Assembly (NCBI GenBank): GCA_016788165.1
Contig: JAEUTH010000025.1
Span: forward strand, 1-64,000
DNA length: 64,000 bases
Origin: Bacteroidia bacterium
GTDB lineage: Bacteria > Bacteroidota > Bacteroidia > AKYH767-A > OLB10
Direction: 5' to 3'
Position 1 is the first letter of the stretch. Each line of letters starts with the position of its first letter. Below, piece after piece: positions 1-64,000 of this stretch. A model generated the notes under the pieces. It did no database searches. It was not told the origin of the DNA and saw nothing but the letters and a program-made list of their open reading frames with translations. The position numbers were made by a program, and so were the translations under genes.

Positions 1-1
1 G

Positions 2-304
2 TTTGAGGTTTATATTTTATATTCAGAGAAATCGCAGCTCTACTATGTAGGTCAAACGTCAGATTTGGCACAACGGCTTTTGCAACATAACGGAACAGCC
101 ACCAATAACTATACATCGAAACACCGGCCATGGGTTTTAAAAGCTGCCATAACAGTAGCCGACATTAAAAGTGCATTAAGCGTAGAGCGTTATATAAAAA
201 GTCAGAAGCGAAAGGCATTTATAGCGCTGGTAATAGAAAAGCAAAACGACAAAGATTTTATAAGCTGGTTGTTCGATAAATCATCAATAATAAAACAAGG
301 TTAA
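2..304 (+). CDS. GIY-YIG nuclease-superfamily protein, 5' end cut off by the window
   Basis: The reading frame is open from the left edge (codon at position 2) to a TAA at 302-304, so the gene starts before the window. The first visible residues include VYILYS and, 11 residues on, YYVG, followed by QTSDLAQRLLQHN. This is the two-strand 'GIY...YIG' signature followed by the conserved Arg/His region of small GIY-YIG proteins (UvrC N-domain-like, YhbQ-like), which normally run to about 80-100 residues. The visible 100 codons are therefore nearly the whole protein. A TTG at 65 would give a 79-residue product, but it would drop the defining motif, so it is not the start. These single-domain proteins are common in Bacteroidota genomes and their role is mostly unproven. 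DNA binding or nicking is inferred from the family only. Confidence 0.8.
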   Translation, partial: FEVYILYSEKSQLYYVGQTSDLAQRLLQHNGTATNNYTSKHRPWVLKAAITVADIKSALSVERYIKSQKRKAFIALVIEKQNDKDFISWLFDKSSIIKQG

Positions 305-459
305 TCTAGCTTATAACCTGTTATATGGCTTTTGTTTATTGTTAATCAACAACAAAATTTATATAGCGGTAAACCAAATACAACTAAATATCCATGCTTT
401 TAACCGTTAAACTTTATTAGTTTCGCACGATTAAAAGTAAACGATTTATACTAATTTAA

Positions 460-1380
460 ATGAACTTATTAATTGTAGGTACTGTAGCATTTGACGCATT
501 AGAAACCCCATTTGGTAAAACGGATAAAATTGTTGGTGGTGCTGCCACTTATGCATCGCTTGCCGCAAGTTATTTTGCACGCAAAACAGGCATTGTTTCA
601 GTTGTAGGAGACGATTTTCCGGCAGCTTTCATCAAAGAATTAAACCAACATGGAATAAGTACTGAAGGGTTACAAATTAAAAATGGAGAAAAGTCATTTT
701 TTTGGAGCGGGCGCTACCATAATGACATGAACACACGAGATACCCTCGAAACACAATTAAATGTATTAGCCAATTTTAACCCGATAGTACCGGAGTCTGG
801 TAAAAATGCTGACTTTTTACTGTTAGGCAACTTAATGCCACAAGTTCAAAAACAAGTACTTGAGCAAATGATAACCCGCCCCAAAATGGTTGTGATGGAT
901 ACCATGAATTTTTGGATGGACACGCAATGGGATGCACTAATGGAAGTAATTCCCATGGTAGATGTTTTAAGTATAAACGATGAGGAGGCGCGGCAAATGA
1001 GTAAAGAATACTCATTACGTAAAGCCGCCAAAAAAATACTTCAAATGGGTATAAAGTACTTAATAATTAAAAAAGGCGAGCATGGTGCTTTATTGTTTAA
1101 CAAAGCAGGCGAAGTGTTTTTTGCACCAGCCTTACCATTAGAAGAGGTATTTGATCCAACCGGTGCGGGCGATACCTTTGCAGGTGGGTTTATAGGTTAT
1201 TTAGCACGTACTGGTGATGTCTCTTTCGACAATATGAAACGTGCCATTATTCATGGCTCAGCAATGGCCTCGTTCACGGTCGAAAAATTTGGAACACAAA
1301 GAATTATTAATCTCGAAAAACGTGAAATAGATGACCGTGTAAAAGAGTTTTTTAAGCTGGTTAGTTTTAGTATTTCTTAA
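460..1380 (+). CDS. PfkB/ribokinase-family sugar kinase
   Basis: This 306-residue protein has the length and both signatures of the PfkB carbohydrate kinase family. The N-terminal substrate-binding strand and GGAATYASLAA segment start near residue 27, and the C-terminal signature DPTGAGDTFAGGF starts at residue 232, with Asp238 as the predicted catalytic base and the GAG run as the anion hole. Members phosphorylate a sugar or nucleoside with ATP in the cytoplasm. The substrate (ribose, adenosine, fructose-1-P, 2-keto-3-deoxygluconate or other) cannot be assigned because there is no catabolic gene beside it. ATG at 460 follows an AT-rich leader without a clear ribosome-binding site, which is usual in this phylum. 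The gene stands alone between the GIY-YIG gene and cysS. Confidence 0.9.
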   Translation: MNLLIVGTVAFDALETPFGKTDKIVGGAATYASLAASYFARKTGIVSVVGDDFPAAFIKELNQHGISTEGLQIKNGEKSFFWSGRYHNDMNTRDTLETQLNVLANFNPIVPESGKNADFLLLGNLMPQVQKQVLEQMITRPKMVVMDTMNFWMDTQWDALMEVIPMVDVLSINDEEARQMSKEYSLRKAAKKILQMGIKYLIIKKGEHGALLFNKAGEVFFAPALPLEEVFDPTGAGDTFAGGFIGYLARTGDVSFDNMKRAIIHGSAMASFTVEKFGTQRIINLEKREIDDRVKEFFKLVSFSIS

Positions 1381-1527
1381 TAGTAGTTTCACTTATGTGA
1401 TTTTGATTAATAATTATACTTGCATTGTTATGATAAAGGCCATATCCACTTCACTTTCATATTGTTGTTGATGTTTTTCAGCAGCTGATACTTTACAGCA
1501 CAAATCAAAGCCTTACATCTACTAATA

Positions 1528-1535
1528 TATTTTTG
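1528..1535 (+). promoter_or_regulatory. Candidate promoter -7 element for cysS
   Basis: TATTTTTG fits the Bacteroidota -7 consensus TAnnTTTG exactly and ends 11 bases before the cysS ATG. No TTG is visible 17-19 bases upstream, so the -33 half is weak. It would give a very short leader. Confidence 0.4.
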
Positions 1536-1546
1536 AAGTAATTTTT

Positions 1547-3022
1547 ATGGAACATCCAGTATATATAACCAATTCGCTTACACGTCAAAAAGAAAATTTT
1601 ATACCGTTAAATCCACCACATGTTGGTTTATATGTATGTGGTCCTACTGTATATGGGCCACCCCATTTAGGTAATGCACGTCCCTATATCACTTTCGATG
1701 TTCTAAGAAAATATCTGACTTATTTGGGATATAAGGTACGATATGTGCGCAATATTACGGATGTGGGCCACCTTGAAAGCGATGCCGATGAAGGTGAAGA
1801 TAAAATAGCAAAAAAGGCCAGGCTCGAGCAATTGGAGCCTATGGAAATTGTGAAACTATATACCGATTTGTTTCACCTTGCTATGGAGCAACTTAATAAC
1901 GACAAGCCAAGCATCGAACCAACAGCATCAGGCCACATCATCGAACAAATTTCGATGATAGAAAAGATAATCGCCAACGGTTTAGCATACGAAAGCAACG
2001 GAAGTGTTTATTTTGATGTGACTCAATATAGCAAGCAGCATCACTATGGAGCACTATCGGGCAAAGTGTTGGACGATTTAATTGCAGGTGCCGGTGAGGA
2101 GCAACGTGTTTTAGAAGGGCAAGAAGAAAAGCGCAATCGTGCCGATTTTGCATTATGGAAAAAAGCCATGCCCGAACACATTATGCGTTGGCCAAGTCCA
2201 TGGGGTTTAGGTTTCCCGGGCTGGCATATTGAGTGCTCAGCCATGAGTAGTAAATATTTAGGCGAAACCTTTGATATACATGGCGGTGGCATGGATTTGC
2301 AGTTCCCGCATCATGAAGCCGAAATTGCCCAAAGTCAAGGATGCAATCATGTGGCTCCGGTTAAGTATTGGATGCACAATAATATGATAACCATTGATGG
2401 CAAAAAGATGGGTAAATCGTTGGGAAATTTTATTCATTTAGAACAATTTTTTACCGGTAATCATCCGCTGCTCACACAGGCTTATGCACCCATGACCATC
2501 CGTTTCTTTATGTTGCAAGCACATTATAGAAGCACGTTAGACATAAGTAATCAGGCTTTAGAGGCGGCCGAAAAAGCCAATCAAAAAGTTATGAACGCTT
2601 TTGGTACGCTCCATAAACTAAAACCATCATCAAACAACACGGCTAACATACCTGATATACGTAAACAAATTACCACGGCACTAAATGACGATTTAAATAC
2701 AGCAATTGCCCTATCACATGTTTTTGAAATGGTTAGGCTAATTAATGCAGCCTATGCAGGAATTGAGCAGTTATCGGAACAAACGATTGCTGAGTTTACC
2801 TCAATATATCATGATTTTGTTTTTGGCGTTTTAGGATTACGAAACGATCAAACAGGCGACAGCAGTGACGTTACAGGCTTAATGGATTTGATAATTGCAA
2901 TTAGAACAGAAGCACGCAACAAAAAAGATTTCGCAACTTCGGATAAAATCAGGGATGCATTAGCACAACTAAATATCAGAATTAAAGATGAAAAAAATGG
3001 CGTTAGCTGGATTAAGGACTAA
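1547..3022 (+). CDS. cysS: Cysteinyl-tRNA synthetase
   Basis: Class I aminoacyl-tRNA synthetase that charges tRNA-Cys with cysteine in the cytosol. Both ATP-site motifs are present: HLGN at residues 40-43 (the HIGH motif) and KMGKS at 287-291 (KMSKS). The catalytic zinc ligands that bind the cysteine thiol are recognisable as Cys31, Cys230, His255 and Glu259, with the same spacing as in E. coli CysRS (Cys209-His234-Glu238). The [10 protein letters not shown] block is also typical. The length of 491 residues is normal for bacterial CysRS, slightly extended in the CP1 region around residues 165-200. The 3' end overlaps the next gene by 35 bases, so the two are probably co-transcribed. Confidence 0.98.
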
Positions 3023-4022
3023 GTACACATTATGGCTACTATTTTACATAGCCATAAATTCTCTAATATTGATTAATGCATGCAGCAATCCTACAAACAA
3101 AACGGATGTACAATCGCAAAAGCAAACTGAGCCAACAGTAGTGGTACCTGCTTTTAATTTCGACTCGGCCTATGCTTTTGTTAACGACCAACTGAATTTT
3201 GGCCCACGAGTACCGGGCTCAAAAGCTCATAAGAATTGTGAGATATATCTTACTCAAAAATTAAAATCATATACAGCATCTGTAATTGTACAAAACGGAA
3301 GTGCCAAAACATTTGATGGTAACATATTTCCTATAAAAAATATCATAGCACAGTTTAACCCGCAATTGGGTAATCGTATTATACTATCAGCTCATTGGGA
3401 TACACGCCCTTTTGCCGATGCTGATAGTATTAATAAATATAAACCATTTGATGGTGCAAATGATGGTGCAAGCGGTGTAGCTGTCTTATTAGAAGTTGCC
3501 CGTCAGCTATCAATCCATAAGCCGCAAGTAGGTATTGACATTGTTTTGTTTGATATGGAAGATTATGGTCAGGAACAAACCGACAACCGGTTTCCGCAGC
3601 AAGAAAACACGTGGTGTTTAGGCTCTCAATACTGGGCCGCCAACCCGCATATACCTAATTACACAGCCCAATATGGAATTTTGCTGGATATGGTTGGCGG
3701 CAAGGATGCTGTTTTTCCGAAAGAAGGAACCGGAATGCAATTTGCTTCGCATGTAGTTAACCATGTTTGGCAAGTGGCTCAAGGCATGGGATATAGTAAC
3801 TTTATTAATCAAACCACAAATCCAACCATGGACGATCATTACTACGTTAATACGATTGCTAAAATTCCTTGTATTGATATTGTGCATTATGACATACAAA
3901 GACCCGGTTACCCACATTATCACCATACACATGGCGATAACATTTCTGTAATTGATAAAAATACTTTAGGTCAAGTAGGGCAGTTAATGCTAAAAATAAT
4001 ATTTACACAAGCGCTTTCATAG
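2988..4022 (+). CDS. M28-family metallopeptidase / glutaminyl-cyclase-like lipoprotein
   Basis: The 344-residue protein begins with a short basic segment, a hydrophobic stretch (residues 12-30) and a lipobox ending in INAC, predicting lipidation on Cys32 and anchoring in the envelope. The body is a zinc-dependent M28 fold: HWDTRPFAD (His136/Asp138), [12 protein letters not shown] (Asp159), FDMEDYG (Glu191/Asp192), and a C-terminal HTHGD. This order and spacing match the glutaminyl-peptide cyclotransferase-like branch of M28, so the activity could be aminopeptidase or N-terminal glutamine cyclisation; sequence alone does not separate these. In T9SS bacteria many exported proteins start with Gln after signal cleavage (the giant protein here does), so a cyclase would be plausible. 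The start at 2988 lies inside cysS; a second ATG at 2997 is equally possible. Confidence 0.88.
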
Positions 4023-4098
4023 TTTAAACCAATTCACGGTACCTAAAATGCGTTTGAGGAATTGAATAGTTGGCTTATAATACTATAGGGCAACAACC

Positions 4099-4500
4099 TT
4101 AATCTTGAGGCAAGCTCACATCATCTCTAACTATAAAAGCTATTTCAAAGGTTCCTTTAATCTTTTCAAGCGCTGATGCTGCTTCTATACGCGTCTTAAA
4201 ATCACCAACCCTAACTTTAAAATTAGGTTGTTGATACAACAAATAAGCTTTATTTAAATTATCCATTTGCTCGAAACCGGTTTTCATTTCAACAGCCTTA
4301 TCACGTTTTGCACCCGAATAAATTTGAATACGGTAGCCAGTCATTGATTTGTTAAGCTCGTTTACTTCTATACTCTTTTTTAACAACGATTGAAGTTTAG
4401 AGTCGATGACAACCTCTTGCGCCAAAGTATTATGTGTTATAAGTAACAAGTTAAGCAGTAATATTGAGCCAATTAAAACTGCTGATTTTAAAATGTTCAT
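4099..4500 (-). CDS. SPOR-domain secreted protein
   Basis: A 133-residue protein with an N-terminal signal peptide (hydrophobic residues 8-26, cleavage predicted after TLA before Gln). The remainder is one SPOR-type domain: GYRIQIYSGAKRDKA opens it and VRVGDFKTRIEAASALEKI closes it, the typical RNP-like fold that binds denuded septal peptidoglycan glycans. Placement in the periplasm is predicted. The gene is convergent with the M28 lipoprotein (76 bases between the stops) and divergent from the respiratory operon (227 bases between starts). Many Bacteroidota encode such stand-alone SPOR proteins; a cell-division or peptidoglycan role is inferred from the family only. Confidence 0.85.
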   Translation of the reverse strand: MNILKSAVLIGSILLLNLLLITHNTLAQEVVIDSKLQSLLKKSIEVNELNKSMTGYRIQIYSGAKRDKAVEMKTGFEQMDNLNKAYLLYQQPNFKVRVGDFKTRIEAASALEKIKGTFEIAFIVRDDVSLPQD

Positions 4501-4629
4501 AATGGTATATTCATTTTTAGTGAAATCAATATTAGAAAAGTTTCAGTAATGGAATAAGGCATCTAAATTAGAAATACTGTGAAACTGGCACATCAATTAC
4601 CATAAATGTTAAAATTTACAAACTTTTTT

Positions 4630-4659
4630 TTTGAGGCATAAATGTAAATTTTAAATTTG
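4630..4659 (+). promoter_or_regulatory. Promoter of the act-cta respiratory operon
   Basis: TTTG at 4630-4633 and TAAATTTG at 4652-4659, separated by 18 bases, match the Bacteroidota housekeeping promoter consensus (TTTG or TTG, 17-19 bp, TAnnTTTG). Transcription would start near 4665, giving a leader of about 60 bases before the first ATG at 4728. No other strong candidate lies in the 227-base divergent spacer. Confidence 0.65.
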
Positions 4660-4727
4660 CGCGATTGTTTAAAAAATTACAGAGTTCTGACAGACTTCTA
4701 AGTAATTGAAAATTAATAAGTTAATGT

Positions 4728-5945
4728 ATGAAATTGTTACTTAAGAATCACCTCAATTTACGCACTGTGTTACTATGGGTTTTGGTTTTAACCGGCTCAA
4801 TTGCATATGGTCAAAATGGTGAAGCACTTTTTAATGCAAATTGTAAGGCTTGTCATAGTCCAGGTGCCGATAAGGTAGTTGGCCCGGGTTTGAAAGACGT
4901 TGAAAAACGCAAAGACAGAGCATGGTTAACCAAATGGATTAAAAACTCAAGCGCATTAATTAAAAGTGGTGATGCTTATGCTGTAAAAATATACGAAGAG
5001 TACAACAAAACAGCTATGCCCGCTCAAAATTTGAGTGATGCTGAAATTGGCCAAATCTTAGATTATTGCAAAGACTTTAAACCGCCTGTTGCCAAAGCGC
5101 CAACAGCACCAACAGGCGATGAGAAAAAGGACGAATCGTTTCCATGGTTTTTATGCATAGGCGTTTTTGTGCTAATTGTTTTAGCCGCTGCATTAAACCG
5201 GGTACAAAAGGGTTTACGAAAAGTAATGCGCGATAAGCAAGGCATCCCGCAGCCCGTTGAGCTTAAAGGTGTTGATGCAGCATGGTCGTGGGCAAAAGGA
5301 AACAAAAAACTATTAGCAATTTGTTTACTTGTGTTGGCAGTTTGGGGTAGTGTTAGTGGTTGGTATGCGCTTTCAAAAATTGGTATTACCCAAGGTTACA
5401 AGCCCGAGCAACCCATTAAGTTTTCACATAAGTTGCATGCAGGCGATAATGGTATTCAATGTTTGTACTGCCATTCGGGAGCCGAGAAAAGCAAACATGC
5501 CAATATCCCATCAGTAAATGTTTGTATGAATTGCCATAAATACGTGAAAGAAGGACCTGTATATGGTAAAGAAGAGATTTCGAAAATTTATGCAGCCGTT
5601 GGTTGGGATGGTTCGGCTTACACAGGCGAGCAAAAGCCGGTGCAATGGGTTAGAGTACACAATTTACCTGATTTGGCATACTTCAATCACTCACAACATG
5701 TTAAGGTTGGTAAAATTGAATGTCAAAAATGTCATGGTGATGTTGAGAAAATGGATGTGGTAAAACAAGATCAACCACTTACAATGGGCTGGTGTATAGA
5801 ATGCCATCGCACTACAGAAGTTAAAATGGAGGGCAATGGTTACTACACGCAATTACATGAAACACTTAAAAAGCAATATGGCGAATCGAGTAAGTTAACC
5901 GTTGATAAAATTGGTGGGTTAGAGTGTGCACGTTGCCATTATTAA
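4728..5945 (+). CDS. actA: Alternative complex III subunit ActA: six-haem cytochrome c with fused N-terminal mono-haem domain
   Basis: First gene of the alternative complex III operon, which oxidises quinol and passes electrons to cytochrome c or an oxidase. The 405-residue product has a signal peptide (to about residue 28, before Gln), then a mono-haem cytochrome c domain with CKACH at residues 39-43 and a likely Met ligand in the AMPAQ segment. Two membrane helices follow near residues 135-155 and 193-212. The C-terminal half is a multihaem module with five more CXXCH sites: CLYCH, CMNCH, CQKCH, CIECH and CARCH. Six covalent haems are therefore predicted. Rhodothermus ActA is described as penta-haem, so the N-terminal cytochrome domain is an additional module relative to that form. 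The last haem motif is at the extreme C-terminus (CARCHY-stop). Confidence 0.93.
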   Translation: MKLLLKNHLNLRTVLLWVLVLTGSIAYGQNGEALFNANCKACHSPGADKVVGPGLKDVEKRKDRAWLTKWIKNSSALIKSGDAYAVKIYEEYNKTAMPAQNLSDAEIGQILDYCKDFKPPVAKAPTAPTGDEKKDESFPWFLCIGVFVLIVLAAALNRVQKGLRKVMRDKQGIPQPVELKGVDAAWSWAKGNKKLLAICLLVLAVWGSVSGWYALSKIGITQGYKPEQPIKFSHKLHAGDNGIQCLYCHSGAEKSKHANIPSVNVCMNCHKYVKEGPVYGKEEISKIYAAVGWDGSAYTGEQKPVQWVRVHNLPDLAYFNHSQHVKVGKIECQKCHGDVEKMDVVKQDQPLTMGWCIECHRTTEVKMEGNGYYTQLHETLKKQYGESSKLTVDKIGGLECARCHY

Positions 5946-6016
5946 TAGCCGATTTTTGTTTTTATAATACTAAAATTATTCAAACTAAAACTTTTTAGAA
6001 GTCAAAGTTTATCGTT

Positions 6017-9000
6017 ATGGAAAAAAAATACTGGAAAGGGATAGAGGAACTAAACCAAACACCGGAGTTCTTAAAACAAAGAAACAATGAGTTTCAGGAG
6101 CATTTACCTATTGAAGAAGCGCTTGGTATTAAAGCATCATCACCAACTGAAAGTACCAGACGTGACTTTTTAAAATTCTTAGGATTTGGTGTGGCAGCTG
6201 CATCACTTGCCGCTTGCGAAACCCCTATCCGTAAAAGCTTGCCCTATGTAGTTAAGCCCGAAGATATAATGCCTGGTGTGCCAAACTATTATGCTTCTAC
6301 CTTTAATGACGGGCACGATTATGCAAGTGTTTTAGTAAAAACACGTGAAGGACGGCCAATTAAAATCGAACCAAATGACTTATCAACCTTAAATTCTACG
6401 GGTACTTCAGCCAGAGTACAAGCCTCAGTTTTAAGCTTGTATGATAACAATCGCGCAAAAAATCCGGTTGCTAATGGTAATTCAATTTCGTGGAGTACGC
6501 TCGATAAAGAGGTTAAAGCCAAGTTAGCCGAAATTAATGCCAACAATGGAAATATCAGAATAGTTACGGCATCAATAAATTCGCCTTCGACTTTAAAAGT
6601 TTTGGCTGATTTTAAAGCGGCTTACCCAACCACTGAAGTGGTTACTTATGACGCTATAAGTTTCAATGGAATTTTAAAAGCAAATGAATTATCATTTGGT
6701 AAGCGGGTAATGCCAAGCTATAATATTGATAAAGCTAAAGTAATAGTGGGTATTGGTTGCGATTTTATAGGAAACTGGATTGCACCGGTTACACTTGCGG
6801 CTCAATACGCAAAAAACCGTAAGCTAAAAGGTGGCAACAAATCAATGTCGCGCCACATTCAGATAGAATCAACACTTACTTTAACCGGTAGTAATGCTGA
6901 TGATAGAATACGCGTAAAACCGAGCGAACAAGGCAGTATAGTAGTTTCGCTTTATAATAAAGTTGCAAGCAAGGCTGGGGCATCAACTGTTACCGGTGGT
7001 AATGCCACTTACGATGCCATGCTTACTAAATTGGCTGATGAACTGTGGGCAAATAAAGGTAATGCAGTGCTAATGTGTGGTTCTAACAGCGTTGCTGAAC
7101 AAACGCTTGTTAATGGTATTAATGTTTTATTGGGAGCTTACGATGCTATTATTGATTTAGATAAGCATTGTAATCTAAAGAAAAGCAATGATGAAGCATT
7201 TGCAAAATTGGTAACCGATATGAATGGAGGCAATGTTGCAGCATTAATAGTTTATAACTGTAATCCGGCATACACTGCACCAAATGCCAAAGAATTTATT
7301 GAAGGCATAAAAAAGGTTTCGCTTTCAGTTTCATTTGCCGAGAAACAAGATGAAACAGCAGCGTTATGTAAATACTTAGCCCCTGATTGTCATTATCTGG
7401 AATCGTGGAATGACGCTGAACCATTTAATGGTGTTTATAGTTTTTGTCAACCAACTATTCAAAAACTTTACAAGACGCGTCAAGCACAGGAAAGTTTATT
7501 GGCATGGTCGGGCGCACCCATTGCATCGTTCCATGATTATATAGCAACTTATTGGCAGGGATTAGCACCTGCAACATCAACACCTAATCAATTTTGGACT
7601 CAAATAATCCAAACAGGTGTTTACGAAAGCGGAATTCCTACAAAAACCACAATAAACTTTGTTGGTTCAGTTGCCGATGCAGCTTCAAAAATAGCCACAC
7701 AAAAAAGTGCGGGTGAAATCGAAGTACTGCTTTACGAAAAAACAGGTATTGGCAATGGTAACCAAGCAAATAACCCTTGGCTACAGGAGTTGCCCGACCC
7801 GATTTCGAAAGTTTGCTGGGATAATTACGTTTGTATTTCACCCAAAATGGCAGCAACCAAATCATTGGCTCAAGGTAATGTTGTAAAAGTTTCTGTTGGT
7901 AGCCAATCGCTTACACTTCCTGTATATGTACAACCCGGTATTGCCGAAGGTACCATAGCCATAGCACTTGGATATGGCCGACAAAAAGCGGGTGATGCAG
8001 GCAATAATGTTGGTAAAAATGCATATCCATTAATTAGTTTTGTAGATGGAAGTATGCAATACTATGCTGCCGGTAAATTAGACAAAACCACAGAAGATAA
8101 TTATGTGTTGGCAGCCACACAAACCCATCACACCATGATGGGTCGTGCCATAGTTAAAGAAACTACATTAGCCGAATACGCCAAAAACCCGAAGGCTGGT
8201 AACCCCGATGTGTTGATTGAAACACCGGAAGGAAAACAAAGACCCAAAGACATTGATATATGGGCAACAACCACACAACCTGGTTTCGACCGACCCAACC
8301 ATTCATGGGGTTTAGGAATTGACTTAAATGCTTGTATTGGATGTGGTGCATGCGTTGTTGCATGTAATGCCGAAAATAATGTGGCCGTTGTTGGTAAGGA
8401 TGAAGTGAACCGTGCCCGCGAAATGCACTGGATTCGTATTGACAGATATTATAGTTCTGATACAACTAAAGAAAATGCAGCTTCCAAAAATTTGGGTGCA
8501 CTTTCAATGTATGGCGAAATGGAAAAGCCATCGGTAGAGAATCCAAAAGTGTTTTTCCAACCGGTAATGTGCCAACATTGTAACCATGCACCTTGCGAAA
8601 CTGTATGTCCTGTTGTAGCTACAACACACAGCAGCGATGGATTAAATATGATGGCATACAACCGTTGTGTAGGAACTAGATATTGTGCAAATAACTGCCC
8701 ATATAAAGTAAGAAGATTTAATTGGTTTAACTATGCCGAAAACGCTAAGTTCCCATACACACAGTATCATCAATCAGAACGCATGGTTTTAAACCCTGAT
8801 GTTACAGTACGCTCACGCGGTGTTATGGAAAAGTGTTCAATGTGTATTCAACGTATCCAATCAGGAAAACTCACAGCTAAAAAGGAAAGCCGCAGACCGG
8901 TTGATGGTGAAATAAACACGGCTTGTGCGCAAACATGCCCAACCAATGCCATAACTTTTGGTGATTTTACTGATAAAGACAGTCAAATCTCCGTAATGTT

Positions 9001-9106
9001 TAAAGAGGACAGAACCTATTGGTTGTTGGAAGAAATAAACGTTCAGCCTTCGGTATTTTATCAAACCAAGGTCTGGAATCATGATAACAAAACTGAAAAG
9101 GCTTAA
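6017..9106 (+). CDS. actB: Alternative complex III subunit ActB: molybdopterin-oxidoreductase-like / iron-sulfur fusion
   Basis: A 1,029-residue peripheral subunit. The Tat-type motif TRRDFLKFLGFG lies near residues 47-58, after a long N-region, and directs export of the folded iron-sulfur protein; ACET may follow as a lipidation site. The large central part (to about residue 750) resembles molybdopterin oxidoreductases but, as known for ActB, is thought to hold no molybdenum cofactor. From about residue 770 an electron-wire domain carries the cysteine clusters CIGCGACVVAC, CQHCNHAPCETVC, CVGTRYCANNC and CSMC...CAQTC, which is the DMSO-reductase-B-like set of three [4Fe-4S] plus one [3Fe-4S] expected for ActB. 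The gene follows actA after 71 bases and precedes the NrfD-like actC, the standard order. Confidence 0.95.
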   Translation: MEKKYWKGIEELNQTPEFLKQRNNEFQEHLPIEEALGIKASSPTESTRRDFLKFLGFGVAAASLAACETPIRKSLPYVVKPEDIMPGVPNYYASTFNDGHDYASVLVKTREGRPIKIEPNDLSTLNSTGTSARVQASVLSLYDNNRAKNPVANGNSISWSTLDKEVKAKLAEINANNGNIRIVTASINSPSTLKVLADFKAAYPTTEVVTYDAISFNGILKANELSFGKRVMPSYNIDKAKVIVGIGCDFIGNWIAPVTLAAQYAKNRKLKGGNKSMSRHIQIESTLTLTGSNADDRIRVKPSEQGSIVVSLYNKVASKAGASTVTGGNATYDAMLTKLADELWANKGNAVLMCGSNSVAEQTLVNGINVLLGAYDAIIDLDKHCNLKKSNDEAFAKLVTDMNGGNVAALIVYNCNPAYTAPNAKEFIEGIKKVSLSVSFAEKQDETAALCKYLAPDCHYLESWNDAEPFNGVYSFCQPTIQKLYKTRQAQESLLAWSGAPIASFHDYIATYWQGLAPATSTPNQFWTQIIQTGVYESGIPTKTTINFVGSVADAASKIATQKSAGEIEVLLYEKTGIGNGNQANNPWLQELPDPISKVCWDNYVCISPKMAATKSLAQGNVVKVSVGSQSLTLPVYVQPGIAEGTIAIALGYGRQKAGDAGNNVGKNAYPLISFVDGSMQYYAAGKLDKTTEDNYVLAATQTHHTMMGRAIVKETTLAEYAKNPKAGNPDVLIETPEGKQRPKDIDIWATTTQPGFDRPNHSWGLGIDLNACIGCGACVVACNAENNVAVVGKDEVNRAREMHWIRIDRYYSSDTTKENAASKNLGALSMYGEMEKPSVENPKVFFQPVMCQHCNHAPCETVCPVVATTHSSDGLNMMAYNRCVGTRYCANNCPYKVRRFNWFNYAENAKFPYTQYHQSERMVLNPDVTVRSRGVMEKCSMCIQRIQSGKLTAKKESRRPVDGEINTACAQTCPTNAITFGDFTDKDSQISVMFKEDRTYWLLEEINVQPSVFYQTKVWNHDNKTEKA

Positions 9107-9164
9107 TAATAAAATAGAATATAACTTTAAAAGGTTATAAATAACACATAAACAAAATTTAAAT

Positions 9165-10571
9165 ATGTCGAACGTTGAATCAGCTTTGAGGCCAGCCCTC
9201 ATCACAGGTGATAAAACAATGCATCAAATTACCGAAGATATTTGCCGCCCCATTGAAGGGAAAGCAAATAAATACTGGTGGATGGCATTTTCTGTTTCAT
9301 GCGCTGCTTTATTATGGTGGATTATCTGTGTATCCTATACTGTTGGAACAGGCTTAGGAGTATGGGGATTAAACAAAACTGTGGGTTGGGCATGGGACAT
9401 CACCAACTTTGTTTGGTGGGTGGGTATTGGCCATGCCGGTACACTTATTTCTGCAATCTTACTTTTGTTCCGTCAAAAATGGAGGCTTTCAATAAATAGA
9501 TCGGCAGAGGCAATGACCATATTTGCCGTTATTTGTGCAGCATCATTTATTGTTGCGCACATGGGCCGCCCCTGGGTTGCTTATTGGCCATTACCTTTAG
9601 CTAATCAATTTGGTTCATTGTGGGTTAATTTCAACTCACCTTTGGTTTGGGACGTTTTCGCCATTTCAACATACTTTTCTGTATCGCTTGTTTTTTGGTA
9701 TTCGGGCTTATTACCTGATTTTGCTGTTATACGCGATAGAGCTAAAACAAAGTCAATGAAATTTTGGTACACTTTACTATCGTTTGGATGGTCGGGTACT
9801 GCAAAAAACTGGCAACGATTTGAAGAAATGAGCTTAGTACTTGCAGGCTTATCAACCCCATTAGTACTTTCAGTTCACTCTGTGGTATCAATGGACTTTG
9901 CTACCTCAATAATACCCGGATGGCATACCACCATTTTCCCACCATACTTTGTTGCCGGAGCTATATTTTCAGGATTTGCAATGGTTCAAACGCTCTTAAT
10001 AATTGTTAGAAAGGTATTAGGAATGGAAGACTACATTACTATGTACCATATTGACATGATGAATCGAATTATTGTGGTTACCGGTTCAATAGTAGGTGTG
10101 GCTTATATAACAGAGTTTTTTATTGCATGGTACTCAGGTGTTGAGTATGAATCCTATGCATTTATAAACAGAGCCACAGGGCCATATTGGTGGGCATACT
10201 GGAGTATGATGACTTGTAATGTTATCTCACCGCAGTTATTCTGGTCGGCAAAACTTCGAAGAAATTTAACCTTTACTTTCTTCATGTCAATCATTGTAAA
10301 TATTGGAATGTGGTTCGAACGGTTTGTAATTATCGTTACATCATTACACCGTGATTATGTTCCATCGAGCTGGGCAATGTTTAGCCCAACTTGGGTTGAA
10401 ATGGGTATTTTTATTGGTTCATTGGGACTATTTTTTGTACCGTTCTTACTATTTACCCGATTCTTCCCGGTTATTGCTATGAGTGAGCTAAAAACCATAT
10501 TCCACTCATCAACATCACAAGTTAAAAAACAACAAGCTGAATCAAAGAAAGGAGATCTTGTTAATGGATAG
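9165..10571 (+). CDS. actC: Alternative complex III subunit ActC (NrfD-like integral membrane protein)
   Basis: A 468-residue polytopic membrane protein of the NrfD/PsrC family. Roughly ten hydrophobic helices can be read from residue 40 to 440. The protein forms the membrane core that binds menaquinol in alternative complex III next to ActB. Recognisable family features are the HAG in helix 2 (WWVGIGHAGTLISA), RPWVAYWP, and the long loop with SVHSVVSMDFATSIIPGWHTTIFPPYFV split between helices. No signal peptide is expected. It overlaps the start of actD by 8 bases, indicating translational coupling. Confidence 0.95.
   Translation: MSNVESALRPALITGDKTMHQITEDICRPIEGKANKYWWMAFSVSCAALLWWIICVSYTVGTGLGVWGLNKTVGWAWDITNFVWWVGIGHAGTLISAILLLFRQKWRLSINRSAEAMTIFAVICAASFIVAHMGRPWVAYWPLPLANQFGSLWVNFNSPLVWDVFAISTYFSVSLVFWYSGLLPDFAVIRDRAKTKSMKFWYTLLSFGWSGTAKNWQRFEEMSLVLAGLSTPLVLSVHSVVSMDFATSIIPGWHTTIFPPYFVAGAIFSGFAMVQTLLIIVRKVLGMEDYITMYHIDMMNRIIVVTGSIVGVAYITEFFIAWYSGVEYESYAFINRATGPYWWAYWSMMTCNVISPQLFWSAKLRRNLTFTFFMSIIVNIGMWFERFVIIVTSLHRDYVPSSWAMFSPTWVEMGIFIGSLGLFFVPFLLFTRFFPVIAMSELKTIFHSSTSQVKKQQAESKKGDLVNG
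10551..10554 (+). promoter_or_regulatory. Shine-Dalgarno site that sets the actD start
   Basis: AAAGGAGA spans this position, with the GGAG core ending 9 bases before ATG 10564. Such a strong site is uncommon in this window, where most starts lack one. It favours ATG 10564 over TTG 10558 as the actD start. Confidence 0.6.
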
Positions 10572-11091
10572 TCACAAAAAATTTATTTACGGTATCTTCA
10601 ATGATGAACATACTGTTTTGCATGCTGTTTCGCACTTGCGTCATGATGGCATTGATGTTAAAGATGTAGTTTCTCCTTACCCTGTACATGGTATGGATAC
10701 TGCTTTAGGTTTAGAGCGCACACGAATTTCAATAGCAAGTTTTATGTTTGGAGTAACCGGAACTTGTTTAGCGCTACTCATGATTTGGTACATGAATATA
10801 TTTGACTGGCCAATGGATATTGGAGGTAAACCGAGTTTTGCCATGTTTAAAAACTTACCCGCATTTATTCCGGTTACTTTTGAAGCAACGGTTTTATGTG
10901 CCGCACATGGAATGGTAATTACTTTTTTATTACGATGTAAAATATTACCGGGTGTTGAACCTGAAGTTATTGACCCACGGAGTAGTGATGATCATTTTGT
11001 GATGAAAATTAGAGTATGGGAAGATCAAGACGAAAATAAAATTAAAGAAATGCTTAAACACAGCGGTGCTGTCGAAATTAAAGTGTCTTAA
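10564..11091 (+). CDS. actD: Alternative complex III subunit ActD (DUF3341)
   Basis: A 175-residue DUF3341 protein. It has a soluble N-terminal part (KFIYGIFNDEHTVLHAVSHL, residues 5-50), two membrane helices near residues 58-80 and 103-124, and a soluble C-terminal tail. This is the expected ActD architecture; ActD packs against ActC in the complex and its exact job is unclear. The start is chosen at ATG 10564 because a GGAG sits 9 bases upstream, whereas an in-frame TTG six bases earlier is too close to that site. The start lies inside the last codons of actC. Confidence 0.92.
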   Translation: MDSHKKFIYGIFNDEHTVLHAVSHLRHDGIDVKDVVSPYPVHGMDTALGLERTRISIASFMFGVTGTCLALLMIWYMNIFDWPMDIGGKPSFAMFKNLPAFIPVTFEATVLCAAHGMVITFLLRCKILPGVEPEVIDPRSSDDHFVMKIRVWEDQDENKIKEMLKHSGAVEIKVS

Positions 11092-11121
11092 AATAATCAA
11101 TTGTAATCAAGCAATTAAATA

Positions 11122-11745
11122 ATGAAGTTTAAATCAATATATGGTATTTCGGCATTTATAGTAAGTACAACTTTGCTTATTAACGGATGTCGCAACCCTG
11201 AAACCACACCGGGATACGAATACATGCCAGATATGTACAGAGGGCCTGCTATAGAAACCTATGGCCAATCGTTAGAAAATGGGGATTCAACATCAGCACT
11301 TAAACCTGTTGATGGAACCATGCCTCGCGGATTTACATACTTTAATTTTCCGGCATCGAATGAAGGATATGAATTAGCAAGTATTCATGCACAAAACCCT
11401 TTAACAAGTGACTCGGTTAATTTAGCAGAAGGGAAACGTTTGTATGGTATATATTGTGCAACATGCCATGGCGAAAGTGGCCAAGGTGACGGAAGCATCG
11501 TTGCTTCAGGTAAATTTCCGCCCCCGCCATCCTACTCAAAGGGAAATTCATCAAGAGGTGGGTTAATGAAAGATTTAACGGATGGCAAAATATATCATAC
11601 GATAACATACGGCATTAATATGATGGGCTCTCATGCATCACAAATTGCCCCAACTGATAGATGGCGTGTTGTAATGTTTGTCAGATCATTACAAAATGAT
11701 GGTACAGTACCGGCAACCACCGATTCAACGGTGGCAATGCAATAA
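11122..11745 (+). CDS. actE: Alternative complex III subunit ActE: mono-haem cytochrome c lipoprotein
   Basis: A 207-residue exported cytochrome. The N-terminus ends in the lipobox LLINGC, so it should be lipid-anchored on Cys23. One haem motif, CATCH, lies in the segment YGIYCATCHGESGQGDG near residue 112, and MMGSHASQ near residue 170 carries the likely Met axial ligand. In alternative complex III, ActE is the mono-haem subunit thought to deliver electrons to the oxidase. Its position between actD and actF is canonical. Residues 25-90 form a Pro-rich extension (PEYTPGYEYMPDMYRG-like) typical of ActE that wraps over ActB. Confidence 0.93.
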   Translation: MKFKSIYGISAFIVSTTLLINGCRNPETTPGYEYMPDMYRGPAIETYGQSLENGDSTSALKPVDGTMPRGFTYFNFPASNEGYELASIHAQNPLTSDSVNLAEGKRLYGIYCATCHGESGQGDGSIVASGKFPPPPSYSKGNSSRGGLMKDLTDGKIYHTITYGINMMGSHASQIAPTDRWRVVMFVRSLQNDGTVPATTDSTVAMQ

Positions 11746-11773
11746 TTTATTGATAAAAGTTTAAAAGTAACCT

Positions 11774-12988
11774 TTGAAAAATATACAAGTGGAAACAACA
11801 AACGCAACCTATGTTTTTAGCGGACGATCAAAAATGATTTGTTTCATTTTGATGGCTATAGGCATCATTTCTATCATTGCACAATTCGCTACCCATTATG
11901 AGCAAGCTTGGGCCAATATTTTACATGCCAATTTCTTTTTTATGGGCATGGCTTTGTGTGCAGCATTTTTTGTAGCTGTACAATATGTTGCAAGAGCAGG
12001 TTGGTCGGCAAATATTATGCGCATACCCGAAGCCATGATGACATGGCTATATGTTGCCATGCCTGTAATGATTATAATATTAATTGCAGGTGGTCATCAT
12101 ATATACCACTGGATGCATGATGGCATTACCGATAAAGCTAACCCCCACTATGATAGCATTATAGCAGGTAAATCGCCCTACTTAAATATGCCATTCTTTT
12201 ATTTGCGTTTGATTGCTTACACAGCAATTTGGTGTTGGGGTGCATACATGCTTCGTAAATTGTCAATTGCTGAAGATACCGAAGGCGGTAACAGTAATTA
12301 CTTTAAAGCAACTAAAGTTGCTACCTTTTTTGTTATCCTTTTTGCTGTTACATCATCAACTGCTGCATGGGACATAATTATGTCTATTGATGTTCATTGG
12401 TATTCAACCATGTTTGGCTGGTACACCTTTGCCGGTATGTTTATAACCGCTTTAACAGGTATGGCTATGTGGATAGTTTATTTGAAAAGCAAAGGTCATT
12501 TAGAAGAAGTAACAGAACATCACTTACATGATGTTGGAAAATTTATGTTCGCATTTAGTATATTTTGGACATACCTATGGTTTGCCCAATATTTATTACA
12601 ATGGTACTCAAACATACCCGAAGAAGTAGTTTATTTCCGTACACGACTTGATTATTACCGTTGGCCATTATGGATTGCCGTATTTTTAAACTTCGTCTTC
12701 CCCTTTTTAATTTTAATGACCAGAGATGCAAAACGCAAGTTCTTTATACTGGTATTTGGTGGTACAATAATTTTAATTGGCCACTGGTTGGATAACTTTA
12801 ATATGATAATACCCGGTGTATTATCAAACAACCATAGTTTTCATTGGCACATTGGATTATATGAAATAGGTACCACATTAGGTTTCCTTGGAGGTTTCCT
12901 TTACATGGTACATAGTAAATTAGCGTCAGCAGTACTTATACGCAAGAACCATCCAATGACGGTTGAGTCTATGCATCATGCAATATAG
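11774..12988 (+). CDS. actF: Alternative complex III subunit ActF (membrane subunit)
   Basis: A 404-residue polytopic membrane protein, about ten helices, distantly similar to ActC, as is known for ActF. Family features visible include the first helix from residue 22, the segment WAYLFWA-like FWTYLWFAQYLLQWY near residue 270, NIPEEVVYF, and the last helix region GTTLGFLGGFLYMV. The reading frame starts with TTG at 11774, 29 bases after actE; no ATG is available in the first 20 codons before the conserved region, so the TTG start is accepted. It completes the set actA-F. No actG homologue follows; the next gene is the oxidase subunit II. Confidence 0.92.
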   Translation: MKNIQVETTNATYVFSGRSKMICFILMAIGIISIIAQFATHYEQAWANILHANFFFMGMALCAAFFVAVQYVARAGWSANIMRIPEAMMTWLYVAMPVMIIILIAGGHHIYHWMHDGITDKANPHYDSIIAGKSPYLNMPFFYLRLIAYTAIWCWGAYMLRKLSIAEDTEGGNSNYFKATKVATFFVILFAVTSSTAAWDIIMSIDVHWYSTMFGWYTFAGMFITALTGMAMWIVYLKSKGHLEEVTEHHLHDVGKFMFAFSIFWTYLWFAQYLLQWYSNIPEEVVYFRTRLDYYRWPLWIAVFLNFVFPFLILMTRDAKRKFFILVFGGTIILIGHWLDNFNMIIPGVLSNNHSFHWHIGLYEIGTTLGFLGGFLYMVHSKLASAVLIRKNHPMTVESMHHAI

Positions 12989-13045
12989 TTTTAGAGTAAC
13001 TTCAAAAAGAAATATCAGTAGAAAACACAATAAAATAGAAATCAA

Positions 13046-14056
13046 ATGACTTTGTTATACATACTTGGCATTGTATTCTTTATCGTAGTAATGGTGCGGA
13101 TAATGAATGTAATTAACCTGAGCGAAGAACTATCAGGCGAAACACCTGATGAACAAATTGCACGCGAAACACCAATAAATGCTATGGGCTTGCTTATATT
13201 TTTAGGTATTGGCCTAATATTATTTTTTGTAACTATTAAGGCATATATGCCTTACATGTTGCCCGAAGCAGCCTCAGTACATGGTAAACAAACCGATTTC
13301 TTATTAGATGTAAATTTTATAATCATAATTGCTGTTTTTGTACTTACACAAATTGCGCTATTTTGGTTTGTTTGGAAATATAAATACCGTAAAGGCGAAA
13401 AGGCATACTACTATCCACACAACAATACCATTGAAGTTATTTGGACTGTGGCACCTACTATTGTACTTGCAGGACTTTTAATTACAGGCTTAAAGTCTTG
13501 GAATGAAATTACCGACAATCAAAGAAAGGATGGAATGAATGTACAGATTTACAGCAAGCAATTTAACTTTGTTACCAGATATTCAGGCAAAGATAATACG
13601 TTAGGGCAGTCATACTTTATGAATATTAGTGATGATAATCCATTAGGTGTAAAGAAAGAGGCTGCAGCTATGGATGATAAAATTGCCAATGAGTTGCATT
13701 TAGTTGTTAACAAGCCGGTAATGTTACACATGAACTCACAAGACGTAATTCACTCCATGTACCTGCCTCATTTCCGTACACAAATGAATGCAGTACCCGG
13801 CATGACAACCACTTTCTATTTTGTTCCTACAATCACAACTTCAGAAATGAGACGGAAACTAAACAACCCTAAATTTGATTATGTTTTACTTTGTAATAAA
13901 ATTTGTGGTGTTTCTCATTACCTGATGAATATGAAAGTGGTAGTTGAAAGCCCTGCTGAATTTAAAGTTTGGCTGGCTGGTCAAAAAAATGTTTTTGCTG
14001 CTGACTCTACATTGGCTTCAGGATCTGCAACAACACAGCCGCTGACAATCAATTAA
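13046..14056 (+). CDS. ctaC: Cytochrome c oxidase subunit II (CuA subunit)
   Basis: A 336-residue subunit of an aa3-type haem-copper oxidase. An unusual extra N-terminal helix (residues 1-20) precedes two more helices (about 46-67 and 88-113). The C-terminal periplasmic cupredoxin domain carries the CuA centre: a His in DVIHSMYLPHFR near residue 236, and the CNKICGVSHYLM block near residues 281-293, which supplies Cys, Cys, His and Met ligands. The protein ends 40 residues later, so it has no fused cytochrome c domain as caa3 subunit II would have. Electrons probably come straight from ActE or the ActA cytochrome domain. The gene sits 57 bases after actF and 57 before subunit I. Confidence 0.96.
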   Translation: MTLLYILGIVFFIVVMVRIMNVINLSEELSGETPDEQIARETPINAMGLLIFLGIGLILFFVTIKAYMPYMLPEAASVHGKQTDFLLDVNFIIIIAVFVLTQIALFWFVWKYKYRKGEKAYYYPHNNTIEVIWTVAPTIVLAGLLITGLKSWNEITDNQRKDGMNVQIYSKQFNFVTRYSGKDNTLGQSYFMNISDDNPLGVKKEAAAMDDKIANELHLVVNKPVMLHMNSQDVIHSMYLPHFRTQMNAVPGMTTTFYFVPTITTSEMRRKLNNPKFDYVLLCNKICGVSHYLMNMKVVVESPAEFKVWLAGQKNVFAADSTLASGSATTQPLTIN

Positions 14057-14113
14057 AATGATTGTATAGCATCCAATCAAAATAGTTTTTAAAAATACAC
14101 GATCAGAATAAAC

Positions 14114-15931
14114 ATGGATACAATACAAACCTTGCACGAGTCGCATGCTGCTGATGCACACCATACTCATCATCATGAACATGAACAAACTTTTTGGACT
14201 AAATATTTATTTACAACTGACCATAAAGTAATATCGAAGCAATTTTTAATTACGGCTGTTTTCATGGCTTTTTTGGCAATGGGCATGTCCATGTTGTTTA
14301 GGCTACAATTAGCTTGGCCTGACGTGAAAATGCCGTTCTTAGAAAGCTTATTGGGGCAATGGGGTAAAGACGGTAAGTTAGATCCGGGATTTTATTTGGC
14401 GCTTGTAACGATACATGGCACTATCATGGTGTTTTTTGTGTTAACTGGCGGGTTAAGCGGTACTTTTTCAAACCTGCTCATTCCATTACAAATTGGAGCA
14501 CGTGATATGGCTTCCGGATTATTAAATATGCTTTCATATTGGTTTTTTGCCGGCTCATGTTTGGTAATGTTTATTTCACTTTTTGTTGAAAGTGGTCCTG
14601 CATCAGGTGGCTGGACAATTTATCCTCCGCTAAGTGCCTTACCACAAGCCATAGCCGGCTCAGGTTTAGGTATGGATTTGTGGTTGGTAAGTATGATTTT
14701 CTTTATTGTAAGCTCTTTATTAGGAGGTATAAATTACGTAACTACTGTAATTAATCTGCGCACTAAAGGGATGAGCATGACGCGACTTCCGTTAACCATT
14801 TGGGCATTTACAATAACAGCTATATTAGGTATTTTGTCATTCCCGGTTTTATTCGCTGCAGCCTTGCTTTTATTCTTCGACCGCACGTTTGGAACTAGTT
14901 TTTATTTAACCGATATTTTTATAGATGGCGCACCACTTGAACATATTGGTGGAAGTCCCATTTTGTTTGAACATTTATTTTGGTTCTTAGGCCACCCCGA
15001 AGTTTATATTGTTATTCTTCCTGCCTTAGGCTTGGCATCAGAAGTAATATCAGTGAATTCGCGAAAGCCAATTTTTGGCTATAAAGCAATGATTGGATCT
15101 ATGGGCTTAATAGCCTTTTTATCATGTATTGTTTGGGGGCACCACATGTTTATTACAGGGATGAATCCATTTTTAGGATCCGTGTTTGTTGTAACAACCT
15201 TAATGGTTGCCATCCCATCTGCAGTAAAGGTATTTAATTACATTGCTACATTATGGCGTGGAAACATTGTGCTAACACCTGCTATGTTATTTGCCATTGG
15301 CTTGGTTTCGTTTTTTATTAGCGGTGGATTAACCGGTATTATTTTAGGAGACTCGGCATTAGATATTAATATACACGACACCTATTTTGTGGTAGCTCAC
15401 TTCCATATTGTTATGGGTGCTTCGGCAATTTTTGGAATGTTAGCTGGAGTTTACCATTGGTTTCCACGTATGTTTGGTCGCTTAATGAATAAGAATTTAG
15501 GGTACATACATTTTTGGTTGACCTTGATTTCTGTATATGGAGTATTCTTTCCAATGCATTTTATCGGTTTAGCCGGTGTGCCACGCAGATATTATGCAAA
15601 TACAGCTTATGCAGGTTTCGACAACTTAGTTGGCATTAACGAACTTATTACTGTTTTTGCATTGTTAAGTGGTGTGGCACAGTTGGTTTTTGCGTTTAAC
15701 TTTTTCTACAGCATTTTTAAAGGCAAAAAATCTCCACAAAACCCTTGGAAATCAAATACGCTGGAATGGACTGCACCTCTTAGTGACGTACACGGCAACT
15801 GGCCTGGTGAAATACCAACGGTACATCGTTGGCCGTATGATTATGGCAAACCAGGCCATGAGGATGACTTCATTCCTCAAACGGTGCCATTTTCGGCAAC
15901 ACCAGGTAGCAATAGGCCTGATGATCATTAA
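14114..15931 (+). CDS. ctaD: Cytochrome c oxidase subunit I
   Basis: The catalytic haem-copper subunit (605 residues, 12 or more helices) that reduces oxygen and pumps protons. Haem and CuB ligands are recognisable: HGTIMVFF near residue 99 (low-spin haem His), the GHPEVYIVILP block near residue 296 with the CuB His cross-linked to Tyr, WGHHMF near residue 345 (two CuB His) and VAHFHIVMG near residue 432 (haem a3 and haem a His). The E of HPEVY indicates an A-type oxidase numbering, with the K-channel Tyr. The N-terminus is His-rich (nine His in residues 9-25, HESHAADAHHTHHHEHE). No subunit III, assembly factor or haem A synthase follows; a strong terminator ends the operon 25 bases after the stop. 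Confidence 0.97.
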   Translation: MDTIQTLHESHAADAHHTHHHEHEQTFWTKYLFTTDHKVISKQFLITAVFMAFLAMGMSMLFRLQLAWPDVKMPFLESLLGQWGKDGKLDPGFYLALVTIHGTIMVFFVLTGGLSGTFSNLLIPLQIGARDMASGLLNMLSYWFFAGSCLVMFISLFVESGPASGGWTIYPPLSALPQAIAGSGLGMDLWLVSMIFFIVSSLLGGINYVTTVINLRTKGMSMTRLPLTIWAFTITAILGILSFPVLFAAALLLFFDRTFGTSFYLTDIFIDGAPLEHIGGSPILFEHLFWFLGHPEVYIVILPALGLASEVISVNSRKPIFGYKAMIGSMGLIAFLSCIVWGHHMFITGMNPFLGSVFVVTTLMVAIPSAVKVFNYIATLWRGNIVLTPAMLFAIGLVSFFISGGLTGIILGDSALDINIHDTYFVVAHFHIVMGASAIFGMLAGVYHWFPRMFGRLMNKNLGYIHFWLTLISVYGVFFPMHFIGLAGVPRRYYANTAYAGFDNLVGINELITVFALLSGVAQLVFAFNFFYSIFKGKKSPQNPWKSNTLEWTAPLSDVHGNWPGEIPTVHRWPYDYGKPGHEDDFIPQTVPFSATPGSNRPDDH

Positions 15932-15956
15932 AACGGTTGTTTGAAAAACTAATAAA

Positions 15957-15988
15957 CCCCCTGTTTTAACTAACAGGGGGATTTTTTT
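15957..15988 (+). terminator. Intrinsic terminator of the act-cta operon
   Basis: CCCCCTGTT (15957-15965) pairs perfectly with AACAGGGGG (15972-15980) across a six-base loop, and a run of seven T follows. It lies 25 bases after the ctaD stop, so respiratory transcripts should end here rather than read into gmd. Confidence 0.92.
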
Positions 15989-16078
15989 GGTTTTATGCTT
16001 TTTTAGTATTACAAAAATGACTTTAAGATTTAATTTTATTTGTAACCAATATTTGAAACATTTTTAAGTGATATAAGT

Positions 16079-17194
16079 ATGAAAGTTGCTCTTATTACCG
16101 GAATAACCGGACAAGATGGTGCCTATTTAGCTGAGTTTTTGTTAGCAAAAGGATATATGGTACATGGTATAAAACGCAGAAGTTCATTATTTAATACCGA
16201 ACGTATTGATCATATATACAGCGACAGCCACGAGAAAAATGTGAAATTTAAACTGCATTATGGCGATTTAACCGACTCAGCAAACATTATCAGAATCATA
16301 CAAGAAGTACAACCGGATGAAATTTATAACCTGGGCGCAATGAGCCATGTAAAGGTTAGCTTCAACACACCGGAATATACGGCTAATGCCGATGGTATAG
16401 GGGCACTTCGCATATTAGAAGCAGTACGCATGTTGGGTATGACACAACATTGCAAAATTTATCAAGCAAGCACCAGTGAACTGTATGGATTGGTACAGGA
16501 AATACCACAAAAAGAAACTACGCCTTTTTACCCACGTTCACCTTATGCTGTGGCAAAGCTTTATGCATATTGGATAATGGTAAATTACCGGGAGGCTTAT
16601 AACATGTTTGCTGTTAATGGTATTTTATTTAATCATGAATCGCCACTTCGTGGCGAAACCTTTGTTACCCGAAAAATTACAAGGGCAGTTGCTCGAATTG
16701 CATTGGGTTTACAGGAATTGGTTTATATGGGTAATATAGATGCAAAACGTGACTGGGGCCATGCCGCTGATTATGTAGAAGCCATGTGGTTAATGCTTCA
16801 ACAAGATAAACCTAAGGATTATGTAATTGCCACCGGTGTTACCACCACGGTTAGAGAATTTATTAAATTATCATTTGAACAAGTTGGAATAGAGGTTGAG
16901 TTTTCGGGCACGGCAGAAAACGAAATTGCAACCGTAATCCAATGTCAGATGCAAGCATATCAAATTCCTAAAGGCACAGTGGTAATGCGTATAGATGCTC
17001 AATATTACCGACCAACAGAAGTGGAAATTTTAGTTGGCGATGCTGAAAAAGCGTATAGAGAATTAAACTGGAAACCTAAGTATGATTTAAAAGCAATTGT
17101 AGCCGAAATGATGCAAAGCGATTTGCAACTTTTTACACGCGATAAATATTTAAAAGATGGTGGCCACACAGTGCCTAATTATTACGAAAGTTAA
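16079..17194 (+). CDS. gmd: GDP-mannose 4,6-dehydratase
   Basis: A 371-residue short-chain dehydrogenase that converts GDP-mannose to GDP-4-keto-6-deoxymannose, the first committed step to GDP-L-fucose. The NADP-binding glycine motif [12 protein letters not shown] starts at residue 8. The catalytic set is visible as STSELYG (Thr/Ser and Glu), followed by [10 protein letters not shown] with the catalytic Tyr and Lys. [20 protein letters not shown] is diagnostic for Gmd rather than other epimerases. The length is normal. It is followed after 21 bases by fcl, the next enzyme, so the two form an operon. Confidence 0.97.
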
Positions 17195-17215
17195 TTTTAA
17201 AGTAAGATTTAAATC

Positions 17216-18154
17216 TTGAAACCCAATAACTCCATTTATGTAGCAGGTCATAAGGGTATGGTAGGCTCAGCTATTTGCCGTGCACTAAACGCGCGTGGAT
17301 TTAACAATATCATCACCGCAAACTCTAATGAACTCGATCTAAGAAATCAAGCAGCGGTAAACATATTTTTTGAAAAACACCAACCGGATTATGTTTTCTT
17401 AGCTGCTGCAAAGGTTGGTGGTATAGTTGCAAATAATACCTACCGTGCCGATTTTTTATACGACAATCTGATGATTGAGTGTAATGTAATTCACTCCGCA
17501 TTTAAACATAATGTTACCAAATTACTTTTTTTAGGCTCATCTTGTATCTACCCAAAAATGGCACCACAGCCGCTAAAGGAATCCTATCTCCTAACCGGTT
17601 TATTAGAGCCTACTAACGAACCGTATGCAGTAGCTAAAATTGCAGGCATTAAACTTTGCGAATCCTATAAGCGGCAATATGGCTGTAATTTCATTTCGGC
17701 AATGCCAACCAATTTGTATGGGCCAAACGATAACTACAGTCTTCAAAACTCACATGTGTTACCGGCTCTTTTGCGAAAATTTTATGAGGCAAAAACGCAT
17801 AATTTTTCTGAAGTTGAGATTTGGGGCACTGGTAAACCGTTGCGTGAGTTTATGTATGTAGATGACCTGGCAAATGCATGTTTGTTTCTAATGCAAAATT
17901 ATAATGACGAAGCGTTTGTTAACGTAGGAACCGGCACTGATATTTCTATAGCCGACTTAGCCTTGCTTATAAAAGAAATAACCGGATTTACAGGGGATTT
18001 AAAGTTCAATGCAAGTAAACCTGATGGCACACCACGAAAATTAATGGATGTTAGCAAGCTTAAAAGTCTGGGTTTTGAACCACTTACTGATTTACGAACA
18101 GGTATCAGTAATGTTTGGAGCTTAGTTAAAAATGGCCGCTTTTTTGAACGATAG
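17216..18154 (+). CDS. fcl: GDP-L-fucose synthase (epimerase/reductase)
   Basis: A 312-residue extended SDR enzyme completing GDP-L-fucose synthesis by 3,5-epimerisation and NADPH-dependent reduction. Visible features are the nucleotide motif [10 protein letters not shown] (residues 10-19), AAAKVGGI, the [16 protein letters not shown] block, and the YAVAKIAG segment with the catalytic Tyr and Lys. NLYGPNDNY is also characteristic of WcaG/Fcl. Translation starts at a TTG (17216), with no ATG nearby that keeps the nucleotide-binding strand. GDP-fucose feeds surface polysaccharides or, in Bacteroidota, protein O-glycans; no fucosyltransferase lies beside it. Confidence 0.96.
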
Positions 18155-18559
18155 AACTTCACACGATTTTTTTTTGCAAAAATTTAGCGTTTTGTTGTTT
18201 TAATGTAAACAGTTTGTAAATTGCCTACGATTTTTTGATGAACCCCCATTTCAAATTGTGTATTTATCATCAAAAAGTTAATTATTTCGAATTACCCCTA
18301 AAGCTGTTTTTATCAATGTTTAAAATCTTTTTTAAAGATTTTGTTAGCCCTTTTTTCCCTTTATTTATTGGGCTTCTTGTGCATATTCATATTCAATTAA
18401 AAGCCGCATTAATTTTCAAATTAATGTTGGCTTATGCTCATTTTTCAGTTGTTGAAAAATTGAGCAATGCGCGTTCTCCCATTAATTATAACAAGTTGGC
18501 TTTTTAAAATTCAACACTAAAAAATTACATAAACCCCGACACTTTAAAACTATTTACTT
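18155..18559. other. 405-base gene-free stretch with two inverted repeats
   Basis: AT-rich spacer between fcl and the small secreted protein. The only reading frame of note (18235-18507, 90 codons, TTG start) has no recognisable domain and a composition typical of AT-rich non-coding DNA, so it is not called. Two inverted repeats are visible: AAAATCTTT/AAAGATTTT at 18322-18342 with a three-base loop, and GCTCA-TTTTTC/GAAAAA-TTGAGC at 18436-18465 with a single-base bulge. Neither is followed by a clean T-run. The stretch is long enough to hold the promoter and a 5' leader for the adhesin operon; no TTG-N17/18-TAnnTTTG promoter was clearly matched. Confidence 0.5.
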
Positions 18560-18994
18560 ATGAGAAAACTAAGCACATTAATTTTAACATTTCTGCTTTT
18601 TTTATCAGCGCAGGTGTTATTTGCTCAAAACCAAAATCCATTCATAGGTGAATGGACAGCTACTGATAGGCCGGGATCTTCCATTTCATTAAAATTGAAG
18701 TCTGATTGGTCATGCAGTTTTAAAATAAATGGACTAAACACATACAACATTACGGGTTACAAATTTGCATCAAATAAAGGGTTAGGTTCTGAAGATGATT
18801 ACAAGCAGGATGTTTTGTTGTACATAACACCCCAAGCATCTGCTAATAGTAGTGCGTTAACTTTAAATAATCAGGTTCGTTTTTTAAACGGAACTTTAGA
18901 GTTAGATGCAGAGCAAGGCAATACATTGAAGCTAACCTTTATTGACACTAACACAAACCCTCCGGCTACTGTTAGCTATTCGTTTACTAAATAA
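18560..18994 (+). CDS. Small secreted protein of unknown function upstream of the giant adhesin
   Basis: A 144-residue protein with a clear signal peptide (hydrophobic residues 5-21, cleavage after LFA before Gln). The mature part of about 120 residues opens with NPFIGEWTATDRPG, continues with alternating polar/hydrophobic strands (SISLKLKSDWSCSFKI, LRFLNGTLELD, LKLTFIDTN) and ends FTK. The GEW start and all-beta character are reminiscent of lipocalin-like or other small beta-barrel domains common in secreted Bacteroidota proteins, but I do not recognise a family. It lacks a T9SS C-terminal domain. It ends 47 bases before the giant gene on the same strand, so the two are likely co-transcribed, and an accessory role for the adhesin is possible. 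Confidence 0.75.
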   Translation: MRKLSTLILTFLLFLSAQVLFAQNQNPFIGEWTATDRPGSSISLKLKSDWSCSFKINGLNTYNITGYKFASNKGLGSEDDYKQDVLLYITPQASANSSALTLNNQVRFLNGTLELDAEQGNTLKLTFIDTNTNPPATVSYSFTK

Positions 18995-19041
18995 ACCCCT
19001 AATAATAAACTTTAAACTGAATTGTTGTAAACCCTTATCCT

Positions 19042-22000
19042 ATGACAAACATATTTACCCAAACAAAAACAAGTTGGCTGAATACATCACAAAGGTTTTT
19101 AAAATCTTTTGTGATGCTATTGCTATTAATTGGAGCCAATACAGCATTAGCTCAAATTAACTATGTACGAACCACATTTACCTCGGCCTATACGCCTATA
19201 ACTGTAGGTGGAGGGGCAACCCAAATTAATGTAGGCACCGGCTTAGGTGATTTCTCAACTACGGGTGGCGTAGCCAGTGGCACCGAAGGTTCGGCCCATA
19301 TACTTTGGCCTTTTAACTTCACTTATAATGGTGTAAGTTTTACCACAGCCAGCGACTTTTTAGGTATTAGTACTAATGGTTATGTATATCCTGTAACAGC
19401 TGCTGTTGGTGGCACAAATGCCGGGAAATTAATATCCAACGTAAATACAAACTTATTTACTACTACATCACCACATGCAACCATTGCACCTTACTTTGAT
19501 GATTTGTCAATTGGGACGGCAATAAATGGAAATACAGGTACGGTGCTTTATCAGGTTACCGGTAGTGCCGGTAGTCAGGTGTTAACCATTCAATATACTA
19601 ATGTACCGGCTTTTTCATCGGGAAGCGTAAAAGCATTAAATTTCCAGGTGAAGTTTTATGAAACTACCAATGAAATTGAATTTCATTATGGCCCGGTTAT
19701 TAATGGAACTGTTGCGGGTGCCTATAATACAAGTGAAACAGCTTCGATTGGTATTGAATCGGCCACTGGTGGTAATACCAATTATATTGATGCAATCACA
19801 GGTTCGAAAACTGCCAATACAAGTTTAATTACCTCAAATAAATTTTCGCAAATTCGTAATACACGCTTTACACCCGGTACACCTGTGGCTTTGGCAGCAG
19901 GTACTTACACAGTAGGTGTTGGTCAGATGTACACCTCATTATCTGAAGCTTTTGCCGATTTAAACCACAGGGGCATAGCAGGTGCTGTAACCCTTGATCT
20001 AATGGATGCAGTTTATGATACAACTGTAGCTGGTGGTTTAAATATTTTCCCATTAGTTACTTCTAATATTGCAGGTACTTCAGTTGCCAATACAATTACT
20101 GTAAGCAGAACCGGATTGCCAGCCGATTTAAGATATCGTGGTACCGATGCGGGTAACTTAGGTAATCAAGCATCTGTTTCTATTATTGGAACAACCTTTG
20201 AACCAATTTTGGCTGTTATCGGTACCGACTTTATGTCGGTGAACAACGTGAACTTTACATACAATGGAGTACAAGGTACAGGAGTTAGTTATCAAACAAC
20301 AACAGGTAAAGTTGATTGTGCCATAGGCTTAATCAACTCATCGGCAACTGATGGCGCCACCAATAATACATTCTCAAATTTTGTATGTACTAACGACCGC
20401 ACCAACCCTGCTTCAACACAAGCAATCAGACATTTTACACAAACAACACCTACATCGGCAGCTGGTGCCAATAGTAATAACACTTATAGAGATTTTACCA
20501 TTAAAAATGGTACAAGCGGTATAATTATTAGTGGTAATGCAACTTTCCCTGATATTAACAACAGGGTAATTACATCAGCATGTACTTCTTATAATACGAT
20601 AGGCGACCCTGCTGTTGCTAACGACTTAAGTAACCCATCAACTGCAACATCTCCTTTTGGTATTACTATGTCTAATCAAAGTGGTTTCACATTAAGAAAT
20701 AATATAATTTCTAATCTGACCAACACAAGTACAGGTTCTACCATAGTTGATGGTATTAATGTTACACTTTTTCAAGGGATATGCGAAATCAATAATAACA
20801 TTATAAAAAATCTGCGACAAAATTTGGGATCAGGTACTTCTGTAGTATCAGGTATTAAAATTACAAATGCAACAACAGGTACCCATGAAATCAGAGTTTA
20901 TAATAATGCTATTTCAAATTTAACAACAGCTTATAATGGTGCAGCTTCAGTTACAAGGATGATTAGAGGGATGAGCGGTTTAAGTACTACAAACAATGCT
21001 GCAAAATATAGTATTTACAATAATAGTATAAGTATAGATGGCAGTGGTGCTTCAACGGCATCAAACAATTGTTTTGATGTTGCCGGTACAACAGGCCCTA
21101 ACTATGATGTAAGAAATAATATTTTTGCTAACTATACCATTGCGCAAGCGGGTGTTGCAAGACATGCTTGTTATGTTACCAATAGCAATACTTTATTAGG
21201 CGGTACCGGTTCTACCATCAACCAAAATAATATGTATGTGGCTAATGATGCAGGTGTAACGGGTTTCCCTGTATATAATTCGAGTACAAATACAGGAACC
21301 AACCCAATTGCAACAGTAAACACGAATTATTCGACACAGGTTACAGCACCAAACATTAGCGGTGACCCGGGCTTTTTTAATATTTATGCAAACTTACATG
21401 CTACCAATTTAGCATTACTATCTGGGGCAGGCTCTCTTGTACCTGCTTATTTATCGGTTGATTTAGATTGTAACACGCGTATAATACCAAATGATATAGG
21501 CGCTTATTTATTAGGTGCTTGTCCATCGGGTATTCCTACAGCATCTGTCTCGCCTGCTGGTCCAACATGTACGTTAGAGCAACTAACAGCAACAACCAGC
21601 GCTGTAACTCCGCAATATCAATGGATGCTTAATGGTGTAGATATTTTTGGCGCAACATCATCAACCTATACACCGGGTGTTGCCGGTAATGGTACTTATA
21701 CTTGCCGAGTTAATAATTTAGGTGAAAATTGTTTTGTAGTTTCAAATGCTGTTACCGTAAATCTTTCGCCAACAATTTCAGTTACACCAACATCTGCTGC
21801 TGTTTGTGATGGTGAAACAGTAAATATAAATACCACGGTTACTAATAATCCTCCTTTAAATTATACAGTAGCTTCTATTCCATTTGCAGGTGGGTTTACG
21901 GGTACATTAACCAACGGTGCTTCGTTACCCGGTGGGCCTGGTTTAACGGTAGGTGCTATAGCTGATGAAGGAAATTACAATGTGCCACAAAACAGTACAG

Positions 22001-25000
22001 GTACACCCACAAATTTGCCATGGAATTTCAACTTTTATGGTAGAAACTACAACCAATTTACGATTCACTCGAATGGTCAATTGGTAATGAATGCTAACCA
22101 AACATCGGCAAATAGCGTGTTTAGCCCACCTACAATACCTTCATTAAATGCACCAAACAATTGGTTAGGTTTTTGGGCTGACTTAAATGTAACTGCTAGT
22201 GACCAAATTCGTTGGGATGTTATAGGAACCTCACCCGCTCGGAAGTTTGTCGTACGTTTTACGAATGTAAACTTCTTTTCGGCAACTCCATTTGTAACGG
22301 TTCAATATGAGTTAAACGAAACATCACATGATATTGATGTGTACTTGACATCGGTAAATGGGGTTACAAATACAAAAGCAATTGGTATTGAAGATACAGT
22401 AGTGGCTGGTGTTGTTTCAGGTTTGGCTGCTCCAGGTCGTAACTCAGGAACGTGGATAGCTACCAACGAAGGTTGGAGGTTTTCGCAATTGCCTCCACCC
22501 AGTTATAATTATGCCTGGAGTCCTGCTACCGGTTTAAGTTCAACTTCGGTATCAAATCCGGTTTCGACACCGGTTATTGGCACAACGGTTTACACTGTTA
22601 CCGTTACTAATACCAGTACAGGTTGTACTACTACCGGAACCACATCAATTACGAACAATGGCGTTGCCGACCCTGCACCTACAGTTGGTGGTCCATATAG
22701 TTTCTGTGGTTCACAAGCCTCGGTTTCGGTTACAGCTACTGGTAATAGTACTATTAATTGGTACTCTGCTTTAACAGGTGGTACTTTATTGGGCACCGGT
22801 TCGCCATTTATTTTTGGCCCTGTAAATGCAACTACTACTATATATGCCGAAAGCTTCAACGGATTATGCGGAAGCGATCGTACCCCATTAACAGTAACAA
22901 TTACGGCTTTACCTACTATCAATCCAACAGCAACACCGGTTAATATTTGCTTAGGCTCCACATCGCAATTGGCGGCCAATAGCTTTATTAACGGTTCTGT
23001 TACAGCACTGCCAACCATTGGTAACAATGGTGTTTCGGCCAATATATTTAACGTAGATAACTTAAACGGTACTTCGCCCATCACTTTGCATTTCTTCGCA
23101 ATGGAAATAACGGCAGGTACTTTAGCCGAAATTTGGTATAAGCCCGGTGCTTATACTTGTGGCGTAACACCTTCTAACGTAGGTTACACATTAGCGGGTG
23201 GTGTTCAAGTGCCAATTACACCTTTAGGTATTGGTGTTTTAACCCCCATTCCATTAGATGCTAATATTACTATTCCTGTAGGTCAAACCTATGCTATAGT
23301 GGTAGCATGTAACGGAAGTAACCGCTATTTTAATGGTACGGCTGAATGTGCACCTTGGTTTTCTGATGCAAATATCCGCGTTAATCAAGGCCGTGGTGGT
23401 TCAGCATTTGGTGGGGCATTTGCCGGTTTGGCAAATTCGCCACGTAACTTTGTGGGTTCAATTACTTACGATTTTGGCGACCCAAATTTAACCTTTAATT
23501 GGGCACCGGGTGGTACATTAAATAGTTCAACCATTACAAATCCAATAGCTACGCCAACTGCATCAACTGTTTATACAGTTACAGCAACTAATTTGGCAGG
23601 ATGTACCAGTACAGGTACTGCTGCTGTTAACGTTACAAACCCACCTGCTGCACCCGGCTTTACAGTAAATAGTGTACCTTGTGGTAATGGTGTTGCCTCA
23701 TTAACTGCAAATGGTACCGGTGGTACTTACAAATGGTATGCGCTACCATCAGGCGGCACTGTTTTATTTACAGGTGCAACCTTTACGCCTACCATTTCTT
23801 CAGATACTACGTTTTATGTTTCTGAAACCACAACTGCTGCACCTTTCTGTGAAGGTGCAAGAACAGCCGTTTTTGTTGATATTGTTGATCCCGATACGAT
23901 AAATGCAACCGTGGATATTCCACTAATTTGCGATCAAACACCGGGTAGTACCTTGGTTACCCTTAATGTTACCAATGTTTCCAGCCCGCAAAACAATCAA
24001 TACGTTTATACATGGTCGGCACCCGGATCAGGAGGTTTAAATGCTACAACCGGTAATACCGTAACTGCTAACCCTACAGCTACTACTATTTATACGGTAA
24101 CTGCCAATCAAATTGGCGCATTTACGGTCAATATTAATGGTGTAAGCGCCAATGGAAATACCAGTCAGGATGAAATTACATGGACATTGAAAGATGCATC
24201 TAATGTTACCATTTTAAGTGGTGGTCCTTATGCCGGTTCTAATAATAATGTTACCTCTTTGCCAGTGGTTTCTAATAATGGTCCGTTTACATTCCAAATA
24301 AATGCAGGCAATGTACTTAACGATACCAACTACGCTGCCTTTACTGTATTCTGCGAAGGTAATGCAGTTGCATCGGGTTGCGTTAAAGGCAGTTTAAATG
24401 TTAATGAAACAGCTTGTACAAATATTAGTACTTTCTCAGTAGCTAATATCAATGGTTGTTTGGCATCTTGTAATAGAATAGCAACTGTTACGGTTGGTTT
24501 AGGAAAAACACCGATAGTAAATTCGGTTTCGGCCACTGCTAACCCTATATGTTCTGGTGATGCTACAATTGTGTCAGTTAACGCAGTACAAGGTGGAGGT
24601 AGCGGTTCGCCAGCACCGGAGTTTGGCACTTATTGCAACCCGGTAACATATACAAGCCCTGGCCAGTCAGGTGATTTTATAGCCAATGTGCAGTTCAACA
24701 CATTAAACTATCCGTCAGGTGACGAGGTAGCTGATTATGTTTATGTTACACCAGTTGGCTCTGCAACTACTGTGGTTAGTAAAGGTTCAACATATAATAT
24801 GACTATTACACCCACAACAGGCTTTAGTCAAGCTACTGCCGTTTTTGTTGATTGGAATAATAATGGCTCTTTTGCTGATGGTGGTGAGATGGTGTTTACC
24901 GGTGCATCTGGTACGGTTCCGGTTACTTTACCTGTGACAGTTCCTTCAGGTGCTGCCACAGCATATGTACGTATGCGTGTTACTTGTGTGTTTAGCGGTA

Positions 25001-28000
25001 CTCCAGGCACTAATTATGCTTGTGCACCTAATTCATTTGGTTTTGGCGAAGTAGAAGATTATACCATAGAAATTACAGGTGCCTCATCTGTAGGTTTAAC
25101 TTATGCATGGACTCCTGCTGCCAGCTTAAATAATTCAACTGCAGCCAGTGTTACGGCAACTCCAACAACAACAACAACATATACAGTAACTGTAAGTGAT
25201 CAGGCCGGCTGTACAGCTACTACTACCGTTTTAATTGATGTAGTACAAACGCCTCCAACTCCTACTGCAATTGGCGATACCGTTTGCGGACCAGATACCG
25301 TAAACTTATCAGCTGCCTTATTCGACCCATTAAATACGATGATCTGGACCGACACAATTGGCGGCCCAATATTACATACTGGAACAAACTTCAGCCCATA
25401 TGCTTCAACAAGTGGTACTTACTATGTTCGTGAATTGGCAGGTGCATCAAGCTTAAATGTTGGCTTCAATGGTGTGGGTGCTCCGGTCGGATTTTTCCCA
25501 GATGTAGCATCATTCCAAAACTTTACGGTATTAAATAGTGAAGGAATTACCATCAATACGGTTCAAATTTCGACAAACTTAGGTTCCGGATCCTATCCTT
25601 TAGTAGTTGCATTAGTTAATCCTTTGGGCCAAATTGTTTCTGTTGCCGATACTGTATATGTTACCGGAGGTTCAACAGCTTTACAAACGGTTACATTAAA
25701 TCTTTTTGTGCCTGCTGGTAGTTGGCGTTTGCAACCAATTGCTAACCCTAACTTAGCGGTACATAGCATAGCAGCACATCCTTATACTATTGCCAATCAA
25801 GTTAGCATAACCAGTTTTGGTAATGCGAGCAACCCTGCATTCGCTGCGAATTTCTATGGTTTGTTCTATAATTGGAGTGTTTCAACAGCATGCTACAGTT
25901 TACCTACTATCGTAAATTATATAGTAAACGATCCTCCGGGAATGAGTATTGCGTCAACAAATGGAAGTGCGTTTTGTGATTCGATAAGTACGGTATTAAG
26001 TATAATTGATTCAACAAATGTTTTTGATACATTTGAATGGAGTCCTGCTACCGGGTTAAGTGCAACAACAGGCAGTTCAGTTTCGGTTTCATCATTAACC
26101 AATGTTTCTTATACGGTTATTGCACGCGATACCAATTCAGGATGTAACAATGTTCAAACAATTGATTTAATTGTAAATCCTGCTCCGACAGTAATATTAA
26201 GCTTTACTGACACTACAGTTTGTACTACACAACCTACAATTGCCTTTAATGCAACTGCAGCAAAATCGAGTGTGGCGCAGATAGGCACACGTATAAACCC
26301 GAATTTTGTAAATGGTCAAATTTATGGGGGCAATACCACTCAATATGCGCAAATGATATTTACACCTGCTGAATTAAATGCAGCAGGCATAGTAGGCCCC
26401 ACCAACATTACTTCATTAGCATTCCACGTTATGGGTAAGTTAACTACCACAACTTATACCGTGTCAATTAATTTACGTGCTGATGGAACTGTGCCGGCAA
26501 ACTTTGCCAGCGCTACCCATTTAACACCAATTGGGGCCGCAAACTTTACAAGCTCCACAATTACTTCGGCTTTAGGTTGGAATACTTATAATTTTACAAC
26601 GCCATTTGCCTGGGACGGTGTAAGCAATGTTTTGGTAAGTACCTGCTTTACACACAACATTCCCGGATTTTTTGATGTTGTTAGTACATCCAATGCTGGT
26701 GCTGTAAGATTAAATGCACTTAATGCTTCAGCTTGCGGTGCCATTACAGGCGGTTTGGCTGCTATAAATCCTAACGATAGGCCGAATGTGCGATTCACAG
26801 GTGGTAATGTAACCTACAGTTGGTCGCCAGCTTTAGGCTTAAGTGGTTCCACCATTGAAGATCCGACTGTAGATGTTACACAACTTCCTGTAAATGCAAC
26901 TACTACCTACATTCTTACGGTAACAGATCCTGTTAGCGGTTGTACTGCAAACGACACCGTTAATGTTGAAGTTTTACCTGTACCATTAGCACCATTAGCT
27001 GCTGATACAAACCGTTGTGGTTTTGGACAAGTTGTACTTAATGCAACTGCACAAGGAGGTTATACTTTAAATTGGTATGATGCACCAACAGGCGGAAACT
27101 TATTGGGTTCTGGTTCACCATTTATTTATGAGTTGGGCGCAACCACTACCATTTATGTTGAAGAGTTTAATGGAGGATGTGCCGGTCCACGAACCGCTGT
27201 AAATATTACCATATTCCCTGCACCGGCTGTAAATACAAGTTCAGTCAATGCTCCAATTTGTGATGGTGCTGGCCCTGCAACATTAACAGCAAGTAGTGTA
27301 AACGACCCAAATTATATGTATGAGTGGTCACCTGCATTAGGCTTAAGTGCCACTACAGGCGCTGTTGTTTCAGCATCACCGGTTGTTAATACCACTTACA
27401 CTGTTTTAGGTATTGACACAGTAACCGGATGCCAAGACACAGCAACTGTTTTTGTAGGTGTAGGTAACTCTATAATAATCAATAGCGTAACCGCAGTACA
27501 GGACACTATTTGTGTTGGAGGCACCACTTCATTGTTAGTAACTACGCCACCAACGGGTGCATATACGGTTCAGTCAATACCATTTGCACCGGTAGTTCCT
27601 ATTTCAACATCTTTATCAGGAGTAGGTCCTGTAGGTGATGAAGGCACCTTATTGGGCGCACCGATTGGATTTAACTTCGATTATTTTGGAACGATTTATA
27701 ATTCAGTTACGGTTCATACAAATGGTTATATTGTATTCGCACCGCCAGCTTACGTATTTGGTTCATTTAGCCCAACCACAATACCTAATGCAGCAAATAC
27801 CAATAGTTGGGCCGGTTTCTGGGCCGACTTAAATGCTGTAACTGGCAATATTACATTTGGAACAACGGGAGTTGCACCTTTCCGTAAATTTGTAATTAAC
27901 TATAATAACGTTAACTATTTCTCTGCAACTCCATTCGTTTCGCATCAAATTGTATTAAACGAAACATTTAATACCATTGATGTGCACATGCAACATGCGC

Positions 28001-31000
28001 AAACAACCAATACACAAGCAATTGGTATGGAAAATCAAACGGGTACCATTGGTACTGCAGCGCCAGGCCGTAATGCAGGTATTTGGTCAACCGATAATGA
28101 ATCGTGGAGTTTCGCTCCGCCCGCAACTGTAAATTATGCATGGTCACCGGCAACTGGCTTAAGCAGCACCTCTGTTGCCAATCCTATTGCCAATCCAACA
28201 ACTACTACCACATACACTGTTGTTATTACTGCAACTGAATCAGGTTGTACCAGTACGGGTTCAGTTACCATTGAAGTGCTTTCAATTCCAACTGACCCAA
28301 TTGTAATGGGGCTTGATACCAATTGCGGTCCTGCTTTATTAACCTTTACTGCTGATCCGGGTAATCTTGTGGATACAGTTAAATGGTATGATGCGGCAAC
28401 AGGTGGTACACTTTTAGGAGTTGGCGATAACCTTTCAATATTAGTTTCAAGTACTATTACAATTTATGCTGAACGTACTAATGGAACTTGCTTAAATCCA
28501 GGTGGTCGTACGGCTCATACTATTGTTATTAATCCAGCACCTGCTGTAGCAATTGATGGTGCGGCTACTATTTGCGAAAACAGTTCAACACCTTTATCGG
28601 TTTCGGCTGCTACTGTTGGAAATTACAACAATTATATTTGGTTGCCGGCAACAGGTTTAAATACAACCGTTGGCCCTAATGTTATTGCTTCACCTATTGT
28701 AACAACAACCTATACAGTTTATGCTAGTTCACCAACCAGTGGCGATAGTACATGCGGTAATGCGGCTACGGTTACTGTAACAGTTAACCCAGCACCAATC
28801 ATTACTTCGGTTTCAATTTCACCAACACCTGTTTGTGAAGGAGATTCTGTACAGTTAACGGTTGTTACACCGTCAAGTGGTCCAAGTAACTATACAGTCA
28901 CTTCTATTCCTTTTGCACCGGTTCTACCTTCTGGTCCAACTACGGAGTTATCTAATGGTGGTGTTGCTATTCAGGCATTAGCCACAGGTAGTTTAGACGA
29001 TGGCACTTGGAATGTATCCTTACCCGTAGGTTTTGCATTTGATTATTATGGAGTACCACAAACTACACTCGATGTTTCTACTAACGGCTTTATCGGATTT
29101 GGTGGCTTAAGTGGTCTAAATGGTTGTTGTACAGGTCAACTTATGCCTAATGCTTCTACACCAAATAATGTAGTGGCAATGGCTTGGGAGGATTGGAATC
29201 ATACTGCTGGAATTATGGATGTATTTACCGTAGGTACTACACCTTTCAGGAAGTTTGTGATTCGGGCTCAAGGTGTGCCTCGTTTTGGTGGCGCCAGTGG
29301 TCCAACTACTGCAATGATTGTTTTAAATGAAACACTTAATACTATTGAAATACATAACACTTCAGTTGTTTGTGTAGCAACAGATTTTACTACTCAGGGA
29401 ATCGAAAATGGATCAGGTACATTGGCAACAACAGTTACAGGCCGCAACTCAACCGGTGGTTGGTCAGCTACCAACGATGCTTGGCGATTTGCACCACCTA
29501 CAAGTGTTACTTACAGTTGGGCGCCTAATGCAGGTATGATTAACAGCAATACTGCAAATCCGCAAGCATTGGCAACAGCTAATACAACATACACTGTAAC
29601 TGTAACAAACATTGCTACAGGCTGTACAAGTACTGCAACTGTTGCTAGTAATGTAACAGCATTACCCAAACCCTATTTGAATGCAGGTGATACCATTTTC
29701 TGCTCAAACGTTCCGCAATTTACGGTAACGGTTGGCGATTCTGGCGCATATGCTGGCGGATGGCCGGTAGGTACATTGTTCGATTGGGGAGTTAACGGTG
29801 GAGTTTTAACAGATAGCTTTATTACCATATTTGCTTCTGCAAATGTTAATGTAATTGTAACATTACCACCAAGTATGGGTGGCTGTACAGCTGGTAGCGA
29901 TACTTCTACATTCGACTTGGGTACTATATTAACGCCTGTATTAACATTCCAAAGCGATAGTGTGATATGTTATGGCGATTCAACCGGTAGGTTAATAGGT
30001 AGAATTGACTCAGTATTCTCAGGAACACCTAATTACAGATGGCAATGGTTTACATCACCCGGAAATGTTTTATTAAGGGATGTTACAAATAGTGAGTTAG
30101 TTGATACTTTGGATAATATACCGGCAGGATCGTACTACTTATTGTTAACTGACCATCAAGGAGTACCTGTACCGCCTTATTGCCAACCTGATATTATAAT
30201 AGAATCAGTAGGTGAACCAGTTGGACCGCTATTAGTTCTTGAGGAATTAGCAGGTCATATTGATGTACAATGTTATGGATATGCAACTGGTGCAATTGAT
30301 TTGACCGTAATGGATGGAACAGCGCCTTACACTTACGATTGGAGTACAGGCGAAACTACAGAGGATATTACAGGCTTGGTAGCCGGTATTTATACTTGTA
30401 CTGTAACTGATGTTAGAGGCTGTACATATGAATTTGTAACGGAAATTTTCGAAAATCCACAGGTTACCGTAGGTACCGATCAAACCAATGTATCATGTAA
30501 TGGAGGTTTTGATGGTACTGCTACTGTATATGTTAATGGTGGTGTTGGTGGATATACCTACTTGTGGGATAATGGATCAACTGATCAAACAGCGTTTGAT
30601 TTAACTGCAGGTGTACATACGGTAATTATCACCGATAATTCGGGTACTCCTGGATGTGATACGATTATTTCATTCTTAATAACCGAACCGACATTGTTGG
30701 ATGCAACAAGCAATGTAATAAACCTTAACTGTCATGGCGCAAGTAATGGTGTAGCAACTGCTTTCCCAACGGGCGGAAACCCACCATATAATTACTCATG
30801 GAACAGCATTCCGGTACAAACCACACAAACTGCTACAGGCTTGGCTGCCGGAACTTATACATGCAGTATAACCGATTCAACCGGTTGTATGAAAGATTTG
30901 ATTATTCAAATTACGCAGCCTGATTCATTAGTAGTTGGTACCACAATAGATGATCCTTCATGTAATGGTAGCAATGATGGCAGTGTTACTGCAACAGTAA

Positions 31001-34000
31001 CAGGTGGTACCCCAGGTTATGCTTACTTATGGAGTAATGGCGAAACCACTGAAACGGCATCGAACCTTACAGCAGGTACCTATGTTCTTACAGTAACAGA
31101 TGCCAATGGTTGCCAGGTAATATCCAATATAGTTGTTAATGAGCCACTACCAATAACTACTACCGTAACATGCTTAACGGATGTTACTTGCAATGGCTTG
31201 TCTAATGGTACAGCTTGTATTTTAGCAACAGGAGGTACACCGGGCTATAGTTATTTATGGAATACAGTACCCGCACAAACTACAGCCACAGCAACCGGAT
31301 TAGCAGCAGGAAGTTATACACTAATAATTACGGATGCCGCAGGTTGTACAGCAACTGTTACCGTTACTATAAACGAACCTGCAGCAATTAGTGCTAATGC
31401 AGAAGTAACAAATCCATTATGTAATGGCGGTATGGGCTCAATTGAGTTGATCCCAACCGGAGGTACTGCTCCTTATTCTGTAATATGGTCAAACGGTTCT
31501 ACCAATTTAATTAATGGTGGTTTATTAGCAGGAACTTACACCGCAACTATTACTGATGCTAATGGCTGTGTTTTAACAGAAACATACACAATTACTGACC
31601 CTGCTGCCATTGTTGTTTCAGGAACTGTAACCAATGTAAGTTGTAACGGTGGTGTAAACGGAGCTATCATATTAAATGTTACCGGTGGCTCTGGCTCTTA
31701 CCTGTATCAATGGAGCAATGGCGAAACAACTGCCAACATTACCGGCTTATTAGCAGGCTCATATACTGTAACCGTAACTGATCTTACATCATGTTCAGTA
31801 ACACAAACATTTGTAGTGGCCGAACCAGCAGCATTAAGTTGCGTATGTAATGCCAATGTGGTTAATGTAAGCTGTTTTGGCGCTGCTGATGGTTCAATAA
31901 CTGCACAACCAATGGGCGGCACTGCACCTTACAGTTACTCATGGATACGAATTTCGCCAACTGTAAGTGGTGTTTTAGCTACTACACAAACAATAAGTGG
32001 CTTAACTGCCGGTACTTATGAAGTAACCATCACTGATGCAAATGGATGTACTAAAGTTGGTACAGCCGTAGTAACTGAGCCAAATCAATTATTTGCATTC
32101 GGAACAGTAAGTGGTGGTAATTGTGGCGGTTCATCTAATGGCAGCATTGCTATGACAGTGTTTGGTGGTATTCCTCCATATAGCTATGTGTGGAATACAA
32201 TACCTGCCCAAACAACTGCAATTGCTACAGGATTAGGCGCTGGATCATATACTTGTGTGGTTACTGATGCAAATGGTTGTACCGTTGCCGTTACCAATAC
32301 GATTTCAACGCCAGCTCCAATTGTATTAACAACAACAAAAACAAATGCACGTTGTAATGGTGCCAGTAATGGTACTGCAACTGTAAACGCAACTGGAGGA
32401 GTTTCGCCATATAATTATATGTGGAGTAACGGTAAAACAACATCCAACATTCTTGGATTACCTGCCGGTACCTATACAGTAACAGTTACCGATGCAAATG
32501 GTTGTACAGCAATAGCAACGGTTGCTATTTCGCATCCTTCGAAAGTTGCTGCTTTATATGTTAGCACTAATCCAACTTGTTATGGTGCTTCTAACGGAGC
32601 AATTAACTTAACGGTTACAGGTGGTACACCTCCATATACATATACTTGGTCAAATGGATCTACTAACGAGGATCAGGCAGGATTAACAGCCGGTATTTAC
32701 TCAGTTGTTATTAAAGACAACAAAGGTTGCGTATTAACTGCAATGGTTACCTTGGTACAACCTAATGCAATTGTTGTAAGCACTTCGATTAATAATGTGA
32801 AATGTAACGGTGCAAACACCGGCAAAGCAACAGCTAATGTTACCGGAGGTACAGCACCTTATACTTACTTATGGAGTACAGGTGGTACAACTGTTACTAT
32901 TAAAAATTTAGCCGCAGGAACCTATACGGTAACTGTAACTGATTCAAAAGGTTGTACTGGTGTTGGTACTGCAACCATCAACCAACCAGCTGCTTTAGTT
33001 TGTAACACTACCGTTATAAATAATGTAAGTTGTTTTGGTGGAACAAATGGTAAAGTACAGGTAAGTGTAAGTGGCGGTAAAGCACCTTATACGTATTTAT
33101 GGAATACCAACCCAATAGCAACAACAGCAATTGTTAACAATGTAGCTGCCGGTACTTATACAGTAACCGTAAAAGATAAAAACAATTGTACAACCGTATG
33201 TATGGTTACAGTTACACAACCTGCATCAGCAATGAGTTTAACTATGTCGGGCTCAGTTGTAGCATGTAATGGTGGAAACACCGGTACTGCATCTGTTGTT
33301 GCATCCGGAGGTACTGCACCTTACACCTATTTATGGAATACAATTGTTGCCCAAACAACCAGTTCAATAGCAGGTTTAACTGCAGGCACCTATATGGTAA
33401 CCGTAACTGATGCTAATGGCTGTACACAAACAGGCAATGCTGTTGTTACTGAAAACACTGCATTGACAATAACAGCCACTACTTCGGATTTAGTTTGCGG
33501 AATCACTAATACAGGTCAAGTAAATGCAGTTGCAAATGGAGGTTTAGCCCCATATACTTACGTATTAGGTCCTTTAAACTTAACACAAGCAAGTGGGCTG
33601 TTTACAGGCTTAGCTCAGGGTACATATGATGTAACAGTTACTGATGCTGCTGGCTGTACTGCTGTAATAACAGGACTTGTTGTTAATCAACCTGCTCCAT
33701 TGTCAATGGGTGCAACATCAGGAACGAATGTAACATGCTTCGGTGGCAATAACGGAACGGCAACTGCTGGTGTAGTAACCGGTGGTACTATGCCATATTC
33801 TTATAGCTGGAATACAGTTCCACCACAAGCAACAGCTACAGCTACAGGTTTAGTTGCGGGTACATATATTGTAACAGTAACCGATGCAGGTGGATGTACT
33901 ACCTCTGGTAACGTTACAATAACAGAACCTGCTACAGCAATGGTATTATCTATTGTAAATCAAACCAATCCATCGTGCAGTGGCGGTGCTACAGGTACTG

Positions 34001-37000
34001 CCGAAGTTGATGCAACCGGTGGTACAGGTCCATACACTTATTTATGGAGTGATGGTCAAACTACGGCTGCTGTAACAGGTTTAATGGCAGGTACATATCA
34101 GGTAACTGCAACTGATGCGAATGGATGTCAGGCAATGGCTACTATCATTATTTCGCAACCTAATCAGTTTGTTGTAACAGCAACATTTACGGATGTGTTG
34201 TGTAATGGAAATAGCGATGGAACTATAACAGCCAGTGTATCAGGCGGTAACGCTCCATTTAGCTACGATATTGGTATCGCAAACAACAACACCGGACTAT
34301 TTACCGGATTAGCTGCAGGAAATTATATTGTAACAGTTACAGATAATGGCGGATGTACTGCAACTACTTCTGTAACAATATCAGAACCAAGCGCATTAAT
34401 TGCAAATTCAACATCTACCAATGTAGCTTGTGCAGGTGGTAGTAATGGTAACGCTGCTGTTTTTGTTGTTGGTGGTGTAATGCCTTATGCATATGCATGG
34501 TCGAATGGAAATACAACACAAAATGTTTCAGCATTATCAGCAGGTACCTATACAGCAACAGTTACTGATGCTAATGGATGTACAATTACCAGTGAAGTTA
34601 TTATAACTGAGCCTGCTGCCATAGCCTTGTCAACTACGCAAGTTGATGTTGTGTGTAACGGTGGTAACACTGGCTCAGCAACTGTGAATGCAACGGGTGG
34701 TTCTGCACCATATTTCTATATGTGGAGCAATGGTCAAATGACTCAAACCGCTACCGGTTTGTCTGCCGGTGTTTATACGGTTACGGTTGCTGATTACAAT
34801 GGATGTACGCAAAGTATAGCGGTTACAATTAACAGTAGTACTTCAATTGTTGTTAACCCAACAGCGGGCACTATAACTTGCTTTGGTGGTACTACAACGG
34901 TTTCTGTAGCACCAACCGGAGGTACTGCACCTTATTCATACACTTGGAGTCATGATGGTGGTAATACTACAAATACTGCAATTGTTGGTGCAGGCGTTTA
35001 TTATGTAACTATTACTGACTCATTAGGATGTCAAGTAACTTACTGTTTCATTGTTACTGAACCTGCACAGCTTATGTGTGCTATTTCAAGTACCAATGTA
35101 TTATGTAATGATATAGCTAATGGCACAGCAACCGTTTCTACAGTTGGTGGTACGCCTGGTTATACCTATTTATGGAGCAATGGAAGTACCGATGCTGCCT
35201 TAACAGGTTTAGCAGCAGGTTCATATACTGTAACTGTAACTGATGCAAATGGATGTACTTCTGTTTGCTCTGTAACAATAGCTGAACCGGCTGTGTTAAC
35301 CTTAGGAACCAGCACCAGCAATACATCTTGTGGTACTGATAATGGTACGGCAACTGCAGTTGTAGGTGGTGGAACCATGCCTTACTCATACATTTGGAGT
35401 ACAGGCGAAACCACTGCATCAATTGCAAATTTAGCTGCCGGTTCATACACCGTAGTAGTTATGGACGCCAATGGTTGTGGCCCGTTAACAGCAACAGTTG
35501 TAATTGGAAACAATGCACCTGTAAGCTGTACTACCACTACGATTAATCCTACTTGTTCGGGCTATGCTAACGGTAGCGCATCAGTAGTTGCGGCCGGTGG
35601 CAATGGTTCATATACTTACATGTGGAATACGGCACCAATACAAACTACTATAACCGCTACCGGTTTAGCAGCGGGTACTTATGAAGTAGTTGTTACCGAC
35701 TTAAGCGGTTGCACAAGTGTTTGTACGGTTGAACTTACAGAGCCAGATCCATTAGTACTTACATCTACACAAAATAATAATGCATGTAATGGTGGCGTAA
35801 GTGGTATTGCAACAGTTACACCTTACGGTGGAACACCTTATACTGTTGGCGAACCATACACTTATTTGTGGACAAATGGCGTAACGACAGCAACTGCAAC
35901 AGGTTTGGCAAGTGGTACTTATTATGTAACGGTTACGGATTCTGTAGGTTGTTCAGCAGTTATTTGCATTATCATGCAACAACCTGTTGTAATGTCTTGC
36001 AATACTTCAACTACACCAACTGTTTGTGGTCAGGCAATTGGTTCGGCTACAGTTAATGTGTTTGGTGGTCAAGCTCCATTTACATACATGTGGAATACAG
36101 CACCTATGCAAACCAATGCAATAGCAACCTTATTATCAGCCGGTACTTATACTGTTGTAGTTACGGATGCAAATGGTTGCACTACCTCTTGTACTGCAAC
36201 AGTGGTTCAACCGGGTTCTGTTTCATATACCCTTGCAGTTGTAAACGCAGCATGTTCGGGTGGTATGGGAACAATTACCGCAAGTGGATTAAATGGTGGC
36301 ACACCACCTTATAATTACATGTGGAGTAATGGCGCAACTACGGTTTCTATTAACGATGTTGCTGGTACCTATACTTTAACAGTAACAGATGCTAACGGAT
36401 GTTCTGTAACACAAACAGCAACTATTACTGAGCCTGCTTTATTAGTTGCAGGTTCCACTCAGGTTGATGTTACTTGCAATGGAAACAGCAATGGAAGTGC
36501 ATGTGCTACGGTAACCGGAGGTACACAACCATATACTTATAGTTGGAATACCGGTGCAAGTTCTGTTTGTGTAAATGGTTTAGTTGCAGGTTCATATACT
36601 GTAACTGTAACAGATGCAAACGGTTGTACCTCATCAACTGTTATTACAATTGCGCAACCGGCTGTACTTGACTCAAGCAGCACTTCTGCAACAGTAGCAA
36701 GTTGTGGCTTAAGTAATGGTACAGGTACTGTAAATATTACAGGTGGCACTGCACCATATACTTATGCATGGAATACGGTTCCGGTACAAACTACACAAAC
36801 TGCAACAGGCTTGATGGGTGGTAATAATTTTGTTACTGTAACCGATGCCAATGGTTGCTCTGTTACTATTTGTGTTGCTGTACCTGCAAGCAATGGAATT
36901 GGCTTGTCATTAAACAGTCCTGTTTATGCCGGTGGTGTAAATATCCGTTGTAATGGTGGTGCTGATGGTTCTGTTAACCTTACTACAAGTGGCGCAGGTC

Positions 37001-38889
37001 CATTTACTTACAGTTGGAGTAACGGAGCTACCACTGAAGATGTATTTGGTTTAACAGCCGGTACATATACAGTAACCGTTACGGATGGTGGTTGTACAGC
37101 TTCTGCTTCAATTACATTAACCGAGGCTACTGCAATTGCATTGTCAACCACTCAAGTAAATGTTACCTGCCAGGGTGCTGCTACAGGTTCTGCCAAAGCA
37201 ATTGTTACTGGCGGAACAGCTCCTTACACTTATAGCTGGAATACTTCACCGGTTCAAACAAATGCTTTGGCAACCGGTTTAGTGGCTGGTGTTTACACAG
37301 TAACTGTAGGAGATGCAAATGGTTGTACCCAAACAGCATCGGTAACAATTACCGAGCCTGCAAATGGATTAAGTATTACTGCAACCAGTATTAATCCAAA
37401 TTGTAACGGTAATTCGAATGGTTCAATAGATATTTCGGTTTCTGGAGGTTCGTTACCTTATTCATTCTTATGGAGTGATGGTGCAATTACTGAAGACAGA
37501 ACTAATTTACCTGCCGGTAGTCATACTGTAACAGTTACTGATGCCAATGGTTGTACTATCCAATTATGCGTAGTGTTAACTCAACCTACACAGATAGCTG
37601 TAACTACCAGTAAGTCTAATGTTTCATGCTCAGGAGGAAACACCGGTAGTGCTAATGCTTCGGCTGCAGGTGGTACCGCTCCATACACTTACTTATGGAA
37701 TACTGGCGCTACTACTGCAGCAATAAGCAGTTTATCAGCCGGAACCTATACAGTAACAGTTACAGATGCAAATGGTTGCACACGTATTTCGAACGTTGTT
37801 ATAAATGCTTCAACACCAATTACGTTAACCACCAGCACTACAAATGTTTCAGTATATGGCGGTAACAATGGTACTGCAACTGTAACTTCAGTTTCGGGCG
37901 GTGTGGCTCCTTATGCTTATACTTGGAATACAATACCCGCACAAACCAATGTTACTGCAACCGGTTTAGCCGCAGGTAATTATCAGGTAACTGTAATTGA
38001 CAATTTAGGTTGTATTAAAACAGCTTCAGTAACTATCACTCAACCAAACTTTATATGTAGCAGCGGTACTCCATTCCGTACCGAAACGCCATCGCGTTGG
38101 GGTGCAGCAACTGGTACAGCAGCAACATATTTAACCGCTAACTTTAGTGCAGCGTTCCCTGCTGGTTTAGTAGTTGGCGGTGGTTGTGTAGGTGGCAAAA
38201 CGCTTACTTTAACCAATGCAACTGCTGTACGTAACTATGAGGTTAATCAAGTTACTTCGGGTAGTGGTACACAATTGGGTGCTAATTTGGTTAATCCAAC
38301 CAGCTTGTCGTTCCCAAGTGCACTTGCTGCAAACTGTGTAGCTTTAACATTGAACGTTACTTTTGATGCATACGATCCAAACTTTGCACCAATACCAACA
38401 GTTCAATTAGGTAATATGATTTATACAGCAGCTCCATTTGCCGGATTAACTGTTAATCAGATTCTATCAGAAGCAAATAAGAAGTTAGGTGGTTGCTCAT
38501 CAGCATTTACAATTACGGCACTTAACATCGCACTTCAAAATATTGACAGTGCATACAAAGCAGGTGTTACAGGTCCAACAGCAGCAATGCTAACTTGTCC
38601 TGGCGCGCCACGCATTGCTAGTAATCTTGGTGTAACTACAACTTCTGTATTGGTTTATCCTAATCCTTCAGCAGGTGTTGTAAATGTGAAGTTAGAAACA
38701 GAGGTTGAAGGCACAGTTGTAATCAACATGCTTGACATTACCGGACGTGCTGTATGGAATACACAAGAGCCAATATTTACCGGTGAAAATGTGCGTACTT
38801 ATGACTTTAGTCAGTTAACTAAAGGCGTTTATATGATGCAGGTAATTAAAGACGGCAAGTCGGAAATTATACGTGTTGTATTGCGTTAA
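19042..38889 (+). CDS. Giant T9SS-secreted SprB-repeat adhesin (6,615 residues)
   Basis: A single uninterrupted frame of 19,848 bases. A long N-region precedes a hydrophobic signal segment (residues 21-36), with cleavage after ALA before Gln. Modules in order: beta-sandwich (40-276), beta-helix-like region with NN-turn repeats (about 287-806), an Ig-like domain (832-909), further copies of the sandwich (943-1150, 2843-3027, 3286-3488) mixed with Ig_7-like domains (WYDAxTGGxLLGxG...TTTIYVEExNGxC), a GEVED domain (about 1861-2012), an array of 34 SprB-like repeats (3734-6336), a unique region and a T9SS type A sorting domain from VYPNPSAG at 6538. SprB of Flavobacterium johnsoniae is the cell-surface gliding adhesin with related repeats. 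Adhesion or gliding is inferred from this architecture; no gld/spr/por genes lie in the window. The protein is exported by Sec, then across the outer membrane by T9SS, with loss of the terminal domain. Confidence 0.95.
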   Translation: MTNIFTQTKTSWLNTSQRFLKSFVMLLLLIGANTALAQINYVRTTFTSAYTPITVGGGATQINVGTGLGDFSTTGGVASGTEGSAHILWPFNFTYNGVSFTTASDFLGISTNGYVYPVTAAVGGTNAGKLISNVNTNLFTTTSPHATIAPYFDDLSIGTAINGNTGTVLYQVTGSAGSQVLTIQYTNVPAFSSGSVKALNFQVKFYETTNEIEFHYGPVINGTVAGAYNTSETASIGIESATGGNTNYIDAITGSKTANTSLITSNKFSQIRNTRFTPGTPVALAAGTYTVGVGQMYTSLSEAFADLNHRGIAGAVTLDLMDAVYDTTVAGGLNIFPLVTSNIAGTSVANTITVSRTGLPADLRYRGTDAGNLGNQASVSIIGTTFEPILAVIGTDFMSVNNVNFTYNGVQGTGVSYQTTTGKVDCAIGLINSSATDGATNNTFSNFVCTNDRTNPASTQAIRHFTQTTPTSAAGANSNNTYRDFTIKNGTSGIIISGNATFPDINNRVITSACTSYNTIGDPAVANDLSNPSTATSPFGITMSNQSGFTLRNNIISNLTNTSTGSTIVDGINVTLFQGICEINNNIIKNLRQNLGSGTSVVSGIKITNATTGTHEIRVYNNAISNLTTAYNGAASVTRMIRGMSGLSTTNNAAKYSIYNNSISIDGSGASTASNNCFDVAGTTGPNYDVRNNIFANYTIAQAGVARHACYVTNSNTLLGGTGSTINQNNMYVANDAGVTGFPVYNSSTNTGTNPIATVNTNYSTQVTAPNISGDPGFFNIYANLHATNLALLSGAGSLVPAYLSVDLDCNTRIIPNDIGAYLLGACPSGIPTASVSPAGPTCTLEQLTATTSAVTPQYQWMLNGVDIFGATSSTYTPGVAGNGTYTCRVNNLGENCFVVSNAVTVNLSPTISVTPTSAAVCDGETVNINTTVTNNPPLNYTVASIPFAGGFTGTLTNGASLPGGPGLTVGAIADEGNYNVPQNSTGTPTNLPWNFNFYGRNYNQFTIHSNGQLVMNANQTSANSVFSPPTIPSLNAPNNWLGFWADLNVTASDQIRWDVIGTSPARKFVVRFTNVNFFSATPFVTVQYELNETSHDIDVYLTSVNGVTNTKAIGIEDTVVAGVVSGLAAPGRNSGTWIATNEGWRFSQLPPPSYNYAWSPATGLSSTSVSNPVSTPVIGTTVYTVTVTNTSTGCTTTGTTSITNNGVADPAPTVGGPYSFCGSQASVSVTATGNSTINWYSALTGGTLLGTGSPFIFGPVNATTTIYAESFNGLCGSDRTPLTVTITALPTINPTATPVNICLGSTSQLAANSFINGSVTALPTIGNNGVSANIFNVDNLNGTSPITLHFFAMEITAGTLAEIWYKPGAYTCGVTPSNVGYTLAGGVQVPITPLGIGVLTPIPLDANITIPVGQTYAIVVACNGSNRYFNGTAECAPWFSDANIRVNQGRGGSAFGGAFAGLANSPRNFVGSITYDFGDPNLTFNWAPGGTLNSSTITNPIATPTASTVYTVTATNLAGCTSTGTAAVNVTNPPAAPGFTVNSVPCGNGVASLTANGTGGTYKWYALPSGGTVLFTGATFTPTISSDTTFYVSETTTAAPFCEGARTAVFVDIVDPDTINATVDIPLICDQTPGSTLVTLNVTNVSSPQNNQYVYTWSAPGSGGLNATTGNTVTANPTATTIYTVTANQIGAFTVNINGVSANGNTSQDEITWTLKDASNVTILSGGPYAGSNNNVTSLPVVSNNGPFTFQINAGNVLNDTNYAAFTVFCEGNAVASGCVKGSLNVNETACTNISTFSVANINGCLASCNRIATVTVGLGKTPIVNSVSATANPICSGDATIVSVNAVQGGGSGSPAPEFGTYCNPVTYTSPGQSGDFIANVQFNTLNYPSGDEVADYVYVTPVGSATTVVSKGSTYNMTITPTTGFSQATAVFVDWNNNGSFADGGEMVFTGASGTVPVTLPVTVPSGAATAYVRMRVTCVFSGTPGTNYACAPNSFGFGEVEDYTIEITGASSVGLTYAWTPAASLNNSTAASVTATPTTTTTYTVTVSDQAGCTATTTVLIDVVQTPPTPTAIGDTVCGPDTVNLSAALFDPLNTMIWTDTIGGPILHTGTNFSPYASTSGTYYVRELAGASSLNVGFNGVGAPVGFFPDVASFQNFTVLNSEGITINTVQISTNLGSGSYPLVVALVNPLGQIVSVADTVYVTGGSTALQTVTLNLFVPAGSWRLQPIANPNLAVHSIAAHPYTIANQVSITSFGNASNPAFAANFYGLFYNWSVSTACYSLPTIVNYIVNDPPGMSIASTNGSAFCDSISTVLSIIDSTNVFDTFEWSPATGLSATTGSSVSVSSLTNVSYTVIARDTNSGCNNVQTIDLIVNPAPTVILSFTDTTVCTTQPTIAFNATAAKSSVAQIGTRINPNFVNGQIYGGNTTQYAQMIFTPAELNAAGIVGPTNITSLAFHVMGKLTTTTYTVSINLRADGTVPANFASATHLTPIGAANFTSSTITSALGWNTYNFTTPFAWDGVSNVLVSTCFTHNIPGFFDVVSTSNAGAVRLNALNASACGAITGGLAAINPNDRPNVRFTGGNVTYSWSPALGLSGSTIEDPTVDVTQLPVNATTTYILTVTDPVSGCTANDTVNVEVLPVPLAPLAADTNRCGFGQVVLNATAQGGYTLNWYDAPTGGNLLGSGSPFIYELGATTTIYVEEFNGGCAGPRTAVNITIFPAPAVNTSSVNAPICDGAGPATLTASSVNDPNYMYEWSPALGLSATTGAVVSASPVVNTTYTVLGIDTVTGCQDTATVFVGVGNSIIINSVTAVQDTICVGGTTSLLVTTPPTGAYTVQSIPFAPVVPISTSLSGVGPVGDEGTLLGAPIGFNFDYFGTIYNSVTVHTNGYIVFAPPAYVFGSFSPTTIPNAANTNSWAGFWADLNAVTGNITFGTTGVAPFRKFVINYNNVNYFSATPFVSHQIVLNETFNTIDVHMQHAQTTNTQAIGMENQTGTIGTAAPGRNAGIWSTDNESWSFAPPATVNYAWSPATGLSSTSVANPIANPTTTTTYTVVITATESGCTSTGSVTIEVLSIPTDPIVMGLDTNCGPALLTFTADPGNLVDTVKWYDAATGGTLLGVGDNLSILVSSTITIYAERTNGTCLNPGGRTAHTIVINPAPAVAIDGAATICENSSTPLSVSAATVGNYNNYIWLPATGLNTTVGPNVIASPIVTTTYTVYASSPTSGDSTCGNAATVTVTVNPAPIITSVSISPTPVCEGDSVQLTVVTPSSGPSNYTVTSIPFAPVLPSGPTTELSNGGVAIQALATGSLDDGTWNVSLPVGFAFDYYGVPQTTLDVSTNGFIGFGGLSGLNGCCTGQLMPNASTPNNVVAMAWEDWNHTAGIMDVFTVGTTPFRKFVIRAQGVPRFGGASGPTTAMIVLNETLNTIEIHNTSVVCVATDFTTQGIENGSGTLATTVTGRNSTGGWSATNDAWRFAPPTSVTYSWAPNAGMINSNTANPQALATANTTYTVTVTNIATGCTSTATVASNVTALPKPYLNAGDTIFCSNVPQFTVTVGDSGAYAGGWPVGTLFDWGVNGGVLTDSFITIFASANVNVIVTLPPSMGGCTAGSDTSTFDLGTILTPVLTFQSDSVICYGDSTGRLIGRIDSVFSGTPNYRWQWFTSPGNVLLRDVTNSELVDTLDNIPAGSYYLLLTDHQGVPVPPYCQPDIIIESVGEPVGPLLVLEELAGHIDVQCYGYATGAIDLTVMDGTAPYTYDWSTGETTEDITGLVAGIYTCTVTDVRGCTYEFVTEIFENPQVTVGTDQTNVSCNGGFDGTATVYVNGGVGGYTYLWDNGSTDQTAFDLTAGVHTVIITDNSGTPGCDTIISFLITEPTLLDATSNVINLNCHGASNGVATAFPTGGNPPYNYSWNSIPVQTTQTATGLAAGTYTCSITDSTGCMKDLIIQITQPDSLVVGTTIDDPSCNGSNDGSVTATVTGGTPGYAYLWSNGETTETASNLTAGTYVLTVTDANGCQVISNIVVNEPLPITTTVTCLTDVTCNGLSNGTACILATGGTPGYSYLWNTVPAQTTATATGLAAGSYTLIITDAAGCTATVTVTINEPAAISANAEVTNPLCNGGMGSIELIPTGGTAPYSVIWSNGSTNLINGGLLAGTYTATITDANGCVLTETYTITDPAAIVVSGTVTNVSCNGGVNGAIILNVTGGSGSYLYQWSNGETTANITGLLAGSYTVTVTDLTSCSVTQTFVVAEPAALSCVCNANVVNVSCFGAADGSITAQPMGGTAPYSYSWIRISPTVSGVLATTQTISGLTAGTYEVTITDANGCTKVGTAVVTEPNQLFAFGTVSGGNCGGSSNGSIAMTVFGGIPPYSYVWNTIPAQTTAIATGLGAGSYTCVVTDANGCTVAVTNTISTPAPIVLTTTKTNARCNGASNGTATVNATGGVSPYNYMWSNGKTTSNILGLPAGTYTVTVTDANGCTAIATVAISHPSKVAALYVSTNPTCYGASNGAINLTVTGGTPPYTYTWSNGSTNEDQAGLTAGIYSVVIKDNKGCVLTAMVTLVQPNAIVVSTSINNVKCNGANTGKATANVTGGTAPYTYLWSTGGTTVTIKNLAAGTYTVTVTDSKGCTGVGTATINQPAALVCNTTVINNVSCFGGTNGKVQVSVSGGKAPYTYLWNTNPIATTAIVNNVAAGTYTVTVKDKNNCTTVCMVTVTQPASAMSLTMSGSVVACNGGNTGTASVVASGGTAPYTYLWNTIVAQTTSSIAGLTAGTYMVTVTDANGCTQTGNAVVTENTALTITATTSDLVCGITNTGQVNAVANGGLAPYTYVLGPLNLTQASGLFTGLAQGTYDVTVTDAAGCTAVITGLVVNQPAPLSMGATSGTNVTCFGGNNGTATAGVVTGGTMPYSYSWNTVPPQATATATGLVAGTYIVTVTDAGGCTTSGNVTITEPATAMVLSIVNQTNPSCSGGATGTAEVDATGGTGPYTYLWSDGQTTAAVTGLMAGTYQVTATDANGCQAMATIIISQPNQFVVTATFTDVLCNGNSDGTITASVSGGNAPFSYDIGIANNNTGLFTGLAAGNYIVTVTDNGGCTATTSVTISEPSALIANSTSTNVACAGGSNGNAAVFVVGGVMPYAYAWSNGNTTQNVSALSAGTYTATVTDANGCTITSEVIITEPAAIALSTTQVDVVCNGGNTGSATVNATGGSAPYFYMWSNGQMTQTATGLSAGVYTVTVADYNGCTQSIAVTINSSTSIVVNPTAGTITCFGGTTTVSVAPTGGTAPYSYTWSHDGGNTTNTAIVGAGVYYVTITDSLGCQVTYCFIVTEPAQLMCAISSTNVLCNDIANGTATVSTVGGTPGYTYLWSNGSTDAALTGLAAGSYTVTVTDANGCTSVCSVTIAEPAVLTLGTSTSNTSCGTDNGTATAVVGGGTMPYSYIWSTGETTASIANLAAGSYTVVVMDANGCGPLTATVVIGNNAPVSCTTTTINPTCSGYANGSASVVAAGGNGSYTYMWNTAPIQTTITATGLAAGTYEVVVTDLSGCTSVCTVELTEPDPLVLTSTQNNNACNGGVSGIATVTPYGGTPYTVGEPYTYLWTNGVTTATATGLASGTYYVTVTDSVGCSAVICIIMQQPVVMSCNTSTTPTVCGQAIGSATVNVFGGQAPFTYMWNTAPMQTNAIATLLSAGTYTVVVTDANGCTTSCTATVVQPGSVSYTLAVVNAACSGGMGTITASGLNGGTPPYNYMWSNGATTVSINDVAGTYTLTVTDANGCSVTQTATITEPALLVAGSTQVDVTCNGNSNGSACATVTGGTQPYTYSWNTGASSVCVNGLVAGSYTVTVTDANGCTSSTVITIAQPAVLDSSSTSATVASCGLSNGTGTVNITGGTAPYTYAWNTVPVQTTQTATGLMGGNNFVTVTDANGCSVTICVAVPASNGIGLSLNSPVYAGGVNIRCNGGADGSVNLTTSGAGPFTYSWSNGATTEDVFGLTAGTYTVTVTDGGCTASASITLTEATAIALSTTQVNVTCQGAATGSAKAIVTGGTAPYTYSWNTSPVQTNALATGLVAGVYTVTVGDANGCTQTASVTITEPANGLSITATSINPNCNGNSNGSIDISVSGGSLPYSFLWSDGAITEDRTNLPAGSHTVTVTDANGCTIQLCVVLTQPTQIAVTTSKSNVSCSGGNTGSANASAAGGTAPYTYLWNTGATTAAISSLSAGTYTVTVTDANGCTRISNVVINASTPITLTTSTTNVSVYGGNNGTATVTSVSGGVAPYAYTWNTIPAQTNVTATGLAAGNYQVTVIDNLGCIKTASVTITQPNFICSSGTPFRTETPSRWGAATGTAATYLTANFSAAFPAGLVVGGGCVGGKTLTLTNATAVRNYEVNQVTSGSGTQLGANLVNPTSLSFPSALAANCVALTLNVTFDAYDPNFAPIPTVQLGNMIYTAAPFAGLTVNQILSEANKKLGGCSSAFTITALNIALQNIDSAYKAGVTGPTAAMLTCPGAPRIASNLGVTTTSVLVYPNPSAGVVNVKLETEVEGTVVINMLDITGRAVWNTQEPIFTGENVRTYDFSQLTKGVYMMQVIKDGKSEIIRVVLR
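19160..19870 (+). other. N-terminal beta-sandwich module of the giant adhesin
   Basis: Residues 40-276: strands with HILWPFNFTYNG, ISTNGYVYPV, IAPYFDDL, ALNFQVKFYETTNEIEFHYG and ASIGIES. The order (FNF-Y-G, TNG, W/F-DDL, QVxxxETxNxIExxxG, xxIGIE) is the same as in the three later modules at 21868, 27568 and 28897, so this is a divergent first copy. Confidence 0.6.
19900..21460 (+). other. Right-handed beta-helix-like region of the giant adhesin
   Basis: Residues 287-806 contain many short strand-turn units rich in Asn, such as LRNNIISNLTN, CEINNNIIKNLRQ, VYNNAISNLTT, IYNNSISIDGSG and VRNNIFANYT. This is the pattern of parallel beta-helix (pectate-lyase-like) stacks. It may bind carbohydrate or act as a rod; no catalytic residues were identified. 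Confidence 0.6.
21868..22490 (+). other. Duplicated beta-sandwich module, copy B
   Basis: Residues 943-1150. It opens VASIPFAGG and continues WNFNFYGRNYNQFTIHSNG, LGFWADLN, RKFVVRFTNVNFFSATPFV, LNETSHDIDVYLTS, KAIGIEDT, PGRNSGTW. Copies C and D share all of these landmarks in the same order. Confidence 0.75.
24622..25080 (+). other. GEVED domain in the giant adhesin
   Basis: Residues about 1861-2012. Landmarks are EFGTYCNP, the VFVDWNNNGSFADGGEMVF strand-turn, VPSGAATAYVRMRV and the closing FGEVEDYTIEI that names the domain. GEVED domains are frequent in T9SS cargo; their function is unknown. Confidence 0.85.
27568..28120 (+). other. Duplicated beta-sandwich module, copy C
   Basis: Residues 2843-3027, starting VQSIPFAPV. 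It shares FNFDYFGTIYNSVTVHTNG, AGFWADLN, FRKFVINYNNVNYFSATPFV, LNETFNTIDVHM and QAIGMEN with copies B and D. It is the closest of the set to copy B. Confidence 0.75.
28897..29503 (+). other. Duplicated beta-sandwich module, copy D
   Basis: Residues 3286-3488, starting VTSIPFAPVLP. It shares FAFDYYGVPQTTLDVSTNG, FRKFVIRAQGV, LNETLNTIEIHN and QGIENGSG with the other copies. It carries an extra GGLSGLNGCC loop after the TNG strand. Confidence 0.75.
30241..38049 (+). repeat. Array of 34 SprB-like protein repeats
   Basis: By eye I count 34 units between residues 3734 and 6336, averaging 76-77 residues (about 230 bases). Each unit follows the pattern: x-V-x-C-[NFY]-G-G-x-x-[DN]-G-x-A-x-V-x-x-x-G-G-x-x-P-Y-x-Y-x-W-[SN]-x-G-x-T-[TQ]-x-x-x-x-x-x-L-x-A-G-x-Y-x-V-x-V-T-D-x-x-G-C-x-x-x-x-x-x-x-I-x-[EQ]-P. 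Two cysteines per unit are almost invariant. A divergent unit (ICYGDSTG...) lies just before the array. The repeats are not identical at DNA level, which argues for an old expansion rather than recent slippage. Confidence 0.9.
38645..38886 (+). other. T9SS type A C-terminal sorting domain of the giant adhesin
   Basis: The last ~80 residues start near residue 6535 with VYPNPSAGVVNV (6538 onward), pass through VVINMLDITGRAVW and NVRTYDFSQLTKGVYMMQV and end IIRVVLR. These are the standard conserved boxes of T9SS type A domains, which direct outer-membrane translocation and are removed by PorU-type sortase. Confidence 0.95.
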
Positions 38890-38907
38890 AAGGTATAGAT
38901 TCCTATT

Positions 38908-38950
38908 ACACAAAGCCTCGGTCAATTACTTGATCGGGGCTTTGTGTTTT
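38908..38950 (+). terminator. Long-stem intrinsic terminator of the adhesin gene
   Basis: An 18-base-pair stem (38908-38925 with 38930-38947, two G-T wobbles) around the four-base loop TTAC, followed by a short T-run. It lies 18 bases after the adhesin stop. Confidence 0.85.
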
Positions 38951-39001
38951 AAATTATATTTTCGACCAAAAGATTTACAATGCTATTAATGCAACAGCGC
39001 G

Positions 39002-40426
39002 ATGAAATATCTTAGAATTGAACAACTAAGAATCGAATATCAGAGCGGTTTTAATTCGCCCATATTCAATTTAAAAATTGAAAAGGGCCAATGGCTATTG
39101 CTTAGTGGAAGCTCAGGAAGTGGCAAAACCACATTGGCAAAAGCAATAATGCATTTGTTGCCGCCTGATGCGCAAGTAACAGGTTCAATTTTTCTTGATA
39201 ATATAGATTTATTGCTTCCCACTCAAATTGACAATGTTTTGAAGCGTGGCATTATTAGATACATGCCACAAAACACAGGCTTGTTTTTTAACCCATATAA
39301 GAATGCCTTTACGCAATTGTTTGATGCTGTAAACATTTACAACAAAACCCATGCATTACATAAAACCAGAGAAATTTTAGAGGTAGTGCAATTGCCGTTT
39401 TTAATAGAGAAAAAAAAACATGCATTTCAGCTTTCGGGTGGCGAGCAGCAAAGATTACTCCTTGCGCTCTCGCTGGCATCTGCACCTGAGCTTTTGATAA
39501 TTGATGAACCAACTGCATCTGTTGATCGAAAACTTAAAACACAATTGATTGAATTAATTAAAAGCTTGCAACAACAATTAGGCATTACTATACTTAGTAT
39601 TTCTCATGAGGAGGATTTATATAAGCCACTGGTAAACCGGCATTATAAAATTGAAGATGGTTGTATTATACCCTATCAACAAACTATAACAAAACCGGTT
39701 TTAAAATTAAATAACAAAGATGCAAAGCGTGAAATAGTATTATCATGCACAAATATCAATTACAGTTTTAAAGCGCCCACAAAACAGTTTTTGCTTTTAA
39801 ATGATGTTAGTTTACAATTATTCAGTAATAGTATAACAGGTCTGAGTGGGGCATCGGGGGCGGGAAAAAGCACATTGGCAAAAATTTTAAATAAGACATT
39901 AGAACCCGATTCGGGGCGTATTTTTTTATGTAATAATGAGATTAACGGGAATAATAAATCGGCTCAAAAAAAATTTCAAAAACAAGTACAGTTGCTGATG
40001 CAAGATGCCTTGGCATCGCTCAACCCTAAGCATACATTAGAACAAATTTTATTAGCACCACTGCTGTATCATAAAATATATTTTGGTAAAGAGGAAGCAC
40101 GCTCACAAATTTCAAAGTGGTTACATTTATTGCATCTGTCAGATACGGTTTTACAAAATTACCCGCATCAGCTTAGTATGGGTCAATTACAGCGTATGTT
40201 GTTTGTTCGGAATTTTACATTGAAGCCACTAATAACAATAGTAGATGAATGTTTTACGGCATTGGACGAAGCCAACAAGCAATTAATAATTAATGCAATG
40301 AAATTGTACATCATGCAAAATGGAGCAAGCTGTTTACTAATTTCACACGATTATAATTTACTGCAACAAGTTTGTAACTACAGATATGATATAGCCGATG
40401 GCGTACTGCAACCGGTTGGCACCTAA
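39002..40426 (+). CDS. ABC transporter ATPase with two fused nucleotide-binding domains (peptide/nickel type)
   Basis: A 474-residue soluble protein with two complete ABC ATPase domains in tandem. Domain 1 has Walker A GSSGSGKTT (about residues 36-44), LSGGEQQR and Walker B LLIIDEPTASVD. Domain 2 has GASGAGKST (about residue 282), LSMGQLQR and Walker B ITIVDECFTALDE, in which Cys replaces the usual Pro after DE. The FNP-type segments (LFFNPYKN, ASLNPKHT) after each Q-loop are typical of the oligopeptide/dipeptide/nickel importer ATPases (DppD-DppF), here fused into one chain as in YejF-like proteins. No permease or binding protein is adjacent, so the transport substrate is unknown. Its start lies 112 bases after the adhesin terminator. 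Confidence 0.88.
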   Translation: MKYLRIEQLRIEYQSGFNSPIFNLKIEKGQWLLLSGSSGSGKTTLAKAIMHLLPPDAQVTGSIFLDNIDLLLPTQIDNVLKRGIIRYMPQNTGLFFNPYKNAFTQLFDAVNIYNKTHALHKTREILEVVQLPFLIEKKKHAFQLSGGEQQRLLLALSLASAPELLIIDEPTASVDRKLKTQLIELIKSLQQQLGITILSISHEEDLYKPLVNRHYKIEDGCIIPYQQTITKPVLKLNNKDAKREIVLSCTNINYSFKAPTKQFLLLNDVSLQLFSNSITGLSGASGAGKSTLAKILNKTLEPDSGRIFLCNNEINGNNKSAQKKFQKQVQLLMQDALASLNPKHTLEQILLAPLLYHKIYFGKEEARSQISKWLHLLHLSDTVLQNYPHQLSMGQLQRMLFVRNFTLKPLITIVDECFTALDEANKQLIINAMKLYIMQNGASCLLISHDYNLLQQVCNYRYDIADGVLQPVGT

Positions 40427-40465
40427 TTTAACTTTTTGAATAAACAAAAAACAATTTTTAAAAAT

Positions 40466-41830
40466 ATGAGTAACAATAAGCAAGTAATTGTTTTAGGAAG
40501 CGGCCTGGTTGGCTCACTATTAAGCATTATTTTAACCAAGCATGGCTATAAAGTTAGTGTGTATGAAAGGCGCTTAGATATGCGAAAAGAAGCGATTAGC
40601 GCTGGCCGATCAATCAACTTAGCATTAAGCCACAGGGGTTGGGGTGGGCTACGCATTGCCGGTATTGAAGATGAAATTAAAAAAGTTGCAATTCCTATGC
40701 ATGGCAGGGTAATGCATGCAATTGATGGTAAAATTAGTTACCAGCCTTATGGCAAAGAGGGCGAATATATAAACTCAGTTTCGAGGGGTGGGCTTAACTG
40801 CGAACTTATGACACTGGCCGAGCAACACGGAGTAGAAATTAATTTTAATAAAAGAGCCGTGCATGTAGATTTGAAAAACAATATCGTTTTTTTTGAAGAT
40901 GAAAGTGGTTACAAATCTCAAGCAAGTGCAGATCTTATTTTTGGAAGTGATGGCGCTTACAGTGCGGCAAGATTGCAACTGCAGCTAACCGACCGATATA
41001 ACTACTCGCAATCCTATTTAGAACATGGATACAAAGAGCTAACCATTAATGCCGGAGCTAATCAAACTTTTAAGTTAGAAAAAAACGCCTTACATATTTG
41101 GCCTCGTGGTGGTTATATGCTTATTGCTTTACCTAACTTAGATGGTAGTTTTACCTGCACTTTGTTTTTTCCACACCAAGGTAAGCCCAGCTTCGAATCG
41201 CTAACTAATAAAGCTGAAGTACAAAACTTTTTTACAAGCATGTTTCCGGATGCAGTGGCATTAATGCCCAATTTAGTAAATGATTTTTTTAGTAATCCCA
41301 CCGGATCATTAATTACCGTAAAATGTGCACCATGGACATTTGAAAACAAGCTGATGTTAATTGGAGATGCTGCCCATGCAATTGTGCCCTTTTTTGGACA
41401 AGGGATGAATTGTGGTTTCGAAGATTGTGCTGTACTGCATAATCTGATAACCAAACACAATCATCAATGGAATTTGATAATGGCTGAATTCGAAAAGTTG
41501 CGTAAACCCGCAGCTGATGGCATTGCCGAACTTGCCGTCCAAAATTTTATTGAAATGCGCGACCTGGTGGGGAAGCCTGAATTTTTATTGCGGAAAAAAA
41601 TTGAAGCAGCTTTTAGTCAAAAATTTCCCCGGTTATGGAAACCTTTGTATAGTATGGTAACCTTTAGTGATATCCCTTACCACCAAGCATTAGCCGAAGG
41701 TAAAAGGCAGGATGCTATCATGGAAAAAATTATGGCCCTACCATTAATTGAAACTAATTGGGATAGTGATGATGTTATTAATAAGATGCATGCATTATGT
41801 ATAGCTAATAATGATACAATTGTGTTATAA
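40466..41830 (+). CDS. kmo: Kynurenine 3-monooxygenase
   Basis: A 454-residue FAD-dependent monooxygenase hydroxylating L-kynurenine to 3-hydroxykynurenine with NADPH and O2, part of tryptophan breakdown or de novo NAD synthesis. The FAD-binding motif GSGLVGSLLSI lies near residue 12. YERRLDMR and GRSINLALSHRGW are diagnostic for KMO. GDAAHAIVPFFGQGMNCGFEDC (about residue 293) is the second FAD motif. I place the start at ATG 40466; the TTG at 40436 only adds a Lys-rich leader of 10 residues before the nucleotide-binding strand. Unlike the eukaryotic enzyme there is no strong C-terminal membrane anchor. No other kynurenine-pathway gene is in the window. Confidence 0.93.
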   Translation: MSNNKQVIVLGSGLVGSLLSIILTKHGYKVSVYERRLDMRKEAISAGRSINLALSHRGWGGLRIAGIEDEIKKVAIPMHGRVMHAIDGKISYQPYGKEGEYINSVSRGGLNCELMTLAEQHGVEINFNKRAVHVDLKNNIVFFEDESGYKSQASADLIFGSDGAYSAARLQLQLTDRYNYSQSYLEHGYKELTINAGANQTFKLEKNALHIWPRGGYMLIALPNLDGSFTCTLFFPHQGKPSFESLTNKAEVQNFFTSMFPDAVALMPNLVNDFFSNPTGSLITVKCAPWTFENKLMLIGDAAHAIVPFFGQGMNCGFEDCAVLHNLITKHNHQWNLIMAEFEKLRKPAADGIAELAVQNFIEMRDLVGKPEFLLRKKIEAAFSQKFPRLWKPLYSMVTFSDIPYHQALAEGKRQDAIMEKIMALPLIETNWDSDDVINKMHALCIANNDTIVL

Positions 41831-41850
41831 GTATTTTTCTGAATGGCATT

Positions 41851-41876
41851 CAAATAACAGCTATTTGTTTTTTTTT
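41851..41876 (+). terminator. Weak intrinsic terminator after kmo
   Basis: CAAATA (41851-41856) pairs with TATTTG (41862-41867) around five bases, followed by nine T. The stem is short and AT-rich but the T-run is long. It overlaps the last codons of the convergent GH25 gene. Confidence 0.5.
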
Positions 41877-42694
41877 ATACATGCTTTTTGCAATGCTAAC
41901 TCAGTACCCTTAAAAACATTAACATCATAATAAGAAGCGCTGCCTATTAACCTTGCCTTATCGGTAAATTGCCAGAAAGACCAGTTAATATTTTTGCTGA
42001 TTTTTAATTGGGGTGCATAGTAATGAGCAATCCAAAACGTGTGGTGTTTAAAATCGTCAGCTAAATAAGTTTCGGTAAAATTAATGCTGCTGTATAAAAT
42101 AGGTTTAATACCATAGTTTTTTTCGAACATGGTGGCTATAGTTGTTACGGCAAGTTTTAATTCTTGTTTGCTTAACGTACCTATTTCTTCAACGTCAATA
42201 ACAGGGGGTAAGTCGCCCGGTTGCAATGTAACACTATTAATAAAATTTAATGCTTGCATGCGTGCACTTACATGTGGCTTAAAGTAGTGATAAGCACCAC
42301 AAATAATTTTATTTTGATGAGCCTGTTTCCAATTGGTAACAAATGTAGGGTCTTCCCAAAACAAGCCTTCGGTTGCTTTAATAATTGCAAATTTAAATAC
42401 TATGGTATCTCGGTTTTTGTCTAAGCCTTTTAGTGCATTCCATTTTATGTCATATTGATAACGCGATACGTCAATACCAAAAACTTTATAGTTTGCAGGT
42501 AGCATTATAACATCTGCTGTAAGTGCTTTCGATTTAGGCTCAAAAAACCTGCTGAGCATGTAACCATATCTGATTATATCTTTATGAAAGTATAATACAG
42601 TAAACAACGATAAAAAAATAAAAGCAGCCCAAAGCCATTTTTTATAGGAGGCTTTAAAATTTTTATGGCCTGTTTTTTTATTACGCTTTCTCAT
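41861..42694 (-). CDS. Membrane-anchored GH25 lysozyme-type muramidase
   Basis: A 277-residue protein with a basic N-terminus (RKRNKKTGHKNFKASYKK) and one hydrophobic segment at about residues 22-40, which likely acts as an anchor or uncleaved signal. The rest is a GH25 fold: FGIDVSRYQ (catalytic-site Asp), FAIIKATEG, NWKQAHQNKIICGAYHYFKP, and PPVIDVEE, whose acidic pair supplies the catalytic residues. GH25 enzymes cleave the beta-1,4 bond between MurNAc and GlcNAc. A role in cell-wall turnover is inferred from the family. It is convergent with kmo, with stops 31 bases apart. Confidence 0.9.
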   Translation of the reverse strand: MRKRNKKTGHKNFKASYKKWLWAAFIFLSLFTVLYFHKDIIRYGYMLSRFFEPKSKALTADVIMLPANYKVFGIDVSRYQYDIKWNALKGLDKNRDTIVFKFAIIKATEGLFWEDPTFVTNWKQAHQNKIICGAYHYFKPHVSARMQALNFINSVTLQPGDLPPVIDVEEIGTLSKQELKLAVTTIATMFEKNYGIKPILYSSINFTETYLADDFKHHTFWIAHYYAPQLKISKNINWSFWQFTDKARLIGSASYYDVNVFKGTELALQKACIKKNK

Positions 42695-42800
42695 TATACC
42701 ACCGTTATAAACTAAATATTTTATAACGCATTTGAAACGAGGTTGTTTTTATTGAGGCTAAAAGAAAAATCAATTAAGGTAGCTTAAGTAATAGCTACAA

Positions 42801-43220
42801 TCAGGCAATTACATTATAAAACTCGTTGAGCGTAACAATTTTTACTTGTTCAAAAGTGCCCAGCATCAGCAAATCTTTATTGTTGGTAATAATATAATCT
42901 GCCTTACCTTGTTTGGCTAAGGAAAGTAAAAAATCTTCTTTAGGATCGCGACAGGCAACCACTTTGTTTTTAATAATTGAAAAAGAACCAAATATTTTTA
43001 ATTGCGCCATTAGTTTTTCTGTATCCTTTTGTACAAAAAATGCTTTAAGCTTTGGCCTGTGCATTACAGCCAATAACTCGTTCAACAGTTCTTCACAGTA
43101 AAGTACTTTTAACTCCTGTTTTTCAATCAAGTCGTCCAGTTTCACAACTTTTTTGCTGATTAAAAACTGTAAAAATATATTAGTATCAATTACTACGCGA
43201 TACTTACTTTTTGGTTGCAT
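42801..43220 (-). CDS. PIN-domain ribonuclease, probable toxin
   Basis: A 139-residue PIN-fold protein of the 'putative toxin component, PIN family' type (TIGR00305-like). Conserved acidic residues for metal binding are visible: Asp12 in VIDTNIF, a Glu in the LNELLAVMHR helix, and Asp residues in CRDPKEDFLLSLA and ITNNKDLLML. PIN toxins typically cleave RNA. The start overlaps the preceding small gene by 17 bases, the layout of a toxin-antitoxin operon with the antitoxin first. Whether it is toxic is not known from sequence. Confidence 0.85.
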   Translation of the reverse strand: MQPKSKYRVVIDTNIFLQFLISKKVVKLDDLIEKQELKVLYCEELLNELLAVMHRPKLKAFFVQKDTEKLMAQLKIFGSFSIIKNKVVACRDPKEDFLLSLAKQGKADYIITNNKDLLMLGTFEQVKIVTLNEFYNVIA

Positions 43221-43413
43221 AACGTTTGTTTCTAACAGCTTCTACTTCTTCGGTTAATTCTTCTAAAGATGGAGCTTTATCGGCCTTGCTTCTTAATTTA
43301 TAAAGTAATTTACCCAAGTCGGTAGTGCTTTTTTCAACCACAACCGGTGTAGGTGTAACTACGGTGCCTGCTTTTGGTTTAGGTCGTGGTGCTTTTACTA
43401 ATGCTGGCTTCAT
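43204..43413 (-). CDS. Probable antitoxin partner of the PIN protein
   Basis: A 69-residue basic protein. The first 28 residues are a Pro/Lys/Val-rich tail (KAPRPKPKAG, VTPTPVV), followed by a predicted amphipathic helix region LGKLLYKLRSKADKAPSLEELTEEVEAVRNKRYA. The second half resembles the short helical regions by which antitoxins wrap their PIN partners, but I do not recognise a named family. Assignment rests on the 17-base overlap with the PIN gene and on size. An exact -7 promoter element lies just upstream. Confidence 0.7.
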   Translation of the reverse strand: MKPALVKAPRPKPKAGTVVTPTPVVVEKSTTDLGKLLYKLRSKADKAPSLEELTEEVEAVRNKRYATKK

Positions 43414-43426
43414 GTTGTATTTTGAA

Positions 43427-43434
43427 CAAAGATA
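43427..43434 (-). promoter_or_regulatory. Candidate -7 element for the antitoxin-PIN operon
   Basis: Read on the minus strand this is TATCTTTG, an exact match to TAnnTTTG, 13 bases before the antitoxin ATG (43413). No clear TTG lies at the -33 distance. Confidence 0.42.
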
Positions 43435-43465
43435 AAAACAATTTAAAGTTAGCTTAAACTATTTT

Positions 43466-44101
43466 TTAGTTCAGAAACGGATTGTGCTTTTTTTCATAAC
43501 CAATAGTGGTAGATTGGCCATGCCCCGGATATACAATAACTGCATCGGGTAAAGTAAACAGGCGTGTAGTTATACTTGCAATTAGTTGCGGATAACTGCC
43601 ACCTGGCAAATCAGTACGGCCAATACTTTGGTAAAAAAGTACGTCTCCACCAATTAAGGCTTGTGTGGGTTCGTGATAGAAACACATGCTATCAACACTA
43701 TGGCCCGGTGTACTTATACATTTCAAACTTGAATTGCCAAAACTTATAATGTCATTGTCGTATATAAAAGATTTGGGCTCGGGCGAAGTTCTCATATTAA
43801 AACCAAACGATTGGCCATAAACCGCAGCCAGTTGTAAGCTGGTTGCTTCCTTTGATGGAATGCGCAAATTGATATTATATTTTTCGGCAACAAAGGCATT
43901 GCCTAACACATGGTCAATATGGCAATGTGTATTTAAAATTAAAACAGGTGTCAAATGGTTTGCTTCAATAAAAGAAACCAAAGTTTGTTCTTCGTTGGCA
44001 TCATAGCATCCGGGATCAATTATAATACACTGCTTACTTTGATCATAAACGATGTAAGTGTTTTCTTGAAACCCATTAAATGTAAATGTCTTTAATTGCA
44101 T
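43466..44101 (-). CDS. MBL-fold metallo-hydrolase (glyoxalase II-like)
   Basis: A 211-residue metallo-beta-lactamase-fold hydrolase. The dinuclear metal site is complete: THCHIDHVLG (HxHxDH), TPGHSVDS, GGDVLFYQSIGRTD and YPGHG. The order and the short length match the YcbL/glyoxalase II-like branch, often annotated as hydroxyacylglutathione hydrolase. Bacteroidota usually lack glutathione, so the true thioester substrate is uncertain. I choose the ATG at 44101 (MQLKTFTF), since the 12 residues before it (ATG 44137) match no family start. It is divergent from the glycosyltransferase gene at 44176. Confidence 0.88.
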   Translation of the reverse strand: MQLKTFTFNGFQENTYIVYDQSKQCIIIDPGCYDANEEQTLVSFIEANHLTPVLILNTHCHIDHVLGNAFVAEKYNINLRIPSKEATSLQLAAVYGQSFGFNMRTSPEPKSFIYDNDIISFGNSSLKCISTPGHSVDSMCFYHEPTQALIGGDVLFYQSIGRTDLPGGSYPQLIASITTRLFTLPDAVIVYPGHGQSTTIGYEKKHNPFLN

Positions 44102-44175
44102 CACTAAAGTTAATTTATAGGGTTGCAAAAATGCCAATAAACTTGTACGGATATTTGAAAATAAAATAAAATTTT

Positions 44176-45315
44176 ATGGCAATAAAAGTGGTTATTTCAG
44201 TTATCAGTGATTTAAACACCGATCAACGTGTACACCGTACAGCGCATGCCTTACAGCAAATGGGTTTTGATGTTTGTGTGGTAGGCCGCTTATTGCCTAA
44301 CAGCAAACCATTAAGCAGAGGTTATAAAACAGTACGTTTTAAATTATGGTTTACTAAAGGGCCATTGTTTTATTTTTTTTACAACTTGAGGTTGTTTTTT
44401 TATTTGTATGGTTATAAACCTGCTGCATTGCATGCAAATGATTTAGATACACTGCTGCCTAATTTTTTAATATCAAAATGGTTTAATATACCATTGGTAT
44501 ATGATAGCCATGAGTTTTTTACCGGTGTACCTGAGTTGCAAAACCGCAAGTGGGTTCGTTTGATTTGGGAGAAAATAGAAGAAGCAATTTTTCCCAAACT
44601 TAAGTTTGTTTCTACTGTAAATGCCTCCATTGCAAATTTATATCAAAGTAAGTATAATGTGCAGGTTAGCGTAATCAGAAATGTACCAATGGCTGTTGAG
44701 TATCATAATGAAGATAAAATAGCTTTAAGACAAAAACTCAGTTTGCCGAAGCATGCTTTTATTGCAATTTTACAAGGAAATGGAATAAATGTACACCGGG
44801 GTGCCGAGCAAGCTGTTGCAGCTATGCAGTTTGTAGATGCATGCCTGATAATTGCAGGTAATGGAGATGTTTTGCCGCAATTAAAACAAATGGTTGCCGA
44901 TTTAAATTTAAGTGATAAAGTAATTTTTAAACCCAGTATGCCTTTTGCCGATTTGTGTAAATACACCATGGCTGCCGATTTGGGTTTAACCCTCGATTTA
45001 GATACTAATTTAAACTACAAGCTAAGTTTACCCAATAAACTATTCGACTACATTCAATGCCGCATACCCATACTGGCAAGTAATTTGGTAGAGGTTGCTA
45101 AAATAATTAAAACCTATGATATTGGTATTACTATTAATAAAGTAGTACCACTGGATATAGCAAAAGCTATTCATCAAATTAAAGGCGATGATTATATACA
45201 AGAAAAGTGGAAAATGAATTTAGAACAAGCAGCACTTGATTTAACTTGGTTTAATGAAAAGCAAGTTTTTTGCACACTGATTGAAAAAGCATTTGGTAAC
45301 CCGTTAAGCAATTAA
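44176..45315 (+). CDS. GT-B glycosyltransferase (GT4-like)
   Basis: A 379-residue two-domain glycosyltransferase. The N-terminal Rossmann-like half has SDLNTDQRVHRTAHAL (residues 12-27), HANDLDTLLPN and LVYDSHEFF; the C-terminal nucleotide-sugar-binding half has LQGNGINVHRGAEQAV, LIIAGNGD, and the donor-site region KLSLPNKLFDYIQCRIPILAS. The substrates cannot be told. It is followed after a single base by another glycosyltransferase, so the two are one transcription unit, likely for a surface glycan or glycolipid. A minus-strand MBL gene lies divergently upstream. Confidence 0.88.
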   Translation: MAIKVVISVISDLNTDQRVHRTAHALQQMGFDVCVVGRLLPNSKPLSRGYKTVRFKLWFTKGPLFYFFYNLRLFFYLYGYKPAALHANDLDTLLPNFLISKWFNIPLVYDSHEFFTGVPELQNRKWVRLIWEKIEEAIFPKLKFVSTVNASIANLYQSKYNVQVSVIRNVPMAVEYHNEDKIALRQKLSLPKHAFIAILQGNGINVHRGAEQAVAAMQFVDACLIIAGNGDVLPQLKQMVADLNLSDKVIFKPSMPFADLCKYTMAADLGLTLDLDTNLNYKLSLPNKLFDYIQCRIPILASNLVEVAKIIKTYDIGITINKVVPLDIAKAIHQIKGDDYIQEKWKMNLEQAALDLTWFNEKQVFCTLIEKAFGNPLSN

Positions 45316-45316
45316 T

Positions 45317-46444
45317 ATGCATCTACATTTGGTAAGTTTTGATATTCCTTTTCCGGCTGATTATGGCGGTGTTATTGATGTTTACTACAAACTAAAATCA
45401 TTAGCGCAAGTAGGCGTTAAAGTGCATTTACATTGCTTTGGCTATGGGCGCAAACAAAGTGAGGAACTCGAAAAACATTGTTATACAGTTACCTACTATC
45501 AACGTAATACGGCAAAATCGCAATTGTTTAACCGGTTACCTTACATTGTTGTATCGCGCGGAAATGAATTGCTGATACAAAACCTGTTAAATGATAATTA
45601 TCCGATATTGTTCGAAGGCTTACATTGTTGTTTTTATTTAGATGATGCCCGTTTAAAACACCGCGTTCGAATTGTACGAACACATAATATCGAACATCAT
45701 TATTATCAAAGTTTGGCCCGTATCGAAACCAATATTTTTAAACGTTACTATTTTTACAACGAAGCCGAAAAGCTGGCAACATTTGAGCAAAACTTAAGGC
45801 ATGCCACATACATTGCCGCTATATCACCCAACGATAATATGTATTTTAATAAGCAATATGAACATGCACAATATGTACCTGCTTTTCATGCACATACACA
45901 AATGTTATTTAAGCCTGGTAAAGGCAGCTATGCTTTATACCATGGTAATTTAAGTATTGGCGAAAACAACGAAGCAGCTTTATATCTTATAAATGAAGTG
46001 TTTTCGAAAACTACCTATCATTTAGTTATTGCCGGAAGCAAACCATCAAAAGCATTGCGTGCTGCCATTGACAAACATCAAAACATAAGCCTGAGAGCTG
46101 ATATAAGTGTGGCACAAATTGAAACACTAATTGCCGAAGCCCATATAAATGTATTGCCCACTTTTCAGCCTACAGGTATAAAGTTAAAGTTGCTCTCGGC
46201 ATTGTATTTAGGCAGGCATTGTTTGGTAAATGATGTAATGGTATCGAACACGGGCTTAGAGCCACTTTGTTATGTGGCTAATAATGCGCAGGAATTTATT
46301 GTAAAACTGAAACAATTATTTAAAAAATCGTTTACCCAAGCCGATTGCCAAAAACGCACTGAAATTTTATTGCAAAAATTTTCAAATGAAACCGGTGCTC
46401 AAAAGTTAGTGGCCATGATTAATAGCTATGTATATCAGGCATGA
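45317..46444 (+). CDS. GT-B glycosyltransferase, second of the pair
   Basis: A 375-residue glycosyltransferase. N-terminal part: LVSFDIPFPADYGGVIDVYYKLKSL, with a Gly-rich acceptor loop, and RTHNIEHHYYQ; C-terminal part: YHGNLSIGENNEAA, LVIAGSKPS and NVLPTFQPTGIKLKLLSALY (donor-binding). The family resembles GT4-type enzymes of Bacteroidota. The ATG lies one base after the previous stop, so translation is coupled. Its stop overlaps the end of the convergent ftsE by 10 bases (46435-46444). Confidence 0.86.
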   Translation: MHLHLVSFDIPFPADYGGVIDVYYKLKSLAQVGVKVHLHCFGYGRKQSEELEKHCYTVTYYQRNTAKSQLFNRLPYIVVSRGNELLIQNLLNDNYPILFEGLHCCFYLDDARLKHRVRIVRTHNIEHHYYQSLARIETNIFKRYYFYNEAEKLATFEQNLRHATYIAAISPNDNMYFNKQYEHAQYVPAFHAHTQMLFKPGKGSYALYHGNLSIGENNEAALYLINEVFSKTTYHLVIAGSKPSKALRAAIDKHQNISLRADISVAQIETLIAEAHINVLPTFQPTGIKLKLLSALYLGRHCLVNDVMVSNTGLEPLCYVANNAQEFIVKLKQLFKKSFTQADCQKRTEILLQKFSNETGAQKLVAMINSYVYQA

Positions 46445-47112
46445 TTAAACAAATTACCACGCTCGCACTTAATAACCCGCGATGGGTATCGTTCTATTAA
46501 TGCATAATTATGAGTGGCCATTAAAACACTGCGGCCGCTTTGTGCAATATCAAAAAGTAGTTTCATAATCTCATCCGAAGTTTCGGGGTCGAGATTGCCT
46601 GTGGGTTCATCGGCAATAATTAGCTCGGGTTCGTTTATTAATGCACGGGCTATTACCAAACGTTGTTGTTCGCCACCACTTAGTTCATGCGGCATTTTAA
46701 AGCCCTTTGTCCCTAAATTTACTTTACTTAAAACATCACGTATGCGGGCTTCCATTTTGTGTTTGTCGTCCCAGCCGGTTGCTTTCATCACAAACAATAA
46801 GTTGTCGCGCACACTTCTGTCGCCCATCAGTTGAAAATCCTGAAACACAATGCCAATTTTTCTGCGCAGGTGCGGTATGTCTTTTCGTTTTAGTTTTCGC
46901 AAATCATAATCGGCAACGGCACCTTGTCCGTGTTTTAAATTTAAATCGGCATAAAGCAATTTTAACAGACTGCTTTTGCCACTACCTGTTTTGCCTATAA
47001 GATAAACAAACTCACCTTTATTAATTTGCAATACAATATTATTAAGTATCAGATTTTTATCCTGATATACTGAAACATTGTTTAAGTTAATTACCATATC
47101 TTCTGTTAGCAT
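46435..47112 (-). CDS. ftsE: Cell-division ABC ATPase FtsE
   Basis: A 225-residue ATPase that, with the membrane protein FtsX, controls septal peptidoglycan hydrolases. Motifs in order: Walker A GKTGSGKSS (about residues 39-47), Q-loop VFQDFQLM, signature LSGGEQQR, Walker B LIIADEPTGNLDPE and the H-loop ATHNY. The segment LMGDRSVRDNLLF is characteristic of FtsE. The ATG at 47112 is used; MVINLNN at 47097 is an alternative start. ftsX is not adjacent in this window, unlike in many bacteria. Confidence 0.92.
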   Translation of the reverse strand: MLTEDMVINLNNVSVYQDKNLILNNIVLQINKGEFVYLIGKTGSGKSSLLKLLYADLNLKHGQGAVADYDLRKLKRKDIPHLRRKIGIVFQDFQLMGDRSVRDNLLFVMKATGWDDKHKMEARIRDVLSKVNLGTKGFKMPHELSGGEQQRLVIARALINEPELIIADEPTGNLDPETSDEIMKLLFDIAQSGRSVLMATHNYALIERYPSRVIKCERGNLFNHA

Positions 47113-47157
47113 CCTGTTGTATAAATGTATGTATAGTAACAGTTAAATTTTGGGAGA

Positions 47158-47364
47158 TTAAAATTCCAAAGCCTGTACTTTGCCAAAAGGCATTTCATTT
47201 ATAATTTTAATAAGCTCTGCTTCGCGGTCGGCAAAGCCACATTTTATAAGTGCTTTCTCTGGTCGGTCAACTCTGAAGTAGGCAATTAATGTGAAATGTG
47301 CATCACGCAGTTGTACATAATCTGGAATTTTTGCAGCGCCTTTTATTTTTAAAATATAAATCAT
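47158..47364 (-). CDS. Small conserved-looking protein of unknown function
   Basis: A 68-residue product starting MIYILKIKGAAKIPDY and continuing LRDAHFTLIAYFRVD, then RPEKALIKCGF and a C-terminal helix. The composition is protein-like (balanced charged residues, strand and helix alternation). The longer frame up to 47412 needs a TTG or an ATG at 47385, but an exact -7 element (47387-47394, minus strand TATGTTTG) lies on the 47385 start, so the 47364 ATG is preferred. I do not recognise a characterised family. It sits 45 bases upstream of ftsE on the same strand and may be in the same operon. Confidence 0.65.
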   Translation of the reverse strand: MIYILKIKGAAKIPDYVQLRDAHFTLIAYFRVDRPEKALIKCGFADREAELIKIINEMPFGKVQALEF

Positions 47365-47386
47365 TTGAAACAGCAACTTGTGCATA

Positions 47387-47394
47387 CAAACATA
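47387..47394 (-). promoter_or_regulatory. Candidate -7 element upstream of the small gene and ftsE
   Basis: TATGTTTG on the minus strand, an exact TAnnTTTG match. TTG appears 15 bases further upstream (47410-47412), somewhat closer than the usual 17-19. Confidence 0.4.
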
Positions 47395-47458
47395 GTTTAA
47401 TACGCATGGCAAAAAATGGTTGTTTCTATTTAAATATGTACAATGTTTTGTTAGGAAA

Positions 47459-47496
47459 ATAAAATGCCGTTTGACTTAAGCCAAACGACATTTTAT
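47459..47496 (-). terminator. Intrinsic terminator after the 47499 lipoprotein gene
   Basis: CGTTTG/CAAACG core with flanking AAAATG/CATTTT pairing around one mismatch, making a stem of about 15 pairs; on the minus strand it is followed by a T-rich tract. It lies directly after the lipoprotein stop at 47499. Confidence 0.8.
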
Positions 47497-47498
47497 AA

Positions 47499-48341
47499 TT
47501 AAGGTTTCAGTGTAATGTTATACGTATTGCCATTTACGGTTAATGTTGCCTGGTTATCGCAAACACCGGCTGTGCCAAAGTTTATGGTACGTGTAGGTTT
47601 GCCCGATGGTGTAAAATCTAACGTGCCTGCTTGTATATAGTCGCAACCCCAAGCCACATACAATGGCACGGTTACAGTCGAAATAAAACTATGGCCATTG
47701 CTGTTGCTGCCGGTAGTGGTACCCATAATTTCAAAGGCATCATCGTTACGGTTGTTTAAGGTGTTTTGACCTGTAACCCAGGTGCGCAAACGTGTGGCAT
47801 CCCAGGTTATAAAGCTACTGTCGGGTCGGGTAATTTTGGCTTGCTGTACATTAACAGTCCATTGCATTTGCCCGCTACTGTTATTACCTAAATTGGTAAT
47901 GGTTTTAGTGCCGGTTACTTTGTTATTGTTTACAAAATAATTGTCGAAACCAATGGTAACAATGGTGGCCACCTGCCGATATGGGCCTGTAAAGTTTGCA
48001 ATTATTTTACCCCTGCGTAGTGTATTGCCATTAGCACTGCAATTGGTGTTTCCATAGTCAATAATTACGGTCTTTGGCCAACTCCCGTTAGTGGTAATAA
48101 TGCTGATAGTGGGGCAAGTACCCGATGGGCTTAACGAAGTTAACGGATCAATATCAGCGCTACGCATAGCTGCATCGTCAACCTGTTGTAATACATCATC
48201 GGTTACGTTTTGTGATGCAGCATTATCGCGCGATACTTCTGTTGCCGATTCCAATTCGTCTGTATCATTTTTACGGCAACCTGAAATAATAACGGCAAGT
48301 GTTATCAATAGCATCATGCTGGTATTCAAGTAATTTTTCAT
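47499..48341 (-). CDS. Lipoprotein of unknown function
   Basis: A 280-residue lipoprotein with signal segment MMLLITLAVIISGC giving Cys22 as the lipid site, followed by an acidic linker (KNDTDELESATEVSRDNAAS) of the kind that can export lipoproteins to the surface in Bacteroidota (no clear LES motif). The mature body (residues 75-280) is beta-rich with repeated T-x-T-x-G elements, for example KVTGTKTITNLGNNSSGQMQWTVNV and FEIMGTTTGSNSNGHSFIS, ending NITLKP. I recognise no characterised domain, although similar proteins are common hypotheticals in this phylum. It ends in a terminator and lies downstream of the two SpoIIE genes on the same strand. Confidence 0.8.
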   Translation of the reverse strand: MKNYLNTSMMLLITLAVIISGCRKNDTDELESATEVSRDNAASQNVTDDVLQQVDDAAMRSADIDPLTSLSPSGTCPTISIITTNGSWPKTVIIDYGNTNCSANGNTLRRGKIIANFTGPYRQVATIVTIGFDNYFVNNNKVTGTKTITNLGNNSSGQMQWTVNVQQAKITRPDSSFITWDATRLRTWVTGQNTLNNRNDDAFEIMGTTTGSNSNGHSFISTVTVPLYVAWGCDYIQAGTLDFTPSGKPTRTINFGTAGVCDNQATLTVNGNTYNITLKP

Positions 48342-48452
48342 AGCTTAATAAGTTTATATGTTTAAGTTAAAGCAAGGCGCTACTTGCTGTTTGCACATGC
48401 ATGGTTAGGATGCAAATACAAAACGAAGGTTTAATGCGATAAAAAATTATTG

Positions 48453-50621
48453 TCAGATTTTAACAGCTAAAACCAACACATCATCTACTTGCTCCAGTTT
48501 GCCTTTCCAACTATTAAATGTTTGAAGTAAACTTTCACGTTGTTGTGATAGTGGCAGGTGATGTATTTCCAAGATATGATTTTTTAAATTTTTTGTGAGC
48601 AATTTTTTTTCATGCAAGCCACCAAACTGATCGGCATAGCCATCAGAAAAAAGATATAACACATCATTCTTTTGTAATGCAATGGTATGTTCGGCATAAA
48701 CCTCGTCATGCAAAATTTGCAAACCTCCGATAGGAAATTTATTAGGTTGGTAACTTATTATTTCGTGGTTACGCAAAAGCCATAATGGCCTGTTAGCACC
48801 GGCAAAACGCAGGGTAAGCGTTTGTAAATTAAGTTGGCATATAGCTATATCCATACCATCGTGCGATGTGCTTTCGCGTTGCTTTAAGGCATCAATAATT
48901 CCTTCGTTAAGTGTATTTAATATATGTCCCGGTTCAATTATATTTTTTTCGTTTACTATCTGATTAAGTAGCGAACTGCCAATCATACTCATAAGTGCAC
49001 CTGATACACCATGGCCGGTACAATCGGCTGCGGCAATTATAATGTTGTTTTCTTTTTTTGCATAGGCATAAAAATCGCCACTTACAATGTCTTTAGGCAG
49101 GTATAATATAAATGCATCGGCAAAGGTGGTTGTAAACAACTCAGTAGGTGGCAGTATGGCTGCTTGTATGCGTTTTGCATAATGCAAACTTTCAGTAATC
49201 TCTTTATTTTTTATTTCGAGCTCGGCTTTTTGTTGCACTACTTCTAAGGTGCGTTGTTGCACATTACGCTCTAAGTCGAGGTTTTGATTTTCGAGTATGC
49301 GTTTTTTTTCTTGTTCTTGTTCAATGGTTTTGTTTGACAGGTTGGTAATTTCATCTAACTGTTTGGTTAACCGCTTACCCATGCGGGCCATATCGCGTGC
49401 CAGGTAAATAGTCATACTAAGTGGCAGCGATATTATGAGTGAAATAGTAAAAACGGCTCCTGAGTTTATGTCGGTAAGTAATGTATCAAATAAGGCTACT
49501 GTTTTTAATTTAGAAGCCATGTAAGACATTACCGGTGCCAATAAAATTACCAGTGCAAAAATGCGGGCCCCATCTTTACCTTGCTTTAGGGCTTTTATTA
49601 TTACAGCGATAATATTTACTAACGAGATACTTAAAATTATTAGCGATAGAATGAGGGTAAATACCATTGCCGTTATACCACTAAATAACATGCATAACAG
49701 CAAGGTAATGTAGAGGCAGATAATAGTGATAAACAGTTTGCCTAATTTGTTGTAAAAAATAATGTGCAGTAAGCCTACAAGTGGTATAACCAAAAGGGGC
49801 AAAACCGATATGGCAATTTGGGTTAAACTGTTTACCAGATTAAAACTTGTGGAGGTAATGATGTAATAGGTATAAAGCGAAATAAACGCTACACCTAAAC
49901 AATACATACTGTAAAAAGCATTAACCGTTTTATCGCGATTAAAAATGTACATCACCAAGTGAAGCGCAAAAAGGGCAACAAACAAACCCGTAAAAAAAAT
50001 AAACGGAAAATATTTTTTATAATGGACTAGATCGCTTATATCTCCTTCTATTTTTTCGAAACGGAAATCGGTAAAACCATCAATGCTAATTCCATTATTA
50101 CTGCTTTTAACACGGTGAAAATCGCTGCAACGTATTGCCAGTACATGTGCTTTTTGATTTAGCACAACAATAATGTGTGCAGGTTCCAGGTTTAACACAG
50201 CTTCTTCAGTTTGTAAACTGGTACCAATAACACCTGACTTTTTTAGTAGTTTTCCATCTAAATAAAATTCAGCAGCCGATCCAAATTGCCTAATAAAAAA
50301 GGCAAGTGGTATATTTTGCATATTGCTATCGGCAATAAAATGTATGCGATACCAACGTACACTGCCATCGGCATCGTCATTGTTTAGGTCTTCAATATTT
50401 AGTAGTTTCCAATGGCTGTCATTATAGTTTGTGCCGGCAAAAACTGCACTATCGGCATTGCGGCTTTTCCAATTGGTTAAATCAATTTCAGTTTTATTTT
50501 TTGTTTGGCTGCCTGTACGGATGTTTACTACATTAGTGGCCAATGCGTTATTATAAGTTAAGTATAATAAGACGATAGCCGTAAAGCTTTTTATAGCATG
50601 TAATGTTTTTGCAAATGGCAT
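48453..50621 (-). CDS. 7TMR-DISM sensor with C-terminal SpoIIE/PP2C serine phosphatase (second of a pair)
   Basis: A 722-residue sensor phosphatase. Signal peptide, then an extracellular domain (about residues 28-190, galactose-binding-like 7TMR-DISMED2 type), seven transmembrane helices (about 205-425), a coiled coil (about 430-500) and a SpoIIE-family PP2C domain (505-722). Phosphatase residues are intact: DIVSGDFY, AAADCTGHGVSGALMSM, GMDIAICQL, FAGANRPLWLL and FSDGYADQFGG, providing the metal-binding Asp set. It should dephosphorylate a phospho-Ser/Thr protein in the cytoplasm in response to an external signal. The ATG lies 5 bases after the stop of the homologous upstream gene. A SiaB-like kinase and SiaC-like phosphoprotein are divergently encoded next door, so SiaC is the likely substrate. 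Confidence 0.92.
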   Translation of the reverse strand: MPFAKTLHAIKSFTAIVLLYLTYNNALATNVVNIRTGSQTKNKTEIDLTNWKSRNADSAVFAGTNYNDSHWKLLNIEDLNNDDADGSVRWYRIHFIADSNMQNIPLAFFIRQFGSAAEFYLDGKLLKKSGVIGTSLQTEEAVLNLEPAHIIVVLNQKAHVLAIRCSDFHRVKSSNNGISIDGFTDFRFEKIEGDISDLVHYKKYFPFIFFTGLFVALFALHLVMYIFNRDKTVNAFYSMYCLGVAFISLYTYYIITSTSFNLVNSLTQIAISVLPLLVIPLVGLLHIIFYNKLGKLFITIICLYITLLLCMLFSGITAMVFTLILSLIILSISLVNIIAVIIKALKQGKDGARIFALVILLAPVMSYMASKLKTVALFDTLLTDINSGAVFTISLIISLPLSMTIYLARDMARMGKRLTKQLDEITNLSNKTIEQEQEKKRILENQNLDLERNVQQRTLEVVQQKAELEIKNKEITESLHYAKRIQAAILPPTELFTTTFADAFILYLPKDIVSGDFYAYAKKENNIIIAAADCTGHGVSGALMSMIGSSLLNQIVNEKNIIEPGHILNTLNEGIIDALKQRESTSHDGMDIAICQLNLQTLTLRFAGANRPLWLLRNHEIISYQPNKFPIGGLQILHDEVYAEHTIALQKNDVLYLFSDGYADQFGGLHEKKLLTKNLKNHILEIHHLPLSQQRESLLQTFNSWKGKLEQVDDVLVLAVKI

Positions 50622-50626
50622 GTTGT

Positions 50627-52756
50627 TTATATTCTAATACCAATTACCAGTATGTCATCAACCTGCTCCGTATTGCCTTGCCAGCTTAATAATGTTTGCC
50701 GTAGGTTTTCCTTTTGTTGTGCCATGCTTTGGTCTTGTTGATGAAGCAAAACTTCCTTAAACTTTTTAGTCATTAATTTTTTACCGGTTGTTTCGCCAAA
50801 CTGATCGGCATATCCATCAGAAAAAATGTACAATGTATCGCCCGGTTGCAGGCTTATAGTGTGGTTGGTAAATTTTTCATCGTGCAAAACCTGCATCCCA
50901 CCAATTGGGAATTTATTGGGTATGGTTACATACAACTGACCTTGCCTTATAAGCCACAGTGGCCGGTTTGCACCGGCATAGGAAACCGTTTTAAAATCGT
51001 TATCAAAAGCACAAATGGCTATATCCATACCATCGTTAGAAACACTATCGCGTTGTTTTAATGATTCGATAATACCTTCGTTTAATTCGTCTAAGATTAA
51101 TGCAGGTGTGGTTATATTTTTTTCGTTTATAATTTGGTTTAGTAAGGAGCTGCCTACCATGCTCATAAATGCACCGGCTACACCATGGCCTGTACAATCG
51201 GCAGCGGCAATAATAATTTTGTTTTGTTTTACCGAGAAACCATAAAAATCGCCACTTACAATATCTTTTGGTATGTATAAAATAAACGATTGTGGTAAAT
51301 GTTGTTGAATGGTTTTGCGGTTTGGTAATATGGCAGCTTGTATGCGTTTTGCATAAGTTACATTGTCGGTAATTTCACGGTTCTTAACCATGATTAATTC
51401 ATTTTTTAAAGCCAACTCTTGGGTGCGTTGTTTTACCATGTGTTCTAAAACAATGTTTTGCTCTTCGAGTATTTTTTTCTTTTCCGATTCTTTTAAAAGA
51501 TTTTCCTGTCCTAACTTTTTAATATAAACCAATTGTTCTACCAATTGTTTTTGATTATTTCCATTACGTACACCCAAAACAAAGGCTACCGTTAGCGGAT
51601 AAAAGCATAAGCCTATTTGAGGTAAATAGCTGATTATTTTATAGCGAGAAAAAATTTCATCTACATCGTTTTTAAAAACAAATGCCAAAATAATGGGTGC
51701 TAAAACGTTTAAAAAGAAACCAATACTAAACCCGGCTGTAATGGTTTTCGACTCCCACTTTTTTTGACCAAAACCTTGTAATACATACCATAAAGCACTA
51801 AACGATGCACACACAATGGCTACAATAAACAAAATGCTTGAAAAAACAGAGCAGTTATTTATTTCGGGCATGCCATAATTAAACATAAAGTATGGCAAAA
51901 AGGATACGATAATTGAAAGTAAAAGGAGGATGAAAGGTATTTTGGTTTTTTCGCGGTTAAGAATAACCTTAGCTAAAAAGATGGATAAAAACTCGATAGC
52001 AATTACCGGTGCAAACAATATCAGATTTTGTACATAAACATTCAGATTATCGGCATTAACAATAAAGCCTAATGCACTAAAAAGGCAAAACAAAGCGAAG
52101 TACAAATGCTCGTTTTGTTGTGGTGCGAAAATAAAAATCAACATAAAAATAATACCGAATGAGAGGTAGTAAAAACCCAGAGCCATTGACTCGGTGTCGC
52201 TTTCGGTTTGTGATTCGATTGATGACTTACTCCAGGCTAATTTGCCTAAGTCTAATTTTAACTCGAAACTATTGCGGTAAACATCGGGTATAAACTCAAT
52301 TTCAAATGTATTTACAGTATCGTTAATATAAATATCGAAATAGTCGTTTAGGTTAGGTTTCTTCAATTTTTCATCGCTGCCAAAACTACCTGTTCTTAAA
52401 ATAATTTGATGGTTATGTTTTATCAAAACCGAACCTTGCACGGTATAACGCATTGCATATAATTGATGCGTTAGGGTTGAGTCGAATATAAAGGTTTGAA
52501 AAAGGGATACTTTACTTATTTTATTTAATGCCGATGTATCGGGTTGGGCTAATATGTTTTTTTGTTGTCCGTTACTATATGTTATCAACATGTGCCAGGG
52601 CCGTCTGCTTAGTATATTAACGTGGTTAATGGTATCGCCATTTAATTTTTTAGTGCCAATAAATTCAATACGCTCGCTATTTTTTGCGGGGTTACTAAAT
52701 GCTGCAGCCCAACAACAAAGACAAAATATTTTTAGAAGTAAGAATTTATTATTCAT
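50627..52756 (-). CDS. 7TMR-DISM sensor with C-terminal SpoIIE/PP2C serine phosphatase (first of a pair)
   Basis: A 709-residue paralogue of the downstream gene with the same layout: signal peptide (to about residue 20), extracellular domain (to about 185), seven helices (about 188-400), coiled coil (about 410-475) and SpoIIE domain (about 480-709). Motifs DIVSGDFYG, AAADCTGHGVAGAFMSM, GMDIAICAF, YAGANRPLWLI and FSDGYADQFGE are all intact. The catalytic domains are far more alike than the extracellular ones (compare the near-identical TGHGV, GANRPLW and FSDGYADQ blocks), so the pair probably senses different ligands but acts on the same or a related target. It starts 117 bases from the divergent promoter of siaB. 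Confidence 0.92.
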   Translation of the reverse strand: MNNKFLLLKIFCLCCWAAAFSNPAKNSERIEFIGTKKLNGDTINHVNILSRRPWHMLITYSNGQQKNILAQPDTSALNKISKVSLFQTFIFDSTLTHQLYAMRYTVQGSVLIKHNHQIILRTGSFGSDEKLKKPNLNDYFDIYINDTVNTFEIEFIPDVYRNSFELKLDLGKLAWSKSSIESQTESDTESMALGFYYLSFGIIFMLIFIFAPQQNEHLYFALFCLFSALGFIVNADNLNVYVQNLILFAPVIAIEFLSIFLAKVILNREKTKIPFILLLLSIIVSFLPYFMFNYGMPEINNCSVFSSILFIVAIVCASFSALWYVLQGFGQKKWESKTITAGFSIGFFLNVLAPIILAFVFKNDVDEIFSRYKIISYLPQIGLCFYPLTVAFVLGVRNGNNQKQLVEQLVYIKKLGQENLLKESEKKKILEEQNIVLEHMVKQRTQELALKNELIMVKNREITDNVTYAKRIQAAILPNRKTIQQHLPQSFILYIPKDIVSGDFYGFSVKQNKIIIAAADCTGHGVAGAFMSMVGSSLLNQIINEKNITTPALILDELNEGIIESLKQRDSVSNDGMDIAICAFDNDFKTVSYAGANRPLWLIRQGQLYVTIPNKFPIGGMQVLHDEKFTNHTISLQPGDTLYIFSDGYADQFGETTGKKLMTKKFKEVLLHQQDQSMAQQKENLRQTLLSWQGNTEQVDDILVIGIRI

Positions 52757-52835
52757 GCATAATTAAGCAAGGGATACTTGCAAGGCAATGATAAATAAAT
52801 TGTAGAAGTAGTTTTAAAAAATAGATTTAAAATCA

Positions 52836-52863
52836 TTGCAATTCAAAATCAATTTTATTTTTG
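52836..52863 (+). promoter_or_regulatory. Promoter of the siaB-siaC pair
   Basis: TTG at 52836-52838 and TATTTTTG at 52856-52863, 17 bases apart, match the Bacteroidota consensus. Transcription would start near 52869, which places ATG 52874 nearly on the transcript end and favours the ATG at 52889 as the siaB start. Confidence 0.65.
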
Positions 52864-52888
52864 TCAGCAAATAATGCAGGGCAAATTT

Positions 52889-53437
52889 ATGTCTGATATC
52901 TATAATCTGTATAAAACCATGGAGCGCGAGGATGTAATCTTGTCGTTTAAAGGCGATATTACGCAAGAGTTGCTTTCGTCTATCTATCAGATAATGGAAA
53001 GCAGAATGGATTCAAATAATGAAGACCCACGCAGAAAGAAGAAAATTTATAACATACTGGTCGAGTGCTTACAAAATGTTTATCACCACATGGAAAACTT
53101 TAAGCAGGAGGCATCCACTGAAACAGATGTTAATGCAACAGCTATTTTTATGATCGGACAAAATAATGATAGCTACCGCATAATTACAGGCAATTATATT
53201 TCGGTTAATAAGATAGAAGACCTGAAGCAACGCATTGATAAAATAAATGCCATGAATGCGGAACAGTTGCGTGCCTATTATGTCGAAAAATTAAGCACAA
53301 GCGAGTTGTCGGCTAAGGGTGGTGCCGGTTTGGGCATTATTGATATAGCGCGCAAATCGGGTCAGCAGATGGCTTATGAGTTTCATCAAATTAATGAAGC
53401 GTATGCATTTTTTAGTCTTACGGTTTTTGTAAAATAA
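52889..53437 (+). CDS. siaB: SiaB-family (DUF6272) protein kinase
   Basis: A 182-residue protein with a GHKL-type kinase fold, as in SiaB. The N-box ECLQN is at residues 59-63 (EVECLQNVYHH-type helix), and the glycine loop GGAGLG is at 144-149 (LSAKGGAGLGIID). SiaB phosphorylates SiaC in Pseudomonas. The start at 52889 (MSDIYNLYK) is preferred over 52874 because the promoter leaves almost no leader for the earlier ATG. The next gene, siaC, begins 6 bases after the stop. Compared with anti-sigma-factor kinases (RsbW/SpoIIAB) it has the same partner-switch logic but a different family. Confidence 0.9.
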   Translation: MSDIYNLYKTMEREDVILSFKGDITQELLSSIYQIMESRMDSNNEDPRRKKKIYNILVECLQNVYHHMENFKQEASTETDVNATAIFMIGQNNDSYRIITGNYISVNKIEDLKQRIDKINAMNAEQLRAYYVEKLSTSELSAKGGAGLGIIDIARKSGQQMAYEFHQINEAYAFFSLTVFVK

Positions 53438-53443
53438 ATTTAA

Positions 53444-53821
53444 ATGGAAAATCTCAATATAGAACCCGGTATAAAAACACCTTTTATACTATTTGATGCA
53501 AGTGCAGGTGCGCTAACTATAAAAGGCAAATCAATACCTGAAAATGCAATCGAATTTTATCAGGATGTTTATGCATGGCTTGATACTTATGTGCAAACAC
53601 CGGTTGCAAACACATCCATAACCATTGCATTAGAGTATTTTAATACCAGCTCGTCAAAATGTTTGCTTGATATTTTCAGGAAGCTCGAAACCTTATATAA
53701 GTCGGGCAAAAGCGAAGTGTTGGTTAACTGGATGTATGAAGAAGATGATGAGGACATGATGGAAGCCGGTGACGATTATCAAACCATCGTTAAAATACCT
53801 TTTAATATTACTAAGCTTTAA
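53444..53821 (+). CDS. siaC: SiaC-family (DUF1987) regulatory phosphoprotein
   Basis: A 125-residue single-domain protein with the DUF1987 pattern: TPFILFDASAGALTIKGKSIPENAIEFYQDV, then LEYFNTSSSKCLLDIFRKLE and an acidic loop EEDDEDMMEAGDDY. Thr68 lies within the conserved NTSSSK motif; SiaC of Pseudomonas aeruginosa is, to my knowledge, phosphorylated at Thr68, and the same residue number falls on Thr here. Unphosphorylated SiaC there binds and activates the diguanylate cyclase SiaD. No such enzyme is in this window, so the output partner is unknown. Its 3' end overlaps the convergent ABC gene by 11 bases. Confidence 0.92.
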   Translation: MENLNIEPGIKTPFILFDASAGALTIKGKSIPENAIEFYQDVYAWLDTYVQTPVANTSITIALEYFNTSSSKCLLDIFRKLETLYKSGKSEVLVNWMYEEDDEDMMEAGDDYQTIVKIPFNITKL

Positions 53822-56819
53822 ATGGCAGCTTTTTTAGCGAGCGTTTATTAAACCAACTTAATATTTTACGTAGTGTATTAAAGTATAATGTAACACTTAG
53901 TACAATGGTAAAAAACCAAATTACACAAAGGTTTACAAAATAAGTGCTTAGGTAAGTGCCAAAAAAATTTTTATTGGCAACATAAAACAACGACCGCACA
54001 CATGAAGTAGCTGAGCCATTGGTATAAACAGGGTGGTAACGTTGTACCAAATGATTATGGCTGATAATTATGGGTTCAAAATTATCCTTATCAAGAACTA
54101 AGTTGCTTAAATTGGTATTGGTATATTTTTGTTCGAGGGCTATAAGTTGTGCTGCATCAAAAGTTGCTATAACCGAATCTTTTAACTGCGATGCATTTTT
54201 ATAAATAAGTTGCTGTGTTTGCTTAATCTGTTGTAAACTGTTTAACACATCGTTATACACCGGTTTGGCTATTATTTGTTTTGTACTATAAACCGAAAAT
54301 TTGTGGATACCTTCTTTTTCTAATTCGTTGTTTACGGTTATCCATTTTTGATCGGCTTGATTGCCATACTTGTTTTGATGTAGCGAATCAATCATATCCT
54401 GCATTTTTATTTGCCATACATTGTTTTTATACGTTGCATTACTCATTGCTTTATTGTATGGATAGAAATGTTTTTCGTAAGCATTGTTTTTAAACTGATT
54501 TACTGCCAATGCTTCGAATGCCCAACGCGATACCATAATTTCGCCAACAAAGGGCACCTTGGTTTGTGTTGAGATGGATGGGTTTAAATTATCGAACTTT
54601 ACCATTACACCACTTAAAATAATTTGAGGTATAATTAAAAATGGAATAATGATGTAAATGGTAACTACAGAGTTAAACGAAGCTGATATGTTTAAGCCTA
54701 ACAGATTAGCGAAACAACTTACACTAAATAAAATAAGCCAGTAGTCAATAAACATATCCTGAATGCAAAATAAAAAGTTGGCAATAAGTGTAAACGTAAA
54801 TGTTTGAACGGCTGAGATAAAAAACATGACACCTATTTTAGCCCACAAGTATGCGCCACGGCTTAAATGCAAAAAGGCTTCGCGTTTTAAAATTTTTCGA
54901 TCGCGTATTATTTCTTCAGCGCTTACGGTTAGGCCCATAAACAGTGCTACAATAACACCAATAAAAATAAAGGCGGGCAGGTTGGGGTTATCCTGAAAAA
55001 TATAGCTACTATTTGTTTTGCTGTATTTTAAAAAGTAAGCAAGAATAAGTGCCAATACTGGTGCTTCTAAATAATTTATAAGCAGATATTGTGTGTTGTA
55101 AATTTTACTTAGCAAGTCGCGTTTTATATATACCAGCATTTGCTGCCACCTGCTTGGTTTTTTAAAATCGCTGGTTAATGTATCGGCTACCAAATTAGTA
55201 TCCGGCTCATGTAAATTCGATTGCCGGTACATGCCATTCCAATCTTCGGGTAAAAATTTGCGCTGCGTAGTTGCATTACCAAACTCGTCAAGCACGCGTG
55301 ATTCGATTATAGAAAAAACTTGCTCGGGGTTTATGGTGCCACATGTTTCGCACTCACTTACATCATCAGCAAAACTTGCCTTGTTTTTAAAATAGGTAAG
55401 TGAGTCAACCGGGTTGCCATAATATATGGGATAGCCTCCGGTATCTAAAATCAAAAGCCTGTCGAACAGTTTAAATATTACCGATGACGGTTGGTGAATA
55501 ACAACAAAAACAAGTTTGCCGTTAATGGCCAACTGCTTTAGTAAATCCATTACATTTTCCGAATCTAATGAAGATAAACCACTGGTAGGCTCATCAACAA
55601 ATAATACGGCAGGTGCGCGTATTAATTCCAATGCAATATTTAAGCGTTTGCGTTGCCCGCCACTTATTGTTTTATCTAAAGGGTTGCCAACTTTTAAATT
55701 TTTTATTTCGATAATTGAAAGCGCTGCTAACAGGTTATTTACGCGCTCATTAATTGCTTCATCAGTTAGGTTGCCAAAACATAACTTGCTATTGTAAAAT
55801 AAGTTTTGATAAACCGTTAAGTCTTCAATTAGTAAATCGTCTTGTGGTACAAAACCTATAAGACCATCGAGTTTGTTTTTATCGTTGTGTATGTTTAGGC
55901 CATTAATGGTAATATGACCTTGCGATGGTGTAAGGTTGCTGTTTAAAATATTAAGCAAAGTACTTTTGCCCGTACCACTGCCACCCATAATACCAATTAA
56001 GTTGCCTGACGATGCTTTAAAGCTGATGTCGTGCAAACCTTTGCGGCCATTTTTAAATACGTACGAAACCTGATGCGCTTGTAATGAAAAATTTATTTTG
56101 TTTTTATTTTCTAAAAATCCGCGCATTACATCGCTGTAGTAAACCGGCAAGGCTTTACTGCCACGTATTACACTGCCTTCGGCAAATACCTGAATTCCAT
56201 TATTAAGCAGTGGTTTGCCATTTAAGGTTAGTATAGCAGGCCCTTTATATCGCACAAAAAGTAATGCAGCATGTGGCGAAAAATAAAACGAAAGCTGACC
56301 CGATAGTGTTTCGTTGAAAACATGTTTGGCTTTGCCTTGGTAATATTTATCGGCATTTACAATTAAAAATCCCTGGCCTATATTATCGTCCGAAAGGTTT
56401 GCAAGTTGCATACATGCATTAAAGTCGGCATCATCAATATTAAATACATTAGCTACGGTTGCAATAAATTCAAGCTCCTGGCCGCTTACCACTTCGTTTG
56501 ATGAGTATGCAAATTCAATTAAGTGCATCAATACGATGTACTTTTGTTTTTGACTTAGCTCTGCATTTATTTCGGTACAAATGCGTAATACTTTTACTGA
56601 GTTTACCGATACACGTTTTTTTTGTTTGCCTTCCTGTTCCTTTCCTTGAAGCGTGTTGAAATAATTATCAAAAATTTCGAGATAGGTATTAACCAGGCTG
56701 CGGCTTAATTGTTGTTTTAAAAAACTTTCGACAATGCTGCGGCCATGCGCTGTTAGCCTGTCGGCATTGGCAATAATGGCAAACAGTTGCATTAATGCTC
56801 TAAGTAAACGATGACTCAT
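53811..56819 (-). CDS. ABCG-type transporter fused to an N-terminal TerB-like domain
   Basis: A 1,002-residue half-transporter. Residues about 60-150 form a helical TerB-like domain (KVLRICTEINAEL, VLMHLIEFAYSSNEVVSGQELEFI), followed by a small beta-rich region (about 155-235, resembling an FHA-like module). The ABC ATPase follows: Walker A GGSGTGKST (about 276), signature ISGGQRKR (about 385), Walker B LFVDEPTSGLSSLDSE, H-loop VIHQPS. A CETCG segment, then an ABC-2-type membrane domain (five helices about 570-740) with a long extracytoplasmic loop and a final helix near residue 970. The domain order (ATPase before membrane part) is ABCG/WHITE-like. The start is ATG 56819, because the longer TTG frame runs through a terminator hairpin. 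Substrate unknown. Confidence 0.88.
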   Translation of the reverse strand: MSHRLLRALMQLFAIIANADRLTAHGRSIVESFLKQQLSRSLVNTYLEIFDNYFNTLQGKEQEGKQKKRVSVNSVKVLRICTEINAELSQKQKYIVLMHLIEFAYSSNEVVSGQELEFIATVANVFNIDDADFNACMQLANLSDDNIGQGFLIVNADKYYQGKAKHVFNETLSGQLSFYFSPHAALLFVRYKGPAILTLNGKPLLNNGIQVFAEGSVIRGSKALPVYYSDVMRGFLENKNKINFSLQAHQVSYVFKNGRKGLHDISFKASSGNLIGIMGGSGTGKSTLLNILNSNLTPSQGHITINGLNIHNDKNKLDGLIGFVPQDDLLIEDLTVYQNLFYNSKLCFGNLTDEAINERVNNLLAALSIIEIKNLKVGNPLDKTISGGQRKRLNIALELIRAPAVLFVDEPTSGLSSLDSENVMDLLKQLAINGKLVFVVIHQPSSVIFKLFDRLLILDTGGYPIYYGNPVDSLTYFKNKASFADDVSECETCGTINPEQVFSIIESRVLDEFGNATTQRKFLPEDWNGMYRQSNLHEPDTNLVADTLTSDFKKPSRWQQMLVYIKRDLLSKIYNTQYLLINYLEAPVLALILAYFLKYSKTNSSYIFQDNPNLPAFIFIGVIVALFMGLTVSAEEIIRDRKILKREAFLHLSRGAYLWAKIGVMFFISAVQTFTFTLIANFLFCIQDMFIDYWLILFSVSCFANLLGLNISASFNSVVTIYIIIPFLIIPQIILSGVMVKFDNLNPSISTQTKVPFVGEIMVSRWAFEALAVNQFKNNAYEKHFYPYNKAMSNATYKNNVWQIKMQDMIDSLHQNKYGNQADQKWITVNNELEKEGIHKFSVYSTKQIIAKPVYNDVLNSLQQIKQTQQLIYKNASQLKDSVIATFDAAQLIALEQKYTNTNLSNLVLDKDNFEPIIISHNHLVQRYHPVYTNGSATSCVRSLFYVANKNFFGTYLSTYFVNLCVIWFFTIVLSVTLYFNTLRKILSWFNKRSLKKLPFKA

Positions 56820-56853
56820 AAGTTGTTGTTTTGTGCAGATATTGTACTGCGTG

Positions 56854-56895
56854 AAAATAAAAAAGCCCGTTAATAATTTTATCAACGGGCTTTTT
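56854..56895 (-). terminator. Intrinsic terminator after the 56912 lipoprotein gene
   Basis: GCCCGTT (56865-56871) pairs with AACGGGC (56884-56890); flanking A- and T-runs extend the stem and supply the T-tract on the minus strand. It sits between the lipoprotein stop and the ABCG gene start, separating their transcripts. Confidence 0.82.
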
Positions 56896-56911
56896 AAAAA
56901 TTTGGGTACGG

Positions 56912-57763
56912 TTAATTTATAATGCTATTACGTACGGAGTTTAGTTTTTTTGCCAGCTTATCTAAATAGTCTTTTGTAATTTGTTTCGAGTCGCTTGGTT
57001 CTTTGTAAATGGCTAATAGTTGATTGTATTCATTTACCACTGAAGTCATTTCTTTATTGTCTTTAAAAGTACCAAGTAGTTCAGTAATTTTATCTAAATA
57101 CAAACGTTGCTCCCACACACGTTGGTATAAATTTTCGTTTTCGGCTGTACGCTCTTGTTCTTTTAGCAGGTTAACGGTTATGTATTGGCACTCTAACCAA
57201 CTACCGGCTAATGCCTGGCTGGCAGTTTCTAAGCGTTCGTTGGTGCGCAAATAATTATCAGTTGCCATTAAAGCTTCGTCAACCAAACGTGATAGCGAAT
57301 CTTTGTTTTCCGAATTTTTTTCGAAACGTGCCGTATAAGCGTTAAACGATTCGCTCATGTTTAAATCGGCAGCTAATTTTTGTGTGGTACTGTAATATTT
57401 TTTTATATCTAAAATACGGTTGTTTACTACAAGGTATCCTAAGTCCATACCGTAAATACCATAATTTAAAGCTTGTTTGGTAGCCGTTTTGTACTTGTTA
57501 GCATTGTCGGCCGTGTTTAACAATGCCACGTTAACGGGCATATTGCTTTTACTAAACTCACTTAATATTTGCATGGGTGGGGGCAGGTTAAGCAAGGTGT
57601 ATTGAAATAAGTATTCGCTATAAGCGTTTGGCGGTGTGGTGTCGGCAGCAACAGCGGCAGTTGTATCGTTTGTTGAATCGGTAGCAGGGTTTGGTGCATT
57701 GCTGCACGATGCCAACAAGCAGGCTGATGCCAAAAGAAATAAGCTGTATTGTTTTAATATCAT
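56912..57763 (-). CDS. Lipoprotein of unknown function, helical
   Basis: A 283-residue lipoprotein. Signal segment and lipobox LLASC give a lipidated Cys; then a Thr/Asp/Ala-rich linker and a mostly alpha-helical body (for example LSEFSKSNMPVNVALLNTADNANKY, YGIYGMDLGYLVVNNRILDIKKYY, LRTNERLETASQALAGSWLECQYI). No enzyme motif was seen. The start is set at ATG 57763 because the longer ATG at 57781 falls inside the -7 promoter element (57779-57786, minus strand). A terminator follows. It is transcribed away from the TPR/barrel pair. Confidence 0.82.
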   Translation of the reverse strand: MILKQYSLFLLASACLLASCSNAPNPATDSTNDTTAAVAADTTPPNAYSEYLFQYTLLNLPPPMQILSEFSKSNMPVNVALLNTADNANKYKTATKQALNYGIYGMDLGYLVVNNRILDIKKYYSTTQKLAADLNMSESFNAYTARFEKNSENKDSLSRLVDEALMATDNYLRTNERLETASQALAGSWLECQYITVNLLKEQERTAENENLYQRVWEQRLYLDKITELLGTFKDNKEMTSVVNEYNQLLAIYKEPSDSKQITKDYLDKLAKKLNSVRNSIIN

Positions 57764-57778
57764 GATAAAGATTTTGGA

Positions 57779-57807
57779 CAAAAATAAGTTTAATTATTAA
57801 TTGGCAA
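57779..57807 (-). promoter_or_regulatory. Promoter of the 56912-57763 lipoprotein gene
   Basis: On the minus strand TTG (57805-57807) and TATTTTTG (57779-57786) are 18 bases apart, an excellent consensus match. Transcription should begin near 57773, about 10 bases before the ATG at 57763. Confidence 0.65.
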
Positions 57808-57956
57808 GAGGTTGCTTGTAAAGAAAAGTCCAATTTAAAAGGATGCTTTTTACATGCAATTTAATAGCGGCTCAATTTAAAGTGCAGGCTTAAAAATGTA
57901 TCTATTATCAACATTACAGGTTTCATAAAATCTAACCGGCAGACAATATAAAAATG

Positions 57957-57985
57957 CTGCTTCACGTTACTACACAATATTTTTG
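57957..57985 (+). promoter_or_regulatory. Candidate promoter of the TPR gene
   Basis: TATTTTTG at 57978-57985 matches the -7 consensus exactly; CTG (57957-57959) lies 18 bases upstream with one mismatch from TTG. The ATG of the TPR gene follows at 58060. Confidence 0.5.
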
Positions 57986-58059
57986 AAGCCATAACAAAAC
58001 GTTACCTATTAGCTTAATCAACATTTTTAATTAGCAAGTGGTTGCGTTAATTTATCATC

Positions 58060-61000
58060 ATGTACATATCAAAAAGGTTATGGCTTACACCTTTGATAAA
58101 GGGTAGCCGGTTACATATTCTAATAGTTTTTATGCTTGCATGGGCAAAGCTACATGCACAGCAAACACAATATTATACCGATGCCGAGCAGTATTACAAG
58201 CAAGGTTATGAGTTGTATTTAAAAGAGAAATACAGTGCAGCAATAGGCCAGTTTGATAAGGCATTGGCGCAAAAAAATGTATCACATATCAGTAAAGTTA
58301 ATGCTGCATTTTATAGTGGTGTTTGCAGTGCTGAATTGTTTAATAAAAATGCCGAGCAAAAACTGCTTTCATTTATTAACCAATACCCAAACGAAAACAA
58401 AGCACAATTAGCAGCCTGGCAACTGGCAAAAGTTTATTATCGCGAAAAGCAGTGGAAAAAAAGTATTCCCTGGTTCGATAAAACCGATGTGGCGCAGTTA
58501 GGCAATGACGAAATACCGGAGTATTACTTTAAAAGTGGTTATGCATATTTTTTGACCAATGATTTAAACCGCGCATCAAAAAACTTTCATCAGATTACAG
58601 CAGTATCTTCCAAATATCAAACGGCTGCAAACTTTTATTATGCGCATATTGCTTATGCAAACGGTAATTATGAAACGGCTTTAAATTCGTTTCAAAGTTT
58701 AGATAAAAGCGAAGCCTTTGCCGCAGTAGCACCTTACTACATAGCGCAAATATATTTTCAGCAAGGCCGGTTTGAAGATGTGATTAAAACCGGATTGCCG
58801 GCATTACAAAATGGCATGCCATCAAACGAAATTGATTTGAAACGTTTAGTTGCCGAAGCCTATTACCAATTAGGCGATTTTGCCAATGCAGCTAAATATC
58901 TTGAAACTTATCAAAAAAGTACACCATCGTTAAACCGTAACGATATGTATCAGTTAGGCTACAGTTATTACAAAACAACAGCTTATGATAAGGCTGTAAC
59001 CGCTTTTAATAAAGTAATTAATACAACAGATACAATGGCACAAAATGCCTACTATCATTTAGCCGATTGTTTTTTAAAATCAGGTAATAAACCTGCGGCA
59101 CGTAATGCATTTCAGTTTGCATCAAAAAATAATTTCGATACTAAAATACAGGAAGATGCACTTTTTAATTATGGTAAACTAAGTTATGAAACAGGTGCAA
59201 CATCGGCTGCTATAAATGCATTTAGAGACTATATAAAAGCCTATCCTAAAAACGCAAAAAGCGATCAGGCTTTTGAATATCTGGCCCAGGCCTATTTAAC
59301 AACCAAAGATTATAAGCAGGCATTAACAGCATTAGAAAATATACAAACCAAAAGCCCCAATGCAAAAACGGCATATCAAAAAGTGTCATACTACCGCGGT
59401 GTTGAATTATTTAATGATGGCGATATGCCTAAGGCTATTGGCATGTTTGATAAAACTATAGTAAACAATAACGATGCAAAACTTACGGCACAGGCCATGT
59501 ATTGGAAAGCCGAAGCATTATATATACAGCAAAACTATGACGCAGCCATTAAAGAGTACCGTATTTTTTTATTTGCACCGGCAGCAACCCATCTCGACTT
59601 TTATAACAATGTAAATTATAATTTGGGGTACTGCTATTTTAAAAAAGAAAATTATGCAGAGTCGTTAACCTGGTTTCGAAAGTACGTAAATGAAAAAGAC
59701 CAAACGGATGTAAAACGTTATAACGATGCCCATATACGTATTGCCGATGCTGCATTTATGCTGCGCGATTATAGTACAGCATCTGCCAACTATAATTTTG
59801 CGATAAAGGCAGGTCACAGTGTCAGCGACTATTGTTATTTTCAGTTGGGGATGTTAGAAGGTTTGCAAGGTAATATGACAGCCAAAGTAGCAGCCATGCA
59901 GCAAATTGAAAACAAGTACCCCAAATCGCTTTATGTGGATGATGCCATGTATGAAAAAGGGAATGCCCTGCTTACCAAAGAAGATTTTAGTGGTGCATTA
60001 AATCAGTTTGAAAAAGTAATAACACAATATCCTAACAGCAATTATCTAAGCAAAGCGCGATTAAAAAAAGGGCTTATTTATTTTAACCAGGGCAACAATA
60101 AAAATGCAATTGATGCCTATAAGGATGTAGTTACCAAACACCCCAACAGTAACGAAGCCAACGAAGCATTGGAAGGCATGAAAAATGCTTTTATTAAAGA
60201 AGGTAAACCGGATGAGTTTATAAACTTTGCCAATAATTTACCGGGGCCAAAAATAGCTTCGGGAGCACAGGATACCATATTTTACAGCGCTGCCGAAGAT
60301 GCTTATCAAAAGGAAGATTATACAAAAGCAGCAGAAGCTTTTTCCAATTATCTGAAACGTTTTCCGGAAGGCGCCTATAAACTGCATGCAACTTTTTACA
60401 AATCCAAGTGCGATTATTTTGCCAAAAACTATGAAGCGGCATTGCAGGGATTTGAAACAATTTTGCAACAACCTTCAAACGATTTTACGGAGGAATCGTT
60501 AGCCAAAGCAGCCGTACTTCAGTTTTATAAAAAGGATTATAAAGCCGCAGTTGCGCATTTTAAAAAGTTAGAACAAACAGCCAATTACAAAGACAATATA
60601 ATTGCTGCTTTAGCGGGTCAAATGCGTTGTTATTATCTGTTGAATGATGACGATGCCTGTATTACAGCAACACAAAAATTACTTGAAACCGAAAAACTAA
60701 GCAGCGATTTAATACATGAAACACATTTGTATTACGGCCGCAGTGCATTACGAAAAGAAGATTGGAGTACTGCCCAACGCGAGTTTATTGAAGTTAATAA
60801 AGTGCAGTCGGGTGCGCGTGCAGCCGAAGCAAAATATGCTTTAGCCGTTATTGAGTATAAACTTAAAAACTATAAACAAGTTGCTAAACGTGTTGCCGAG
60901 TTGGATAATATGAACCCATCGTATGATTATTGGTTGGCTAAAGCTTATTTGGTTTTAGGCGATGCTTATGTTGCACAAGGCGATACGTTTCAGGCCAAAG

Positions 61001-61149
61001 GAACATTTAAAAGTATAGCTGATAATTATGAAAGAAATGTTGACGATACCGATGATATAAAAGCAATTGCCAGCCAAAAATATGAGGCGCTTATTGCCGA
61101 TGAAAATAAGGTGTTTAAAAAAGAAACCGAAACAGAAATACCACAGTAG
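58060..61149 (+). CDS. Secreted tetratricopeptide-repeat protein
   Basis: A 1,029-residue protein with a signal peptide (hydrophobic residues 18-32, cleavage after LHA before Gln) and then almost entirely TPR-like helical pairs, for example YYKQGYELYLKEKYSAAIGQFDKALAQ, AQNAYYHLADCFLKSGNKPAARNAF and AEALYIQQNYDAAIKEYRIFL. At least two dozen such hairpins can be read to about residue 1,000. This indicates a large periplasmic or surface scaffold. The gene is followed after 56 bases by an outer-membrane barrel gene on the same strand, and the two probably form an operon, suggesting joint function at the outer membrane. Function unknown. Confidence 0.9.
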   Translation: MYISKRLWLTPLIKGSRLHILIVFMLAWAKLHAQQTQYYTDAEQYYKQGYELYLKEKYSAAIGQFDKALAQKNVSHISKVNAAFYSGVCSAELFNKNAEQKLLSFINQYPNENKAQLAAWQLAKVYYREKQWKKSIPWFDKTDVAQLGNDEIPEYYFKSGYAYFLTNDLNRASKNFHQITAVSSKYQTAANFYYAHIAYANGNYETALNSFQSLDKSEAFAAVAPYYIAQIYFQQGRFEDVIKTGLPALQNGMPSNEIDLKRLVAEAYYQLGDFANAAKYLETYQKSTPSLNRNDMYQLGYSYYKTTAYDKAVTAFNKVINTTDTMAQNAYYHLADCFLKSGNKPAARNAFQFASKNNFDTKIQEDALFNYGKLSYETGATSAAINAFRDYIKAYPKNAKSDQAFEYLAQAYLTTKDYKQALTALENIQTKSPNAKTAYQKVSYYRGVELFNDGDMPKAIGMFDKTIVNNNDAKLTAQAMYWKAEALYIQQNYDAAIKEYRIFLFAPAATHLDFYNNVNYNLGYCYFKKENYAESLTWFRKYVNEKDQTDVKRYNDAHIRIADAAFMLRDYSTASANYNFAIKAGHSVSDYCYFQLGMLEGLQGNMTAKVAAMQQIENKYPKSLYVDDAMYEKGNALLTKEDFSGALNQFEKVITQYPNSNYLSKARLKKGLIYFNQGNNKNAIDAYKDVVTKHPNSNEANEALEGMKNAFIKEGKPDEFINFANNLPGPKIASGAQDTIFYSAAEDAYQKEDYTKAAEAFSNYLKRFPEGAYKLHATFYKSKCDYFAKNYEAALQGFETILQQPSNDFTEESLAKAAVLQFYKKDYKAAVAHFKKLEQTANYKDNIIAALAGQMRCYYLLNDDDACITATQKLLETEKLSSDLIHETHLYYGRSALRKEDWSTAQREFIEVNKVQSGARAAEAKYALAVIEYKLKNYKQVAKRVAELDNMNPSYDYWLAKAYLVLGDAYVAQGDTFQAKGTFKSIADNYERNVDDTDDIKAIASQKYEALIADENKVFKKETETEIPQ

Positions 61150-61205
61150 CCATATACGTAGTATTGATTTGATTAATAAAAAGCGTGTTACATAAAAAAG
61201 TAAAT

Positions 61206-62846
61206 ATGTATAACTATAAATTATTAGTGTTTTTACTTATAAGTGGTGCAGCTATTGCCCAAAACGATATAAGCAACGACATAACGGTAGTTAAAGGATA
61301 TAAACCCATACTTGCCGAAGGAGTAAAAATATCGCCTATGCCTACGGCCGATACGGCATCTATTGCGGTACCTAAATTAACGTACCATATTCAGCCACAA
61401 AGCTTAGCATCGGCTTACCAGATAACACCAATTAAAGCAGTTAAGATTAAAGAAGATAATATTAGAAAACTGTACAGAGGTTATGTAGAAGCAGGTATTG
61501 GTATTCAAGGTTCTTTTTATGGCGATTTATACTACAATGCCTTGCGCTCAAAAACTTTTAATGCAGGCATACATGCAAAACACTTTTCATCAGCAGGTAA
61601 AATAAATGACTACGGCTTTCCGGGCAACTCCTTAAATTTAATCGAAACCTTTGGCGAGAAATATTTAGAACATGGTACTATAGGTGCAAAGTTTGGTTAC
61701 CAACGCAATGTATTTCATTATTATGGTTATGATGCCGAGCAAACCGTAATTGCAAAATCAGAAACACGCCATGTGTTTAATGATATAAGTGGTTCTGTTG
61801 ATTATAAGAGTTTGCTTTTAAGTTCTGAAAATTTGAAACCAAATGTTGGCATTGATTTTCATCATTTTGCCGATAATTTAAACAGTAGCGAAAGCCGTTT
61901 TGGCTTACGCAGCTTTTGGCAAAAACAAATTGCAAGCGGTAGTGCCGATGTTACATTAAATTTTGCTTTTACTAAATACAAGCAGCCACTTCGAAACTTT
62001 AACCGTTCGCGTTTTACATTAACCCCAACCTATACTTTTAGCTATTTACCCTGGACATTTAAGCTGGGCTTTAACACAGAAATGGAGGGTGAAACCGAAA
62101 CCAAATTCAGACTTTATCCTTATGCGCGGTTTGATTATGCATTGTTAGATAAAGTAACCGTATTCGGTGAGTTATCGGGCAAGGTGGCTGATAATAATTT
62201 TAAAAGTATTAGCACAGATAATCCGTTTTTAGAAGACACCATCTCTGTATTAAATACCAACCAATTACGTAATATTAAATTTGGGGTTCATGCACGTATT
62301 GATAATCAATTTACTTTTAATGCATACGTAAACTTTGCCAAGCAAAAAAATGCATTGTTTTATGCCAACAGGTTTACAGCATTTCAGCCGGTAACTTTTA
62401 TCCCTGTTTACACTGCTGCAAGCTTAACAGCCGTGCATGCAGAGTTGGGATTTGAAAACAGCACGAAGCTAAATGTTTGGCTAAAAGCCGACTATTTGGG
62501 TTATAGCAAGTTTGATACAAGTACAATCAAAAGCTGGCACGTTTCGCCTTTTATGTTTACACTGGCATTAAACTATAATTTAAGTGATAAGATTATGGTT
62601 AAAACCGATGTGTTTATCAGGTCAGAAAGTGAAAGGATAAAATATGATGCAGGAGGTGCTTTTGCAGGTGCTGAAAAAATTAAACCGTGGGCCGATGTTA
62701 ACCTAAGTGCATCTTATCGTTATTCAAAAGTATTATCATTCTACGTTAATCTTAACAATGTAGCATTTGTTCGCTATCAGCAGTGGTACAATTATCCGGC
62801 ATACCGTTTTAATGCCATGGCCGGCATAACCTATGCTTTTAGATAA
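61206..62846 (+). CDS. Outer-membrane beta-barrel protein
   Basis: A 546-residue protein with a signal peptide (residues about 5-19, cleavage before Gln) and a short N-terminal linker (NDISNDITVVKGYKPIL), followed by alternating amphipathic beta-strands ending YRFNAMAGITYAF, a typical C-terminal aromatic barrel end. The barrel strands (for example YVEAGIGIQGSFYGDLYYNAL and FTLTPTYTFSYLPW) suggest a barrel of roughly 16-20 strands. Its N-terminal KGYKPILAEGVKISPMPTAD element occurs in Bacteroidota barrel proteins that lack a TonB plug. The GTG at 61185 gives a poorer start than ATG 61206, used here. It is the downstream partner of the TPR gene. Transport substrate unknown. Confidence 0.82.
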   Translation: MYNYKLLVFLLISGAAIAQNDISNDITVVKGYKPILAEGVKISPMPTADTASIAVPKLTYHIQPQSLASAYQITPIKAVKIKEDNIRKLYRGYVEAGIGIQGSFYGDLYYNALRSKTFNAGIHAKHFSSAGKINDYGFPGNSLNLIETFGEKYLEHGTIGAKFGYQRNVFHYYGYDAEQTVIAKSETRHVFNDISGSVDYKSLLLSSENLKPNVGIDFHHFADNLNSSESRFGLRSFWQKQIASGSADVTLNFAFTKYKQPLRNFNRSRFTLTPTYTFSYLPWTFKLGFNTEMEGETETKFRLYPYARFDYALLDKVTVFGELSGKVADNNFKSISTDNPFLEDTISVLNTNQLRNIKFGVHARIDNQFTFNAYVNFAKQKNALFYANRFTAFQPVTFIPVYTAASLTAVHAELGFENSTKLNVWLKADYLGYSKFDTSTIKSWHVSPFMFTLALNYNLSDKIMVKTDVFIRSESERIKYDAGGAFAGAEKIKPWADVNLSASYRYSKVLSFYVNLNNVAFVRYQQWYNYPAYRFNAMAGITYAFR

Positions 62847-62873
62847 TTAAGTATATCAGATTGAATTTGGTTA

Positions 62874-62911
62874 AAATAAAATGGGCACCGTAAGTAGTGC
62901 CCATTTTATTT
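62874..62911. terminator. Bidirectional terminator between barrel gene and aminotransferase
   Basis: A perfect 15-base-pair stem (62874-62888 with 62897-62911) around an eight-base loop, with A-rich left and T-rich right arms. It lies between convergent genes and can serve both strands. Confidence 0.92.
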
Positions 62912-62927
62912 AATTGTTGTAAGCAAT

Positions 62928-64000
62928 TTATTTCGATAACGATTCAAGTGCTGCTTCTAACAATTGTAGCACTTGGGGTATTTCTTCTTTTTTGCAAGTA
63001 CCTACTGAAATTCGATACCATTGATTACTATCATCAGAACCAAAAGCGTAAAAAGGAACTACTGCTAATTTAGCATCATTAAGTAAAAACTTTGTTACAT
63101 CACGTGCATTGGTTAACAACATACCGTCTTTTGTCGTATAGCCTGTTAAATTAAATTGTACCGTAAGGTAAATGGCAGCTTGTGGTGCAATAGCAGCTAC
63201 TTTATAACCTTTTTGCTGTAAAGCATTTATGCCATTGTAAAGCGCTTCTAATCGCAACGACAACTCGGTTTTAAATACATTTAAAAAGGTATCAACTTTT
63301 TGGCTGTCACTTAAATATTTTTCGGTTGCAATTTGTTCGGCACGTGGTGCCCAGGCACCAACATGTGATAGTATTGCGCGCATCCTGTCGGTAATAAATT
63401 TGGGTCCAATACTCCAACCAACACGTAATCCGGTTGCAGCAAAACATTTTGAAATACCATCAACAAATACGGTGTAGTTGCGCATGGCAGGGCGTAACGA
63501 TACCGGATTATAATGCTGCGTTTGACCATGTGTGAGTACCCAGTAAATTTGATCATACATCAGATATAATGGTTTTTCATTGGCGCTTCGGCTTGCGTTT
63601 TCGGCAAGTATCATATCACAAATTTCTTCGAGTACTTCCTTTTTAAAAACGGTACCTGTAGGATTAAGTGGCGAGCATAATGCTATTAATGTAGCCCCTT
63701 TTAAATGCGGGCGTAGCTCATCAGCAGTAGGCATAAAATTATTTTCAGCTTGAGTGGTAATTTCCACTACGTTGGCATCGGTCATGTGGCAGTAATGGTT
63801 GTTATTCCACGATGGAATTGGAAAAATAACGGTATCGTTACTATCAACTAAAGTTCTGAAAATGGCATAAATGATGGGCCTGGCACCACAGGCTATCACT
63901 ACTTCATCGGCATCGTAGTTTATTTTTTCTCTGTCTGAAATAAATTTACTTACCTGTTTACGTAATCCCAAAATACCGTTTGCTTCAGGGTAATTAGTTT
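62928..64000 (-). CDS. Class I/II PLP-dependent aminotransferase, 5' end cut off by the window
   Basis: The reading frame is open from the right edge of the window (codons at 64000 downward reading TNYPEANGI and continuing into LGLRKQVSKF) to its stop at 62928. The visible portion, about 357 codons, is the major part of a fold-type I aminotransferase: CSPLNPTGT (substrate/PLP loop), YDQIYW, and DGISKCFAATGLRVGW with the Schiff-base Lys in SK. NYPEANG at the edge is the conserved N-terminal region of the aspartate aminotransferase-like group, so only about 50-70 residues are missing. The substrate (aspartate, aromatic or other) is not settled by the visible part. Confidence 0.9.
   Translation of the reverse strand, partial: TNYPEANGILGLRKQVSKFISDREKINYDADEVVIACGARPIIYAIFRTLVDSNDTVIFPIPSWNNNHYCHMTDANVVEITTQAENNFMPTADELRPHLKGATLIALCSPLNPTGTVFKKEVLEEICDMILAENASRSANEKPLYLMYDQIYWVLTHGQTQHYNPVSLRPAMRNYTVFVDGISKCFAATGLRVGWSIGPKFITDRMRAILSHVGAWAPRAEQIATEKYLSDSQKVDTFLNVFKTELSLRLEALYNGINALQQKGYKVAAIAPQAAIYLTVQFNLTGYTTKDGMLLTNARDVTKFLLNDAKLAVVPFYAFGSDDSNQWYRISVGTCKKEEIPQVLQLLEAALESLSK

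Follow-up and report, generated by a model that had tools for sequence, protein, structure and literature searches.

A SiaABC-type phospho-switch is, as judged from sequence, present in the DNA of a Bacteroidia bacterium, and its output is, with a probability of about 0.7, the ABC exporter encoded next to siaC in place of a diguanylate cyclase. The window, that is the whole stretch of 64,000 nt analysed, corresponds to positions 1 to 64,000 of contig JAEUTH010000025.1. The original prediction was centred on 52836-53821, which covers SiaB and SiaC. As a functional unit the locus is larger, reaching from 48453 to 57763, and includes the following features.

48453-50621, minus strand: second membrane sensor with a C-terminal SpoIIE phosphatase domain (722 aa; weak 7TMR-DISM match)
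50627-52756, minus strand: first membrane sensor with a C-terminal SiaA-like SpoIIE phosphatase domain (709 aa)
52757-52873, no strand: divergent intergenic region of 117 bp between the phosphatase genes and siaB-siaC
52874-53437, plus strand: siaB, SiaB-family Thr kinase (187 aa; DUF6272, HATPase-like)
53444-53821, plus strand: siaC, SiaC (125 aa; PF09345) with the predicted phospho-acceptor Thr68
53811-56819, minus strand: TerB-FHA-fold-ABC-ABC2_membrane exporter, the candidate SiaC target (1002 aa from the ATG at 56819)
56574-56621, minus strand: candidate SiaC-docking element in the TerB domain, codons of exporter residues 67-82, KKRVSVNSVKVLRICT; loop and helix start
56912-57763, minus strand: all-helical lipoprotein beyond the exporter gene (283 aa from the ATG at 57763)

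The identification of SiaB as a kinase with the DUF6272 domain was borne out by Pfam (E 1.2e-41), by the NCBIfam SiaB family kinase model NF038262 (167.6 bits, above the cut-off of 85) and by a match to P. aeruginosa SiaB (6KKO_A; E 2.4e-16), with the kinase motifs of which ILVECLQNVYHH and GGAGLGIIDIARKS of the window protein align. Likewise, SiaC matched PF09345 (E 5e-41; 139.6 > 24.5) and the SiaC structures 6KKO, 6KKP and 7E6G (E 1.1e-14), and the Thr of NTSSSK, predicted to be residue 68, is located exactly at this position. The stricter equivalog NF038264 was not reached by SiaB (100.8 < 225), nor the equivalog NF038265 by SiaC (95.3 < 150). The gap between siaB and siaC is six bases, and the 3' end of siaC overlaps the convergent exporter gene by 11 nt. 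A consensus scan of the divergent intergenic region 52757-52873 gave no promoter above chance, and a scan for terminators likewise stayed at chance level.

The output of the switch had been described as unknown, a conserved and co-occurring neighbour, the TerB-FHA-ABC exporter overlapping siaC, being overlooked. The exporter was recognized by Pfam as TerB (PF05099; 25.1 > 24.4), ABC (PF00005; 109.8) and ABC-2 membrane (PF01061; 73.2). The TTG at 56885, the first of its frame, probably lies ahead of the true start, because relatives begin at MSEKIL or similar. Most genomes having the lipoprotein gene carry it linked to that of the TerB-ABC exporter; a fold search with the lipoprotein gave no meaningful match (best E 0.27).

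SiaC was detected in 17 of the 296 genomes of the phylum sample and the exporter, using its N-terminal profile A3 at E<1e-40, in five, which are exactly the five SiaC-positive genomes of the same class and are all without GGDEF. Within the 42 genomes sampled from its own order, SiaC is present in 13, the exporter in 17 and both in 11, so that the exporter accompanies 11/13 SiaC-positive versus 6/29 SiaC-negative genomes (Fisher p=1.5e-4), and for near-complete SiaC-positive genomes the figure is 10/10 (p=9e-5), both p values being a guide only as the genomes are not independent. The two SiaC-positive genomes of the order without the exporter are 58% and 85% complete.

The adjacency of siaC and the exporter gene survives rearrangement. 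The window, G045 and families f1 and f52 have the two genes in convergent orientation, while the operon of f9 has the order SpoIIE-SiaB-SiaC-ABC-lipoprotein, the operon of G312 and G313 reads SiaC-lipoprotein-ABC, and L189 carries SiaC-lipoprotein-ABC-SpoIIE-SpoIIE consecutively. The neighbours of DUF1987, of which a survey had been proposed, were examined in the phylum, and the TerB-FHA-ABC exporter was found to be the conserved neighbour in Bacteroidia. A scan of genome collections gave 80 named loci nearest to the window SiaC, 79 of them with a called siaC, representing a sample of Bacteroidota and not of all bacteria. The exporter is located within five genes of siaC, convergent or in tandem, in 45 of the 79 and, among loci flanked by 5 kb or more in both directions, in 38 of 53; in the other 34 of the 79, many on short contigs, no exporter is within reach. 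The exporter does not adjoin siaC in G299, G306 and G334. The same gene pair is present in the cultured hosts Marinifilum flexuosum DSM 21950, M. breve and Geofilum rhodophaeum.

One short element of the exporter tracks SiaC. In an alignment of 28 exporter N-termini (A4), residues 67-82 of SiaC-positive genomes are 44-100% identical to the window, against 28-47% for the rest of the region, and in SiaC-less genomes and six unlinked f9 paralogues 6-31%, against 25-42% elsewhere. This segment was picked after inspection, but it also came first when the complete domain was scanned in sliding windows. The pattern [SA][VI][KR] at 74-76 is present in 63/63 SiaC-associated exporters (17/17 plus 46/46 of a later sample) and in 0/11 without SiaC association, the latter including fast-evolving copies; the pattern was relaxed after a clade of 13 was seen to have AIR/AVR for SVK/SVR, and the strict SV form at 74-75 is found in 33/46 of the later sample. 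On a tree built without the columns of the element, its losses amount to four changes, one of which falls between sister sequences, G299 with SiaC and G300 without. In the AF2 model, residues 67-72 form a flexible loop and residues 69-87 a helix. The f9 genomes also encode two further TerB-ABC transporters far from SiaC (L073-L078), which are without the SiaC-associated element.

The partner face of SiaC was compared between 62 transporter-linked SiaCs and 15 docking-helix-linked SiaCs, P. aeruginosa included, over 119 columns, with reference to the positions contacting SiaD (PMC8457831). The switch core Tyr65/Asn67/Thr68/Ser69 is kept in both groups, and the SiaD-contact positions 114, 31, 10, 29, 107 and 110 rank 1, 2, 6, 10, 12 and 13 of 119 for the difference between groups. 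SiaD contacts account for five of the 12 columns that best separate the two groups (p=0.005), and the enrichment among variable columns is similar (p=0.007); over all columns p is only 0.10, as four contacts do not vary in either group. The two top-ranking contacts, D114 and Y31, are both Ile in the window SiaC, and D29 and D79 changed from acidic to basic in the transporter-linked group. As this comparison sets Bacteroidia against other classes, lineage differences contribute to it, with the other columns serving as the control. The window SiaC keeps the switch core, and its partner face is altered.

In other families of the phylum, siaC is adjoined by unlike genes: a GGDEF protein (L040, L041, L048), a histidine kinase (L038, L047, L052, L055), an adenylate/guanylate cyclase (L051, L054), a stand-alone helical protein of 77-99 aa (L043-L045) or other proteins (L042, L046). 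These neighbours share near the N-terminus a motif of approximately K-[IL]-[TA]-[RK]-[IVL]-[SG]-D-x-x-Q, and the docking helix K-I-T-R-I-G-D-x-T-Q is common to L038, L040-L045, L047, L048, L051, L052, L054 and L055. Against PDB, the motif profile matched one entry, 7E6G (SiaD), at both SiaC-binding sites. Profiles made by leaving out one family group at a time still recovered the SiaC neighbours of the omitted group (E 1e-21 to 4e-7), and all the profile matches among 687 proteins are located one or two genes from siaC. These results are good evidence for the motif as a docking element for SiaC that serves many outputs, and its sharing by such unlike neighbours indicates that SiaC outputs are interchangeable. 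On balance we lean toward SiaC as a general plug-in switch, which would act on cyclases, histidine kinases and adaptors through the docking helix and in Bacteroidia would directly gate the TerB-FHA-ABC exporter through a re-tooled surface. In L048 (G268:C16:33941-34331), siaB is interrupted by a stop while siaC and the GGDEF gene remain, and the GGDEF gene also appears split.

Since SiaC neighbours in other families carry the docking helix, and a conserved neighbourhood is by itself no proof of interaction, the switch might act, by way of a SiaD-type docking helix or by some other route, on a protein encoded at another place in the genome, with the exporter merely a stable neighbour. This is rather unlikely, although it is the strongest of the alternatives: the docking-helix profile (A1) gave no convincing match in the source genome, the best hits (E 0.04-0.09) being chance-like proteins; neither the SiaD docking motif nor GGDEF was found near siaC in the 80 named Bacteroidota loci; and the loss of the exporter element with SiaC and the change of the SiaC face would be left unexplained. 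The lack of the motif in the source genome fits with SiaC docking to the exporter at another kind of surface. The KVLRIC..IN helix of the exporter was considered as a homologue of the SiaD motif K-V-x-R-I-S, being suggestive by eye, and was rejected as hhalign gave a probability of 0.3%, no support; without a SiaD-type motif in this helix, the mode of docking would differ from that of SiaD.

The preferred reading, with the exporter as the output, can be formulated as follows. By analogy to SiaABC of P. aeruginosa, SiaB would phosphorylate SiaC at Thr68, and the two membrane phosphatases would strip the phosphate from SiaC upon their own signals, two signals being expected by homology to converge on SiaC through two different sensor halves. 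The pattern of conservation suggests that dephosphorylated SiaC binds to the cytoplasmic N-terminal part of the exporter, composed of TerB and a degenerate FHA fold, through the face by which it binds SiaD in Pseudomonas, contacting the basic loop and following helix of residues 67-82. This binding may gate export together with the partner lipoprotein, the exporter presumably being active when SiaC is dephosphorylated.

FHA folds usually bind phosphothreonine, and their phospho-binding signatures are Gly-Arg and Ser-x-x-His. No FHA match was obtained in the exporter by Pfam; in the AF2 model of the region (pLDDT 82), residues of about 150-225 form a beta domain of FHA fold, for which the Foldseek matches listed are FHA-containing PDB entries (best E 5.6e-3, none below 0.001, probability up to 1.0). 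Given this fold, one may suppose that the exporter binds phospho-Thr68 of SiaC, so that SiaB and not the phosphatases turns it on, and Rv1747, an FHA-ABC exporter of M. tuberculosis, pairs with a Thr kinase (PMC3908365). We consider such a phospho-dependent binding improbable. The Gly-Arg and Ser-x-x-His signatures, as judged by eye, are not conserved in alignment A4, which is why the FHA-fold domain is probably structural or protein-binding; Thr68 is located at a helix start and not in an extended peptide, the SiaC-linked element sits in the TerB part, and for SiaD, phosphorylation blocks the binding (PMC8457831).

As for the inputs, the two SpoIIE phosphatases were confirmed to be divergent to siaBC by coordinates, strand and Pfam (SpoIIE, E about 1e-21 for both). 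The combined label 7TMR-DISM/SpoIIE given to them holds for both with respect to SpoIIE; its 7TMR-DISM part is approximate, as the 7TMR-DISM_7TM match is sub-threshold and in one protein only (24.6 bits versus 29). The phosphatase domain of the 50627-52756 protein matched the SiaA structure 6K4E (E 4.6e-27), far above the next PDB match, while the full-length SiaA equivalog was reached by neither protein (184-190 < 700), the sensor half being different. The phosphatases differ freely between loci while SiaB-SiaC-exporter stays: two membrane sensors in the window, HAMP-GAF-PAS-SpoIIE with CheR/CheB in f9, receiver-SpoIIE in L122 and small soluble phosphatases in L117. This variety around a constant core is as expected of exchangeable inputs on a fixed switch. 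The two-phosphatase build was originally proposed to define a new variant; it is not distinguishing because related loci carry a single sensor phosphatase or several, and these vary in build.

Several unusual arrangements were noted among these loci. The SiaBC-transporter operon of f9 (L035, L036, L037) contains a 1119-aa HAMP-GAF-PAS-SpoIIE phosphatase, ahead of which are genes for CheR, CheB and a GAF protein; this suggests methylation-tuned sensing. Adjoining siaC are a 625-aa SpoIIE-SiaB fusion (L042:10162-12039), with phosphatase and kinase in one chain, and a 364-aa tandem SiaB-SiaB fusion (L033:4720-5814). Two family members have, next to the SiaC-transporter locus, a gene for a histidine kinase with an N-terminal cyclic-nucleotide-binding domain (L122:12370-13674 and L125:637-1950).

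That the phosphatases serve a classic switch of the STAS anti-anti-sigma type, and not SiaC, is very unlikely: the genome encodes one stand-alone STAS-like protein (C13, 117 aa) and one STAS match inside a 537-aa reading frame (C23), but the former does not reach the curated cut-off and is encoded far from the phosphatases, which both adjoin siaBC and match SiaA best. The 117-aa protein (G000:C13:27081-27323; L210:1474-1827), sub-threshold in Pfam, is encoded between Fur-like and purA genes and is possibly the protein of another switch.

The source genome (3.34 Mb, 99.8% complete, 46 contigs) encodes one SiaC, two SpoIIE proteins, both at the locus, and one TerB-ABC exporter. A whole-genome search revealed no GGDEF domain, so the claimed absence of a diguanylate cyclase stands; a GGDEF protein elsewhere in the genome, the finding named beforehand as refuting the original prediction, was looked for and not found. 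Without GGDEF in the genome, SiaC cannot act on a diguanylate cyclase and must act on something else, in support of the earlier view of another partner. The statement that the phylum makes little use of c-di-GMP is valid for its own order, with GGDEF in 2/42 genomes, and too broad for the phylum, with a GGDEF match in 157/296, in some directly after siaC. A diguanylate cyclase missed in the gaps of an assembly of 46 contigs is hardly credible as the target in view of the completeness of the genome and of the lack of GGDEF also in the other four same-class SiaC-positive genomes of the phylum sample and in 12/13 SiaC-positive genomes of the order, the exception being a 71-aa fragment.

In the literature searched, the function of the SiaC family has been demonstrated in Pseudomonas only, as the activator of a diguanylate cyclase, and DUF1987, named in a single paper, was merely suggested to modulate adjacent proteins. 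This suggestion is now made specific by a named partner gene and by residues on both sides. If true, an exporter gated directly by a phosphatase/kinase partner switch represents a new type of output, the switch gating a transporter and not a second messenger enzyme or a sigma factor. The shared docking helix provides a rule for predicting SiaC targets elsewhere.

The closest known system is SiaABCD of Pseudomonas aeruginosa, in which SiaC activates a diguanylate cyclase (PMC8457831, PMC7647112). Common to both are the SiaB kinase, SiaC with Thr68, the SpoIIE/PP2C phosphatase on a membrane sensor and the invariant Tyr65-Asn67-Thr68-Ser69 switch core, but the window genome is without SiaD or GGDEF, has two divergently transcribed phosphatases and a SiaC with an altered SiaD-contact face, and its proposed output is an ABC exporter. 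The SiaABC-diguanylate cyclase loci of f29 in the phylum (L040, L041, L048) share the switch core and are arranged as SpoIIE-SiaB-SiaC; unlike the window, they have a GGDEF protein with the docking helix right after siaC and no TerB-ABC exporter. Rv1747/PknF of M. tuberculosis also combines an ABC exporter having an N-terminal FHA-type domain with a partner gene for Thr phosphorylation; Rv1747 differs in working with the Hanks-type kinase PknF, with no SiaB/SiaC and no TerB, and in having two FHA domains, one of which was shown to bind a protein partner (PMC3908365, PMC5549992). HsbA/HsbD and BgrV/BgrR, partner switches acting on diguanylate cyclases (PMC8457831), are similar in that a phosphatase and a kinase govern an effector-binding switch protein, but in the window the proposed effector is a transporter and the switch protein belongs to the SiaC family, not STAS.
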